Source: Tetraselmis striata (lineage: Eukaryota; Chlorophyta; Chlorodendrophyceae; Chlorodendrales; Chlorodendraceae). From it: 64,000 bases of DNA. The translations under genes and the position numbers were made by a program. Shown here piece after piece: positions 1-64,000 of this stretch (its first letter is position 1; each line of letters opens with the position of its first letter). The notes beneath the pieces are model-generated. The model did not search any database, was not told where the DNA came from, and was given only the letters and a program-made list of their open reading frames with translations. The stretch covers positions 108,554 to 172,553 of the forward strand of contig VCJN01003009.1 in NCBI GenBank assembly GCA_006384855.1. The letters run 5' to 3'.

Positions 1-250
1 GGCGCGGGCTCATCAGCTGTACCGCGCCTTGGAGGTGTGCATGGAGAAGGATCCAAATAAAGCTGCGGGAAGCCTTCGTCGACCTGTTCAAGCTATACAC
101 GGCAATGGCGCTCGCGGCTACGGCACTGTTGTCCCGCTACATGCACTTGAATCATCCCCATGACACGCCGACCAATGTGCGCAGACTTATGGAGGCTGCC
201 AAAAAATGGGAAGTCGACATAGCGGGTGGCATCGTCCGATTACCCGCACC
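1..250 (+). pseudogene. Decayed copy of an uncharacterised repeated protein
   Basis: This fragment matches the minus-strand coding region at about 1380-1615 base for base over long stretches. Both contain the residue strings TPTNVRRLMEAAKKWE and MALAATA. The plus-strand copy has small indels that break its frame near positions 50-65, where 'KDPQGNPKLR' in the other copy becomes an out-of-frame stretch, so it is not an intact gene. It is cut by the window start. Similarity to the other copy stops just after the AGGIV string near 236. The two copies point towards each other, as an inverted pair about 1.1 kb apart. I do not recognise the protein family; being multicopy, it may belong to a transposable element. 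Confidence 0.5.
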
Positions 251-847
251 CAGCAAGTGCAGCTGCAGCTTTCAGGGCAGGCTTCCTGCCGTACCTTAAC
301 ATCTCATGGGGCATGTACGAGGTCCCCGGGCCAGCGGCCTCCGTAGTGACTCCCATCATGCAATGGGCAGATAGAGACCGGCAGCCATGATCTTGTTCTA
401 TACTGGTCGACTCACGAAATTTTCCAGTGAAAGCAGCTCATGAGATGCTCCACTCCCCATTCGGAGAGTAGACTGCGAACATATGAGGCATAGTTGGGCA
501 ACCAACCACAGTGCTTAAAGGTGCAGATGATGCATAGTTGCCCATAGCCAGTAAAGTAGCGAGTCGCAATACGCAGAATTGCTGTAATTTTGGCATTGTG
601 TAACATTCTCAAAAGCCTTACCCATATGACTGTACCAATTGTGCCACCTCCCTTTGCAGTCCCACGCACTCAACAGACTGCCGGCAGGGGTTGTTTAAAA
701 CCGCCGTCGATTCAGATGGCCAAGGCGGGGGCTAGGTTTTGGGCGGTGGGCGCTTGGTGCGCAGGGTAGCGGCGCCGGACCGCTGCGAGAAATTGCTGGG
801 CAGCATAACTTCGATCGATTACATTTACCAGCTACACGGAAATTCAG

Positions 848-1901
848 CTAATAGTGCAGGATCATTATGTTATATGTGCACCACACATACTGCCCCACAT
901 CATGTGAGGACATGCCAAACCGGAATAAGTGTTGGTCTGTCACTATGTCCGGATCAGCATCATAGAAGCAGCTCAATTTCTCCTCGATGTGCTTCAGCGC
1001 GACAAGGAAGGCGTCATGCCCCCTGCGAATGTTTGGCCGAAGGGGCGCCTTGCTCGTCTGCCACACATCAGTGCGAAGGGGACCCTATCACCATGCGCTC
1101 AGCTGCGTACAGTCGGCACACAACGAGGGTGAGGTCCAGCACCGAAGGGTTGGTGTGGGTCACCTCCAGGAAGTACTGCACTTCCCCAACATACACATGG
1201 TTGTCATGCTGCTCCACTTCGGCACGCTTGTCTCGCAGTATGGCAAGCTTGCCGTACTCGTCAGTGGGCACCCACTGCTCGTCCTATGTCTTGAACACCA
1301 CAAGCCTCCGTGTCTCGGGCTTCTCATGTACAACCTGCAGCATGTGTGTGTACACCATAATGATGGTTGGGTACGGGTAATCGGGGACGATGCCACCCGC
1401 TAGGTCGGCTTCCCATTTTTTGGCAGCCTCCATCAGTCTACGCACATTGGTCGGCGTGTTATGGTTCATATAGCGGGACAGCATGGCCGTAGCCGCGAGC
1501 GCCATTGCCGTGAGCAGCTTGGACTTGTCGACGAAGGCTGCTCGCAGCTTTGGGTTCCCTTGTGGGTCCTTCTCGATGCACACCTCCATGGCGCGGTAAA
1601 GCTGAGCCCGCGCCGCAGTGAACCATATCCGGCCGACTTCGCTAAACATGTATATATCAGAAACCCGGGTATCGTCCGGCGCGTCTATGAGGGCGAACTT
1701 ACAACCCCGGAGACCCGCTGCCCCAACGGCGAGGATGCCCGTCCATGTATGTTCCTTGTCGAGAGAGGCATACATGTTGGTGTCGGTCCTGCGGGTTGGA
1801 ACCCACCCCGGCTCGAGATGTATGCACCCCCTCGCGATCAAACGCCGGGTGAGGTAATAGCTGAACCCCGTAGGGACGCCATCATACGCTGCGGACACCT
1901 A
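848..1901 (-). pseudogene. Uncharacterised protein with in-frame TAG and a frameshift
   Basis: A minus-strand frame runs from an acceptor-like CTAG at about 1902 to a TAG at 1284-1286. It then continues in the same frame with convincing protein (EYGKLAILRDK, YVGEVQYFLEVTHTNPSVLD) to a TGA at 1068-1070. A further stretch (GHDAFLVALKHIEEKLSCF) follows in another frame to about 848. No splice pair removes the TAG, so the copy is probably dead, unless TAG is read through. The part around YVGEVQYFLEV faintly resembles C-terminal parts of plant En/Spm-type transposon proteins, but I would not name it. A diverged second copy lies at 1-250 on the other strand. Confidence 0.4.
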
Positions 1902-2951
1902 GTTGGCCATACTGCTGGGCGAGGCGAGGAACCGTGGATATGGTGGGTAACGCCGGGTGCCGGCGGCGGATGGGTGCTGATTGAGTGCATGGGTTTGGGT
2001 TCGGTAGGATAGGTGGGAGAAGCCGACAACTTTGCTGCACTACAAGTCGGTGGCGGACTATAGCCTTGACGTAGTCAGCCGCTTGTCTCACTGTTTGGGC
2101 TTGTGCATACGCGTACCGTCGAATTTAAAGCTCATTACGACAGATGTCGCGACCCATTCCCCGTTAAGGGGTTCCTACGGACGAATTGAGATCATGTAGC
2201 AAATGTGTGTCAAATGTGTTCTCATGTAAACGCCAAATGCGGTCGCCATACGGGATATTACGCTACGGCTACGCAGCAAGCCGGAGTGCGCTATATAACA
2301 ACGGAGCGCGATGACTAGTCGTCCAGGCGCGGTGCCGGACTTAGTTTTTTTGAAAGCAGCATCTGCGCCTACATCACGCACACTCGCACGCCCACGCCAG
2401 CCATCAGTACCGTAGCTGCTCCTCCCCTAGCACCCTCCATCATGGCCACGCACGCCAAACTAATTCCATGCACCCCCGGCCTACGGCAAACCTGTGAGGC
2501 TTGGAGCCATGACCATACCACTCGGTGCTCTGTATGTGAAGCACGGGCCGCATCGTTGAGGACGTGTGGCAAGCATGTTCCGCGGCCATGCGACCAACAA
2601 CCATATCCGCGTTCACCCAGAGCATCCTCAAGGCGAAGACGCGTTCGGATATGCTCTCGCGGACATGATGAATAACTGCGCTGAGTGAAAGTAGTATGGC
2701 GAAGCCGCGGGAAGAAGAACTTGCTTGAGGCAGGTTTTCAAGTGTCCGACGGGGGTGTCGTCACGGTGTATTTTACCACGCGCGTACCCGACGCGACGCG
2801 TGTCCAGATCTTGAACCCAACACGCGAGCGCCCCCCCTACCTCCGTCGACGGTCCACCCCATACTCTCACAAGCCGGGGGCTGGAGTCCACCTTGAAAGG
2901 TACAGTGAGTCGGCGGGTGGCTGACATGATTGCGTAGAGGATTTGAAGTTC
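1902..2951. other. No convincing gene
   Basis: Only short frames without splice support occur here. The stretch is of ordinary composition and ends at the left edge of the large inverted-repeat element. Frames around 2628-2927 are open on both strands but show no recognisable motif. Confidence 0.5.
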
Positions 2952-2955
2952 ACAG

Positions 2956-2985
2956 AACAGTAATTTAACCTATTTTGCGCCGTGG
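2956..2985 (+). repeat. Left terminal inverted repeat of the 12.57-kb element
   Basis: Thirty bases pair with 15496-15525 in reverse complement with mismatches only at positions 10, 11, 24 and 28. The flanking ACAG at 2952-2955 is the presumed left target duplication. A further TTTTGCACC copy follows at about 2992-3000. Confidence 0.7.
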
Positions 2986-3248
2986 AATTCATTTTGCACC
3001 GTAGGGTTTGTTTATACCCTATTTCCCGGGTTTACTATCAGTACTTAAGACTCACTGGTGATGTAGCTTGGGTTTGTAGACCTTGGGTGCAGTGCAGCAT
3101 TCAACAGCATGAAGGCCAGCCGCGACGCATATCCAATGTTGGTTTTGGAGCATTTTGTCCAAAATGGGACAAGATGAGGCAATGAAATCAATATTTATTA
3201 TGATTATTACATCCAGCGGCTAGCTAGCCACAAGACGTTGCTGATAGT

Positions 3249-6200
3249 TTATTCGTTGAGCATCCCCAACTCAAGCAAGTCCTTCTTCGTGGCTGCGTTA
3301 AACTTGACGACTCCGCCGGGTTTGCGTTGCGCTGGGGTGGTTGACATGACGTGGACGCAGTTGTTTCGTGGCTGGCTGATTTGCCACCCAGTTTGCGCAT
3401 ATGTCTTCACGACTTGGACGCTTTTACCGTACCACTTCTTTCTGACCATGGTGCCGTCCTCGTTGAACACCTCTCGACTTCCCGACGCGTCGTGGATGGC
3501 CTTCGCGTACGATAGGGGGACGGCTTCAACAAGCTTCCAAGGAAGCGTCAGGCACTTCTCCCAGCTTGTGTCAACTGGCTTCTTCCCTCCTTTTGTCTGC
3601 GCGTACAACCATAGGGGCATGAGGGGTTTGCCCTTTGCATCGGCATGGAAGGGCTCGTATACGGCCACGGTCAACGTGTCTTCGGTAGTCTCGCGCGACT
3701 TCACAAGCCCGATGACGAATCTCGACTCCCAATCACCAAGAGTTTCAGGACACTTGTCTTCCTCATGCACCTAACGATGACCAAGACCGCGAGCTATGTT
3801 AGTCCCGAGCGAGACGCCACGCCATTTTTGTCCCAGCTGGGACAAAATAACAAGCAAGGTAGAAGAACCAAATTGTTTTGTCCCGTAAAGGACAAAAATG
3901 ACAAACAATGGGACTCACATCGGAGACGTCGATGACAACGAGGTTCGAGCCCTTTGCATCGCTGGGCGATGTGTTGTCATGAAGCCTCTCCTTGGCGCCG
4001 GCGTGAACTCCCCGGAAGGCGCTGTCATCTTGAAGCACTTGAGCACGAACCTCGGCTTCAACGCGAGCGGCTTCGGCATTGTTGAGGTCTGCGTTGGTAG
4101 CCATCGTGTGACGTGCCTCAGCAGGCGCGGTCTGCCCGTGCTCGCGCAAGAAATCGTCAACTTCCTCTTTCCGTTGCGGCCAGAACCCGGAGAAAGCTGC
4201 CGAAGGAGCAGTTTGCATCTCATCCAAGTCGTCGAGCAGATTCTTCCAGCTCTCGCGCTCGACTGGGGAGAAGTGCCACTGGACCGCCAGGTCCGTGATG
4301 TACGACCTGACCTTCTTGAAATCATCCAAGTACCTCCGGACCTTCACCGCGTCGGGCTTCTTTTTGTCGCAGAGAGCGTACAAAAGGGGCCGGCCCGCAC
4401 GAATCTCGGGCGTCCCAGTTGGCGCGCTCTTCAAGATCTGCACGGGCTCAGAAAGCGGTGTGTTGGACCACAAGGCGGTGCGCAACGAGCCGCCAGACGC
4501 GGCGGCGTCGTCACGGGTGAACTCGAATTTGTGCGGCTTACTGATGTCCTGAATGTGGTCTTGGAAATGGGGCCTTAACCACTCAGAGAAGTCGAGGGAG
4601 AATGAGAGCTCAGCAATCTCCGGAGTGGGCGAGAATGCCTTCGCCACCAAGTCAAGAAAGGCCTCGATTGTGTAGGCGGAGCTGCGAGATAGCGCAAGAC
4701 TGATGCGGCTGAAGATCTGGTCAACCCGTTCGTGAGTGTGCCCGACAGGCAAGAAAGCCAAATGAATGACGTCGCAGATGCCGATAGACACAAGCCAATT
4801 GCAGAGGGCCGCCACGTTCCTATTCTTGTTCTCCCTGACGGTGTTGTCCATCTGGATTCTGATGTACGGAATCTTTCTACCACGGTGTTGAATTTCCTGC
4901 ATCGCAGACCAGATTTCATCAGTCCATGGCTACCGGACAACCACGGCGAACCTATCGGGAGGCTAACGAGCTCACCTTCATGATCGTGATCCATATCAGA
5001 GTGCACGTCGTGGACGAATCGTGGGGGATGGTGTTGGTGTAGTAGTAGATGTCGTCCGGGCGGTATCCGTCGTACTTCACACAGGTGAGGTGGTACTTGA
5101 GGAGCATGTCGGGCTTCACAGTCTTGGGGATGCGAACCCAGTGAGGCAGCAGGGTCTTCGCGGAGTCCATGCTATCAATTTCGAAGAAGAAGAAGTTTCC
5201 ATGGCCAAGGCGCGACTGGAAGACGGCGTTGTTCAGATCCCTTCGTTCCTGGCGCACTCTCTCGAGGTGTACCTTCTGCTCAGCTCTGACCTGACGCCGC
5301 CTCACCAGCTGCTGATGTTGACGGTGCACTAGACGTTCCTCTGGCGTCATGTCCTTTGTGCAAATCTCGCGAGCTTGGTCTCTGAGTGCTTTGCCCGCCG
5401 CGCATATGGGACAGTGGCTGAATCGCTTCACCTTCGGCGTGGTGACATCCGGGAAGTCTTCCTTCCAAGTCCGGCGGAAAGTGTCGAACGATGCGAGCTT
5501 CACTTCGCTCTCGGTAGCCAAATCTACAAAGGGGCAGGGGCATGATAGGTCGGTATACCAATAAGGTCTCATAATGCGAGACAGAAAAGTTCGGTCTAAA
5601 GTGGGTCGAAATAATTATATCGGTAGTGGGTGAATAATTCTGTAATCAGCTTGGCGAAACAATCTGTCATCAGTGTGACGAAACGGTATGTCAGTAGTGG
5701 GACAAAACCGTCTCTCAGCAGTGGGACAAGACGTTCTCTCTGCAGTGGGACGATATCGGCTAATTATGTGGGACAAATACTTTTGTGGTCGGTGGGACGA
5801 AACGGTATGCCATGAGCGGTGCGAAACGTTCTGTCATCAGTGGGACGAAATCGGTCCGGCGTCGGTGGGACTAAACGTTCTGGCGATAGCGGGACGAAAC
5901 GGTTTGTCATCAGCGGGACAAAACGGTCTGTCATCAGCGGGACAAAACGGTTTGTCATCAGTGGGACGAAACGGTTCGTCATCAGCGGGACAAAACGGTC
6001 TGTCATCAGCGGGACAAAACGGTTTGTCATCAGTGGGACGAAACGGTTTGTCATCAGTGGGACGAAACGGTTTGTCATCAGTGGGACGAAACGGTCTGTC
6101 ATCAGTGGGACGAAACGGTTTGTCATCAGTGGGACGAAACGGTTTGTCATCAGTGGGACGAAACGGTTTGTCATCAGTGGGACAAAACGGTATGTCATCA

Positions 6201-7143
6201 GCGGGACAAAACGGTTTGTCATCAGCGGGACGAAACGGTTTGTCATCAGCGGGACGAAACGGTCTGTCGTCAGCGGGACGAAACGGTATGTCATCAGTGG
6301 GACAAAATGGGCCTCACCACGGAGAATGGCGTTGTCGTCCTCGGCCCACGACTTGTAGTAGTAGTAGACGCAAATCTTGGTCATCCAGGGAGGTAGGTGC
6401 TTCTTGAAGGTCTCGCTGTTTCCGTCATGAAAAGGCATGATCTCGACGTGACCGAGGTCATCCGAGAAGAAGTGCTCGAGAAACATGCGCACATGCTCCC
6501 TCGGTCCGGTCTGTCTGCTCTCGTATTGCTTGCGCTGCCTGATGTACGTGGGTTCGTTATCCACCACCGACCGCTGGATCACGAGACGTCTGTGTTTCGA
6601 GACCTGATGCAAGACCTCCCACGCACGCCCACACGTGTAGATGGGGCCGCGATGATCGAAAGATCGCAAGTAGCCACCGTGATCGAACATGTAATCGAAC
6701 TTGTCGGATGCCGACTCGTAGCCACCCCTGAGAACCTGAGCGAGCCGGTCAAAGGAGCGGTTCTGATTGCCAGAGTATACGGTCAACGCACGGTCCAACA
6801 CGGCATCAACGAGGGCCTCTCCGCACTGTGTGTATAGCTTGTGCACGCACTTGCGCGAACAGCATGGCGACTGCTCGCTAGCCTCCTTGGCGAGCATGAG
6901 GCGGATACAATCGCGAGAGGTGCGCTTGCTGATCAGAGACGAGACCTTGCCATTACCGCTTTCGGCGACCTCATCGCAGCCCTTGCCCCACGTGTACTTC
7001 CTTTTCTCAGGCTCCTTACGATCACTCGCACGCGCGTCGCAATCACACGAGTACCCACTGCGGCACGAACACAGCGGTACTGTAACTGTAGTGTCCGACG
7101 CGCCGGATCCTGGAGAAGAGGCCATGCTTTCGACCGCCGCCAT
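3249..7143 (-). CDS. DUF7869-like putative DDE transposase, four exons
   Basis: Exons 7143-6318, 5595-4976, 4929-3919 and 3770-3249 join in phase to 992 codons ending in TAA. All introns start GTGAG; acceptors are TTTAG, GGTAG and GTTAG. Residues 1-275 include a Cys cluster (SPCCSRKC). Residues 335-345 hold a CPIC zinc-binding pair. An acidic motif EIDSMD lies near 416, MDNTVRENKN near 510, and FLPVGHTHERVD near 552. Asp416, Asp510 and the GHTHExxD segment look like an RNase-H-fold triad. The MDN..ENKN and VGHTHE strings are the hallmark I remember for DUF7869 proteins of protist and metazoan transposons. The third exon ends in a coiled, charged stretch. Intron 1 (5596-6317) holds a 24-bp repeat array; intron 2 is only 46 bp. 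The frame is unbroken, so the gene may be active. The start was chosen at MAAVES; the frame is also open upstream. Confidence 0.65.
5641..6309 (+). repeat. 24-bp minisatellite array 1, in intron 1 of the transposase-like gene
   Basis: About 17 regular units (from ~5881) follow about ten degenerate units. The plus-strand unit begins TCATCAGTGGGACGAAACGG and ends TTTG, with GTGGG/GCGGG and CGAAA/CAAAA variants. Since 24 is divisible by three, every frame stays open and produces false 8-residue-repeat proteins on both strands. The array lies wholly between the GTGAGG donor at 6317 and the TTTAG acceptor at 5596, so it is spliced out. Confidence 0.9.
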
Positions 7144-7683
7144 GCAGCGCGGGGCGAGTGGGTGGGGGGGGGGGGGTGAAGGACTGTGATGTGTGGTGAG
7201 GAAGAGTGACGGCCGATGACCGTTCTCGGACGGGCCGTTGACCGGGGTGCATAATATCCAGGTGCGGGTCAAAATAATTGATGACTCAAATACCGTGTTA
7301 TTTCGTGCTTCTTTCGTATGTCGGAAATAGTTCTATACTAGTAAGTACACCCGAATCCAATCCAAGGAATATATCATCCCATGAAGGAATATTATTGCCA
7401 CGCCACTGTACTCTCGTACCGTTATGACTCTCGAGTAGGGAATATTTTATCTTCCAGTAATAGTAATATATAGTCGCAGTAGTTAGCCCTGTATATTCGT
7501 CGCGGTGCAAAATACATGAACCTGATGACGACGACGAGGTACACTATAGTGTGCGCACGCGCGCCGTTGGTCCAGCAGGGGTCAGAGCGGCGGCAGACGG
7601 AAACCACGTCATTTTCACCTCTCCCTCACCGCTTCCCACCAAGAAACCCGCTCATCTACCGCGTCAACCTACCTACCGCCAGA
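7144..7683. promoter_or_regulatory. Shared divergent promoter region of the element
   Basis: This 540-bp gap separates the start codons of the minus-strand transposase-like gene and the plus-strand methyltransferase-like gene. It is AT-richer than the coding DNA around 7290-7530 and should contain both transcription starts. A 10-base G run lies at 7167-7176. No clear TATA box was seen, so the promoter role is inferred from gene arrangement only. Confidence 0.45.
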
Positions 7684-10600
7684 ATGGCGCCGAAGAAGAA
7701 CGAGCCTGCCAAGGACAAGGAAGACAAGGACGACGCCACCCCAGGTGAGTTGCGCGCGCGTACAGTAGCTGCCTGCCTGCTCGACGCGTGATACGGCCAG
7801 ATCTAGCGAGTTCGGTTAGGGTTCACTGTAGAAGCGGTGTAATCTAGGACCACTCGAGGTGTAGGCAGACGAGTGGCAGCGTACAGTAGCCGCCTGCCTG
7901 CTCGACGCGTGATGCGGCCAGATCTAGCGAGTTCGGTTAGGGTTCCCTGTAGAAGCGGTGTAATCTAAGACCGCTCGAGGTGTAGGCAGACGAGTGGGAA
8001 TAGAAACCCAAACGAGACGAGCGGCATCAGGGTCCTGCAGGGTAGTATTACGTCCCGTCGAGGCAGCTGTTGCAAGCAGTAAGGATGCTAATTGGTGGTG
8101 GGAGGGGGTGGGGGTGAAGAGCGGCCAGGGGGAACCTCTGCCTGTACTCCGCCGTAAGGAGTGGTTTAATTTTAGTGTGAAGCGCAGTACTTAAAGACAT
8201 TACATTATTAAACCGCAGTACATAATGTATTGAAAATAGTTTTGTCATCAGCGGGACAAACGGTTTGTCATCAGTGGGACAAAACGGTTTGTCATCAGTG
8301 GGACGAAACGGTTTGTCATCAGTGGGACGAAACGGTTTGTCATCAGTGGGACGAAACGGTTTGTCATCAGTGGGACGAAACGGTTTGTCATCAGCGGCAC
8401 GAAACGGTTTGTCATCGGTGGGACGAAACGGTTTGTCATCAGTGGGACGATACGGTTTGTCATCAGCGGGACGAAACGGTTTGTCATCAGTGGGACGAAA
8501 CGGTTTGTCATCAGCGGGACGAAACGGTTTGTCATCAGTGGGACGAAACGGTTTGTCATCAGCGGGACGAAAGGGTTTGTCATCAGCGGGACGAAACGTT
8601 CTGTCATCAGCGGGACGAAACGGTTTGTCATCAGTGGGACGAAACGGTCTGTCATCAGTGGGACGAAACGGTCTGTCATCAGTGGGACGAAACGGTCTGT
8701 CATCAGTGGGACGAAACGGTCTGTCATCAGTGGGACGAAACGGTCTGTCATCAGTGGGACGAAACGGTCTGTCATCAGTGGGACGAAACGTTCTGTCATC
8801 AGCGGGACGAAACGGTCTGACAGGATATGATGTTTATAGGCCGAAGGTCCAAGCGGACATCAAAACCTACCGAGAAAGCAAAAGAATTCGATGCGCTCGG
8901 AGCGCTAGTAGGGAGAAAACACAAGGCGTCATCTTCTGTGCCAGAGCAGCCGGCGGCGAAGAAGAGCCGTGCAGCCTCAGCTTCTGCAGCTGGAGCCGGC
9001 GCTGAGGCATCAGGTAACCCCTGGAAACCGAGCCTTTTACGAGGTAGAGTGCCGGCTTACGGCACGCACTCGCAAGGAGAAAGATCGGCCGCCTTGCTTT
9101 TGAGGGCCCGAATCAAGAGCGGCCAGGTCCTCTCAGATGCTCAAATGCAGACAGCGCGAAGGCTAATGGATTACGAAAAGCTCATGCAAGCTTACTATGA
9201 ATCAGGTCCTTGCCTCTCCAATCAAATGATTTTTGTGAGTGCACAGTGTCATATTGACATTGTTTGAAATCATGTGCGTTGACAGGTTCGAAAGGACGCG
9301 CACATGAGACAGTAGCGACTAAAGCTTCAAAGGAATCCAAGGGGAAAGAAAAGGTTTCAGAGACGATTGTGACTCCAGGTAATTGTGACTGAAAGTATCA
9401 ATCCCTGCCTTTGTGAGTGCACTGTGTCATATTGACATTGTTTGAAATCATGTGTGTTGACAGGTTCGAAAGGACGCGCACATGAGACAGTAGCGACTAA
9501 AGCTTCAAAGGAATCCAAGGGGAAAGAAAAGGTTTCAGAGACGATTGTGACTCCAGGTAATTGTGACTGAAAGTATCAATCCCTGCCTTCTCACTCCCTT
9601 CGATTACTTTCTCGTCAATGAGTTATCTGACGTTCCAACATGTCGTAAATTGGCGCAGGCAACCGCGTCGGAAGCAGCTGGTAAATCGGGATCCCCAGGT
9701 AAGAAAAATTACGCTTGGCTTTGATGGTGTATGGCGATACCGTTCAGTAGTTAATCGTGACGCCCACTGCAGGTGTGTTGAGTACTCTCTACTCATTCTT
9801 TACAGGTTCCCCGAATCAAGGCTCTTCTTTGTCTAAAGGCCCGCCTCAAGTACCGGAAACAGAGCCTGAGCCTGAAATAGAGCACACTGAGCCGGAGCCG
9901 GAGCCCGAGCCCGAGCCTGAAACAGAGCCCAATGAGCCCGAGCCAGAGCCTCGACATGAGCCTGAAACTGAGCCAACTCAGATGGAGCCCGAGCCGGAGC
10001 CCGAGCCGGAGCCCGAGCCCACTCGGCTTGACCCGGAGCCAGAGGCCGAGCTCGAGACTCCAGCGCCGACTACCGGGCAAGCGTCCGGTTCTGGAGCCTC
10101 TGGTTCTCGAGCCCCTATTGCCGAGGCTCCGAGAAGGGTTCCTGAATTCCTCAGTATGTGCACGGATGAAGAGGTCTTCGGCACAGAGGAAGAACAGAGG
10201 CAACGGGCGGCAGAGAAGCGTAAGCAAGCTCTCGACATCACCGGCACTCCCGGACCCGAGAGGAAGACAAAGCTGATGACGGTCGCCTCTTACGACGACT
10301 TCTTTGACGAGAGGGACGGGTCCCAAGAAGATGACTCCTACAGCGACTTTACCTCAAGGAGCTGGACTATCCACTGGTTCAAGAACGCAAGTGCTGAGGT
10401 CGAGATCTATTTGTACATCGAATTGCACAAGGCGAGCCTGCTGACTGGCAAGGACTTTTTCGATGATCCGAACGGGCCACTTCTCGCGTGTATCGGAAAG
10501 ATCAAGGACGTCGAGCTGGACTCGGCCGGAAACTACGAGGTGAGTAAAGCTTATATGATGTCTGAATTCGTGTCAATGTCGTGTTTCAATAAGTATTAAT

Positions 10601-13600
10601 ATTCTTATGCTTGTTACCGCAGATATCTCTTGAACCTTATCGCTTGACAGTGCACAAGGAGTTCAGGATCGATGTCAGCTTTGAGAGGTTGCTACTCCAC
10701 GCGATCCAACCGCCACTCTCCTTCCAACCGCGGTTCCAGTCTTACTACGCATGGACTTTGGTCGAGCGCAATGTGCTGGCGCAGGCGCTGACAGGTTTCG
10801 CGTCTGGTCAGATTGACATCGATGACTTGGCCAACATTGACAAGGATTTTAAGAACGCGCTTCCATACGTCAACACGTTGGCCGTCCCGCCGGCCTTGAA
10901 TGGCTTCAACAACACCGGTGCCGTCGACTGGATCTCTTACGGCCACCTCAGAGTCGAGATTGCTGATCCAGAGGTGAAGACATCTCACGGTGGCGACATC
11001 AACACGTTATACGCCGACAGAGTCAACCTCGTCGTCGACAAGGATACGGGGCTGCCTCACATTTTCAGCTTCATATCCGATAAGTTCGTCGCTCCGCCGC
11101 CGGAATTTGAATTCCGTTCCCCAAAGCTGCAAGACTGCAATATGGTGGCGCAAAGCTACAAGGTAAAAGCCTATCGCGACATGTTGTACCTATCCGGATC
11201 AGATATGTGTAGTTACATATAAATCAATGCACAATGCAACTTACTGACATCCATTTCTTGCATTTGTTATTCAGAGGAATCCTTCCCTGTCCGCCGAGAA
11301 TTTCTCGGTGTCCTTTCCAGTAGTCCCTAAACAAGATTTTTCTCCGATGAGTACGAGCCCCTCGCTCAGACCATGGCCAACTTCAAGGAGCTAGTCGCAG
11401 CACACGAAGGCGGGGAGAACCCGAGATTGGCGGATTCAAGTTCCTACAAGCCAGAGATCGACGTCATCATCCAGTTTCTTAGCGCCTACGGCGCGCGTCA
11501 AGCCAACATCGACGGCAGCCACAGACGGGAGGCGAAGCGCATGGTGAAAGAAAACTACCCGGAAATCTACAAAGCCAACAAAGGCATCCACCTCACGTCG
11601 GCTAAGATGTACATCGGCCTCTCGCCGGAAGTCTGCCGCTACATGTCTATGAAGCTCAACGAGGCGGGTCACACCGTCGTGGGAGACACGTCGATGCACA
11701 AACTCCTGGTGAGTGACCCATTCTCCCAGATTACTATTTAGCAGAGCGTGGCAGCAAATAGGCGTAAAGTGTGACAAAAGTCGTTCTGTCGTTAGCGGGT
11801 TAAAAATATGACAGTGGGACGAAACGGTTTGTCATCAGCGGGACGAAACGGTTTGTCATCAGCGGGACAAAACGGTCTGTCATCAGCGGGACAAAACGGT
11901 TTGTCATCAGCGGGACAAAACGGTCTGTCATCAGCGGGACAAAACGGTCTGTCATCAGCGGGACAAAACGGATTGTCATCAGCGGGACGAAACGGTTTGT
12001 CATCAGTGGGACGAAACTTTCTGTCATCAATGGGACGAAACGGTCTGTCATCAGTGGGACGAAACGGTCTGTCATTAGCGGGACGAAACGGTTTGTCATC
12101 AGTGGGACGAAGCATTCTGTCATCAGTGGGACGAAACGGTTTGTCATCATTGGGACGAAACGGTCTGTCATCAGTGGGACGAAACGGTATGTCATCAGCG
12201 GGACAAAACGGTTTGTCATCAGTGGGACGAAACGTTCTGTCATCAGTGGGACGAAACGGTTTGTCATCAGTGGGACGAAACGGTTTGTCATCAGTGGGAC
12301 GAAACGTTCTGTCATCAGCGGGACGAAACGGTTTGTCATCGAGGTACAATCGTTCGGAATTTTGAAATCGGTGCAATTGTTTCTGCAGAACCTTCGCAGA
12401 TGTTTCGAGAGCTGGTATGCAGAACAAGATGCAAATCGCCCCGGCTTTAGGGCACTTCCGCAAATCAGGGTAGTGAAGGAGTTCAAGAAGTCTGAAGTTC
12501 TTCAAGTTGAACTTGAGAAGATCGGCATCAAAGATGAGAAGAGCAGCGAGTTCTCAAATTTGATTGACCTCTGCTCGCGCCCACAACGGTGAGCTGCGTA
12601 CACGATGAAAATTTATCGTGTTGTTAATGCTGCTAGATTCTGACAAATGATTTGCGCAGTGTTTTTGAGCCCCTTGAGCAGATTTCTGAAGCCTACCGGC
12701 ATGTGCAGCTCGGGGTTCGAGGATGGGACGAAGCCAGAACCAAACTCGGAGACCTATTTGTGTACTACGAGCAAGAACTCGATAGAGTCGAGCGTCTCAA
12801 TTACGGCAGGCAACTCACCCAGAAGGAAGTGAGGAAGGTTTACGAAGCAATTCGGAAGCCTATCAATGCAATCCTCGATAACAAGAAGTACGGCTTCGGG
12901 AAAGACAGAGCTCACTTCCGAGTCGCCCTCATGGAGGTAAGTTGTGACCGACCCCGGTGTCTTAATCATATGGAATACTATCATTGATTCCTTTCTCCGT
13001 ACTGAAGTTTGTTTTTCGACCCAGGATGTCGGCTTTGGACCCCATGCGCCCTGGCTAGACGAGCCGTCTCTTGCCAAGCAGAGCGACAGCGCGGATCTCC
13101 CTGTGGGCCAGATGTACCTGGTGGTTGGACTGCTCATCCAAGGCGAGCACAGTGTGACCCCGAGCCTCTACGAGCTGGTGGATGACATTAAGCACGCCGG
13201 CGACAATGGCCCCATGGCTGTTACGCACACCAACGCGGAGTGGCTCGCGATGATTGAGACCTGGAGGTTTCGCGATCTCTTGCGTCGAGCAAGCATCAAG
13301 CTCATGAATGCTATTGGCACGGCAAAGGGACACGGACAGGAGATCCAACTGCTGACGCCGGACGAACCGGCCAGGAACTGGGGGAAATATCTCTCGGACC
13401 ACATCATCGAAATGGATGTGGATGACAAAGTGTCGGATGAGCAAGCGGCCGCTCGCCTTGACGCCATCACCAAGTTCCGAGCCAATGTTGATGACCTCGG
13501 CCCAACAGGCTTCCCCAGAAAATTCCAGGATTTGTTCAAAGGTGCTCATCGCTCCGGTCCGTTGATGGTCTTGCTGACCCCTCCTGCCAGATGGGGGGAC

Positions 13601-15182
13601 ATGAAATCCGCCGATTGTCTCACACCACCACCGGTTCGAGAGCATATCGCGGCCACCAACACCACCATCAGGAGTGAGGCGTATCGCATCAAGAATCAGA
13701 TGCCGGACTTAGTCATCTCCTTCTTCACAGAGTTTGCTCTTCTGGCATGTGCGCCGGAGCTTATCGCGGCTTCCGCTCCGAATGTTTCTAATGAGCTGTG
13801 GATATCGATGAAGGTAACTAAGATCTTGTGCAACCACAAATGCTCTTCTGAATTTTCGTTGTGAGCTATTAACCCGAATCTGTTTTCTAATACGCACAGG
13901 CCGAGGAACTTCCGGTGATGCCCAAGGGAGAAGGGGTCGACACGGATGACAAGGTGTGGTTGAACACGGAGCTTTGCAAGACTTGCATTGTGGAGGGGAA
14001 CTTCAAGGCTCCCGCGACAAAACAATTCGTCGCGGACGCCATGTCGGCAGTTCGTGCCAAAAAGGCAACAGTCTTCATTGCCGACGCGCTTTTCGGAGCT
14101 GGTTCGCACACATGGGACTCGAAGGATGCTGCGTGGGGTACGGACGACTTCAACGACGTGTTTGCTTTCGCCAGGCAAGACAACCCCCACAACCCCGGTG
14201 CGTACTAGATGACTGTGCTTTCATTTATCTCATTCCCGATTTACCCCCGCGCAGGCAGTTGAATATCCAGACTGGATCTTCTGACGTCCACACTGCTCTC
14301 GATGGGTGCCATTTCTTCATTCACCTCTCGGACCAGCAACTTGGATCCGCAATCACAGCCGTTCAAAAACAAGCTGAGGACCTCATCTATCACGTCCTGA
14401 CTTGGGCTAAGGATTGCGGGATGAAGATGGGCAGCTCTCTGCGTCACGACGCTGAGTACTACCTCTACGTTAGGAAGCCTCCGCCAAGCATCATAGCTGA
14501 CAACATCCGTTTCGATGATCCCCGAAGGTGAGATTTGATCCGTGGAAAATAGCCGGCTTGTATTTATTTACTCGCTAAGCCGGTTGTGCCTTTCCAGGTT
14601 CTCTACATCCATCATGTTGGGTCACTTCAAAGACAGTTCGAAATTGAAGGACGAGAACAGACAGACGGTGAACAAGTACCAAAAGCCTATCGCTCTCTTC
14701 GCTAAGCACCTTAAGATGGCGGCAACAGACGGGACAACAATCGTCGACGTCACAGCCGGAACCGGGACAACCGCGGTGCGTGAGGGGTGCAACCCGGGTG
14801 AGTGTCTTAATGGGGTCAGCATAAAAAAATTAACGCCTTGTGCGGTTTGCCACGCCTTTTCCAGGTCGCTGCGGCCTTTTCCGTGTGGTGGGACCATATG
14901 GATCATAGCTACTCGTTCACACACAGGAACTTGAAGACGATCCTCATTGACAACCAGAAGACGCAAATCGCTGGGATGAAGTCCAGGATGACCTCATGGT
15001 TCAAAGAGAAACCATGGGACGAGACTCAAAGACTGCGTCCAAGTGACTTCGAGAAGTGGCCGGGTCTACCCCATCCAATGACCGTGTCAGAGGAGTTCGC
15101 AGAGCGTCTTGCGGCAGCGAAGAAAAGGCAAGAGGCGGCAGAGCGCCGAGGGGATTATGTGATCGAAGATGATGATATGTAG
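7684..15182 (+). CDS. Large protein with C-terminal beta-class DNA-methyltransferase-like domain
   Basis: Fifteen exons join in phase: 7684-7744, 8840-9013, 9286-9378, 9464-9556, 9678-9698 (least sure), 9806-10539, 10623-11162, 11277-11708, 12389-12588, 12660-12936, 13025-13813, 13900-14201, 14255-14527, 14598-14775, 14865-15182. They total about 1,494 residues. The N-terminus is Lys/Glu-rich, followed by a Glu-Pro repeat region in the sixth exon and a long unrecognised middle. The last ~300 residues read as a permuted N6/N4 methyltransferase. A motif-IV-like [15 protein letters not shown] comes first, then [10 protein letters not shown] and LTWAKD. Motif [19 protein letters not shown], follows, then [17 protein letters not shown]. 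The usual D/S-PPY is DALF here, so activity is doubtful. Exon 8 has an in-frame TAA at 11328-11330. Introns hold two 24-bp arrays. Methyltransferase similarity is from motif memory, not a search. Confidence 0.55.
7760..8001 (+). repeat. 121-bp tandem duplication in intron 1
   Basis: Two adjacent copies with a period of 121 bp share CCTGCCTGCTCGACGCGTGA and the CTAGCGAGTTCGGTTAGGGTT stretch, with only a few substitutions. The duplication lies in the first intron of the methyltransferase-like gene, between the GTGAGT donor at 7745 and the second 24-bp array. Confidence 0.85.
8239..8818 (+). repeat. 24-bp minisatellite array 2, in intron 1 of the methyltransferase-like gene
   Basis: About 24 near-perfect units of the same 24-bp sequence and the same DNA orientation as array 1. 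GTGGG units are commonest, and a homogenised GGTCTG sub-block covers the last third. It ends 20 bp before the TTTATAG acceptor at 8839. Open frames across it are artefacts of the period. Confidence 0.92.
9233..9588 (+). repeat. 178-bp tandem duplication containing a whole exon
   Basis: Positions 9233-9410 and 9411-9588 are almost identical, with about two base differences. Each carries a 93-bp exon (9286-9378 and 9464-9556) with its own CAG acceptor and GTAATT donor. The exon is phase 1 at both ends, so including one or both copies keeps the reading frame. The product gains a second Lys/Ser-rich 31-residue block. Confidence 0.88.
11809..12343 (+). repeat. 24-bp minisatellite array 3, in a later intron of the methyltransferase-like gene
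   Basis: About 22 units of the same 24-bp family, same DNA orientation, richer in the GCGGGACAAAAC variant at its start. It lies inside the intron 11709-12388, flanked by a GTGAGT donor and a TTTCTGCAG acceptor. Confidence 0.92.
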
Positions 15183-15495
15183 TACAATTCCGCAAAATTA
15201 GCCGCTCATATGTTTTGTCCCGGCTTTGACAGAGTTCAGCCCCGGACGGCACAAACTACTTGTAGCCATCACGGCCCCCGCTCTTTTTTGTCCCAGTTTG
15301 GACAGAGTTTCAGCCTCCGATGGCGCAAACTTCTTGTAACCATCCCGTTTCCTTCAATCTTTTGATTTGTCCCTGCTTGGACGGAATTGGTTTCCCCGAC
15401 TTGGCACAAAATGAACCAACCGGCATTCATATTAGCTTGCAATCCCACTGCTGCCCCCAAACCCTGATTTAGACCTAACCACAATGCACCGCGTG
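15183..15495. repeat. Right subterminal repeats of the 12.57-kb element
   Basis: Three diverged units of about 65-78 bp begin near 15212, 15285 and 15363. Each starts with TTTTGTCCC or ATTTGTCCC and contains an inverted GGCRCAAA further on. More copies lie close to the terminal repeat (ATTTTGTGCC and ATTTTGCCCC, read on the minus strand). The left end (2971-3180) has the same motif: TTTTGCGCC, TTTTGCACC, TTTTGTCCA and an inverted GGGACAAG. Such clusters commonly serve as transposase-binding sites in DNA transposons; that role is inferred here. Confidence 0.65.
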
Positions 15496-15525
15496 CCTCG
15501 GGGCAAAATAGGTTGCATTACTGTT
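15496..15525 (-). repeat. Right terminal inverted repeat of the 12.57-kb element
   Basis: This is the reverse complement of the left terminal repeat with four mismatches. ACAG at 15526-15529 directly follows and matches the four bases before the left repeat. Confidence 0.7.
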
Positions 15526-15529
15526 ACAG

Positions 15530-16470
15530 GCGTTGACCGCCATGTGCTGCGTTTTTGTTGTTGCGCACGACAAGGCGATGCGGTCGGCCGTCTTTGACGA
15601 ATGCTGGCCGCGCGACACCCAGACGGGGATCCCTTACCCTCTGAAGAAGACGCAGAGGTTTCCCATCGCCGCGCCACCGTACATCGAGCGGATCTGCTAC
15701 GCTACTTTCAACTACCGTGCCGGCTACACAGCCGAAAACCACATCTACGCCAAGGGTACCGTCATCGCCGCGTTCCGAGGGTACACCCCCCTCCCCCTTC
15801 CTCCCAGCCCCATTGCGACCATCTATGTGGGTTGTGCTGACGGTGCACCTTGTGCTATACCGGAAGCAGGGGAACGCCAAGAACTACCTCGCTCAGCACT
15901 GCTTTCAGAATGAGGGCAATAAGTAGGTAGGAATAAGGGACTACCATTGCCGATCGAGGACCGACTCGCGAAGGCTCTCGACCTTGCAGAGGCATGGCAG
16001 CAGAGCGAGCTCGGGAGGAACTACCAAGCCTAGGAGGTCTGCGAGGTGACGCACGCCGCACTCGGAAGCCGCAGGTGAGTCGCGTTTGTTTTTGCACTAC
16101 TTGTTCGATTACACTACAGCCACCGCCGCGACAAGCAATCAACACGCATACCGACTTTCGCACTTGTTGTATCAGACCCTTGCCCAGTCCCTACATTTGG
16201 CGGTAATAAGCCGATCGTATCAAGTGTTCATCGCAACAAGGTAGTGTCGCTGCCGCTGGCGGGCACCGCTGCGTTTGATTTGTGGTTTGTGGGCATGCTG
16301 AAGCAGCAGCAGAAGAGGGCGGGCGGCATCATCAAAAACAACACCAACGCGGTCAAGAACCAGGCCGCCACGCAAGCCTTCCCCGGCGACAACGTCGACG
16401 AGGCCGGAGGCTGGAGCCCCCGCGGCCAAGAAGGCCAAGTAGCCCGCCAAGCCGGCTGCTGGAGTGCCGG
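15530..16470 (+). pseudogene. Fragmentary coding DNA, uncharacterised
   Basis: Immediately right of the element, plausible protein stretches occur on the plus strand: FDECWPRDTQTGIPYPLKKT and ICYATFNYRAGYTAENHIY (15590-15775), KQGNAKNYLAQHCFQNEGNK (15863-15922), LAKALDLAEAWQQSELG (15970-16020) and a Lys/Ala/Pro-rich tail from about 16415. In-frame TAGs occur at 16031-16033 and 16440-16442. One of these stretches may once have continued across the insertion site, but I could not link it to anything left of 2956. No family recognised. Confidence 0.3.
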
Positions 16471-16804
16471 CCCGGGGCCGGGACGGTGCTGGGGCAAAGG
16501 CGGGCGGTGGGGCGTTCGGGTTGCGGGCCAGCCGCGAGGCCGCCGTGGCAGCAATAGCCGCGCGCTGCCGCCACCCGCGAGCAGCATGCCCGCCACCGTG
16601 GCGATCCCGCCGGCCGAAACCGGATGTAATTATTGTTTTCCGCCCGCCCATTGCGGCGCGCCTCGCCGCCCACTGCCGCGCGCCCGCTCACTGGCACTGC
16701 CGCGCGCGTTGTCGCGGATTAGGCCAGAGCGCCGCGAGATTCTCGGGCTTCTAGAGCTAGATACGGATAGACCACTGCGGATATTACGTCGCGATGACAT
16801 GTGA

Positions 16805-17714
16805 TATGCGCCAGATGGACTTTATTACGACGAGTATGTCACGGAATGACTACAGACGAGTGTCATTATGGTGGTAATAATACGGGGTAAATTCAGGGTA
16901 TAATACATGCTGATTATGAGGAGGTCCGGGAGCCTAGTGTATGAATCGTTGAAGTGTCTCTTCTTCCTCGACATACTATTGGGGTCACCGGCGTTCCGCG
17001 TGGGTAGGTGGCGGCAACCAGATGTATCCACCGTCGTCATACGCAACATAGGAATCACCCGGCGATGGTGCACCTGTACCGGAAGGATAACCGTGAAGTG
17101 GAGAAAAGCCACCTCAATGGAGTCGGAAGGGGTATCGTCGATAAACGCAGGTGTCGGCGGTGTTCTTTCGGACGCTCATGGCGACAACAAAGGCATCATG
17201 AAGCGGTAGGGAGACGGGGGCGAAACAACGCAGAACTGTCAACATTACCTCCGGGCTCGTTGCCGCTGGGCCGAACTCCGTTGCCTTCCTCCACGACGAC
17301 TTGAACTGCTGCACGTTGTCGAAAATGAGGCTCACGCATACTTACAGAACGCAACCAATCGGTTTCGTTATGGGCATGGTGGAGGTGGCTGTTGTGACGA
17401 TAGTGGGTGTTGTGATGCCCAATAGCGGCCCGCGGCCAACGTTTTGTGGGGGGTGTGTCGAGCGAATGGAGCCTCTAAAACCGACGTGGCGCCGCCAAGG
17501 ATAGCGCGCACGGAGACATGGGGCCAGTTGCGGCCGTACGCGTCGCTACGACTTCTCCAGTGCAGTATTAAGTACTGTTTGGGATTCAGAATCTTGTTTT
17601 GCCGATATCCGGTTTTACACTCCCCCCCCCCCCCCCCCCCCCCCCCTCCTTTTCTGAGGGAGAAAAAATAGCTAAATCAAACTGCCCTTTATTATTATAT
17701 TATAATCATTAATT
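16805..17714. other. No gene seen; long poly-C run
   Basis: The frames here are short and unsupported. A C run of about 25 bases lies at 17622-17646. Confidence 0.5.
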
Positions 17715-18048
17715 CCCCTACCTCTTGGGTTGAGCGGAGGAAAAGGAGAGCCGCGTCCGAAATCGCCTGGAATATGAGAGAATCGATACCGGTTACAATA
17801 CGGTTTTATCACGGATTTTTAGGCGTCCGTCCTCCGTCCTCCGTCCGTCCTCGTGTGCTGCGTCTTCGTGTATGAACCGTCATACACTCGGTGTTCAGTC
17901 GTTTGATTTCACGGTACAGGTCCGAGGACGGTAAGGTTCTGAATGGATGCGCGTGTATTCTAGCCCAGGCACGCCATATATTCGTCTGAAACGCCAAAAT
18001 AACGCGGCACCGCAGCGCGTTTTTACTGCTGAATCAGCAAGCGAGACT
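17715..18048 (+). repeat. Interspersed repeat family I, copy 1 (334 bp)
   Basis: This matches 22633-22966 over its full 334 bp, same orientation, with scattered substitutions. It begins CCCCTACCTCTTGGGTTGAG and ends GCGAGACT. It contains short CCGTCCTCCGTCCTC tandem steps. No coding potential. Confidence 0.9.
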
Positions 18049-18559
18049 ATTCAGCGACTATTCCTTACCCGGGTTCTCCGCGCGCCGGCGAACCCGGAGA
18101 ACCTCGTAGCCGGTCGTGCCGCCCGCAGGCCTCCGCGCGTAGGCTAGGCCGGCGAACTCCAGGCTACGTCCTAGCTTTCGCGTTCCGGGGCCCCCGAGAA
18201 CCGCGACGTACCGTCCGAAGAACCCGGCGTCAGGGGGGCCTGCGCGCAGTACCGAGCGGCCGTGTGCGGCGCCCCGTCAGGCGGGAGGCGACGGCGCGAC
18301 ATGCCAAACCCGTACCATACCTTCGCGCCGCGTCGCGAGAGCCCGGCGTAGCGCTCGTACGGGGTAACGAAGCCGGAAAATTGTGAGACCGGACTGCTGC
18401 TGCCCCCCACGTAGTCGTCGCATGTAGCGACAAATACCAGTACCAGTATAGGAAAGCGGCACTCCACCCGCCGGTATGCGTCGCGGGTCTATGCCCGGAT
18501 GGGCCGCCCGGATCACCGTGGCGGTGCTTGCTTGTGTCGCGGTGAACACCGGGTCCGCC

Positions 18560-20645
18560 GCAGCAGGCAGCGCCGCTCTATAACGGGCCGATCCGCTCGA
18601 CGGCGGCGAGGACGAGCTGGGGCCCCTGCACTCGGCCGAAGATGAGGAGGTAAGTAACCTAGCGACAACTGTAGTCTATGACCCCTCCTCGTCAATTGTT
18701 AGGATGACTGAATTGCAGCCTCCCCTTCCCCCCCCCCCCCCCCTCCCACTTTCCAAACCCCCAAAAACCTGCTCCCGCACTGCGCTGCGGGAGCCAAGCC
18801 CACGCCCAGCTCTGCGGGGCTGGCTTGCTATTACGATCGTATTTTTCTGTGACCCGCTAGTTCCCCGCGGGCCTTTCAGCATTTCCAAAACGGCTAGCAC
18901 TGCCACATAAAAATATTATAGCTACATTTTGAAGCCTACCCACCGCAGCAAAAGTGCTATACCGGCGACTGGTGATACATATGTGCCGGGCAGGTTGAAA
19001 GGTTTTGCGCTACTCGTAAGCTTTGTATGAGGTGGCCTATATAATCTTGAAATTCCGTCATATTCAGCACCGCCACAACCCATGCTAACCCCCCCCCCCC
19101 CCCCCCCCCCCCCCCAACCACCACCACATCCCTCCATATCGTCATGTCAGGACCCAGAAATTGCTGCGATACTAGCGCCATCTCGCCGTAAGCTCGCAAA
19201 GAGGGACGCTGGAGAGATGGAGGAGATCCGTGAGAAGCAAAGCAAAATGCCCGCCTCCACAAACTCGCAAGGCAGGAAGTTCACCAAGTCCGATACAAAG
19301 TAGGGCTTTTGCTTTCCCTGCGCATGCATCATCAACAAATCCAGCATGTATGCATTATTAATACCCGCGCGGCCCAATACGGCTGCGCTTTGATTAATTA
19401 GCGTTCGTGATTGTTGAATATTTGACATTTTGTACATGTGCATGCAGAAATCTGCTCCCCAAGATGTGCAACTTAATGAGATACTGCCGGGAGGTCGGCT
19501 ACGTCATGGCAGGCAACACGTACGGCCCGCGGAAGCACATGCCGCCGGTAAAGACAGGCGGGAGTGGGTATATGCAACGGCCGACTGGATGGAGTCAATC
19601 TTTCTAAAGCCTGCCAACGCTCAGGCACAACCAAGAAATTGACCGCATCCAAGGCAAGTGTTGCCGCCGCCTGCACAAATAGGCGTATGGCAGTTCAGAG
19701 GTACTTGCGCATCAAGCTACATGCACGCGGGTGTGGAGCATTTAATCGCTTTACTAACTTATCTTCCACTGCTCCATCGTGGTCCTCCCAAGAGCATAAT
19801 TGGGCCGCGGCATTCAAGCTGTGAAACATCTTTTACTACTCTCGTGGGCAAGCGGCATGTGATGCCGACCAGATTCCGCCCGTAACAAAGAAAGACCCTT
19901 CTGGTACATACGGTTCTAAGTCTATATATATCCCAATGTGTATGCAGGTGAGAATCATAGCTAAATATGCTGTGCTGGAATATGCGTAGATTTGCTGTTG
20001 TTCTGTGTACATATGCGTATACATGTATAGCATGTTATGGAAAGAACTAAAAATGCTGCACAGGACATGTCATATACTGAGGAGGACATTGTCAGCAGCC
20101 CCAGCTGCAACACCTGCCCCACCGGCAAATGTCGCAGCAGCTGAAGCAACATCTACACCGGCAGCACCTTCGAGACCTACGGCGGCAACATCTATAGCAG
20201 CCACCAGCGGCAGCGGAACCATCGGGGGAGTACCCCGCGAGCCGAAGGCCAGGTGGTCACCCTCATTGATTCCGGGGAAAGTGTGAAATAAATGTAATGA
20301 TCTATTCCTGATATTGAAATGCAGTCACGTCTCTGATAAATATTAACTGGGCAATGGTTTCTGTAGCCAAGTGATGGCCGCATGTCCACCGCCACTGTCA
20401 AGGTTGCGGATTTGTGGAAGGAGTGGGTCTCTGGGTGGGACACATCTGATCAAGCTGGCAACGTTGTGTGGAAAGACCCTGTCGCAGCAGTGCTGCAAGC
20501 CGAGACCACCGACGAGTACCCGATGTTCTACGCTTGGAAAAAGAAGTGCGGTAAAAGCTTCTGTCATTACCGCCATGTACTCATTAGAGAAATAGTGAAA
20601 CAGCCAGATTATCGTAGGACTGGGGATGGGAAGATTATTGCCTAG
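18560..20645 (+). CDS. Multi-exon gene, possible GCR1_C-like C-terminal domain
   Basis: Exons that fit in phase are an acidic exon ending about 18649 (DELGPLHSAEDEE, donor GTAAGT), 19151-19299 (PEIAAILAPSRRKLAKRD), 19448-19547 (LLPKMCNLMRYCREVGYVMA), an Ala/Pro-rich exon ending at 20280, and a last exon 20367-20645 ending in TAG. One or more exons between 19548 and about 20090 are unresolved, as is the 5' end. The last exon has VADLWKEWVSGWD followed by FYAWKKKCGKSFCHYRHVLI. That pattern recalls the GCR1_C domain, found in fungal regulators and in some Crypton-type elements. The resemblance is weak and from memory. The intron between the first two listed exons contains poly-C runs at 18730 and 19089. 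Confidence 0.35.
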
Positions 20646-22018
20646 ACTCTAGATACAACGAGGGGAAGTCGCAGTCTTCAGAAGTTTGCAAAGGATATAG
20701 CAGCAGCAGCAGCAGCGGCAGCAGCAAAGAGCAATACTGCCTTGGCAGAATGTAATATCTTTCCTTGTATTATCTTGCCCATGTAATACCGTGCCCATGT
20801 AATATCTTGCCTTGAGGCAACTGAAACAGAAAAAAGCGGCCTCGGCGTGCCACACTGACATCCCCTTTGCAGCCTGCGCCTAGTGCTGCCCACCCCAGGT
20901 GCCGCCACCCACCCCCAGAGATGTAGATATGATAAGGGTATACTTTACAACGCTTTACCACTACCTATGTGTGTGTGTGTGTTAGGGGGGGAGGGGGGCA
21001 ATCGTGGCGGTGGCTTGAGTTTATTAAATATTTCTTACAATCATGTTCACGCTGACTGGTATCAGCGCTCATGGCCGCTAGCCGCGCTGTGCAGCGCACC
21101 TCCCCCCCCCCCCCCCCCCCCCCCCCCCCGCCCCCAACGCCACCACAGCCCTACGTAGTCGCACTGCTTCCACCACGCCGCTGGCCTCCACATTTGGGCC
21201 CAGCAGCTCCAAACAACATGCGCCTCAGTGAAAAATGCTGTGAAGAATTGCATTACTGGAATATAATACAAAATCACAACCAACTAGATGTATACAGAAT
21301 ATGACGTGTATGAATAATACGTTCACATGTATGTTGTGATACAACAGGAAAGGGGGGGGGGGGGGGGGGGGCTGCTAACCAAGGCTACGAGCACGGCTGT
21401 GATCTGCCGTGCGCAGCGCTAGAGCGCCTTTTCTCGAAACCTGGCCACCTGTTCTTGTATAGTCGTGGGCCGCTCCCATATAAATGGCGCCAGCACGCGC
21501 CAGAATCGCAACGCCCGTTACGGTGCCTTCTCCGCGCTCCATGCTCCGCACCGCCGCGCTGCGGCCTCGCGGGCGAGCAGGCGGAGAGTTGGCGACAGAA
21601 GTTTGTCGTCAATTGACTGCTCGGTACCGCCGTGCTGGTACCGCATCGTCGCGCCCCCGCGAGGATCCTCCGCCCTCGCGTCTCGGCAGCGCTGTGTCGT
21701 CGTCTCCGCCGGCCGGTCGGTCGGTCAACATATGGTCGGGGTTGACGAGGCCGGAACGTCATCGAATAAAGTGCGAATGTACTGGTAGTAATGGTACGCG
21801 ATGTACCTTGCTGGGCGCAAGTGTCCGGCTTCGGTCTTATCCGGAGGACTTAGCTGGCGTTTCAGGTTGTTCGGAGAACTCTCGGATGATCCGACGGCGG
21901 TATCGGCCGCCGGGGGGTTCGCCGATGGTTCTTCACCGTTCTCTACCGTACGATTTTTGGTTCTCCACACACGGAGTACACAGGTAAGCCTACCTTACCT
22001 ATAGTAGTCCAAGTATGG
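20646..22018. other. Repeat-rich, no supported gene
   Basis: It contains a (GCA)n tract near 20700, a (GT)n tract near 20970, a C run of about 26 bases interrupted once near 21104-21135, and a G run near 21352-21370. Open frames at 21484-21987 show no motif. Confidence 0.5.
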
Positions 22019-22298
22019 TGCTGTAAAAAGGGGTCGCCGCGGTGCGGGGGCAGTCCGCCGACCCGGGGCCCGGCGTCCGTCGACGGACGGGCGACGGTCG
22101 AACGACGGCGTCCGGCGTCCGGTGCCGGTACAGGCGGCGGGCGTGGCGATTCGCGGCGTGCCCGCCCCGTAGACCTGACGACCGGCCCGACCTGCGCGGC
22201 CTCGTGCGGGATGCGGGCCGCCTGTAGACGGCTTGTACTGTATTGCTGATCTTGCAGTGCTGCTTTTTTTTTTTTTTTGGGGGGGGGTAATACAACTT
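22019..22298 (+). repeat. Interspersed repeat family II, copy 1 (280 bp)
   Basis: Nearly identical to 23031-23311. It starts TGCTGTAAAAAGGGGTCGCC and ends in a run of about 15 T followed directly by about 8 G and TAATACAACTT. A shortened third copy without the T/G tail lies at 23649-23720. GC-rich and non-coding. Confidence 0.92.
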
Positions 22299-22383
22299 TT
22301 AGCGGTGGGTTGGGTACCCGTACCGGCCTTTTTGTATAAATGCACACCAGTAGTCGGCGGCCCGCTTTTACGCGGCTTGCAGA

Positions 22384-22600
22384 TTTAATCTGTTTTACAA
22401 AATAATACGTCTCTTTTGAAATATAAATTACTGACAAATCTAACGCTAAAAGCATTATTACCCGGAAACAACAGTATTACAAGATCCACACTACTGTACA
22501 AGCCGGCTAAAAGCGGCCCGCATCCCGCACGGCCGCACCACGCTCAACCCAAGAGGTAGGGGCACCTCCACAAATCTCCGGCGCGAAGCGCCGCTTAGTA
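22384..22600 (+). repeat. Interspersed repeat family III, copy 1 (217 bp)
   Basis: Matches 23722-23936. It starts TTTAATCTGTTTTACAAAAT and ends CGCCGCTTAGTA. Its GCTCAACCCAAGAGGTAGGG segment (22542-22562) is the exact inverse of the start of family I at 22633-22653, giving a 21-bp inverted repeat with a 70-bp spacer. Confidence 0.9.
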
Positions 22601-22632
22601 AATATTACTGCCTTGATGATGCAAAACAATTT

Positions 22633-22966
22633 CCCCTACCTCTTGGGTTGAGCGGAGGAAAAGGAGAGCCGCGTCCGAAATCGCCTGGAATACGAGAGAA
22701 TCGATACCGGTTACAATACGGTTTTATCACGGATTTTTAGGCGTCCGTCCTCCGTCCTCCGTCCGTCCTCGTGTGCTGCGTCTTCGCGTATGAACCGTCA
22801 TACGTTCGATCTGTGCTCGTTTGATTTCTAGGCACTGGTCCGACGACGGTAAGGTTCTGAATTGATGCGCGTGTATTCTAGCCCAGGCACGCCATATATT
22901 CGTCTGAAACGCCAAAATAACGCGGTACCGCAGCGCGTTTTTATTGCTGAATCAGCAAGCGAGACT
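22633..22966 (+). repeat. Interspersed repeat family I, copy 2
   Basis: Second 334-bp copy of the repeat at 17715-18048, same orientation. Equal lengths with only substitutions suggest a discrete mobile unit without coding capacity. Confidence 0.9.
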
Positions 22967-23030
22967 CGCCCTCTATATTTATACAGCGACTATATACAAG
23001 GTGGTCCGAGGATATGCTGTAGTAACATGA

Positions 23031-23311
23031 TGCTGTAAAAAGGGGTCGCCGCGGTGCGGGGGCAGTCCGCCGACCCGGGGCCCGGCGTCCGTCGACGGAC
23101 GGGCGACGGTCGAACGGCGGCGTCCGGCGTCCGGTGCCGGTACAGGCGGCGGGCGTGGCGATTCGCGGCGTGCCCGCCCCGTAGACCTGACGACCGGCCC
23201 GACCTGCGCGGCCTCGTGCGGGATGCGGGCCGCCTGTAGGCGGCTTGTACTGTATTGCTGATCTTGCAGTGCTGCTTTTTTTTTTTTTTTGGGGGGGGGG
23301 TAATACAACTT
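23031..23311 (+). repeat. Interspersed repeat family II, copy 2
   Basis: Near-identical second copy of 22019-22298, including the T-run/G-run junction. Confidence 0.92.
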
Positions 23312-23648
23312 GATGGTGTTTGCATCGCCGACGCCGTTGTGGATGCATCTATTCTGTTCATGCCAAGCGCGATGTGATGCTTCACATTGGTTGTTGGGAG
23401 CAGACATTACTCCTCAAGAAATCGCCCGCCATCTACAAGATGTGCATCCTCAATTCGACGCAGCGGTGTATGTCGGCACCGACACCACATCACCGAGTGC
23501 CGGCGACGGGGGACATAGCTTTCCTTTGCTGCCGTATTATTAGCTGTTCGTTTTTGGTCGTCACTATATGTACTTTTGATTGTAGCGACTAATGCAAATT
23601 CAAACGATATGAAAGTTTGGCGCCCACCAACAGGCAGCGGCCCAACAA

Positions 23649-23936
23649 CCTGCGCGGCCTCGTGCGGGATGCGGGCCGCCTGCAGGCGGCTTGTACTGTA
23701 TTGCTGATCTTGTAGTGCTGTTTTAATCTGTTTTACAAAATAATACGTCTCTTTTGAAAAATAAATTACTGACAAATCTAACGCTAAAAGCATTATTACC
23801 CGGAAACAACAGTAGTATTACAAGATCAACACTGCAAGCCGGCTAAAAGCGGCCCGCATCCCGCACGGCCGCACCACGCTCAACCCAAGAGGTAGGGGCA
23901 CCTCCACAGATCCCCGGCGCGAAGCGCCGCTTAGTA
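23649..23936 (+). repeat. Truncated family II joined to family III copy 2
   Basis: Positions 23649-23720 repeat the distal 70 bp of family II without its T/G tail. They run directly into family III copy 2 (23722-23936). In the first occurrence the two families are separated by 85 bp, so this junction is a deletion or a composite unit. Confidence 0.8.
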
Positions 23937-24395
23937 GCGCTACTAGCGGCGATTTTCGTCCCCCATGCAATTGCAAAAATCTTTAAACGCAATAAATGGT
24001 ACGGTATGGGCAAGGCCTTGGGCGGAAAAAAAAGGCCTTGCGCCGCCCAGCGGGCGGGGTCTAACGAAATACCCGTATGTACCACGACGGTACCAGTAGG
24101 CGGCAACGTCACCCCGCCGTCGCATCGTGCTACCAAGGGGCATCGGCACACCCAGGGCAGGCGTGCTTGGGCGGCCCGCTCTGCGCAAACTTCCCGCCGC
24201 AGCGACCGCAGACTCCCACCGGACAGGCAGCGCGCGGGTGTAGTAGTCGCTAAATAAGCGGGCGGAACGCAGCGCATAACCAACCAGAGGCGGCAGGCGG
24301 CAACTCTGTGCCGGTACGTTGGGCTTGGGTACGAGAGAGGGGAGGAAGCCAAAGGCGGCCGAGGGCGACAGGCGGAGACGGACACGCGGGGGGCG
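23937..24395. other. No gene seen upstream of the M20 start
   Basis: GC-rich, with open frames on both strands but no motif. It may contain the promoter of the gene that starts at 24396. Confidence 0.4.
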
Positions 24396-26505
24396 ATGGC
24401 AGGTGGCCGGCTTCTGGCGCTGCCCGCGGCGGCAGCGGCGGTCGTGGCGGCCTCCGTTGCCTGGGCGCTGCTGCACGAGCAGCAGCTGGAGCGCGAGGCG
24501 GCAGCAGGCCGGGTGGCGCCGCTGCCGGCGGGCGAGTTCGCTGCCGCCGACCCAGGCAACCCCCCCCCCCCCCCCCCTCCCGCGCTGCCCCTCGCTACCC
24601 CCCAGGCCGCTGTCGCCGACCCTGCCGCCTACCTTTATTTTCAATATAAGGACAACTTAACACTGTCAGCCAGCGATGACCCGAGCCGTGCCCTGGCGAC
24701 ATCGACAGAGGGCGCGGTGGCGCGGCTGAGTGGCGCGCTCGCCATCAAGACGGTGGCCAACTGGTCCGCACCCCAACCACGTGTCGGAGGAGGCGCCCTT
24801 CCGCGAGTTCCATGCCTTCCTGGCGGATGCCTTTCCGTCGGTCTGGCAGGCTCTGGACGTGGAGACGGTGCGTGGCGGTGCTTGCCAAGGGGAGAAACTT
24901 GCACTTGGTTGGGGATGGGCCGATGCGTTGGGGGCTGCCGGGCCGCCGCGGCAGCGAGAAGACTGCGATTAAGCCCCTTCCCTACCTGACAAAGGTCGGA
25001 TACAGACGCAACTATGACTGAGCTATAGCGAACATTCCTATAGGTTGCATGCAAGCCTAATCTCAGACTCATGTTACGGGTTCCTATTGTAGGCGGTGCG
25101 TTATAATTCCAAATGGAATTGTAGGACCTGCGAACCCAAAAAGATGTAAGGGGTATATACCAAAGTATCAATCGGGCCGCTAGCTGGCTGCCTTTGCTGG
25201 CAGAAAAAGTATGCCGTGTCAAGCTGCGGGCTCGCTCTGAGCTTGTAGCTGAACTGCTGAAATATGAATGCTGTAGTCTCTCCCCCCTGGGCAGGGCTCT
25301 CATGTATAGATCCCGACATGTATCTCAGCCGGCGGCATACATATTCCGTATCCCTTTCCCCTAAGATCTGAGACCCCCCCCCCCCCCCCCCCCCCCCCCC
25401 AACACCGTTCCCCCTTCCCACCATCCTCCCCGGCCCACCTCCTTTGCGCCCTGCCATGGTTCCGGGGCTGGCTGCCAGGTGAGCACGCACAGCCTGGTGC
25501 TCACGTGGGCGGGGCGGCAACGCCACCGCGCCGCCCGGCCTGCTGCTGAGCCATTTCGATGTGGTGCCGGTGGACCCGCTGGACGAGCCGGCATGGGCGC
25601 AGCCGCCATTTGCGGGCCGCGTGGCCGGCGGCTTCGTGTGGGGCCGCGGCGCGCTGGACACCAAGATCAGCCTGTTGGGCATCCTGGAGGCCGTGAGGGA
25701 CTTGCTGGCGGAGGGGTGCGCACCCCCCCCCCTGCTAAACACCATAGTAATCGCTGCGCCAGTGCTGAGGAGACCTGCCATCACCCTTTGGATCGTTGGA
25801 GCGCCTGCACGCATGAAGTGTAGGCGAGGCTAGGCCGGCTGGTCCCACTGTGTCTAGGCCGTCTGTCCAGATACGAGTGTACGTACTCACTCGTATTACC
25901 GGCCATCCCTTACTCTTCCTTTCCAGTTGAAGTCAGCGATCCCATCTGATATGCGAGCGGCCTGTGGTTCCAATCCTGCTCCATTCGCTGCGAGCAGTTA
26001 CAACTAACGGCATGCCTTTTGTTCGGCCGAGGTATTGATCGAATTGGCTAGGCCTAACCTACGACGGCGTGTGGATGGCGTTTGCGGACGATTGCCTAGG
26101 TCAAGAACTGCACATATAGGGTTCTGGCCCTGGTCCGGGGGCTATTCAATTTTTTTACCTATTATTATCTGGTAATGGGCCAGCGAGAAATGTTCTTATA
26201 TTGCCTTTCCCGAGGTGCCATGATGATTGCCCGCCTCGAATTCCCTCAACGGATAGTCAATTCGACGATCTTGATTATGATCACCATTGGGGTGTCACGA
26301 AACCATAGAGCCTTGGTGTATTTTCCGTGGCTCATTAGTTATGCATAATGAAGGATCCCCTTGGTTTTGGCGCCAATCGGTAGAGCGACACACCCATCTA
26401 CATGTAATGCAATGCTCTAGGAGGATAGACTGTATGCCTTGCGCTGCTGCGTAGAATACACGACTTAGTGGCTGAATGCTAAGGAACCAGCTTGAGTATG
26501 GGGAA

Positions 26506-26544
<39 letters not shown>

Positions 26545-27876
26545 GGGGGGAGCGCAACGCCCCTGCTGCTCCCGCCGGTCAGCCCTCAAAACACTAGATG
26601 TCCCTTGAAAGCCCCCCCCCTCCCCCCCCACCCCCCCCCCCCCCACCTACCTCTTCCAAATCTCTACGCTTCCTCCCCCTCCTGCACTGACTTCCCTCGC
26701 GCATGACAGGTTCCAGCCGGAGCGCACGCTCATCCTGGCGTTCGGGCACGACGAGGAGGTGGGCGGCCAGCACGGCGCGGCGGCCATCGTGCGCCACCTG
26801 CAGGCGCGCGGCGTCCACGAGGCCGCGTTTGTGCTGGACGAGGGCGGCGCCGTCATGCTGGAGGGCTTCCGCCCCTTCACTGCCAAGCCCGTCGCCGTCA
26901 ATCGGCACCGCGGAGAAGGTTGCCCCCCCCCCCCCCCCCCCCCCCCCCCTCGGCCCCCCTCTCCCCCCCTCCCGCATGGAGTGGTATATTGAGTTGTTTC
27001 GGAACGGTGTGGTTTTGCAGTAGTCTCACATTCTGTCTGGCTGAGCCTGAGTGATCACCCTGGCAGCTGCAAGCTCAGCAGGCTGCGCGTCCCTTCGCAC
27101 TGGGCACATGATGAGCTGCAATGTTGCACCCGCATTGACCGATGCTGGCTGTGCTGCTATTGCCTTGTTCGCATTGCTGCATGTTACACCATGCAGGGAA
27201 TGGCCAACATCGAGATGGAGGTGACCACGAAAGGCGGCCACGCGTCCATGCCACCACTGGACGGCTCTTCGGTGCGCAGACCAGCCTCCCTCTTCGCGCC
27301 ATGAATCGGGTAGGACCAAGCTAATTTGTGTTGGGTATCCAATAAGCCCCCGGATTTAACAACGGTGTCTACTCACAGTCCGACACACCTGCGGGCTGCA
27401 TTGACGTACTCTAAACCCTTTCCCGGGCATGGCAACGCTGGCCATTTGGAGCGGTATCAGGTCTCCTTTTGTCCAACGTAGCTGGGGGACATAGGTCTTC
27501 CCACTTGATTGCCTGAGTAGTGTACCTACAAATTTACCCGTCACCCATCGCATCTCAATCTCTACCGCGATGTGTATCTGTATTCGTGTATCCCGCCTGG
27601 TCCGGTTAGATTGAGAGGTATACCTCTCGACCGGGGGTAAGTTACTGACTTGGCACTGTGCCGGGCTGCCTGGTGGGCGGCTGTCTACTCCGCCGTTGAC
27701 AGGTGGGAAGCATCGTGAGCCGTGTCCTGGGCCGCATCGACAGGGCGCCCATCAACCCGGCCATGCTGCCGCCCACGAGCGACCTCCTGCGCGCCATGGC
27801 GCCAGAGGCGCCGCTGCTGCTCCGCCCGCTGCTGCGCAACGTTGGCAACCCTGTGCTGGGGAAGCTCGTGGCGCAG
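24396..27876 (+). pseudogene. M20-family metallopeptidase, 5' part, PM20D1-like, with frameshifts
   Basis: The start encodes an N-terminal hydrophobic anchor (LLALPAAAAAVVAASVAWAL). Exons are roughly 24396-24867, 25479-25715, 26710-26918, 27197-27271 and 27703-27876. Family signatures are LLLSHFDVVPVDP with the metal-binding His and Asp, WGRGALDTKISLLG, LAFGHDEEVGGQHGA with the catalytic Glu, FVLDEGGAV and TTKGGHASMPP of the dimerisation region. Homology fits carboxypeptidase/N-acyl-amino-acid hydrolases of the PM20D1 kind. Single-base frameshifts break exon 1 near 24773, exon 2 near 25512 and exon 3 near 26900, each in or near a short homopolymer. The C-terminal half of the family is absent: the next exon belongs to xanthine dehydrogenase. 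The gene is therefore broken, or the assembly is wrong here. Confidence 0.75.
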
Positions 27877-28004
27877 GTCCCCCCCCCCCCCCCCCCACCC
27901 CCCCCCCCCCCTTCTTCCTCCGCCTGGATCCTCATTGCGGGCTGCTCCATCATGCTGACGCCGTGTCTCGCGCCTCCGCGCGCTCTCCCCCTGGGGCCCC
28001 ACAG

Positions 28005-31000
28005 GAAGGTGGACCTGCAGCCGCACGAGGTTCTGAAGAGCGTGTGGCTGCCATTCACGCGGCGCTACGAGTATGTGAAAGAGTACAAGCAGGCGCACCG
28101 CAAGGAGGATGACATCGCCATCGTCACGGCGGGCATGCGCATTCGCATGGAGCCCTCCGCGGAGGGATGGAAGGCAAGACCTCCCCCCCCCCCCCCCCCC
28201 GTCCCGGTTTTAACAACCCCGAGTACCCTGACAGCATTGTCCCGCGCGCTCGTGATTCCCAGCGATGCGGCAGTTGCTGCGCTTGCCACATTCCTATGAG
28301 AGGCTCACCTCGATGATGATACTACGGGTGACCGCACTCGACCGCCAGTTGCATTTATATTTACTCATGAGCGGCTATGCGTTAGGCAAGCGATGCCATC
28401 CCATTCCAGCGGCCATGACGGCACCGCAACACAAGCAGCCTGGTCGTCTGTATCGATAAATAACTGGGGCCATACTGCAGAGCACGACGACACTCAACGC
28501 GAATAGCAGTAGCATGCGGACGCCCGTGCTGTGCTCAGGTTGCTCGATGTGTGGCCGGCATTCTGACTGGAGCTCCGGCAGGCCTTTCCATATTGGTGCT
28601 GCGGGCCGATGGTTCACCCCCTCCCTTCGTACCTCACCACCAACTTCACCCTCAACCCCCTTCCCCCCGCGCCCTCTACCCCCTTGTCCCCGCAGGTTGC
28701 CGAGGCGCACTTTGCGTACGGCGGCGTGGGCCCCCAAGGACGGTGATAGCGCGCAGCGCCGCCTCCCTGCTGCTTGGTTTGGTTGTTCGCCGGCCACGGA
28801 CGAAGGCGCGCTTGAGGCGGCACCGGAACGGTCTGGCTGGAGGTGCGCCTTGTGACCCGGAACGCGCCGGGCGGGTATGGTGGGTTCCGGCGCTCGCTGC
28901 GGCGTCCTTCCTGTTCAAGATGCTTGTGCACACCTCTGCAGCTGCAGCAGCAGGTGCCCCCCCCCCCCCCCCCCCCTGGGGGACAGGAACAGAACGGCCG
29001 AGGGCCACTGTGACATGACATGCCGCACCGCTTCAACTCTTTACAGCTCCTGTCTCATGGGTTCCCAGCCAATGAGCGGGAAAGGGGACAGCATCAACAT
29101 CCCAGAGAGTGCCGTCTCATGCTCGGTATACCCAGACTACCGCAGCAGCGACAAACACATGAGGGCTATTGTCTGTATGCCACCTGGTGACCGTTAATGA
29201 GGGCTTGATGAACACCAGTACACCAGCTACGATTAACTATAAAACAGTATTTCCGACCGCCTCGCAAGGTACGGAAAGAAATGTCTACACGTGCTGACAC
29301 ATCAATGTGAGCCCTCATGATAGACCTCCGTTGGGCAACATATGATCAGAACATTTGCTACAGTTCCGCTAAAGCTTTTGTCTGCATTTGTCCTCCGGCA
29401 GGCGGGTAAGGTTCCTATTCGCAGTGTTCTGCTTATTATTACCGCGCCGGCACCCGTACTTGGTCCTATAATCTGATTTACTGAGCACTTATAATATATG
29501 CATGGCCTTACTGCGGCTCAACCGGTATAAGCCTCAAATTGGGCTTGCGCATGCGACGTTTCTGCGATAGTCTCGTCTGCATTTGACCTCCGGCATGCGG
29601 GGGCAGGTTCCTATCCGTAGTCTGTGTTATGATCACCGCGTCAGCACCCATGGCAATCTATCAGAACACACCACGAGTACAGAGCACCGAAGTCCCCGGC
29701 TCGTTGATGCAACTCAATTCATAATCTTCCCGTCCTGCGAACCCAATTAATTCCTGCAAGTCGTGAAACAGTCGATCTGAATTGTCTGGCGCGGCAATCG
29801 GCGCTTCCCCTCAGGCGGCAGACACGGAGGCCTACGTCAGCCCTTTCCCTGCAGACTTCCACTCCGCGGCCGCCGAGTACCACCGCCCCGCCAGCCGCGG
29901 CGTGCAGGTGTTCTCCGCCAAGCACGGCGATGCCATTGTGGGGGCCCCGCGCCGCCACCTGGCGGCGGACCTGCAGGTGTGCGGTGAGGCCAAGTACCAG
30001 GACGACGCGGTGCTGCCAGCCAACGCGCTGCACGGGGTGATGCTCACCAGCGCCCGCCCACACGCGCGCCTCCTGCGCATCGATGCCTCAAAGGTGACGC
30101 CCTCCGCGCCGCAACCGCACCACGTTCTGTGTGAACCGTCGACCCTCAGTGCATGTGATGTACAAGGCAGTGGATGACGACCCAAGTGATCATCCGGCCA
30201 CCCTGTGCACCGCACCATTTTATAGCGTTCGCGGGTCCCAAAAATGGTTTTTTGCAGCAATGATTCGGAGGATCCGTGTTGGATTCGTGGTGCATTCTGA
30301 TATGTTTCCATCTAAATATAGCTTGTTTCCCTTCCCGGGGGGTAAAAACAAAACAATAATGATACACCACAAACCCAAAGCGCGGTTATGGTATACACAC
30401 GATTTAACCGCATTATTACATTTATAATCAGAACCCAACCCAGGCCGTCACCCCCAGTTCTGTTGACCCTCACCCCCCCCCCCCCCCCCCCTTCCCCCCT
30501 CTCCCCGTGCAGGCACTGGAGCGCGACGGCGTGCGCGGCTTCTTCACCGCACAGCACGTGCCCAACAACCAGTGGGGCCCGGTCTTCCAGGACGAGGTGG
30601 TCTTTGCAGAGGAGGAGGTCATCTACGTTGGGCAGCCCATCGGCGTCGTGGTCGCCACTTCGCCTGACGCAGCGCGCGCCGCCATCCGGCAGGTGCGGAA
30701 GGGCAGTGCTCGCAGCTTTTCCCATTCGAGCATTGCTTACGGTTCCAGGAAAACGTGCGCTCACTTCTGCGGTGACGCTGCGGCTACACCGTACCGCGGC
30801 AGGTGAGACACTGAAAAGCGGCCGAGCTGTTAACACCCTCCGTCTACGGGTGCCAGCGCGGTTCTTGGAGCACTGCGAATAGGAACCTGCCCCTGCCTGT
30901 CAGAGGTCAAATTCAGACAAAGCTGTAGTAGGGAAGGCTCTTATTACAGCTTTGCATGCGAGCCCGATTTAAGACCTACAGTAAGGGTTTTTATAGGTAT

Positions 31001-34000
31001 GTCGGCACCCGTAAACGGTTTGCCGTGGTTACGCGTGTGATGCGGGTGAGCGTGGCGAGTGCGCAAGCACGGACTGCGCTGAGCCGCTGTGTGGCCCCAC
31101 CCACTCACCCCCGGTCCCCTCTCGCAGATTGTGGTCGAGTATGAGGACCTGCCGGCGATCGTGTCGATCGACGAGGCGCTGGAGGCCAACTCGTTCTACC
31201 AGGTGCGCCGCCCGCGCAAGCCCCCCTTCCCCGCCCCCACGCTGCTGGCACTGCGGGCCCGCACGTGCCCAGTGCCTGCATGCGCTGGCCCATCAGATCC
31301 GGCGTGTAAGTATGCATTGATGATGTTTATTCTCCATGGTCTGTTTGGTCTGACAGTCTATGTGTGCTCTGGCCCCTCAGGATGGCGGCACCCACATGAC
31401 CTGCGGCGACGTGGACGCCATCTTTGGCGGCGCAAATTGCGCGCACGTGCTGGAGGGGGAGGTCCGGCTGGGTGGCCAGGAGCACTTTTACCTGGAGACC
31501 AACGGCTCGTACGTGGCGCCCACCGAGGAGGATGAGCTCCTGATGGTATCCTCCACGCAGAACCCGAGCAAGCACCAGCAGGTGCGCTCCGCTGAGGAGG
31601 GTGGCCCTGTGGGATACCCTTTGCCCATGCGTGCACACCCTTCCTCCTGGAAGCCGATGTGGCATGGCATTGACCGGGGCCGGCTTGTGATCTAATAGCA
31701 ATTCTAAGGCTACACTTCTAATTGAATCGGGCATGGCTAGCTAGTACCGTAGCCACGCTTTGCGTCCGCGGTATACCAACGTTTTTGACCCCACTAATGC
31801 CACTCGGTTACACCGATTCAACGCTGCGAAAAACGTTTTTGGATCCGCGAACCCAATATTCAAATGGTTCGGTATGGTATCGGTATGGATACCAATGCGA
31901 TGGAATCTTATTGTCCGCGCACGCAGGTTGTTGCCAAGGCGCTGGGCATCCGGGCGCACAAGGTGGTGTGCAAGACAAAGCGCCTCGGCGGCGGGTTTGG
32001 CGGCAAGGAGACGCGCGCCATCATTGCCAACCTCGCCGCGGCTGTGGGCGCCTACCACACCGGCAAGCCGGTCAGCGTCGTGATGGACCGCGACGAGGAC
32101 ATGCAGATCACGGGGCAGCGGCACGCGTACGTCACCAAGTACAAGGTGTGACCTTGCCCCCGACCCCCCCCGGCCCGCCCCCGGGTCCCCTGGACGCGCC
32201 GAGCGCTGTTGTCACTGACGGAGCCGCAACCGGCTGCGCCGGGTCGCAGGTGGGCTTCAGCGCGGAGGGGAAGCTGCTGGCGCTGCGCGCCGACATGTAC
32301 AGCAACGTGGGGCACAGCATGGACCTCAGCTGCTTTGTGATGGAGTGCTCGATGGTGCGGTTTGACAACAGCTACCGCATCCCGGCCGCCGACCTGCGCG
32401 GCCACCTCTGCAAGACCAACCAGGCGTCCAACACCGCGTTCCGCGGCTTTGGTGGCCCGCAGGTGAGGCTGCCCGCCTTCCCTGGATAAATCCACCCCAA
32501 CACTCGGCCCGCCCTGCCTCGGCAACATCTGCCTGCGCCCGTTGCTAAGTCACTCAGCCCAACCTGATTCTGATAGGTGGGTGTAAACACCCATCGTAAC
32601 GGAACACAACACGTGCAACGGCGTACCGTGTGCCATCTAGTCATCATGCAGTCTCAACAGCGACAGGATCCACATTATGGTAAAGATAAGTCCTGATAAG
32701 GTTTTAAGCTCACAGACTCAGTGTTGCTTGTTCCAGTGACATGCCGAGTTGGTTAGATGCGGGGCTTGCACTCATGTCACCCGTGCATTTTGTTATTGGA
32801 GGAGCTCCTGTTGTAGGGTTGTAGGGTTTGAGGCATGGCGGCATACACCTCTTCCCGCCGCCGCTGGTCCACCGGCTAACGGCGCAAAGCCACGGAGAGA
32901 CAGCACTCACAGCATGCTGCGGCGGTTTGGTCGCTGGCGCCGCAGGCCATCACCACAATGGAGATGATCATGGAGCGCATCGCCGCCACGGTGGGCCGAC
33001 CAGCGGAGGCCGTTCGCCAGCTCAACTTCTACGTGGAAGGCGACACGACGCACTACGGGCAGCCAATGGTGAACAACAACATCGCCGCCTGCTGGGACGC
33101 CTGTCTTGCTCAAGGCGGCGGCCTCCAGGCGCGGCGTGCGGCCGTGGACGCATTCAACGCGGCCAACCGCTTCCGCAAGCGCGGGCTGGCGGCCACCCCC
33201 ACGCTCTTCGGCATCGCTTTCACGGAGATCTTCCTCAACCAGGTGAGGCGGCTGTCACAGAGCGCGCTGGTGGCACAGATGATTCCGCACTGAAGCACCG
33301 CGCCGTAACTAGAATCCGTCTGTGGTAGCGAACCCAATGGCCCAATAAAGCAAAGTAAACGCAAAAAACCCTAGCAAGACAGTCTAGGGTCTATGTCCGA
33401 GGCTGGGTATCTCTCCCCGGAAAATGTATGGCCTATGTATAGCTTTGGGTAGAATGGTTTCATAGGAGCATGCGGAAATTTGAAATCCTACATAGCACAC
33501 TAAATAAAACCTAAATCGGCCTGCTCTGAAGTACCCATCCGCGTCGGAGCCTGGTGGGCGGATGATCATTACGCCTGTCATCTGAGCATCTTGGCGCATT
33601 GTAATCTGCACCCCCTCCCGGTCTAATCTCTGCATCCCAATTGCCCCTTCCCGCACAGGCGGGGGCCCTGGTGCACCTGTACACAGACGGCACGGCCCTG
33701 GTGACGCACGGCGGGGTGGAGATGGGCCAGGGGCTGCACACCAAGTGCGCGCAGATCGCGGCCCACGAGCTCGGCATCCCGCTCTCCTCCGTCTTCATCG
33801 CAGAGGCTTCCACCGACAAGGTGCCCAACACCGTCCCCACCGCCGGCTCCATGTCCTCCGACCTCAACGGCATGGCGGTGCAAAACGCCTGCCGCCAGCT
33901 GGCGGAGCGCCTGGCGCCTTACCGCAAGGCGCAGCCGGACGCGCCCATGGCGGACATTGCAAGTGCCGCGTGGTTTGACCGCGTCGACCTCTGCGCCCAC

Positions 34001-35088
34001 GGCTTCCACAAGGTGCGCCCGCCGTCCCTGGAAGCAAATAGCAACCTACCGGCAATGGAACTGTGAATGCGTGCGCATTCCATTCGGGTGCGGGGCGTCA
34101 ACCATTCAGGCTCACCAGTGGGGGTATGTGTCCAAGCATCGAGTCTGGGCGACGGGTGCCGACGCCCCAATAGGAACCCGCGGGAGTGTCAAACTGAGTG
34201 TCAAACTGAGTGTCAAACTGGGTTGGCAAGCACGATTTCGGAATATTCGCCACGATTTCACTGTATTTTCGTGTACATTTGATCTCTGACAAATGGGGCA
34301 GGTTGTTTCTCGTGTTGATCTCGTTACTGTGTCGGCACCCGTAATAGGGTTCATCCGTTTGGACGTGGAACATACCCAGTTCGAAGGGCCTAAAGCGATG
34401 CCACGTGCTGTGTGACGTGAGCCTCATGCCAACATTCATGCCGTAGAGATGAAGTGTGTTGATAGTGACGGCGGTGCCACTCCCGGTTCTGCTGCAGGTC
34501 CCGGATGTGAACGGCTACGGCAACGACCACCCCTTCAGCTACTTCTCTTTCGGATCCTCCCTCAGCGAGGTGGAGCTCGACACGCTGACGGGCGACTTCA
34601 GCATTGTGCGCACCGACATCGTGATGGATGTGGGCGACCCCATCAACCCGGCCATCGACGTGGGCCAGATCGAGGGCGGCTTTGTGCAGGGCGTCGGCTG
34701 GCTGTGCCTGGAGGAGCTGGTGTGGGGTGACGCTGGGCACCCGTGGGTCCCACGCGGGCACCTCGCCACCAAGGGCCCCGGCGCCTACAAGATCCCCTCG
34801 GTCAACAACATCCCGCTGGACATGCGGGTGTCGCTCCTGCATGACGCGCCCAACCCCCGCGCCGTGCACTCCTCCAAGGCCATCGGCGAGCCGCCCTTCC
34901 ACCTCGCCACCTCGGTATTCTTCGCGCTCAAGGACGCCATCTACGCCGCGCGCCGCGCCGCCGGGCTGGAGGGCTGGTTCCCCCTGCACGCGCCTGCCAC
35001 GCCGGAGCGCCTGCGCATGGCTTGCACCGACTTCGTGACCGCCTCCACCCTCCCATGTGCGGACTTCCAGCCATACACCAGCTGCTAG
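28005..35088 (+). CDS. XDH: Xanthine dehydrogenase, C-terminal two thirds (N-terminus missing)
   Basis: Exons: 28005-28173 (end of the FAD domain, LPFTRRYEYVKEYKQAH), 28695-28953, 29815-30093, 30513-30692, 31128-31202, 31381-31581, 31927-32145, 32250-32462, 32946-33242, 33659-34012, 34498-35088 (TAG). Most introns are phase 0. XDH oxidises hypoxanthine and xanthine to urate in purine breakdown. Signatures include GQPIGVVVA, the molybdenum-domain LGGGFGGKETR, FRGFGGPQ and THGGVEMGQGLHTK, which holds the catalytic Glu region. The two 2Fe-2S domains and the first half of the FAD domain are absent; upstream is M20 coding DNA. Exon 28695-28953 needs three or four frameshifts to follow the family. 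All later exons are clean. The intron after 28173 uses a GC donor (AAG/GCAAGA). A functional enzyme is not possible from this locus as assembled. Confidence 0.9.
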
Positions 35089-35858
35089 GCCGCCTCAGCA
35101 GTGCCATCACAGTGACCGATTTTGCAGCTACCCCTTTTGTTCATTGCGCGAATGCGATCCGGTGGAGATGGCGCCCGTTTTGTGATCACCCAGCTGGTTG
35201 TGCGCCGCCCTGAGGTCACCGAAGGCCTTCAGGATCAGGACATGAAGCCACGCGGTGCCAGCGGCAAAGAGCTTCATGATCCTTAGCGTGGCCCCTGCCT
35301 GCCGGCAGCTAGCGAGGTGGCGAATCATCAGTGAGGGTTCAGTGGTCAATGGGCCACGCCTATAGAAGACCTCCATCACTATTACCCCGCCCATCGCGAA
35401 TGCGGCTGCGCTTGCCCTATTGAGCGGTTCTGTAGCTTATGCTGCTACTGTGCCTAGCCGCTAGCAATATCATTTATGTAAATAAAACGTTGCAGACGCG
35501 CCATGCAACAATTTCAAGAATTCCGTGTGGAATTCCATTGTCCTAGGACGGGTCGAATCGCATAACATGTTACCACATCTCTCACCATAAAACATAACTA
35601 TGAAGGAACTTGACAGTTCAATCTGCGATGCGTCGATTTTTCAGAAAATTTCAAAGGAACGGGTTCTATATCACTGGCCTACAGTTCCATGAATTGCAAC
35701 ATTATATATATACCTCGCCCGACCCCCAGCCTCTGGCTGTGGCGTGGCCGGTGGGGGTTCAGCACCGTGGGGCGTCCTCTGGCCCCTCCAGGCCCCTCTG
35801 CTAGGGTGTCTCCCGTGGGGTCGCGGTCCCGGCGGGGGCGGCGGTGGTGGTGGGCGCG
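35089..35858. other. Intergenic after XDH
   Basis: No gene seen. A TGTAA, the usual green-algal polyadenylation signal, occurs at about 35476, 390 bp past the XDH stop. Whether it is used is unknown. Confidence 0.4.
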
Positions 35859-36437
35859 ATGGCGCGGGTGCAGTCGTCGACGCCCGGCGGGGGCGTTGAC
35901 TGGCAGTTCCGGTGTTGCGATGGCGGCTGCGGACGCACCTACCGGCGGCCAGCCCCCTTGTGCACGCACGTGAACCACGGGATGGAGTCCGACGACCCGG
36001 AGGTAGCTGCGATGCACCTCGCCTACGCTGAGACTTTCGACCCCTCTGTGTATCTGCGGTGCGTCCCACGAGACGGCTGCCCTCGCTCGGGCCACCACGT
36101 GTTCCATGGCGCGCAAGCGGCGGCCCGTGCCGCCACCTGCGAGTTCTGCAGCCCCCCTCCTCCCACGGCTCCGCCCTCCGGTGTGGCTCTCCCGGCGTCG
36201 GCAGCTGGCGTGCGGGCGCTGCAGCGCCAGCACGCGCCGGCTGCGGCCTCAGCCGCCCATGATGCCGCTCTCGCGGCCACCGCTCGGTGGTGCGCTACCA
36301 GCGACGTCTACCGCAAGATGCCCCGTACGCCGCTGCGGGGCACGGCTGTCGGCGTCTGTCCCGCAGCTCGGCCTGTCCTATTCCCCCTGCTAGACCGTAC
36401 GAGTACGCTGGCCTATGCTGACTACCCCCCTCTCAAC

Positions 36438-38494
36438 CAGGGTTGCCCTGAAGGGGCTTCAGTTCAGGCCACTTCAGGCTGAAGTCCCGACTTCAGCTGA
36501 ATTCAAGTCAGGCTGAATACCTAGCGAAAATGGCCTGAATACCCCCTACCTGAAGTCCCTCTAAACGTACGAGTTTTGAGTGTAGCGGCTAGCGGTACAA
36601 TCCAATCGTTCTGATATGTCCGAATCCGCAGAGAAATTGTACTATAATCGCCCTAGGTGTCGCACAGGCCGCATCCGTACCAGGCCCACATACACAGCAT
36701 ATAGTACATTATGGTGCGCCAATAGTATATTGCGCAGTGTTAAACGGTGTTCTCAGTTTCGGTAATGCGTCATCCTGCACTTGCTGTATTCCTTGGGCGG
36801 CAACGCAGGCTGGCGACCGCCGCCAAGGAATACGGAATACCGCATCACCAAATGGCGCGCGATCGCAGCACTACACTCTCCACTCTCAAGTCTCAAGTCT
36901 CAACCCTACGCCCAGTCCCCCCCCCTTCCCCCCCCCTCCCCCCCCCCCCAAGCTGATTATGGAAGCCGCGCAGGTTGCCTCGGATGCCGCCGAACCTTAA
37001 GCCGGCGCTGCGGAGGCCGAAGTCGACATGCAGGCCGCCGGCCACGAAGAGAGCATGCCGCCGCCGCCCCCAGGCTCGCGCCCCGGCCCATCCCGCCATA
37101 CGAACCGCCGTAACGTTGGCGATTCGTCGCAGTCCGCTTTGCCCCGGCCCGACAGTGCCAGCGCTGAACCACCGATAGAACTTGACGGTGACGATGAGCA
37201 AGCAGCCGGCATCCCATGTGATGTGGTAGACATGCCCAGCTCCACTATCTACTGACTGCCATATGTGTGTTGGATGTGTACGTGCAGAGTTTCACCTTGA
37301 GCAAGATTCAGAATAAGCTATAATCTTGCATCACCTCGACCAAGAAGTCCTCCAAGGGCTGGCACGCGCTGGTCCTCGCATGCCGTGAGATGTGGGTGAA
37401 GGCTGTCAAGTTCATCACACCAGTGAAGACGCACTTCACCAGCGTAAGTTTACACAACATGCCATGCTGTTTTGTATTACTCCTGAGCTGTTGTGCATGC
37501 CCTATCGTAGCGTGCTGCAATACAACATACTGACATGCGTATTGCTTGCATGTGCTCGTCAGACATGGAGCATGCTGAGGAGCCTTATCACGACACGTGC
37601 TGTGGTGGATCACCACCTGCATGGCACAATGCCACAGACCGCCAGCTCAAACTTGCGAGAGCGGCAGCCAGCCCACGAGGAATGATCTGTGGCAACGGCC
37701 ATGGAGGATGTGCTGTCCCACCCCCGCAAACTCGGAATTGGAATTGGCACGTATGTTGCTTGCAATCCCTGCTAGTCAGGTAGAGTGTGAGCGCGTGTTC
37801 CCTCTCGCTGGCCTAGTCACGCAGAGGCTGCGGAATAAGATGGGTGTGGGGAATATGGCCACTGAAGTATCCATACACAATAATGTAGACCTGGTTGCAC
37901 AGGTGGACGATGCTCTCTCGTGCAACTTTGGCTAGGAGTGTTACATGCTCTCTGTCAAGCCGGATATCAAGGCCATCGAATCGTAAGGAAGTCATCAAGA
38001 CACTGGTAGCCTGGAAAGGCGGGAGGGTCAGGGTTTTTCATCAAAGTTATGTAACAATTTCTTTACAAGCACTAAGTAATTTATTGGCCACTGTCTCTTG
38101 GGGGGGGGGGGGGGGGGGGGGTAAGGGGGCGCAAAGGCACGCCGGCCCGCCGACCACCTCTTGCTCAGCGGAACGGCATGAGCACACGTATATACATATA
38201 TATATCACTCCATATGCATGTTCGGAGGTCCATGTGTTGTCATGCTTGCCGCTAGGTATTAGTGACTCAATAGACGCTGCTATGCCCACACCACATACAA
38301 TATACATAGTACCTTGAGGGGGGTTCAGGCGCGAAGTTCAGCCTGAATACCTGAATACCTGAACTGAAGCGTCTTCAGGCTGAATTCAGGCCTGAATTCA
38401 GCCTGAAGACCCTTCAGCTGAATTCAGCCTGAAGTGCCTGAATTCAGTTCAGGCTGAACTGAATACCTCTGGGGGGGGGTTCAGGGCAACCTTG
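36438..38494 (+). mobile_element. hAT transposon, 2,057 bp, probably internally deleted
   Basis: Terminal repeats are CAGGGTTGCCCTGAA on the left and CAAGGTTGCCCTGAA read inward on the right. Perfect 8-bp CTCTCAAC duplications flank them (36430-36437 and 38495-38502), the classic hAT length. Both subterminal regions are packed with TTCAGGCTGAA and CTGAATTCAG palindromic variants (36450-36560 and 38325-38475). The inside keeps only the end of a hAT transposase. G runs occur at 38100 and 38472. Confidence 0.88.
37340..37935 (+). pseudogene. hAT transposase remnant with C-terminal dimerisation domain
   Basis: One exon-like block (SSKGWHALVLACREMWVKAV) ends at a GTAAGT near 37444. A later frame has LARMLLAIPASQVECERVFP and LAGLVTQRLRNKMG. 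The hATC dimerisation domain is defined by a string like PASQxxxERVFSxAG followed by TxxRxxL, so the match is good. It ends with TAG near 37933. The BED finger and catalytic core are not seen in the ~2 kb, so this copy should depend on another element for movement. Confidence 0.7.
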
Positions 38495-38607
38495 CTCTCA
38501 ACCCCGCTTTTAGCGCACATATAGCACAAACGCGCGGGCTGACGCGCACGACGGAGCAGGGCGCTACGCTCCACCTGGTGGCCAATCTCGTACGCATCGC
38601 GCCTTGA

Positions 38608-39416
38608 GCGTCCTATTGTGTTTTCGGCGCCAAAATCAGCAATATAGGGCCGTGTGACCTGGTGATGTTTCCCGTCGAAGCTGGTTTGAAAACCACACAC
38701 TGTGAGATTCAGATGTGACATACAGGTGACGAAGCACTACTACTAGCGACTATTATTTATCCGTGAAGGCTGCTGCTGGTGGCGGCACGTCCATCCAGTT
38801 ACGTGCGAGTACATCCGGCGTTATTGCCGGCGGGCGATAAATCCTTTTTGTCATCATTCTGGTAGTCGTACCAGCCCGGTGAAGCGTACATGGCACTGAC
38901 GTACAAGGTACAAGGTTGTCCGTGTAGTACCGGGTAGTACGCGATATATTTATGACGCCGGTACCGGGGATGTAGTACCCGGTACCCGGTACCCGGGCAC
39001 GAACCCTAGTCGTCCTGTGGATAAGTACGACTATTAGTACATGGGAGCGCAAATCGCAGCCGTACGTATTTGGTAACACTGGGGAATTTGCAGTACTAGT
39101 ACTGCTGATCGGGCCTGCCAGCCGTCCGATCAAAGGTCATCAGATGGGCGGTTTGGCTGCCATGTTTTGCCAAAGAGTGCTCACGTTACATAAATATTCG
39201 CGAGGGGGAGGGCGGGGGCAGGCAGCGGTTTGCCGAAGAATGATTGAATTACAATATTCGCGACAGCTGCCATCGGGGGATGTGGCCCGGGGGGGGGGGG
39301 GGGGGGGGGTGCGGGGGCGGGGGGACCACGCCCGCCCCGCCCCCCCCCGCCCCCCCTCGCCGCCAGCCGCTCCCGCCTGGGGGGGGGGGGGGGGGGGGGG
39401 GTAAAGGGGGCGGGGG
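38608..39416. other. No gene; poly-G runs and GGTACC-rich palindromic patch
   Basis: Positions 38920-39000 repeat GGTACCCGGTACCCGG-type steps. Long G runs lie at 39289-39309 and 39379-39401. Open frames across them are composition artefacts. Confidence 0.5.
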
Positions 39417-40023
39417 CTACTGCTTGTTCTTGTTCTTGCGTGCCCGGGGGACCCTCCGCTTCGACGATCTCGCTGCCTCCGCCTCCGCCTCCGCCTCCGC
39501 CTCCGCCTGCGCCTCCGACTCCGCCTCCGACTCCGCGACCGTCAGTTTCTTACCTCGGCGTTTCTTCACTGGCCTCTTCCGCTTCTTGTCATCCGTCAGT
39601 GTCTTCACCACCCCGGGAGGCTGTGCCGTCGACGACGCCGCCATGAGCTTCCTTACCTTGGCGTCGGGACGCCCCCTGTGCCCAGACACCCACAACAAGC
39701 CACAATCGTTTCGCCTTTAAGCGGCTGAGGATGCGGCCTCCTCGGCCACCACGAGTTGCGCCGCTGGCACTGTGGAAGCCTTGGCGTTGAGGTGGGCCTT
39801 ACGGCGCTCCCGGACGAACCTGCGCGCGGCACAAGTTAGCCACGAGTGGGTGCGTGCTAATGCGGAGGATGGAGTGTTTTGTTGCGCGCCCACCTTGTCA
39901 CGGGTTTCCTCATGTCTTTCTCGTCCTCCTCGATGCCGGCGGCGCGGACACGCGAGACAACAAGGCTCGCCGCCCACTTTTGCCCGGGGGGGCGAGGTCG
40001 GCCATGGCGCTGTGAGCGGTGAA

Positions 40024-40069
<46 letters not shown>
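39289..40069. repeat. Very long guanine homopolymers
   Basis: G runs of roughly 20, 23 and 45 bases occur at 39289, 39379 and 40025-40069. Runs of this kind recur through 17.6-46.9 kb and at 62.3-62.8 kb. Their exact lengths are probably unreliable. Confidence 0.85.
39717..40010 (-). CDS. Small two-exon gene, uncharacterised
   Basis: A frame encoding AAGIEEDEKDMRKPVTR has a phase-2 GTGGGC donor near 39893. It splices to a GCGCAG acceptor near 39831, giving FVRERRKAHLNAKAS and a TAA stop at 39717-39719. The upstream exon is bounded by a 45-base G run (40025-40069), and the ATG-containing frame needs a one-base change in a C run to connect. It is basic and probably nuclear. Immediately downstream on the same strand (39417-39698) is a second basic frame with an Ala-Glu repeat made by a GCGGAG hexamer. 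Function unknown. Confidence 0.3.
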   Translation of the reverse strand, partial: APWPTSPPRAKVGGEPCCLACPRRRHRGGRERHEETRDKVGAQQNTPSSALARTHSWLTCAARRFVRERRKAHLNAKASTVPAAQLVVAEEAASSAA

Positions 40070-40299
40070 CGGCCGAGGTGGAGAAACTAACACCCAGTCG
40101 ACGACCGCCTTCCGCAGCAGTCAACGACACATCGGAGGCGAGGAGCAGCGCGCCACTACTATTTATATGCACGTATTGTCAAGAGCTAGTCGGTGCGGCA
40201 TTGTGTCGGTGTAATTTCGCAATGTTTATTGTTGAAGTAGCACGGCGTAATGGATACGGCGAGTGAATCCGGGATAATGTGTGCGACGAATGTGCGCGC

Positions 40300-40344
40300 G
40301 CAGCGGTGTGCGGCGGTGTGCGGCGGTGTGCGGCGGTGTGCACC
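40300..40344 (+). repeat. 10-bp microsatellite
   Basis: About four copies of GGTGTGCGGC, directly before the ~370-bp tandem array. Confidence 0.85.
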
Positions 40345-40442
40345 GATGTTAATATAGTGTGAATATTATATCGGCCGTAGACGATCAGGTCTGGCAGCAC
40401 CGCCCGTGCTTGTAAATAAGCGACAATGGGTCTAGTCTCCCG

Positions 40443-41600
40443 CTAGTCTGTGCACCGCAAGTGCACTCCGCAAGCCTCGCCTCCATCCGCGTCGGAACCG
40501 GTAGTAAGTGTTGTTGTGTGCGCACATCGTGACAACATTAAACGGTGGCAATTGCAATTATTAGCGGTGGATAATGTGAAGGCGTTTTCGAAATCGACAG
40601 AGAATGAGGCGGTGCTGGCGGAGTGCATTGGCGGTGCACAGAATAGCGTGTTGCTGGGGTTTTGGCTGCATCGGACGCCGTATTCCCACCCATCCGGCAC
40701 GGAATGTCCGGTTTTCACACATTTGTGTGTTAATAAAGCAGTGTGAATATTACGCGTCTTTTACGCCGGGTGGATGGGCATCCGGCGTCCGATGCACCCC
40801 AATTATTTGCAGCACGCTACTCTACGCACCCCCAACGCACTCCGCAAGCCTCGCCTCCATCCGCGTCGGAACCGGTAGTAAGTGTTGTTGTGTGCGCACA
40901 TCGTGACAACATTACACGGCAATTGCAATTAGCGGTGGACAATGTGAAGGCGTTTTCGAAATCGACAGAGAATGTGGCGGTGCTGGCGGAGTGCATTGGC
41001 GGTGCACAGAATAGCGTGTTGCTGGGGTTTTGGCTGCATCGGACGCCGTATTCCCACCCATCCGGCACGGAATGTCCGGTTTTCACACATTTGTGTGTTA
41101 ATAAAGTGTGAATATTACGCGTCTTTTACGCCGGGTGGGTGGGCATCCGGCGTCCGATGCACCCCAATTATTTGCAGCACGCTACTCTACGCACCCCCAA
41201 CTCACTCCGCAAGCCCCGCCTCCATCCGCGTCGGAACCGGTAGTAAGTGTTGTTGTGTGCGCACATCGTGACAACATTACACGGTGGCAATTGCAATTAC
41301 CGGTGGGTAATGTGAAGGCGTTTTCGAAATCGACAGAGAATGAGGCGGTGCTGGCGGAGTGCATTGGCGGTGCACAGAATAGCGTGTTGCTGGGGTTTTG
41401 GCTGCATCGGACGCCGTATTCCCACCCATCCGGCACGCACGGAATGTCCGGTTTTCACACATTTGCGTGTGAATATATATAGTGTGAATATTACGTAGGC
41501 GTCTTTTACGCTGGGTGGATGGGCATCCGGCGTCCGATGCACCCCGAATCTCACCAACACGCTACTCTACGCACCCCCAACGCATTCCGCCAGCCCCCCC
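40443..41600 (+). repeat. ~370-bp tandem repeat, three units plus a partial
   Basis: Unit starts lie near 40464, 40838, 41203 and 41583 (spacings 374, 365 and 380). Each unit holds an open plus-strand frame of about 98 codons with SVVVCAHRDNI, VKAFSKSTEN and ECIGGAQNSVLLGFWLHRTP. Most indels between units are three bases long, which keeps the frame. Between frames is AATAAAG followed by TGTGAATATTACG. No known domain was recognised. It could be a coding satellite or a tandemly amplified exon. Confidence 0.8.
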
Positions 41601-42500
41601 TCTTTCCGCGCAGGTCCTACGTTCCATTGTATGTATATACATACGTACATGTATTGCTCCGAAACCAGCCCAAACTTTATGAGTGCACAAGTGTAAATGG
41701 GGGGGGGGGGGGGGGGGGGGGGTGGGGGGGGGGATGTGGCGGCGGGGCATCCACTCACACATACCCCAGCGATGCATGACAAATATTACATGCCGTGGCG
41801 GGTCGGCGGGCCGACCCGGCGGGGGGGGGGGGGGGGGGGGGCGTCTATTCAACTACACGTGCGACAGTGTCGTTTCGTGGAGCAGTATATGTGCCCGGCC
41901 TCATTTATACCGCCCCCTACCTGCGCTGCATGGTCTACCCCTAAGAATTACTTAGCACAAACCGTCATTACTTAATAGGAACCTAGCACAGCCAGGCTTA
42001 TATGCCCGCTTTCCCGATCAACTTCTACGCACTTTCCGTCCCTCAACCGCCGGACATGGGGGTTAAGCCGCCAGCCTCGGCAGTTGCTTAGCCAGACTTG
42101 GCATCCCGTACCGTGTCCATGGCTTCGCAGCTCTGCCGCTGGCACACGCCGAGTCCGGCGCTTGCTGCCGCGGGGTTGCGCACGCATGCACGCACGGTAA
42201 TACGCCGCCGACGCCGCCACGCTTACTTCCACCACCTTCGCCAGCCGCAGCTTCGCACGCCTTTCCGCCGACATACGAAACGCACGAATCCCCCCCCGTC
42301 CCCGCGTCATGTATATTATATTCGAGGCGACTATGCGGGGCGCAGCACACGCCGCGGCGTGGGTCGGCGGAGCGACAGGCGGCGGGAGCCCTAATGGCCG
42401 GGCAGTATCCACACCCACACAGGCACCGCCGCTCACCTCCGACGCGGATGAACCGCCTCCCAAAGGAAACATGCCGGTTGGTGGTAAGCCCAGCAGGCGT
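41601..42500. other. Poly-G-rich DNA without supported gene
   Basis: G runs lie at 41699-41733 (interrupted once) and 41820-41840. A minus-strand frame at 41972-42472 is open but has no recognisable motif. Confidence 0.4.
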
Positions 42501-42502
42501 GC

Positions 42503-43204
42503 GTGGGGTGCCGGCGCCGGTACTGGTGCGACGGAGCTGTCGCGTCAGGAACCGCACCGCATGTGGAGCAACACATGGCGGTGCCGGCCCCACCTATGTC
42601 TAGGGCCACCTCCTCACAACACCCCGCCACGACGGCGTCGGCCACCGCCGACGGCGCCGTTGCGGGGGGGGACGCCCTGCCAGGCGACGATGATGCGCCT
42701 GGTGCGCCGCGTCAGGAGGCAGAGGAGGCCGTGGTCGAGGCGACTGATCGGGCTGAGGGGGTTGTCGAGGCGAGCGAGGCTGCGCTCGCGCCACCCGCCC
42801 CGCAGCCACCTGCGGGACATGCCGACTTGCTCGTCGCCATGTTGACCGGAGCACTACGAGCAGTGGCGGGAGGCGGCCACATGCACTATCATGTGCGTGT
42901 CCTGGCCGGACGCCCGTCATGCGTGGACTGCGGCCAACGGACGGACTGGGAGTGTTGCTGCGACGGCACCCCGGCTTTGTGCGGCCCCAAGTACCCATGC
43001 ATGGCGACCCATCAGCGGGCAGTCCCCTGCCCGACCACGGCCACGAAGAGGGCGGAGTTCCGCCATGTCAGGGACGCGTTCCACGACGCGACTCGCGCCG
43101 CCGTGTGTGAGGCTTCCGAGAAGGCACGCGCGGCTGGTAGGGTGCGCAGGGTGAGGCGGCGGACGGCCCAGGAGCTGAAGGAGAGCGAGACATGCCGTCA
43201 GTGA
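42503..43204 (+). CDS. Protein with C-terminal Cys/His-rich domain
   Basis: The 233-codon frame has an Ala/Pro/Glu-rich first half and a C-terminal zinc-binding-like domain: HYHVRVLAGRPSCVDCG, WECCCDG, ALCGPKYPCMATHQ. The spacing of Cys pairs with an LC...C...H ending recalls the cysteine-rich domain at the C-terminus of piggyBac transposases. The match is loose, and no DDE core was found nearby. The start may lie further upstream or in another exon. The end is a Lys/Arg-rich tail and TGA. Confidence 0.4.
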   Translation: MGCRRRYWCDGAVASGTAPHVEQHMAVPAPPMSRATSSQHPATTASATADGAVAGGDALPGDDDAPGAPRQEAEEAVVEATDRAEGVVEASEAALAPPAPQPPAGHADLLVAMLTGALRAVAGGGHMHYHVRVLAGRPSCVDCGQRTDWECCCDGTPALCGPKYPCMATHQRAVPCPTTATKRAEFRHVRDAFHDATRAAVCEASEKARAAGRVRRVRRRTAQELKESETCRQ

Positions 43205-43247
43205 GGTCGGGCGCAATGTCATTGGGTGGGGCACACGGACGTGTAAC

Positions 43248-43558
43248 ACTTGCACTTTGCGCGTACTGCTGGGTTACATCCAGGCTGCGTCACACTATGC
43301 AACCGGAAAGGCTGCGTTGCTACTGCAAACAATGCGACGCCTCACTCTGTAGCAACCGCTGCCGCGCCTATCCCACAGCCGCTGCCCCCCCCCCCCCCCC
43401 CCCCCCCCGCGCGGGATCCCCGCCATCAGCAGCTTGCACTTGCACTTTGCGCGTACTGCTGGGTTACATCCAGGCGGCGTCACACCGGAAAGGCTGCGTT
43501 GCCACTGCAAACGATGCTACGCCTCACTCGGTAGCAACCGCTGCCCCGCCCATCCCAC
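43248..43558 (+). repeat. Direct repeat of ~125 bp separated by a poly-C spacer
   Basis: Positions 43248-43377 and 43436-43558 share ACTTGCACTTTGCGCGTACT and most following bases, with a 6-base deletion in the second copy. A C run of about 20 bases lies between them. Confidence 0.85.
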
Positions 43559-44161
43559 TCGGGATGCTGAGAGCAGCTAAAGGGCACCGGGGGCGGGGCA
43601 AGAGGGAGCAGGGCCAATGATTGTGGAAGAGCGGGGACCCGCTTGCATGCCATCGTATTATATCTTGCACAATATCTGTTGCTGCACTCATATCTCACAT
43701 CACTAGCTTAGCTATAGTGATTCCCCCCCCCCCCCCCCCCCCCGCACTGCGTACGCACAAGCCTGGGTATACGCATCAACTGCCCGCCGGGATGAGAAAC
43801 TGGTATTGGTAGTGTGTCTGTGGGGTGGAGGGGGGGGGCAAAAGAGCTGCCAATTGCTGCCAAGCTGGTGCGTTACATTGGGGCAGGCGCTGGGCAGACA
43901 ATTGGGGCTCGCTTCAGAGCATTGTCTAGTGCCTATGCGGCTGCGCCGCCTCCGCCGCATGCAGACTCTGCGGGCTCACCAGCACCGCCACCTCAGTCAT
44001 GCGGCCCTGCATCCCGCAGCCCGCCGCCGTCAGCCAGATCAGAGGTATCCAGAAGCCAGTGCTGGGGTTGTTGCGGCATGACCGCATAGTTTTCAGCGGC
44101 TGCCGTCCACAGCTTGTAATGCATCCCTTTCCGCCGATTCCGCTGTATGCGCTGTCTTAAA

Positions 44162-44835
44162 GCCGCGCTGCCCCGGCCGCCGCGCCTTGGCGCCGCGCTG
44201 CCCCGGCCGCCGCGCCTTGGCGCCGCGCTGCCCCGGCCGCCGCGCCTTGGCGCCGCGCTGCCCCGGCCGCCGCGCCTTGGCGCCGCGCTGCCCCGGCCGC
44301 CGCGCCTTGGCGCCGCGCTGCCCCGGCCGCCGCGCCTTGGCGCCGCGCTGCCCCGGCCGCCGCGCCTTGGCGCCGCGCTGCCCCGGCCGCCGCGCCTTGG
44401 CGCCGCGCTGCCCCGGCCGCCGCGCCTTGGCGCCGCGCTGCCCCGGCCGCCGCGCCTTGGCGCCGCGCTGCCCCGGCCGCCGCGCCTTGGCGCCGCGCTG
44501 CCCCGGCCGCCGCGCCTTGGCGCCGCGCTGCCCCGGCCGCCGCTGTCTTGGCGCCGCGCTGCCCCGGCCGCCGCTGTCTTGGCGCCGCGCTGCCCCGGCC
44601 GCCGCTGTCTTGGCGCCGCGCTGCCCCGGCCGCCGCTGTCTTGGCGCCGCGCTGCCCCGGCCGCCGCTGTCTTGGCGCCGCGCTGCCCCGGCCGCCGCGC
44701 CTTGGCGCCGCGCTGCCCCGGCCGCCGCGCCTTGGCGCCGCGCTGCCCCGGCCGCCGCGCCTTGGCGCCGCGCTGCCCCGGCCGCCGCGCCTTGGCGCCG
44801 CGCTGCCCCGGCCGCCGCGCCTTGGCGCCGCGCGG
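44162..44835 (+). repeat. GC-rich 30/31-bp minisatellite, 22 units
   Basis: Twelve identical 30-bp units (GCCGCGCTGCCCCGGCC start) are followed by five 31-bp units, in which GCGCC is replaced by GCTGTC, then five more 30-bp units. Units within each block are essentially identical, so the array has been homogenised in blocks. Open frames of 260-380 codons across it are artefacts of the period. It lies at the 3' end of the minus-strand transposon-like gene below. Confidence 0.95.
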
Positions 44836-44839
44836 GGTA

Positions 44840-46422
44840 TCGAGTCCTCCCCTCCCTAGTGAGCGCGTCCACCTGCGCCTTGCGCTCGGGGCCGTCCTCC
44901 TCCGTCACCACATTCTGCAACCCCCACCGCGTGACGAACCACGCAGCTCCTTGCATGCGCTTGTACATGTGCCCAAGCACCGCCTAGGGACGCGAAGCTC
45001 CTTCTCGGTCATGATCGCCTTCACCCGGGCCTCCTCGAGCAGCGGACCGGCGTTAAGAATGGAAAACGTTTCCATGTGGTGCAAGCAGTCCTCCATGACC
45101 CAGCCGGACTGCACCGTCACCTTGCCTGACCCTGCAGTCATGGAGGGGAATGCCGTCACGCCCACGCCCACGCCCACGCCCACGCCCGGGGGGGGGTGGG
45201 GGGGGGGTTACCTTTCGATTCTTGGACACTGCAAACGAAGGGCGCAACCCGCGTTCAAAGTTGCTGGGTATCGGGACTAAAGCCTGGCGCCGGTCTTCCT
45301 GCTTCATAGCTCGGAATCCAATGTGGCCCTGCACGGTGACAAATTTCCTCCATAAGTCCCTTCCCAAGCCAAAAAAAAACAGGTGGAACGGCGCGAGGGG
45401 GAAGAGGTTGATCATGCTGACATAGCCCAGGACCACATGCACATGGCACACGCCATGGCAGCCAGTGTTCTGCTTGGCCTCCGCCAGCCGGGTTGTGTTG
45501 AACGCACGCCGGGCAAGGTGCGTGATTCACTGGACAAGTCATCGCCTTGATGGACGGTTACCAAGCGAGCATCCCCGTCCGCATCCACAGGGGGGTGCTC
45601 CTGGGCAGCCGCCATAGCCTCCACAACCTGCCACGCCGACCGGGCGGGTGCGTGTGATTCCATACAACCGCAGTTGAGTGGTGCCACCAGCACGCAGGCC
45701 GGGCCCACTCACCTCTGAACGCAGAAGGTCCACAATGTCACCGTCCTCGAAAACAGCGCGCCACTGGGTCGCCCCGCCGTAGTCCTCCAACACCCACTCG
45801 GTAACGACGCCGGTTATCACGCCGTAGTGCCATACTCCCCGGAACTTCTTGGCGATGACCTTCATGTAGAAGTCGCCGGGATCGCCTTTCCATATCACGC
45901 CCTCATCGCGGGTTCGACGCCCGCCGGCGGCCACGCAGGCGCGTCGATGTCCATACCGTCTTCGCCAACGGGGTCCTCCCCCACGCCCATCACATCGTCC
46001 ACCTTCGAGCCGCCGTCGTCCGAGACCGGCGCCCGCGGGCCGTTTCCGACGGCTGCAGCTACTCCTGCTGCCGCGCTTGTTGCTGCTGTTGCTGCTGCTG
46101 CTGCTGCCGCCCCTGCTGGTGCTGCTTGTGATAAGGCGGCCTTGCGGCGCAACTTAGCCGCACGCTTCAACGAGTGGCTACAGTTCGGGTATTTCCGGAA
46201 GTGCCGCTCTCGCGCCGTCCTTTCACTACTACCCGTCACGATGCCGTGGCAGTGCTTGCATGTGTACACGCCATCCTTCGACACACTCGCTATCCATCCC
46301 TTTGCCGGCATGCCTGCTGCCGCGCGCGGGGGGCGGGGGGGGGGTTGAGAGTTGGGGTGGATGTAACCCACCACCGGCAGGCAACACAGATGCGAGTGCG
46401 CGGCTGTCCGCGCTTGATTCAA
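44840..46422 (-). pseudogene. Transposon-like gene: zinc finger, Tudor-like segment, C-terminal domain
   Basis: Reading minus strand from 46310, the first exon has YTCKHCHGIVTGSSERTARE and HFRKYPNCSH, a CxxC...H...C/H BED-like finger, then poly-Ala. In another frame follows KKFRGVWHYGVITGVV with WRAVFEDGDIVDLL, the KxFxG...V.YEDGD pattern of Tudor-like domains in algal and plant elements. Next come HVHVVLGYVSMINLFPLAPF and HLFFFGLGRDLWRKFV (45450-45230), and VMEDCLHHMETFSILNAGPL with HMYKRMQGAAWFV (45110-44900). At least two joins need frameshifts rather than introns, so this copy is probably dead. The architecture suggests a DNA transposon, but I cannot assign the superfamily. Confidence 0.4.
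45158..45190 (+). repeat. (CCCACG)n microsatellite
   Basis: Five to six hexamer copies followed by short G runs, inside an intron of the transposon-like gene. Confidence 0.8.
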
Positions 46423-47117
46423 CGGTGAGCGGCGGTGACCGTGAGGCGACCCCGTACTTCATGCGCGTGCTGGGGCGTCACACAATCATCAGCAGTTAGG
46501 GCGGCTGCATTAAAACGCGCACCTACGAACACCACCTACCGCCTACCACCTACCGTACCACCTACATCCGCCCACACCTCCGCCCGTCGTGCCGCACATC
46601 GCGGCACACCGCGGCGATGTGCAGCGATGTGCAGCGAGTACTTGCAGCCGCCTGTACTTAGCCCGGGTACTCCGCGTCGGCGGGCGACACGCGAGCCCGC
46701 GTGCGCATATCAATTTGATGAAATTATGGAAACGAGAAATTCATATAGTACTTTACAGGTCGCGCGCGATAGTCGTCGCTACTGGGTATGAAATCCACGT
46801 CCCTCGTCCGTCCCGTATCGTCCCCGTATGTCGTCGTTCGTCACCAGTAGGGCACATTTACGTCACATCTGAATCTCACAGTGACAGCTCTGGCGACGAG
46901 AGCAGGCCGGTATGACTCGGCGAGCGAGACGCGCGTGAGGCGCGCGCAATCGACCGACGACCTACGGGGCTCAGACAAGGGGGGGGGGGGGGGGCTTGTA
47001 GAGAAATGGCCGTGCGACCCCCACGGACGTCCGCTTTGTGCCACGTCAGCTTCGGACAAATGGGGCCATGTTTCTGTCACATTTCGCGGGTTGAACATTA
47101 ACCGCTCAGTTGTTACA
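46423..47117. other. No gene seen
   Basis: A repeated ACCTACCGCC patch lies near 46525-46565 and a G run at 46980-46993. The frames are short. Confidence 0.5.
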
Positions 47118-47144
47118 CCACACTCGGCATAGATTCCAAAACGC

Positions 47145-47326
47145 GTGGAACGCAGCGAAAACTCGAAGATGGCAGGCTCAGCTGTTCTGGCTGCTTTTAT
47201 GTCTACTCGTGCTGCACCCAGAAAGGGCGCAACAACAGATGCCTAGTTCCCGTACCACTGAGCAGCACTTGTAGCTAAAAAGCGGTTAGGTCAAGGAGGG
47301 AAACCCCATAAACTAGTTTAGATCAT
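47145..47326 (-). repeat. Downstream direct terminal repeat of the recombinase element
   Basis: 182 bp, paired with 58380-58561 in the same orientation, with about three differences. Confidence 0.9.
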
Positions 47327-47404
47327 TTCAAAGTTGAGTCTGGTTTTGCCAGTCTTGAGCGAACGGAGAGAGCGGTGGATTGACGGAGAAGAGGTAGCGC
47401 CAAG

Positions 47405-49030
47405 TCATGAAGGAGGCACTGGGAAGGCCACCGCTGCGGAGTCCTGTTGGACTTGGAAGTGGCGGAGGGGGGCGATGTGTCCAAAGAAGAACCACGCGCC
47501 AGGTGAGGGAAGAACGTTGGGGTCGATGTAGTCCAGAACGACGTCAGAGTTAGTGGCCCAGCCGCCTTGGTAGCGAATGTGGGACACTGGCACTCCGATG
47601 GCGTTCGCTGCAGACGCTGCGCCCTTGCGAAGACTGAGTGAAGTCCAGGAAGTGCCAGCAGGGGGGGCAGCGTTGACTAGACTGATGGCTGCAGACAGCC
47701 AGTCTGACATTCTAGCCGCAGTCCAAGGTTTTGACCGCTCGGCCGCAGTGACAACCCAGAAGTTGGATGTAGCCAAGCCAACAGTAACCAGGGGGACAGA
47801 TTGGACGTTGTCGATGAAGTGGTGCAATAGACGTGCCACTCGAGGGTGCTCGGACACCGGAAGGAGAAGTACGCGTCGGTCGTCGGGTCCCCGTCGGCCA
47901 GCGCGACCCTTCTCGCGGTACACTTGCAAGGTGATGTTGTAGGTGTCGACATGCACATCTCGCACTCGACAGGAGACGCCAGTAAGGCCCCTGGCGAAGA
48001 ACATGAAGTTGACAACCGAGGCCAAGAGGGCTCGGAAGTCGAGGTGGTACTCTGGGTAAGGAGCAGACACAATTAGCTCGGCCTTTGTGACGAAGCGGTA
48101 AGCTACATCCGCAGGCAGAGGGACACGCAAAGGGGCAGCGTCCAGCCGGCGCTGACGCAGCATCAGCCCACGCCTTGCTGAAGTTAGGTGTAGACTGTCC
48201 TTGGCAATGGGGACGAGGTTGTGCAGCTCGAAGAACGTGTTAATTGCGGACAAGTAGGGTTGCAGCGACTTAGCTGCGATGTGCCCTCGCTCCCCGATCC
48301 AGGCGACATACCGAACGACAGTAGCAGTAGTCGCCTCCAGCGGACTGATGTTCTCAGAGTCGTGGCAGAACTCCGCGAACTGAGACAGTCTGCCGGCGTA
48401 GCTCTTGAGTGTTTGAGCGCTGAGGGAGCTTGAGAGCAGGTCGAGCGTTCGCTGGCCCAGCTCGTCCGAGCCGAACGCATCCTGCAGCCGGGATCGCAAT
48501 GACGCAGCCCACGGAGCGACAGCTGCGGGCTCGTCAATTACGTACGTGCGTCGTTTTACCGACAGAGTTCCACCAGTACGACTACTGTTCGCAAAGTACT
48601 CGGCAGCAGCGGTTAGGTTTCCGGCGGTTGGCCGGTAGCTGATGGACGGGTTTGCAGTAGCTTCAGTACGGGTTTGCGGGGCTAGGTTCAGGTAAGAGGG
48701 CCGCCCCGCGCGCCCTTCGCGCTCGTAGCGCCTGTCCCGTGCATAACGTACACGCGCGAAACTTGGTCGTTGCGAACCAGTTGTGACACGCAGTGTAACA
48801 ACCGATGGACGCAGCGATGAAATGGTACGGGAGGCGGTTGGTTGAGCCGCCATGTGCAGGTGTGCGGATGGTTGAGCCGCACTCGGCTGTAGCTGTAAGA
48901 AGCGCCGCACCGAGGAAGGTCTAAATGAAGTCTGTAAGGTGGGGGGGTCAGGTCCTGACACAGGGCGCTCATCTCGCCGTTGTGCTGCAAGGGTGCGTCT
49001 TGCGGCGGTCACCGAAAGGTGGCCTCGCAA
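47405..49030 (-). CDS. Tyrosine recombinase (DIRS/Ngaro/Crypton-like)
   Basis: The 541-residue frame is intact and ends in TGA. Residues ~195-275 form the SAM-like core-binding domain (LSAQTLKSYAGRLSQFAEFC, SLQPYLSAINTFFELH). The catalytic part has ARGLTGVS with Arg347, YREKGR with Lys374, LSLRKGAASAANAIG with Arg468, YQGGW ending at Trp491, and DYIDP with the nucleophile Tyr501. The usual His three residues before the second Arg is Ser here. Residues 1-170 are a low-complexity Arg/Ser/Pro region. It lies 37 bases downstream of the ORF1 stop, the order gag-like then recombinase. It would cut and rejoin DNA to integrate the element. Confidence 0.8.
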   Translation of the reverse strand: MRGHLSVTAARRTLAAQRRDERPVSGPDPPTLQTSFRPSSVRRFLQLQPSAAQPSAHLHMAAQPTASRTISSLRPSVVTLRVTTGSQRPSFARVRYARDRRYEREGRAGRPSYLNLAPQTRTEATANPSISYRPTAGNLTAAAEYFANSSRTGGTLSVKRRTYVIDEPAAVAPWAASLRSRLQDAFGSDELGQRTLDLLSSSLSAQTLKSYAGRLSQFAEFCHDSENISPLEATTATVVRYVAWIGERGHIAAKSLQPYLSAINTFFELHNLVPIAKDSLHLTSARRGLMLRQRRLDAAPLRVPLPADVAYRFVTKAELIVSAPYPEYHLDFRALLASVVNFMFFARGLTGVSCRVRDVHVDTYNITLQVYREKGRAGRRGPDDRRVLLLPVSEHPRVARLLHHFIDNVQSVPLVTVGLATSNFWVVTAAERSKPWTAARMSDWLSAAISLVNAAPPAGTSWTSLSLRKGAASAANAIGVPVSHIRYQGGWATNSDVVLDYIDPNVLPSPGAWFFFGHIAPLRHFQVQQDSAAVAFPVPPS

Positions 49031-49066
49031 AGCTCCAGCAGCTCCGGCGAAAGGCGCCCTACACCG

Positions 49067-49627
49067 TCACTTGTGCTCACCTTCGCGGCCACGTCCACGC
49101 CCGCCGCCACGCCCTCGCCCACGTCCGCGACCTGCAGCTGCAGCTGCTACTCGGGCAGTAGCGGTTGCCTTTGCGTTGCTGGCAACGGTCGCCTCGAAGA
49201 CGCGACGCTCGTAGTCCTTCATGAGGTCCCCAAAAATCGCGGAACCCAGATGCTCCGAAGCAGGCTGAAAATGCTGGGCTCGCAGCACGTCCAGAACACC
49301 TTGGTCACCGTGCACACGCTTGATCTCATTTAGCTTCCGCAGGAAAGCCAGACGAAAACGAAACGCCTTGTCGATGGCCTCGGCGTGATTCCGAGCTCTC
49401 GCGAGGTAGGGGGTGAAGTCCTGGCTAGCGACAGGGACGTAAGGTAGCAGCTCGTCGAGAGCTACGAAAAGTGCGGCCATGTGGGCCCCGAAACACCACA
49501 TCCACAAATACTCCTCCTTGGCCGGCACACGCCGGTCGTCCTGCTTGAGGTACTCGTTCGTTAGGTCGGTGCTCAGGGGGAAGAGTCCAGGCACTCGGCT
49601 GACCGGTCGAACGGCCTCGTAACCAGA
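49067..49627 (-). pseudogene. ORF1 (gag-like) of the recombinase element, split by Gypsy
   Basis: The C-terminal part runs from the codons for SGYEAVRPVSRVPGLFPL to a TGA at 49067, with EEYLWMWCFGAHMAALFVA, KAFRFRLAFLRKLNEIKR, VLDVLRAQHF and a Gly-Arg-rich RGRGRGRGGG tail. The N-terminal part lies beyond the Gypsy insertion, upstream of 57949 on the same strand. The frame visible across 49628-49705 is LTR sequence, not original protein. A homologous, also broken, ORF1 lies at 60671-61695 (RFRLACLRKRW, ALDVVRARYL), which confirms the family. Function is probably capsid-like or nucleic-acid binding, inferred from position and the RG tail. Confidence 0.6.
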
Positions 49628-49632
49628 CTCTG

Positions 49633-50045
49633 TGTTAGGCTCTAGCTTAAGCCTGTTCTTTAGGCCCTTTAGGATGCAGCGGAAGGATTTAGAAAGTATG
49701 GCCAATCTCTTCTGGTTACAGGGGTTCCTGGGTTATAGTTCTGTCTCTGAATTCTACCTAGTAGACTTGTCCGAGGCGGTATTTATACCCGCCGAGGTCA
49801 TAGTCATACCTGTGCTATGTTAGCCGGGTGTCATGGGATACCCGTGCTGTGTTAGCCACGTAAGGCTTGAGTCAGAGAACTCTAGAGAATTCCAGAACAG
49901 TCTTCAGCCTTGTAATAATAATATTTACGCCCGCAATACTAATATGTACAGCGACTCCGCGGATGCGTAGTCGTACTACCTTTGCGGGGAGTTATACCTG
50001 CTAGTATAGCAGAACATTATGGCTAAAGGGAAATGGAGTATAACA
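49633..50045 (-). repeat. Outermost LTR copy made by tandem duplication
   Basis: 413 bp, adjacent to the CTCTG target duplication and to the host ORF1 codons. Confidence 0.93.
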
Positions 50046-50131
50046 CTCTCTCCCCCTTGAGCACAAGCGTCCTCGCTGTGCAGGTGTCACAGAACTACAG
50101 GAAACTACAGTCTTGGTCTTGATTTAGAAGT

Positions 50132-51218
50132 TCAGGCGGAAGGTACTCGGCTTGGGTAGCGATTCCGGAACCGAATGAAGTCTGGGCTCTCAATAAACTG
50201 TCGGTATGGTTTAGACAGTAAGAACGACCGGAAAATGTCCAGGTGCTTGACTCCGCGTAGGGGCTCCCAGGTGTCTTCGCTTGGTACGTTGTACGGGAAC
50301 GCCCATCGCACTCGAAACAGTAGTCCAGTGCCATTGTTGTTGAAGGCAACATCGAGTATGTCTTGAACATGGAATCGGTTTGCGTCATGGACAATCGGTA
50401 CTCGTTCAGACTTCGCCGGTTGGTCAGGGTCGTCACACCACTTTTCCAGCATACTCACGTGCACCACGTCGTGGACTCGTACTCCCGCAGGTAGTTGCAA
50501 TCGGAAAGCAACTGGCGAGATCTGCTCTGTAATGACGAAGGGGCCCACGTAGCGATCGCGTAGCTTAGCACAGGGTTGCTGAATAAACTTCAGATGAGAC
50601 GCTTTCAGCTTAACTCTGTCGCCGGTCTTGAATGGTACGGGTAGTCGTTTACGATTAGCTGCAGTCTGCATACGAGTTTGAGCCTCCAGTACGCAATCAT
50701 GCGCGAAGCGATGAAGCTCCTGTACATACTTGACGTGTTCCGGAAGAGCTCGAGTTGGCTCGGTTGCGAGTTGAGTAGTAGCAGGTGTAGTCGGCTCGAA
50801 TCCCAAAGTCGCCTTGAAAGGGGACATAGTAGTCGAAGTCGACTGAGCAGCGTTGATCGCAAACTCCACGTTGGTGAGGTGGTTGACCCAATCATCGTGC
50901 AGGGGGTGCACGTAGCAGCGTAGCACTTGCTCCCAAGTTTGGTTAGTCCGTTCCGTCTGGCCATCGGTTGCTGGATGAAAAGCTGTAGAGATGTTCAGCT
51001 TAGTACCCATGGTCTTGAACATATCTTGCCAGAATTCCGACATAAATCTCGGGTCTCGGTCAGAGATGAGTTTAGCCGGCAGGCCGAAATGACGAAAAAC
51101 TGAGCGATGCATTATCTCCGCCAGGCCTTCAGCAGTAACTGTCTTCGTAGTTGGCTCAACAATTACTCGCTTTGACAGTAGACATACGAAAATCACTACT
51201 GAGTCATACCCCTGGCAC
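50132..51218 (-). pseudogene. Duplicated 3' part of the Gypsy integrase
   Basis: Same protein as the downstream two thirds of the integrase at 51749-53098, starting at ECQGYDSVV, with three extra residues (AKS) from a 9-bp insertion. It lacks the zinc-binding domain and the first catalytic Asp, and its apparent start is read out of LTR sequence. Confidence 0.9.
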
Positions 51219-51249
51219 TCCGGTCGAACGGCCTCGTAACCAGACTCTG

Positions 51250-51662
51250 TGTTAGGCTCTAGCTTAAGCCTGTTCTTTAGGCCCTTTAGGATGCAGCGGA
51301 AGGATTTAGAAAGGTTGGCCAATCTCTTCTGGTTACAGGGGTTCCTGGGTTATAGTTCTGTCTCTGAATTCTACCTAGTAGACTTGTCCGAGGCGGTATT
51401 TATACCCGCCGAGGTCATAGTCATACCTGTGCTATGTTAGCCGGGTGTCATGGGATACCCGTGCTGTGTTAGCCACGTAAGGCTTGAGTCAGAGAACTCT
51501 AGAGAATTCCAGAACAGTCTTCAGCCTTGTAATAATAATATTTACGCCCGCAATACTAATATGTACAGCGACTCCGCGGATGCGTAGTCGTACTACCTTT
51601 GCGGGGAGTTATACCTGCTAGTATAGCAGAACATTATGGCTAAAGGGAAATGGAGTATAACA
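51250..51662 (-). repeat. 3' LTR of the Gypsy element (inner copy)
   Basis: 413 bp, preceded on the minus strand by the purine tract AAGGGGGAGAGAG. Differs from the outermost copy at about two bases. Confidence 0.93.
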
Positions 51663-51748
51663 CTCTCTCCCCCTTGAGCACAAGCGTCCTCGCTGTGCAG
51701 GTGTCACAGAACTACAGGAAACTACAGTCTTGGTCTTGATTTAGAAGT

Positions 51749-53098
51749 TCAGGCGGAAGGTACTCGGCTTGGGTAGCGATTCCGGAACCGAATGAAGTCT
51801 GGGCTCTCAATAAACTGTCGGTATGGTTTAGACAGTAAGAACGACCGGAAAATGTCCAGGTGCTTGACTCCGCGTAGGGGCTCCCAGGTGTCTTCGCTTG
51901 GTACGTTGTACGGGAACGCCCATCGCACTCGAAACAGTAGTCCAGTGCCATTGTTGTTGAAGGCAACATCGAGTATGTCTTGAACATGGAATCGGTTTGC
52001 GTCATGGACAATCGGTACTCGTTCAGGTTGGTCAGGGTCGTCACACCACTTTTCCAGCATACTCACGTGCACCACGTCGTGGACTCGTACTCCCGCAGGT
52101 AGTTGCAATCGGAAAGCAACTGGCGAGATCTGCTCTGTAATGACGAAGGGGCCCACGTAGCGATCGCGTAGCTTAGCACAGGGTTGCTGAATAAACTTCA
52201 GATGAGACGCTTTCAGCTTAACTCTGTCGCCGGTCTTGAATGGTACGGGTAGTCGTTTACGATTAGCTGCAGTCTGCATACGAGTTTGAGCCTCCAGTAC
52301 GCAATCATGCGCGAAGCGATGAAGCTCCTGTACATACTTGACGTGTTCCGGAAGAGCTCGAGTTGGCTCGGTTGCGAGTTGAGTAGTAGCAGGTGTAGTC
52401 GGCTCGAATCCCAAAGTCGCCTTGAAAGGGGACATAGTAGTCGAAGTCGACTGAGCAGCGTTGATCGCAAACTCCACGTTGGTGAGGTGGTTGACCCAAT
52501 CATCGTGCAGGGGGTGCACGTAGCAGCGTAGCACTTGCTCCCAAGTTTGGTTAGTCCGTTCCGTCTGGCCATCGGTTGCTGGATGAAAAGCTGTAGAGAT
52601 GTTCAGCTTAGTACCCATGGTCTTGAACATATCTTGCCAGAATTCCGACATAAATCTCGGGTCTCGGTCAGAGATGAGTTTAGCCGGCAGGCCGAAATGA
52701 CGAAAAACTGAGCGATGCATTATCTCCGCCAGGCCTTCAGCAGTAACTGTCTTCGTAGTTGGCTCAACAATTACTCGCTTTGACAGTAGACATACGAAAA
52801 TCACTACTGAGTCATACCCCTGGCACTCCGGAAGATCTGTGATTAAATCCAGGGATATTACCTCAAATGGTCGTGACGGTACGTCATGGGGCTGAAGTAA
52901 GCCGTATGGCTTAAGCCGGGCCGCCTTAGTACGTTGACAGGTAGGGCAGCGTCGCACGTAGTTAGTGACAGTCTGTTTCATACGGGGCCACCAGTACAGT
53001 TCCACAGCAGTACGCGCCAGTAGCCGTCGTCCTCCTGGGTGTCCAGCAGTAGGCGCGTCATGTAGTTCGTACAGTGCTCGTTGTCGCAGGTCCGCCAC
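51749..53098 (-). CDS. Gypsy integrase with chromodomain
   Basis: 449 residues are shown; protein homology extends a few codons upstream to about 53160 (GLLYAYGSRLYVPNVADLRQ). The zinc-binding domain has His13, His20, Cys51 and Cys54 (CPTC). The catalytic core has Asp84 (SLDLITDLP), Asp144 (SDRDPRF) and Glu180 (DGQTERTNQ), a D35E spacing. A C-terminal chromodomain-like segment follows (LLFRVRWAF, EDTWEPL), typical of chromoviruses and thought to guide insertion to heterochromatin. The frame is +1 relative to the RT frame that ends at 53142, so normal expression needs a frameshift or this copy has a one-base change. Confidence 0.9.
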   Translation of the reverse strand: MADLRQRALYELHDAPTAGHPGGRRLLARTAVELYWWPRMKQTVTNYVRRCPTCQRTKAARLKPYGLLQPHDVPSRPFEVISLDLITDLPECQGYDSVVIFVCLLSKRVIVEPTTKTVTAEGLAEIMHRSVFRHFGLPAKLISDRDPRFMSEFWQDMFKTMGTKLNISTAFHPATDGQTERTNQTWEQVLRCYVHPLHDDWVNHLTNVEFAINAAQSTSTTMSPFKATLGFEPTTPATTQLATEPTRALPEHVKYVQELHRFAHDCVLEAQTRMQTAANRKRLPVPFKTGDRVKLKASHLKFIQQPCAKLRDRYVGPFVITEQISPVAFRLQLPAGVRVHDVVHVSMLEKWCDDPDQPERVPIVHDANRFHVQDILDVAFNNNGTGLLFRVRWAFPYNVPSEDTWEPLRGVKHLDIFRSFLLSKPYRQFIESPDFIRFRNRYPSRVPSA

Positions 53099-53141
53099 AT
53101 TTGGTACGTAAAGTCGTGAGCCGTAGGCGTACAGTAGACCA

Positions 53142-55991
53142 TTACTGTGACGTACTAGCCAGGATGGTAAAGCCTTCCTGCGATTTCAGGTACTCGTCGG
53201 AGTCATATGCGGTCTTGATTTCGTCGTAAAACTTGTTGTCCGCCTGTAGTCGCGACTCCATAGCAAATAAAACTGAATTTATTTCGCAGTCAGCCTCGTC
53301 TTCTGACCAGTTGTTCAGCAAATCTAGCTTCTGTAGCGCATCCTTCAAGTCGGGTCGCCGAGAGAGGGCGTCCGCATGATTGGCAGCTCCTCGCTTGTAG
53401 ACGATGTCCATATGTCGTTGGTAAGGCGCAAACACTTGCAGCCATCGTACTTGCCGCGTCGACAAATCGCGTTGGCGAAAGAAGTGCCGTAGTGTGTCAT
53501 GGTCGGTGATGACCGTAAAGCCCGCCGCTCCATCAAGGTAGCATCGGAACTTGATGAGTGCATCACGAACCGCTAACAACTCTTGCTCATGTTCCGGGTA
53601 GTGAACTTCGTGTTTTTTCATCTTGCGTGCATGGTACGCGACAGGTCGAAGTCCTGAGCCTTGATCTTGCAGCAGCACAGCTCCCACTGCAAATCCAGAA
53701 GCATCTGTATACAATGTGTAACGGGCGTCCGCAGATGTGTCCGGTAAACTCAGTACAGGTGCTCGTACCATTGCGTCCTTTAATGCACGAAACGCTGCAT
53801 CAGCACGAGGCGTCCACACAAACTCCGGTTGATTCTTCGTCAGGTCATGTAGTGGCGCCGCAATAGCCGCGAAGTTATGGATGAACTTGCGGTAATAGCC
53901 AGCAAGGCCGAGAAAACCTCGTACGTCCTTTACTGTCTTCGGCACGGGCCACTGTTGAACTGCTTCCACCTTCCGGGGGTCCATCTTGATCTGTCCTGCC
54001 TCGACGATATGGCCCAAAAACTCCACGCTGGTACGGCCGAACGAACACTTCGACAGCTTGATATGCAAGTGGTGTCGTTGCAACTCCCGTAGCACCAATC
54101 TGATGTGCTCGAGATGCTCTTGAGCTGTCTTGCTGTAGATCAGCACGTCGTCCAGGTATACCACGCAGAATTTGCCGAGATATGGGCTCAAAACACGGTT
54201 CATCATGGTCTGGAATCCAGCTGGGGCGTTTGTCAAGCCGAAAGGTAACACACAGTACTCGTAGAGTCCATAGTGTGTCCGGAACGCTGTTTTGTGGATG
54301 TCTTCCGGTTTAATTCGTACTTGATGGTAGCCTTTATACAGGTCCAGAGTACTGAAAATAGTCGCACCATGCAATGAGTCCAATAATTCGTCGATACGAG
54401 GAAGCGGGGTCCGGTCTTTCTTCGTAAGGTCATTCAATTTACGGTAGTCCACACACATACGCAGAGTGCCGTCTTTCTTACGCACAAATAAAATTGGGGC
54501 GCCGTAGTTTGACTTGGACGGACGAATCCACCCTTTTGCCAACAATTCCTCCAGTTGTGACCGTACCTCCTGCAGCTCCGCTGGTGACATACGGTACGTT
54601 CGTTCCTTGGGGGGTTCATCACTCTCCAGGTTGATCTCAAAGTCGAACTCGCGCTCCGGTGGCAGGTCAGTAGGCTCCGCGATAATGTCTGCAAACTCCA
54701 TAAGGGACTCCTTGAGCTCCTCGGTCCACTCGGTCGACTGGTCCGTGCGCAGCTCAGCTACCGCATCGAACACCTCGCGTACCGCAACAGCAAACAGTTC
54801 CTCGCCGCGACTCTTCCTCAGCTCCTTCGCCATCTTAGCCGCGTCCAGATGGTAAACCGTCGTAGGTACTGTATACTGTTCCGCTGTAGCAATGTGTTGT
54901 CCAGTCTTCCGGTGTTTGATAATTTTAGCAGTCCAGTCAATGTCAGGATTAACTGTTTCCAGCCAAGGTTGTCCGAGAATAATGTCGAATTTCTCCAGGT
55001 CTGTAACTATAGCGTCCAATTTATAGTCGAAAGCTCCTACGGTTAGTACTTCGCTCCTCAGCCGTTTGGTACTGGTACTCATACTGCCGTTCGCCAGTTT
55101 TACACGGCGTTTTCCTCCGGATACTGTAGGGCACTGATGCAATTGTACCCATTCAGTACTCGCAAAATTTTCGGTTGCACCAGAGTCCACCAGTATTTTA
55201 CAGTGTCGTCCTCGCAATTCGCCAGTAATAGTCAGTAGTCGGGTACCACTCGGTGAAGATACGTTGCACAAACGCGATGTGGAGTCTTCGCCAGGTAGTC
55301 GGACGTTACGGTTGACATATTCATCAATTTGTTCGCCGAAGCTTTCGTACCGTAGTGGGTAGCGTACTGTCTCCGTCTCCAGATAACCCGTACTTCGTGC
55401 CTCCAATAATTTCTTCCAGGTTGTCCATAGTGCACGGTTCAAAGGGGTCTTCGTAGGTACAGTATTACGACGAGCGCGATACAGGTATACAGGACACCGG
55501 TTGTCTCCCGTCCGCTGAGTGCCGAGGTACCGTAGATTGCTCTCCTGTACCCGGTACCCAGTTTGCTCGAGTAATCGTCGTACTGCTGTTGTCTCCGGCG
55601 TCGCGTCCGTGTCGCCGCGCTTGCCTTCTGGAAACCAAATCAGTCCGCTGTCTTCTACAGTCAGAAGCACTCGTTTTCCATCGGTTACTAGAACCTTCGA
55701 GTGCGTCCACTCAGGCTTCGGTGGGGTTCTCAGGTGCTGCGGTAGAAACCGTACGCCGGCGCCATCGTCAGCGTAGATCTGTGTCGCCCATCGAGTGGGG
55801 CCAACATCTTGTCTCGCACCTTCTATGCCATCGTTCGTTGGACACGTAAACACAGAAGTCTCCGCTGGCAACTCATCCACCAGACGAAAATTTCTAAGTA
55901 GTCGAAACCACGGCTTACGCGACCATTTTGGGACCACAATAATTGCTCGTAGATGCGGATGCAATAACTTCTGTCGAAGGTAGTGGCCCAA
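53142..55991 (-). CDS. Gypsy pol: Nudix-like segment, protease, reverse transcriptase, RNase H
   Basis: 949 residues, TAA stop. Residues 15-45 carry IIVVPKWSRKPWFRLL, a motif seen in other retroelement polyproteins. Residues ~96-175 look like a Nudix fold, with WFPEGKRGDTDATPETTAVR then RLLEQTGYRV in the place of the Nudix box. Protease DSGA is at 269-272. RT motifs are KKDGTLRMCVDYRKLN, LPFGLTNAPAGFQ and YLDDVLIYS (612-620). RNase H has YTDASGFAVGAVL, EQELLAVRDAL and DHDTLRHFF, with NHADALSR near the end. The RT/RH part is complete, including the YLDD catalytic Asps. The Nudix-like segment lacks some canonical acidic residues. Confidence 0.92.
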   Translation of the reverse strand: MGHYLRQKLLHPHLRAIIVVPKWSRKPWFRLLRNFRLVDELPAETSVFTCPTNDGIEGARQDVGPTRWATQIYADDGAGVRFLPQHLRTPPKPEWTHSKVLVTDGKRVLLTVEDSGLIWFPEGKRGDTDATPETTAVRRLLEQTGYRVQESNLRYLGTQRTGDNRCPVYLYRARRNTVPTKTPLNRALWTTWKKLLEARSTGYLETETVRYPLRYESFGEQIDEYVNRNVRLPGEDSTSRLCNVSSPSGTRLLTITGELRGRHCKILVDSGATENFASTEWVQLHQCPTVSGGKRRVKLANGSMSTSTKRLRSEVLTVGAFDYKLDAIVTDLEKFDIILGQPWLETVNPDIDWTAKIIKHRKTGQHIATAEQYTVPTTVYHLDAAKMAKELRKSRGEELFAVAVREVFDAVAELRTDQSTEWTEELKESLMEFADIIAEPTDLPPEREFDFEINLESDEPPKERTYRMSPAELQEVRSQLEELLAKGWIRPSKSNYGAPILFVRKKDGTLRMCVDYRKLNDLTKKDRTPLPRIDELLDSLHGATIFSTLDLYKGYHQVRIKPEDIHKTAFRTHYGLYEYCVLPFGLTNAPAGFQTMMNRVLSPYLGKFCVVYLDDVLIYSKTAQEHLEHIRLVLRELQRHHLHIKLSKCSFGRTSVEFLGHIVEAGQIKMDPRKVEAVQQWPVPKTVKDVRGFLGLAGYYRKFIHNFAAIAAPLHDLTKNQPEFVWTPRADAAFRALKDAMVRAPVLSLPDTSADARYTLYTDASGFAVGAVLLQDQGSGLRPVAYHARKMKKHEVHYPEHEQELLAVRDALIKFRCYLDGAAGFTVITDHDTLRHFFRQRDLSTRQVRWLQVFAPYQRHMDIVYKRGAANHADALSRRPDLKDALQKLDLLNNWSEDEADCEINSVLFAMESRLQADNKFYDEIKTAYDSDEYLKSQEGFTILASTSQ

Positions 55992-56329
55992 AAATTCTTC
56001 AATTCGGTCATACGGGGCATTTAGCCAAATACCCCGATATTCTCCGAGATCCTGTTCCTGAAATGGGCACGTCGGACAGCAAAAACTACCAGAAACTTGA
56101 GAATTCAGGCCGTCATTATCGCAAGCTCAGTCCAGGTCGCAGGGTCCGTATTTCTTCGTGTACTCGTGAAATAATTCGCGATGTACCATCCAGTCGCTTA
56201 AATCCTTGTGGAGGAAATCAGGCCTCAGTGTCGTTCGAGGATACGAGGGCTGTACTTCTGTAGTCTCGCGAGCCGTTTTAGGGGACAGTCCTTCACCCTG
56301 TCGCGCGCCGCGCGCGGCCGACTCACGTC

Positions 56330-57491
56330 TTAGTTTCCCGGCCGGGTCTTTCTGGGTCGATAATCAGAAATCTTCTTCTTCTTGCTCGGGCACGCGGACG
56401 CAACATGACCTTTCGCCCTGCAGATAAAGCAGCGACCTTCCTTCTTAAATCTCTCAAACTCCTCCTCGGTCAATCGCCGCGCCATCAACAGGTCGTCTTC
56501 TTGTTCTGTAGCCTCACCCTCAGCACTGCTGTAGTACTGCTCGTCGTCGTCGCCATCGTCGTCCATGATGTTCAGGCGTTCGCGACGGATCTCGCGGTGC
56601 ACATCTGTCTCCCGCTCCGCAGCTTCAACAGCCAGAGCTGCCTGTACAGCTTCTGCCAGGGTCTTAGGGTTTTTTCAGGGCAACTTCCTTTCGAATATGG
56701 GGTTTCAGTCCGCGCTGGAAGTCATGTACATTATCTTCCTCGTGACGATGGGGTAACTCCAGTAGTTGCTCACGGAAATAATTCGCGTACTTCTGTACTG
56801 TAGTCCGCTGTGTCGCGCGATCCAGATTGATACGAGCTTGCTTCGCCGGTGTACGTCCACAGAATTCGGTGATTAGTGCCGCCTCCATGTGCGTAATACC
56901 GGTAAAACCGCCGCCAATTTCGTCGTGCGTACTCGCCACTTGCGCATACCACCACTTGGATACAGGTCCGTGAAAATAGCCAGATGCCCAGTACACGCTA
57001 CGAGGTTCCTCCGGGTTTACATTGTGATATTTCAGGTAACCCCGTGCATGACGAAACCAGTTCCGTAGCTCGTCGATATTCGTAGTCGATAGCTTCTCGA
57101 TCTTCGCTGGTTTCACATCGCTCGGCATGAGTCCAGGCACGTCGCTGGTCCGGGCAGAACGAAGCTGGTCTCGCATCTGCTGCTCTACAACTCGGCTCCG
57201 GTTCACTCGGTCGTCGAAATGACTAAAGCCTTGTCGCACGTACTCGTCCAAGCGGCGAATCTCCGCCGTTGCCGCCGTCGTAGCTTGCGCTACTTCTTGC
57301 ATCTTCGCTTGCTCCGTCGACATAGTCTCGACTCGGTCGGCTAGTCGTTGAAGCATGCTCATCATGGTTGCGAGGGTCGGTTGCGTGCCCTCTTGACCTC
57401 CTTCGAGCGGAATCGGCTGTGCTTCGCCGGCAGTGGCCGCTACCGGAAAGCTTCCGCTGTCCTCAAGTGGTGTCTCTCCTGGTGTAGCCAT
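56330..57491 (-). CDS. Gypsy gag with CCHC zinc knuckle, frame shifted
   Basis: The first frame (57491-56664, 275 residues) has an N-terminal coiled region and a capsid-like domain (ELRNWFRHARGYLKYH, VYWASGYFHGPVSKWW, HDFQRGLKPHIRKEV). At six A residues (56670-56675) the continuing protein (LAEAVQAALAVEAAERE) moves to the +1 frame and runs to TAA at about 56330 with the knuckle CFICRAKGHVASAC. This is either a one-base indel or frameshifting. The ATG lies 40 bases inside the 5' LTR. It packages the element RNA. Confidence 0.85.
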
Positions 57492-57530
57492 CTTTACGTC
57501 GCTTACCGCTTTCTAAGCTCCGAAACCAAG

Positions 57531-57943
57531 TGTTAGGCTCTAGCTTAAGCATGTTCTTTAGGCCCTTTAGGATGCAGCGGAAGGATTTAGAAAGTATGGC
57601 CAATCTCTTCTGGTTACAGGGGTTCCTGGGTTATAGTTCTGTCTCTGAATTCTACCTAGTAGACTTGTCCGAGGCGGTATTTATACCCGCCGAGGTCATA
57701 GTCATACCTGTGCTATGTTAGCCGGGTGTCATGGGATACCCGTGCTGTGTTAGCCACGTAAGGCTTGAGTCAGAGAACTCTAGAGAATTCCAGAACAGTC
57801 TTCAGCCTTGTACTAATAATATTTACGCCCGCAATACTAATATGTACAGCGACTCCGCGGATGCGTAGTCGTACTACCTTTGCGGGGAGTTATACCTGCT
57901 AGTATAGCAGAACATTATGGCTAAAGGGAAATGGAGTATAACA
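57531..57943 (-). repeat. 5' LTR of the Gypsy element
   Basis: 413 bp, TG/CA ends, followed on the minus strand by a two-base gap and the primer-binding site TGGTTTCGGAGC. Confidence 0.93.
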
Positions 57944-58379
57944 CTCTGCTCTGCAGTAGCTCTGGCACCGCGAGGTAGTCGTCCTCGGCACTCACGGATT
58001 TTGCTCCGACACGGCCGCTCTGGGCTAGCTCTAGCAAGTCGGGGCGCTCTGCGGCTCCCCCGCTGCCTGTCGGCTGTCCCGCGAAGCGCTGCCCGGAGCC
58101 GGAGCCATGTGCCCCTTCCCCATCAACAGCGCGATCACGAGCGAGCCGTCAATTGTGCCACAGCTGTAGCCAACTCTCGCAGTAATGAAGACTGGGCCCT
58201 CATATCTGCGTTCAGCGACTCCAACGTCGGCTCGGCGACGGGTTCGTCTCCATCTGGCATGGTAACGCACGGACGTACGGACGAGAATATCACACTCGGG
58301 TGGTGAGCCGGGTGTGGTCTTGAACAACCTGGGGTGACCTTGCTCGCAACTGGTTACGAGACAGATTTTACATCGCTGT

Positions 58380-58561
58380 GTGGAACGCAGCGAAAACTGG
58401 AAGATGGCAGGCTCAGCTGTTCTGGCTGCTTTTATGTCTACTCGTGCTGCACCCAAAAAAGGCGCAACAACAGATGCCTAGTTCCCGTACCACTGAGCAG
58501 CACTTGTAGCTAAAAAGCGGTTAGGTCAAGGAGGGAAACCCCATAAACTAGTTTAGATCAT
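58380..58561 (-). repeat. Upstream direct terminal repeat of the recombinase element
   Basis: 182 bp copy of 47145-47326. A minus-strand frame (58456-58031) starts inside it. Confidence 0.9.
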
Positions 58562-58667
58562 ATCCAAAAGGCGGCTGCCTGATTAGGATACCAAAGCGGT
58601 ACGTTTTGGATATTTGAGCCCTCCGACCCCGACTCGGCATAACCTCCATAATCCAAAATGGCCGAAA

Positions 58668-58724
58668 TTTTGGGGATTTCGTTTTGGAGAGCTGCGCCAC
58701 CTCTCCAAAACGAAATCCCCAAAA
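58668..58724. repeat. Perfect 24-bp palindrome with 9-base loop
   Basis: Arms 58668-58691 and 58701-58724 are exact inverses (TTTTGGGGATTTCGTTTTGG plus AGAG). It lies within the outer element, just outside the recombinase element's terminal repeat. Confidence 0.92.
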
Positions 58725-59773
58725 GGCGCGTGCGGTGTGCCCGCGCCTTCCGGGCTTCTGGCCCCGTACCGCCGGGGCCCATCCGCACAGGTCCGCACCC
58801 ACCCGCGCCGGCCCGTGCCAGATCCCGCCACTCGTGCTCGACCTAGGGCCCTGTAGACTGCCTCACGGGCAGTCAACGGCCTGGACGGGCTGCGACCGCG
58901 CGTGTGGTAGGGCGGTGCCGCCATGGGGACCGTGGCGAGTGCCACCGCGCCCGCATGGAACGAGTCGCACCTACCTATCGCCTTGACCCACAGCACGGCA
59001 CCTTGTCCGCGACGAGTGCACGACCAACGTGGCCGCTGCCACGGCAACAGTGCAGCCCGCAGCCCATAAAGACACCCCCGAGGCGGTGGGTAGCTTCGAC
59101 TGCGTGCCCATCCCACCGATCAGTAGCGAGCGAGTACGGGTGCTACGGTGGTTTGCTACGCTATGGATGCTGTAGCGGCAGTGCGGCGGCCCGGGCCGCG
59201 GCCCGGCAGTTGCGGCATTGCGGCGGCCCGGGCCGCGGCCCGGCATTTTGGTGAGTAAAATGTTCTTATTTTGGAATCGAAAATGTTCTTATTTTGGAAT
59301 TCCAAAATGGAGTAAATTTTGGAATCTATGCCGAGTCGCTCTTGCGGAGATGCCCAGTATCTCTCCAAAAGGGCCGAAATTATGGAGTTACGGGTACGCG
59401 GCAGTACCCGTACAGATTATGGGGATTACGTTTTGGAATCTATGCCGAGTGTGGTCTTAATCGGTATAGTGTGGTGTAGCGGAAAGTACAGTGCACGGCT
59501 ACCGCTACCGCTACGGCTCAGGTATTTCTCATCCAAAAAAGGGGGTTATTAGCGGTAACCTACTGTGCGTAGGACGAGCCGGGCACGTCATTGCGACTAC
59601 TGAGCCTAGCAGTTAAGTGGCGATTACATGATAGACACGGGGATTACGGTTCTAATTCCTAGGGAAATTGCGATTACATGCCATGCGATGTAATTACAAG
59701 ACAGTCGGGGAGATTAGTCGGGCGCGCCGAAGCCCTTCGCTGGTCTTGTGCTGACGGATTTGAAGCGCACGCT

Positions 59774-60064
59774 TCATGTCAACGATGGTTGTGCTGGTGG
59801 CCGGGGCGGCGTCATTACGACCGGTGTGACGCAAGAAGGTGTTTTGATGGCCGAGAGGTAGGGTTGCACAGAGCCGACGCCGATGGTGCCGGGCACTGCA
59901 ATCCATGTGATGAGGTAGCGGACACAGGTTGACTCGGTGCAGTCTAGTAGGGGGTAGATGATGCCTTCTTCGTCGATGGATAACTCGGCGAAGAGGCGAA
60001 TCGTGCCTTCGTAATTGGAGTAGGTGCTGCCCGTGAGCGATGTAGTCAAGAGGTCGTCGAGCAC
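59774..60064 (-). pseudogene. Tyrosine-recombinase remnant
   Basis: A minus-strand fragment reads LLTTSLTGSTYSNYEGTIRL and GSVQPYLSAI, matching the core-binding domain of the recombinase at 47405-49030 (SSLSAQTLKSYAGRLSQF, SLQPYLSAI). The frame then breaks into unrelated codons, and no catalytic half was found. It lies downstream of an ORF1 remnant in the same order as the intact element. Confidence 0.6.
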
Positions 60065-60670
60065 CTTGGCGCCCTAGCTATCCGTGCCGTAGAGGGCTTC
60101 GATGATGCCTCGCATGAGCTCGATCTAGGGGACCTTCGCCTCGGCGTTGGCGATGAAGGAAGTAGGCGTTTTCGTGTTGCGGCGGACGCGCCGAAACGCG
60201 CCGAACGTTACTGCCATGTTCGAGGGCGGCGTTCACCGGGTTATTTGGACGACGGGACCGCAAGTGTAGCACGAAGGTGATGCCAGGCAGGTAGATAGGG
60301 TATTGTAGCCGCTGATTATCTCTTAACGGGCGTTGCGCGAGTACCTTGCTCGTTGGGCCGCCCGCAAGAGGCCGTTGCCTGACGAGCGACGGGGAAAGAG
60401 GGTTTGCGCGACATGTCGGGACGGGCGCGCCATAATGCATGGGTGAGTCGGTGTATAGACTCGCGATGTGGAAGCACGGAAAAAGGCTAGAGGGGTTGAA
60501 CTCGGGGATGAGGGTAGGTGAAGGGCGACGACCCGCACAAGAGGGTCAGAGGTAGTGAGGGAGTTCCGCTCATGCCGACGACTCCATTGCAGCGTTGCTT
60601 GTTGGAAGGCGCGCCCGGAGGCATGTCCTGGAAACGCACATGTATGGGGTCGGCACGGCGGAGCACCCCA

Positions 60671-61695
60671 TCATTCGGCCTTGTCAGCCGCGGAGGGCTC
60701 AGCTTTCACCTTGCCCTTACCAAAGTCCTTGGTGACGTCCTTGCTTGGTGAAGGTAGTGGCTCGTAGCGCCGCAGCCTCGCGCTCAGGACGCGAGTTGTT
60801 GTTGTCGCGGTTATTGCTGCCGCCGTTCCGGTCGCGGTCGTCGCGCCGGAAGGCACCGCCGAGGCGCGGACGGGCTGTCGTCTTCGCGGCGCTTGCGATG
60901 CTTGCGTCGTAGACGCGATCCTTGTAGACCTCCAACACCGGGGCGACCCCATGTTCTCGGTGCCGAAGCGGAGGTAGCGCGCCCGCACGACGTCGAGGGC
61001 GAAGGTGTCGCCGTTGCGCGTTTGCGTGTCCCAACGCTTGCGGAGGCATGCTAAGCGGAACCGATTACCGTCGTCGATGGCCTCCACGATGTGGACGACG
61101 CCTCGAGCCGCTATCCGAAGGCCGGCTTTCCCATCGGTGGCGCATGCCGGAGCCAACAGCTTGCGCAACTCGGCGGCCGAGCCCACGATGAAGGCCCCGT
61201 GGCACGCGGCGTGGTAGTACTCATCCGCTGCCGGATGAAGACGAGGGTTACCAAGCAGGTACTCGAACACACGGTCGAGGTAGGGCGATGGGGAAGAGCC
61301 CCGGGCGTCGCAGACTTTCGGGAGGCATCCCGTTCTCGAAACCGGGCACATATGTAGTGAGGGCGGTTTTCCTATCAAGGTATAATGGGGGTCGCTCGAG
61401 GGAGCGAAGGGCGCACGGACGTGCGTTTTGTTCCCGACCGCCGGCGCGGGACCCATTCCCGCTCGGAATGTCGTCCTCTTCACCGGCGGCAGCCAACTGC
61501 ATACGAGTCTCGCGGGGAGCGAAGAACCTAGAGAGCTAGTCATGGATGAGCTGCTTCATTCTCGCGTCTTCCGCCTCGCGAAGCGCCACCTTGATGCGGC
61601 CTTGCGCGGTAGCCGACGTGTCGACACCCTCGACAGCCGCCGCCTTGCCGGCGTCGACCATCTTGGGGGCAGTGGGTGAGCCGCGGCCAGACATA
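60671..61695 (-). pseudogene. Second ORF1 (gag-like) copy of a recombinase element
   Basis: Minus strand from MSGRGSPTAPKMVDAGKAAA. An in-frame TAG lies at 61536-61538, after which the same frame continues (LSRFFAPRETRMQLAAAGEE, PPESLRRPGLFPIALP). A frameshift near 61290 leads into YLDRVFEYLLGNPRLHPAAD and RFRLACLRKRW with ALDVVRARYL. Another frameshift near 60950 leads to VLEVYKDRVYDASIASAAK, then a Lys-rich end. The match to the other ORF1 is clear, and the gene is decayed. Confidence 0.6.
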
Positions 61696-61989
61696 GACAA
61701 GGGGTCGTCCGGAAGGGAGCCGTGTGGAGAAGAAACAACAATAGAGCATGGGCTTGAGCTGGTAATGTAGTAGCACCGAGAGCGGCGGGTGGAAGGTTGA
61801 GTACAATTTCCAGGGGGATGCCGAGCTTTCTGCACGGTCCCAACCCGCGAGTTAGTGTTGTGCGGGCAAAAGGCCAGCACCAAGCTAAGAGAGTTGTTCA
61901 ATCTAGCGGACGATGGTGATTTTATAAGATTTGATGGGTACTGGGGTGACCGATGTTTTCGCCGCGGGCGGCACGCAAAGTGCCGCACA

Positions 61990-63240
61990 TCGGCGTCTCA
62001 GTGTTAAAGCAACAAGACTGTCCGCGGTCGGTTACTGGCGTGGTGCCCTAAAGGTCGCGGGCAGCCGGTGTCGACACCCGCATACCTGGGGTGAATGGAC
62101 GGAAAATGGAAACATATAGCGACTAATCGGTGATCATGAGCTGGCACGACATCGTACCGCCCGCGCGAGCCTCGTACCATGTGTCCCGCGACTCCCACGA
62201 CTCCCCACCCCCCTTTAGTACTGTATACAGCTTTTTTTTAGTTTAAAATATTTTGCACGTCCGATATAATGTTATGTTTTAGTACTCTACTTTCCGGAGA
62301 AACAGAGAGGGGGGGGGGGGGGTTTCACTTTGTAAGTGGCCCCAACTTTATGTTGACGTACTTAAGCAGTACTTGGCGGCTGGGAGCGGTGCAAGAGCGG
62401 CTCGGGGCTCAGCTCCGCACCGCCGCCGTGAATATACTTTGTTACGCGGCTGCCGTCTAGAGAACGCACGGAAAGTCTTGTTTAATATCCAGGCCAGGCA
62501 GACAGCAGCTCAGCAGCATCATAGCACTACCGGTACATGGAGGGGTGGATACGCGGTTTGTTTGTCATGATGCTGACAGTATAAATATGGCGATGGTTCC
62601 AAAAAGTGCCCCACTCCCTCTTCATTTTATTATGCTTGCATATGGCAGGGAACACCCTTCTGCACACAGCCATGCATTGAAACCATTAAAAAAGTCATGC
62701 CATTGGTAGTTACTATGCAACTTTGGGCATGTTCTACTAAGTACTGTGAGATCAACATAAATAAAGTAAAGGGGGGGGCGGCGGGGGGAGGGGGGGGGGG
62801 GGGGGAGACAGAGGGGGGGGGGGGGGGGGTTCTGAAACATAACTACATCGGCCCTGCCTTAGCGGTGGCGGATTTGTTTTTACTGGCCTTTTTGTAATTC
62901 ACACCAGTAGCAGGCATGTCGTCGCGTTCGTGCGGGGTCGTCGATGTGCGCGCCGCCCTGTATACGCGTATGAAATACTCACAGTATCATAGCGGAAGCT
63001 ATCCGTTATAATACAGGCCGAATACAGCAACGCCACGGATCACGCTCAACCGAATATGCCGACAATGATGGATATACGGGTACCCTGTACAGGGTACAGG
63101 TAGTCGCTACCTACAGGGTACACTACTGTAATCCTTATAATATTACTATCAGGAGTCATAACATCACGACGTCACGACCCCTGGTGCTGTAATGGCAAGT
63201 CACCACGTCTCGACGTCTCGCCCAACAGGCGGGCTGCACC
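61990..63240. other. No gene; G-run cluster and tandem GTACAGGGTAC steps
   Basis: G runs lie at 62309-62322 and 62770-62829. TACAGGGTAC repeats lie near 63080-63125. No supported coding. Confidence 0.5.
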
Positions 63241-63590
63241 AGCACAACGGCTTGTGCCGACGTCGCCTCCGCCCCCGCTCACTCCGCCCGCCAGCCGCGG
63301 CACGCGTCCGCATCGAGCTCCATTTCACGTCCATGCACAGGGGCGACATCAACTCGGCGAGAATGGCAGGTGTGTGCCACTCCCCTGTTGCCCCGGGGCT
63401 GGGTTAGTGGGTTTGTGCTTGGGGGCACACCGGTGGTTAAAGCGGTTAACGGTATTCTCACACATTAAGCGAACCCCACCTCACACCCTGGGTTCCGACA
63501 ACCCACCACCCATACGAGCGGCGGACAACCTCAAACAATCTTAACGAAGTCCTCCGTCGTGTGTTCTGCCCCTCTATTTGCAGGTCGCAG

Positions 63591-64000
63591 CATGGGCCGG
63601 CTGGTCGCCGTCGCCGTGCTGCTCGCTCTCCTGGCCACCGCGCAGGGCCGCCGCCCTCTCGCGTCCTCCTCCTCCTCAGAGAGCAGCAGCGCCAGCTCCT
63701 CCGCGGCAGCCGTCGACACACTCCTGACGTTCCAAGCCACCATCAACACCAACACCAGGAGATCCTTGCTCGACAGGCCGGAGTCCACCTGCGGCACCGC
63801 GGCGAAGCCAAGGGACAAAGAGATCGGTCGCAATCAAATCTGTGGCTGTTCAACCTGGCGGACGCGAGGGGCTACCGCCGCGCCGACGTGGACCGCCAAC
63901 GGCCTACAAGTCACGAACGGCGTGCTGCAGTTTCACCGTCTACGTGCGGGGGTCATCCAACGACTTGGTCGCCTTCCCGCCCCAGACCATCGCCGGTGTC
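63591..64000 (+). CDS. Probable secreted protein, N-terminal part (cut by window end)
   Basis: ATG 63591 begins a signal-peptide-like sequence (MGRLVAVAVLLALLATAQG) with a clear hydrophobic core and a small-residue cleavage site, then a Ser-rich stretch. The exon starts at a TTTGCAG acceptor near 63584. The preceding exon (IELHFTSMHRGDINSARMA, donor GTGTGT near 63370) can be read in frame, so translation might start earlier. After about codon 70 two frames are plausible: one keeps TFTVYVRGSSNDLVAFPP at the end of the window, so an intron or frameshift may lie at about 63800-63900. Volvocalean cell-wall proteins (pherophorins) come to mind, but nothing specific supports that. Confidence 0.45.

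Follow-up and report, generated by a model that had tools for sequence, protein, structure and literature searches.

The window analysed here, a 64,000-nucleotide stretch of Tetraselmis striata DNA, contains at 2956-15525 one copy of a mobile element that measures 12,570 bp between its inverted ends. The left terminal inverted repeat (TIR; 30 bp, 2956..2985, plus strand) and its counterpart on the right (15496..15525, minus strand) agree at 26/30 positions, as the initial annotation of this DNA had reported, and the termini of the element read AACAGT...ACTGTT. When a 23-mer from the end was searched with up to 3 mismatches, the only 2 sites in the window were the two element ends, where 0 were expected, and the same 26/30 agreement between TIRs was found in 11/11 copies that we took whole. 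Directly outside the ends lies ACAG, at 2952..2955 on the left and at 15526..15529 on the right, and these two tetranucleotides pair as a target-site duplication. The interior is filled by two divergent spliced genes, which we call T (minus strand) and M (plus strand), and clusters of TTTTGTCCC/GGGACAAAA-type motifs are located near each element end. The flanking ACAG, the divergent gene pair and the motif clusters had all been described initially and were seen again in our analysis. Public annotated protein models match both genes at up to 97-100% identity.

The initial annotation had proposed that further copies with the same 30-bp ends be looked for in the host genome, and these proved to be abundant. 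In 224 Mb of sequence distributed over 2,903 contigs, the left-end 30-mer was found at 248 places and the right-end 30-mer at 242 (up to 2 mismatches), with 0 places for the reversed-pattern control in either case. End pairs were picked by eye from the first 100 places listed per end, of the 248 and 242 in total, plus one further search, which yielded 34 listed pairs of which 31 were examined. This count excludes at least one more pair of ends that share a contig at a spacing of about 28 kb, and for 2 of the pairs examined, with a spacing of about 24 kb, it rests on the ends and their flanks. Among the 31 paired copies, 24 carry an exact 4-bp target duplication, 7 carry none and not one carries a longer duplication, whereas a control in which ends of different copies were combined gave 4-bp agreement in 12/930 cases. 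No consensus is seen among the duplicated 4-mers, which are of mixed composition. A comparison of empty and filled sites for the ACAG duplication had also been suggested, and for the window copy we found an empty site at locus L018, which matches over 490 bp at 98.4% and has a single ACAG at the junction. Uninterrupted matches to the joined flanks were obtained for 3/11 copies in a comparison with the sampled loci; in the other two cases the sequence that runs through the insertion point is more distantly related to the target, at 89% for C1721 and at 81% for C1742. The 4-bp duplications and the uninterrupted targets thus demonstrate insertion and target duplication directly. Of the ten additional copies that were taken whole, eight measure 12.2-16.0 kb and a ninth 10.6 kb, while C1567 is a 7.4-kb derivative; between the window copy and the nine longer ones, the alignment blocks are 93.8-98.7% identical and gapped.

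Cut-and-paste TIR transposons are characterised by precise ends common to many copies, by target duplications of constant length and by the existence of empty sites, and all three were found here. We conclude that the element represents a high-copy, young, autonomous-type family of cut-and-paste DNA transposons of Tetraselmis striata. That both genes are long, spliced and represented by annotated models would also be expected if this were a pair of host genes or a segmental duplication and not mobile at all, but we rejected this reading as extremely improbable, given fixed ends at about 245 places, differing flanks, 4-bp duplications and an empty site. Polintons carry genes for a capsid or a protein-primed polymerase. 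Neither was seen when the exon open reading frames and spliced T and M were scanned with Pfam, and a Polinton or Polinton-like virus was rejected as well.

Gene T consists of four exons on the minus strand and encodes a protein of 968 aa. Exon 1 (6318..7143) starts with the ATG at 7143, exon 2 (4976..5523) contains the start of the DUF7869 domain including the first acidic residue (EIDSMD), exon 3 (3919..4929) harbours the bulk of this domain (QMDN...NKN and FLPVGHTHE..D) and exon 4 (3249..3770) ends with the stop at 3249; the least certain junction is the acceptor of intron 1. The transposase frame had initially been described as intact over 992 codons across three introns, and while the four-exon structure and the open frame in the window stand, the length has to be corrected to 968 codons. 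T is open in 6/11 copies, namely the window copy, C154, C238, C809, C1547 and C1721. In Pfam scans T matches DUF7869 (PF25273) with 138.9 bits against a cut-off of 26, which is its sole match above cut-off, and no integrase family was found in T at E up to 1. The centre of a low-confidence predicted model of T resembles an RNase-H/integrase-like core. Comparison of this model with the PDB using Foldseek returned weak and mixed matches with a NurA nuclease in first and Mos1 in second position, and a second structural aligner placed integrase cores at the top with Argonautes close behind. Judging from the low-confidence fold and the conserved acidic residues, T is most likely a transposase of the DDE/D type with an RNase-H fold. 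No relatives of T were found among viral contigs, and a search for DUF7869 by name in the open-licence literature found neither the family nor confirmation of its link to transposons.

With regard to classification, there is an appreciable but minor chance that the element belongs to the Sola superfamily and has gained an extra gene. Sola elements, as PMC10741241 describes them in part, encode a DDD transposase, have TIRs 11-1124 bp in length and 4-bp duplications, and are mostly 2-9 kb long with some over 15 kb, so that the duplication length and an overlapping size are common to Sola and the T. striata element, a likeness drawn by description only (PMC10741241, PMC3627910). However, Sola2 duplications are given as AT-rich in PMC3627910, whereas the target here is of mixed composition and not AT-rich, and DUF7869 is the only family that T matches above the Pfam cut-off. 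Two further candidates do not fit in the features compared. According to the portion of PMC10741241 that defines them, Ginger elements end in 5'-TG...CA-3' and their TIRs are 40-270 bp long, as opposed to AACAGT...ACTGTT and 30 bp here, and their Gypsy-type integrase domain was not found in T (Pfam, E up to 1). For KDZ/Zisupton, the 8-bp duplication that PMC12730594 assigns to Zisupton contrasts with the 4 bp in 24/31 pairs of the T. striata family.

Gene M extends on the plus strand from 7684 to 15182 in 15 exons, and its product is about 1,480 aa long where the copy is intact (1,478 aa in C154). Exon 1 (7684..7744) begins with the ATG at 7684, and basic stretches occur near the start of the protein. 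The frame of exon 2 (8840..9013) stays open to about 9205, so the exon may be longer, and exons 3 and 4 (9286-9378 and 9464-9556) are the product of a 178-bp tandem duplication. Exon 5 (9678-9698) precedes exon 6 (9806-10539), a Glu-Pro-rich repeat with in-frame length variation, in which the net length changes are multiples of 3 in all 7 copies with changes; the repeat may itself favour changes of this kind. Downstream of exon 7 (10623..11162), a small indel in exon 8 (11275..11708) breaks the frame in the window copy, an observation that goes beyond the initial annotation, and the exon is open in some other copies. Exons 9-11 (12389-12588, 12660-12936 and 13025-13813) are followed by exons 12 and 13 (13900-14201 and 14255-14527), which contain the candidate motif IV stretch and then the methyltransferase-like part, and by exons 14 and 15 (14598-14775 and 14865-15182), which contain motif X (NKYQKP), motif I, motif II (ILIDNQKTQ) and the stop at 15182. 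The border of exon 13 is uncertain because the public gene models P0076, P0077 and P0082 lack its start and begin about 100 bp later, while the splice junction of the last intron is supported by P0113, which has a stop-free insert where this intron sits in M. When the exons were projected on the 11 copies, window included, M was fully open in 4/11 (C54, C154, C1721 and C1742), and both genes were open in two of them (C154 and C1721).

Spliced M of C154 matches N6_N4_Mtase (PF01555) at residues 1241-1376 with 28.3 bits against a cut-off of 26.7, and no other Pfam family matches it at E up to 1. When four other proteins with the domain were each scanned alone, P0076 passed (27.5) and P0113 (25.5), P0008 (25.4) and P0077 (23.6) remained below cut-off. 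A 299-residue piece of M matches phrog_67, a DNA methyltransferase, at 3.7e-9, and reaches 1.7e-4 against the CcrM model, far below cut-off. In permuted N6/N4 enzymes, motif X (NK..KP) and motif I (D...GxG) come after the catalytic half, and the canonical catalytic motif IV reads (D/N/S)PP(Y/F/W). The C-terminus of M has this permuted order, with motif X followed by motif I and then motif II. At the motif IV place, DALF is found in 35 of the 36 proteins that hold this stretch (57 looked at), although these proteins are not independent, since all but one of the 57 come from one species and nearly all are copies; the canonical motif is absent from the entire 1,478-aa C154 M. The Pfam match begins at profile position 47, and the part of the profile before this position presumably holds motif IV. 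By its sequence, the C-terminal domain of M resembles the permuted CcrM-like N6/N4 type, and we describe it as methyltransferase-like rather than classing it as an active enzyme. In common with the adenine methyltransferases CcrM and Mx8 Mox, M has its motif X/I region C-terminal to the candidate catalytic half, but it differs from them in its altered motif IV and in the position of the domain inside a much longer spliced protein.

The relatives of M that were detected come largely from the host genus. Protein searches, which scored only candidates sharing most words with the query, returned 18 proteins for a long query, all from Tetraselmis, and 39 matches for the 299-residue domain, 38 of them from Tetraselmis; the remaining match, P0113, is 40% identical and lies on a short ENA contig. 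No relatives of M were found among viral contigs, and in phages we detected three records, all of them the Mx8 gene mox (51 residues, E 8e-3). Searched against PDB sequences as a single sequence, the domain had no match, and an alignment of it recovered three methylases at E 1.4-2, two of which align at motif I only. A structure model of M built from P0002 and eight relatives has a mean pLDDT of 30.

We asked how closely T and M are associated. A 30-mer from T exon 3 occurs at 253 places in the genome and a 30-mer from the M exon with motif I at 273 (up to 3 mismatches, control 0 in both searches), and both numbers are close to the number of ends. Linkage was counted with exact matches on contigs up to C1513, which covered 81 of the T places and 99 of the M places from lists of 100 each. 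At least 41 of the 81 T places have a divergent M place 7.6-14 kb away (median 10.0 kb), a lower bound because exact matches and listed places up to C1513 were used, and compared with these 41 divergent pairs, any other T-M arrangement at 5-20 kb was seen 2 times. Pairwise dN/dS values (Nei-Gojobori; the pairs are non-independent) range over 0.12-0.46 in the 15 pairs compared for T and over 0.35-0.51 in the 6 compared for M, with sub-regions of M at 0.95 and 1.37 in individual pairs that differ by few changes. On these pairwise values, which are below 1 for each gene as a whole, both genes look constrained, and M appears to be less tightly constrained than T.

Several copies have lost parts of the genes. 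M exon 1 and part of T are missing from C914, and almost the whole of M together with the greater part of T from C1567. The 7.3-kb copy C70, whose target duplication is GTCG, aligns over all T exons but lacks the bulk of M, and with it the methyltransferase part. C70 does not show that M is dispensable, as loss of M before or after insertion would both fit. The existence of copies without most of M is compatible with the view that M is a useless passenger captured by the transposon, the frames of which are open only through the youth of the copies, and so are the lower count of open M frames (4/11 versus 6/11 for T), a dN/dS that lies overall above that of T and the high values in single sub-regions. 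We nevertheless regard this view as distinctly unlikely, because dN/dS of whole M is below 1 in 6/6 pairs, the places of M and T are similarly numerous (273 and 253), the domain has the 40%-identical relative P0113 on a short ENA contig and exon 6 changes length by multiples of 3, with the reservation that its repeat may promote this. Taken together, the copies, ends, duplications, empty site, linkage and dN/dS values bear out the original proposal of a giant cut-and-paste transposon that combines a DUF7869 gene with a permuted methyltransferase-like gene.

The subterminal regions of the element contain motif pairs of the type TTTTGTCC(C/A)...GGGACAA(A/G)A and similar, located on the left at 3153-3174, 3826-3847 and 3876-3897 (span 3153..3897), and motifs at 15213-15234, 15286-15307 and 15365-15386 on the right. 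In each of the 11 copies, there are 3-4 motifs on the left (1 kb), 1-2 on the right and 0 in 600 bp of flank, and we infer that the left subterminal motifs are candidate binding sites for the transposase. In addition to what had been annotated initially, arrays of a 24-bp repeat were found in introns of both genes, all on the plus strand: in T intron 1 (5675..6298), in M intron 1 (8252..8803) and in M intron 8 (11816..12343). The repeat has the core GGGACRAAA, which is related to the end motifs, and by virtue of this shared core the internal arrays may provide extra binding sites. The ten longer copies, window included, contain three arrays each, with 13-32 units per array and 52-69 in total, whereas C1567 has two arrays in opposite orientation.

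The initial annotation had suggested that the element may mark or shield its own DNA, and in line with this, M could be an active methyltransferase that marks the element ends and arrays and thereby escapes host silencing or times transposition. We consider this unlikely: motif IV reads DALF in 35/36 proteins, no canonical motif occurs anywhere in M and the Pfam match starts past the part of the profile that we take to hold motif IV. What argues for an active enzyme is the presence of motifs X and I, the pairwise dN/dS of M below 1 and the precedents for transposon-borne methyltransferases described in parts of PMC3627910 and PMC5890265. Since motif IV is altered, classical N6/N4 methylation by M is less likely, and ordinary adenine or cytosine-N4 methylation, as far as the motifs indicate, is possible but not favoured; that the element marks its own DNA is a hypothesis.

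Instead, we favour an account that we judge as a whole to be probable, in which a cut-and-paste family employs T as its transposase and M as a SAM-binding, DNA-acting partner. T would recognise the 30-bp ends, probably aided by the TTTTGTCCC/GGGACAAAA motifs, and would cut the element out and insert it at 4-bp staggered cuts, giving rise to the 4-bp duplication; excision rather than copying is assumed here from the anatomy of TIRs plus duplication. M, a methyltransferase-derived and probably SAM-binding protein, would most likely act on DNA, or on chromatin, alongside T and help transposition or chromatin access. A more elaborate version, to which we attach little confidence, is a two-part machine of T and M in which a catalytically rebuilt M that still binds SAM attaches to the GGGACRAAA-type repeats, both at the ends and in the 52-69 internal units of each longer copy, and reads or deposits an unusual base mark that gates excision. 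If this were true, the intronic arrays would be a built-in control platform for excision.

DNA-modifying proteins have been reported from other mobile elements, and the initial statement that no described element carries such a gene was too strong for the kind in general. Virus-borne Mariner elements carry methyltransferases of the Methyltransf_26 or C5 type (459 and 344 aa) according to a section of PMC3627910, and are likewise cut-and-paste elements with a transposase and a methyltransferase. In contrast to the T. striata element, with its 4-bp duplications, DUF7869 transposase, permuted-domain protein of about 1,480 aa and about 245 algal copies, these Mariner elements have TA duplications, a Mariner transposase and an endonuclease gene and reside in viral genomes (PMC3627910). 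Fungal DNA transposons carrying TET/JBP genes (KDZ, hAT7, IS3EU, PHISTA, EnSpm and others), as presented in part of PMC12730594, are also cut-and-paste elements that recruited a DNA-modification protein as a second gene, but in their case this is a dioxygenase, the transposases are others and the duplications are 2, 3, 6, 7 or 8 bp long. In Symbiodinium and Klebsormidium, mobile elements with a retained DNA methyltransferase are known from algae as well; the elements covered in PMC5890265 are, however, retrotransposons, and their DNMTs, which are under purifying selection, are C5-cytosine enzymes with conserved key residues. Viral elements in the context of Tetraselmis are treated in a portion of PMC10120064. 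The combination of a DUF7869 transposase with a permuted N6/N4 domain of altered motif IV in a green alga, with about 245 sets of ends, was not found in our searches of the open-licence literature. Transposons with methyltransferase or TET/JBP genes are already known.

The element points to a specific probable function for DUF7869, a family of unknown function, namely that of a transposase acting on defined 30-bp ends and leaving 4-bp duplications. A green-algal cut-and-paste transposon joins the short list of elements that recruit DNA-modification proteins, and it contributes a helper of the permuted adenine/N4 type in which a catalytic motif is changed although the gene appears to remain constrained. 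Because the family offers about 245 sets of ends and some copies with two open genes, methylation versus binding by such helpers becomes directly testable. In T. striata, mobile DNA may thus have turned a DNA-marking protein into its helper.

Two duplications were found inside M, the methyltransferase-like gene of the window copy. A 178-bp tandem duplication at 9232-9587 (99% identical) doubles one M exon in phase, and a 119-bp duplication (7758-7876 and 7879-7997, 96%) lies within the first intron of M. An imperfect inverted repeat in three blocks (85-94%) occupies 13-1605, with arms within 13-237 and 1385-1605. Positions 276-870 resemble, at 81%, the target region of another copy of the element, on contig C1742, which makes this probably a multicopy repeat other than the element. 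The right flank of the window copy contains three long C runs on the plus strand (17615-19115; near 17622, 18729 and 19089), the last of which is 27 long.

Shortened copies were also detected in the T. striata assembly. Locus L051 (C1567:355321-363347), a derivative of 7.4 kb, shares its ends with the window element but has lost almost all of M and most of T, the likely transposase gene; it is about 82% similar to the window over the stretch between the T and M starts and carries two oppositely oriented 24-bp arrays. The alignment of the 7.3-kb copy L099 (C70:47911-55314) spans every T exon; deletions shorten its M, and its target-site duplication is GTCG. Among the matches listed, at least two classes of left end can be told apart, TTTTGCGCCG and TTTTGCACCG, which hints at subfamilies. 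In two end pairs, on C2525 and C2865, the ends are ~24 kb apart with 4-bp duplications still present, and these are perhaps elements with another insertion inside.

For the M domain, 150 of 630 candidate places in the assembly were scored, and some of these matches contain at least one stop; therefore, decayed relatives exist too. On a non-Tetraselmis contig, protein P0072 combines DUF7869 with an OTU-like cysteine protease domain, a pairing hinting that DUF7869 proteins have varied partners.
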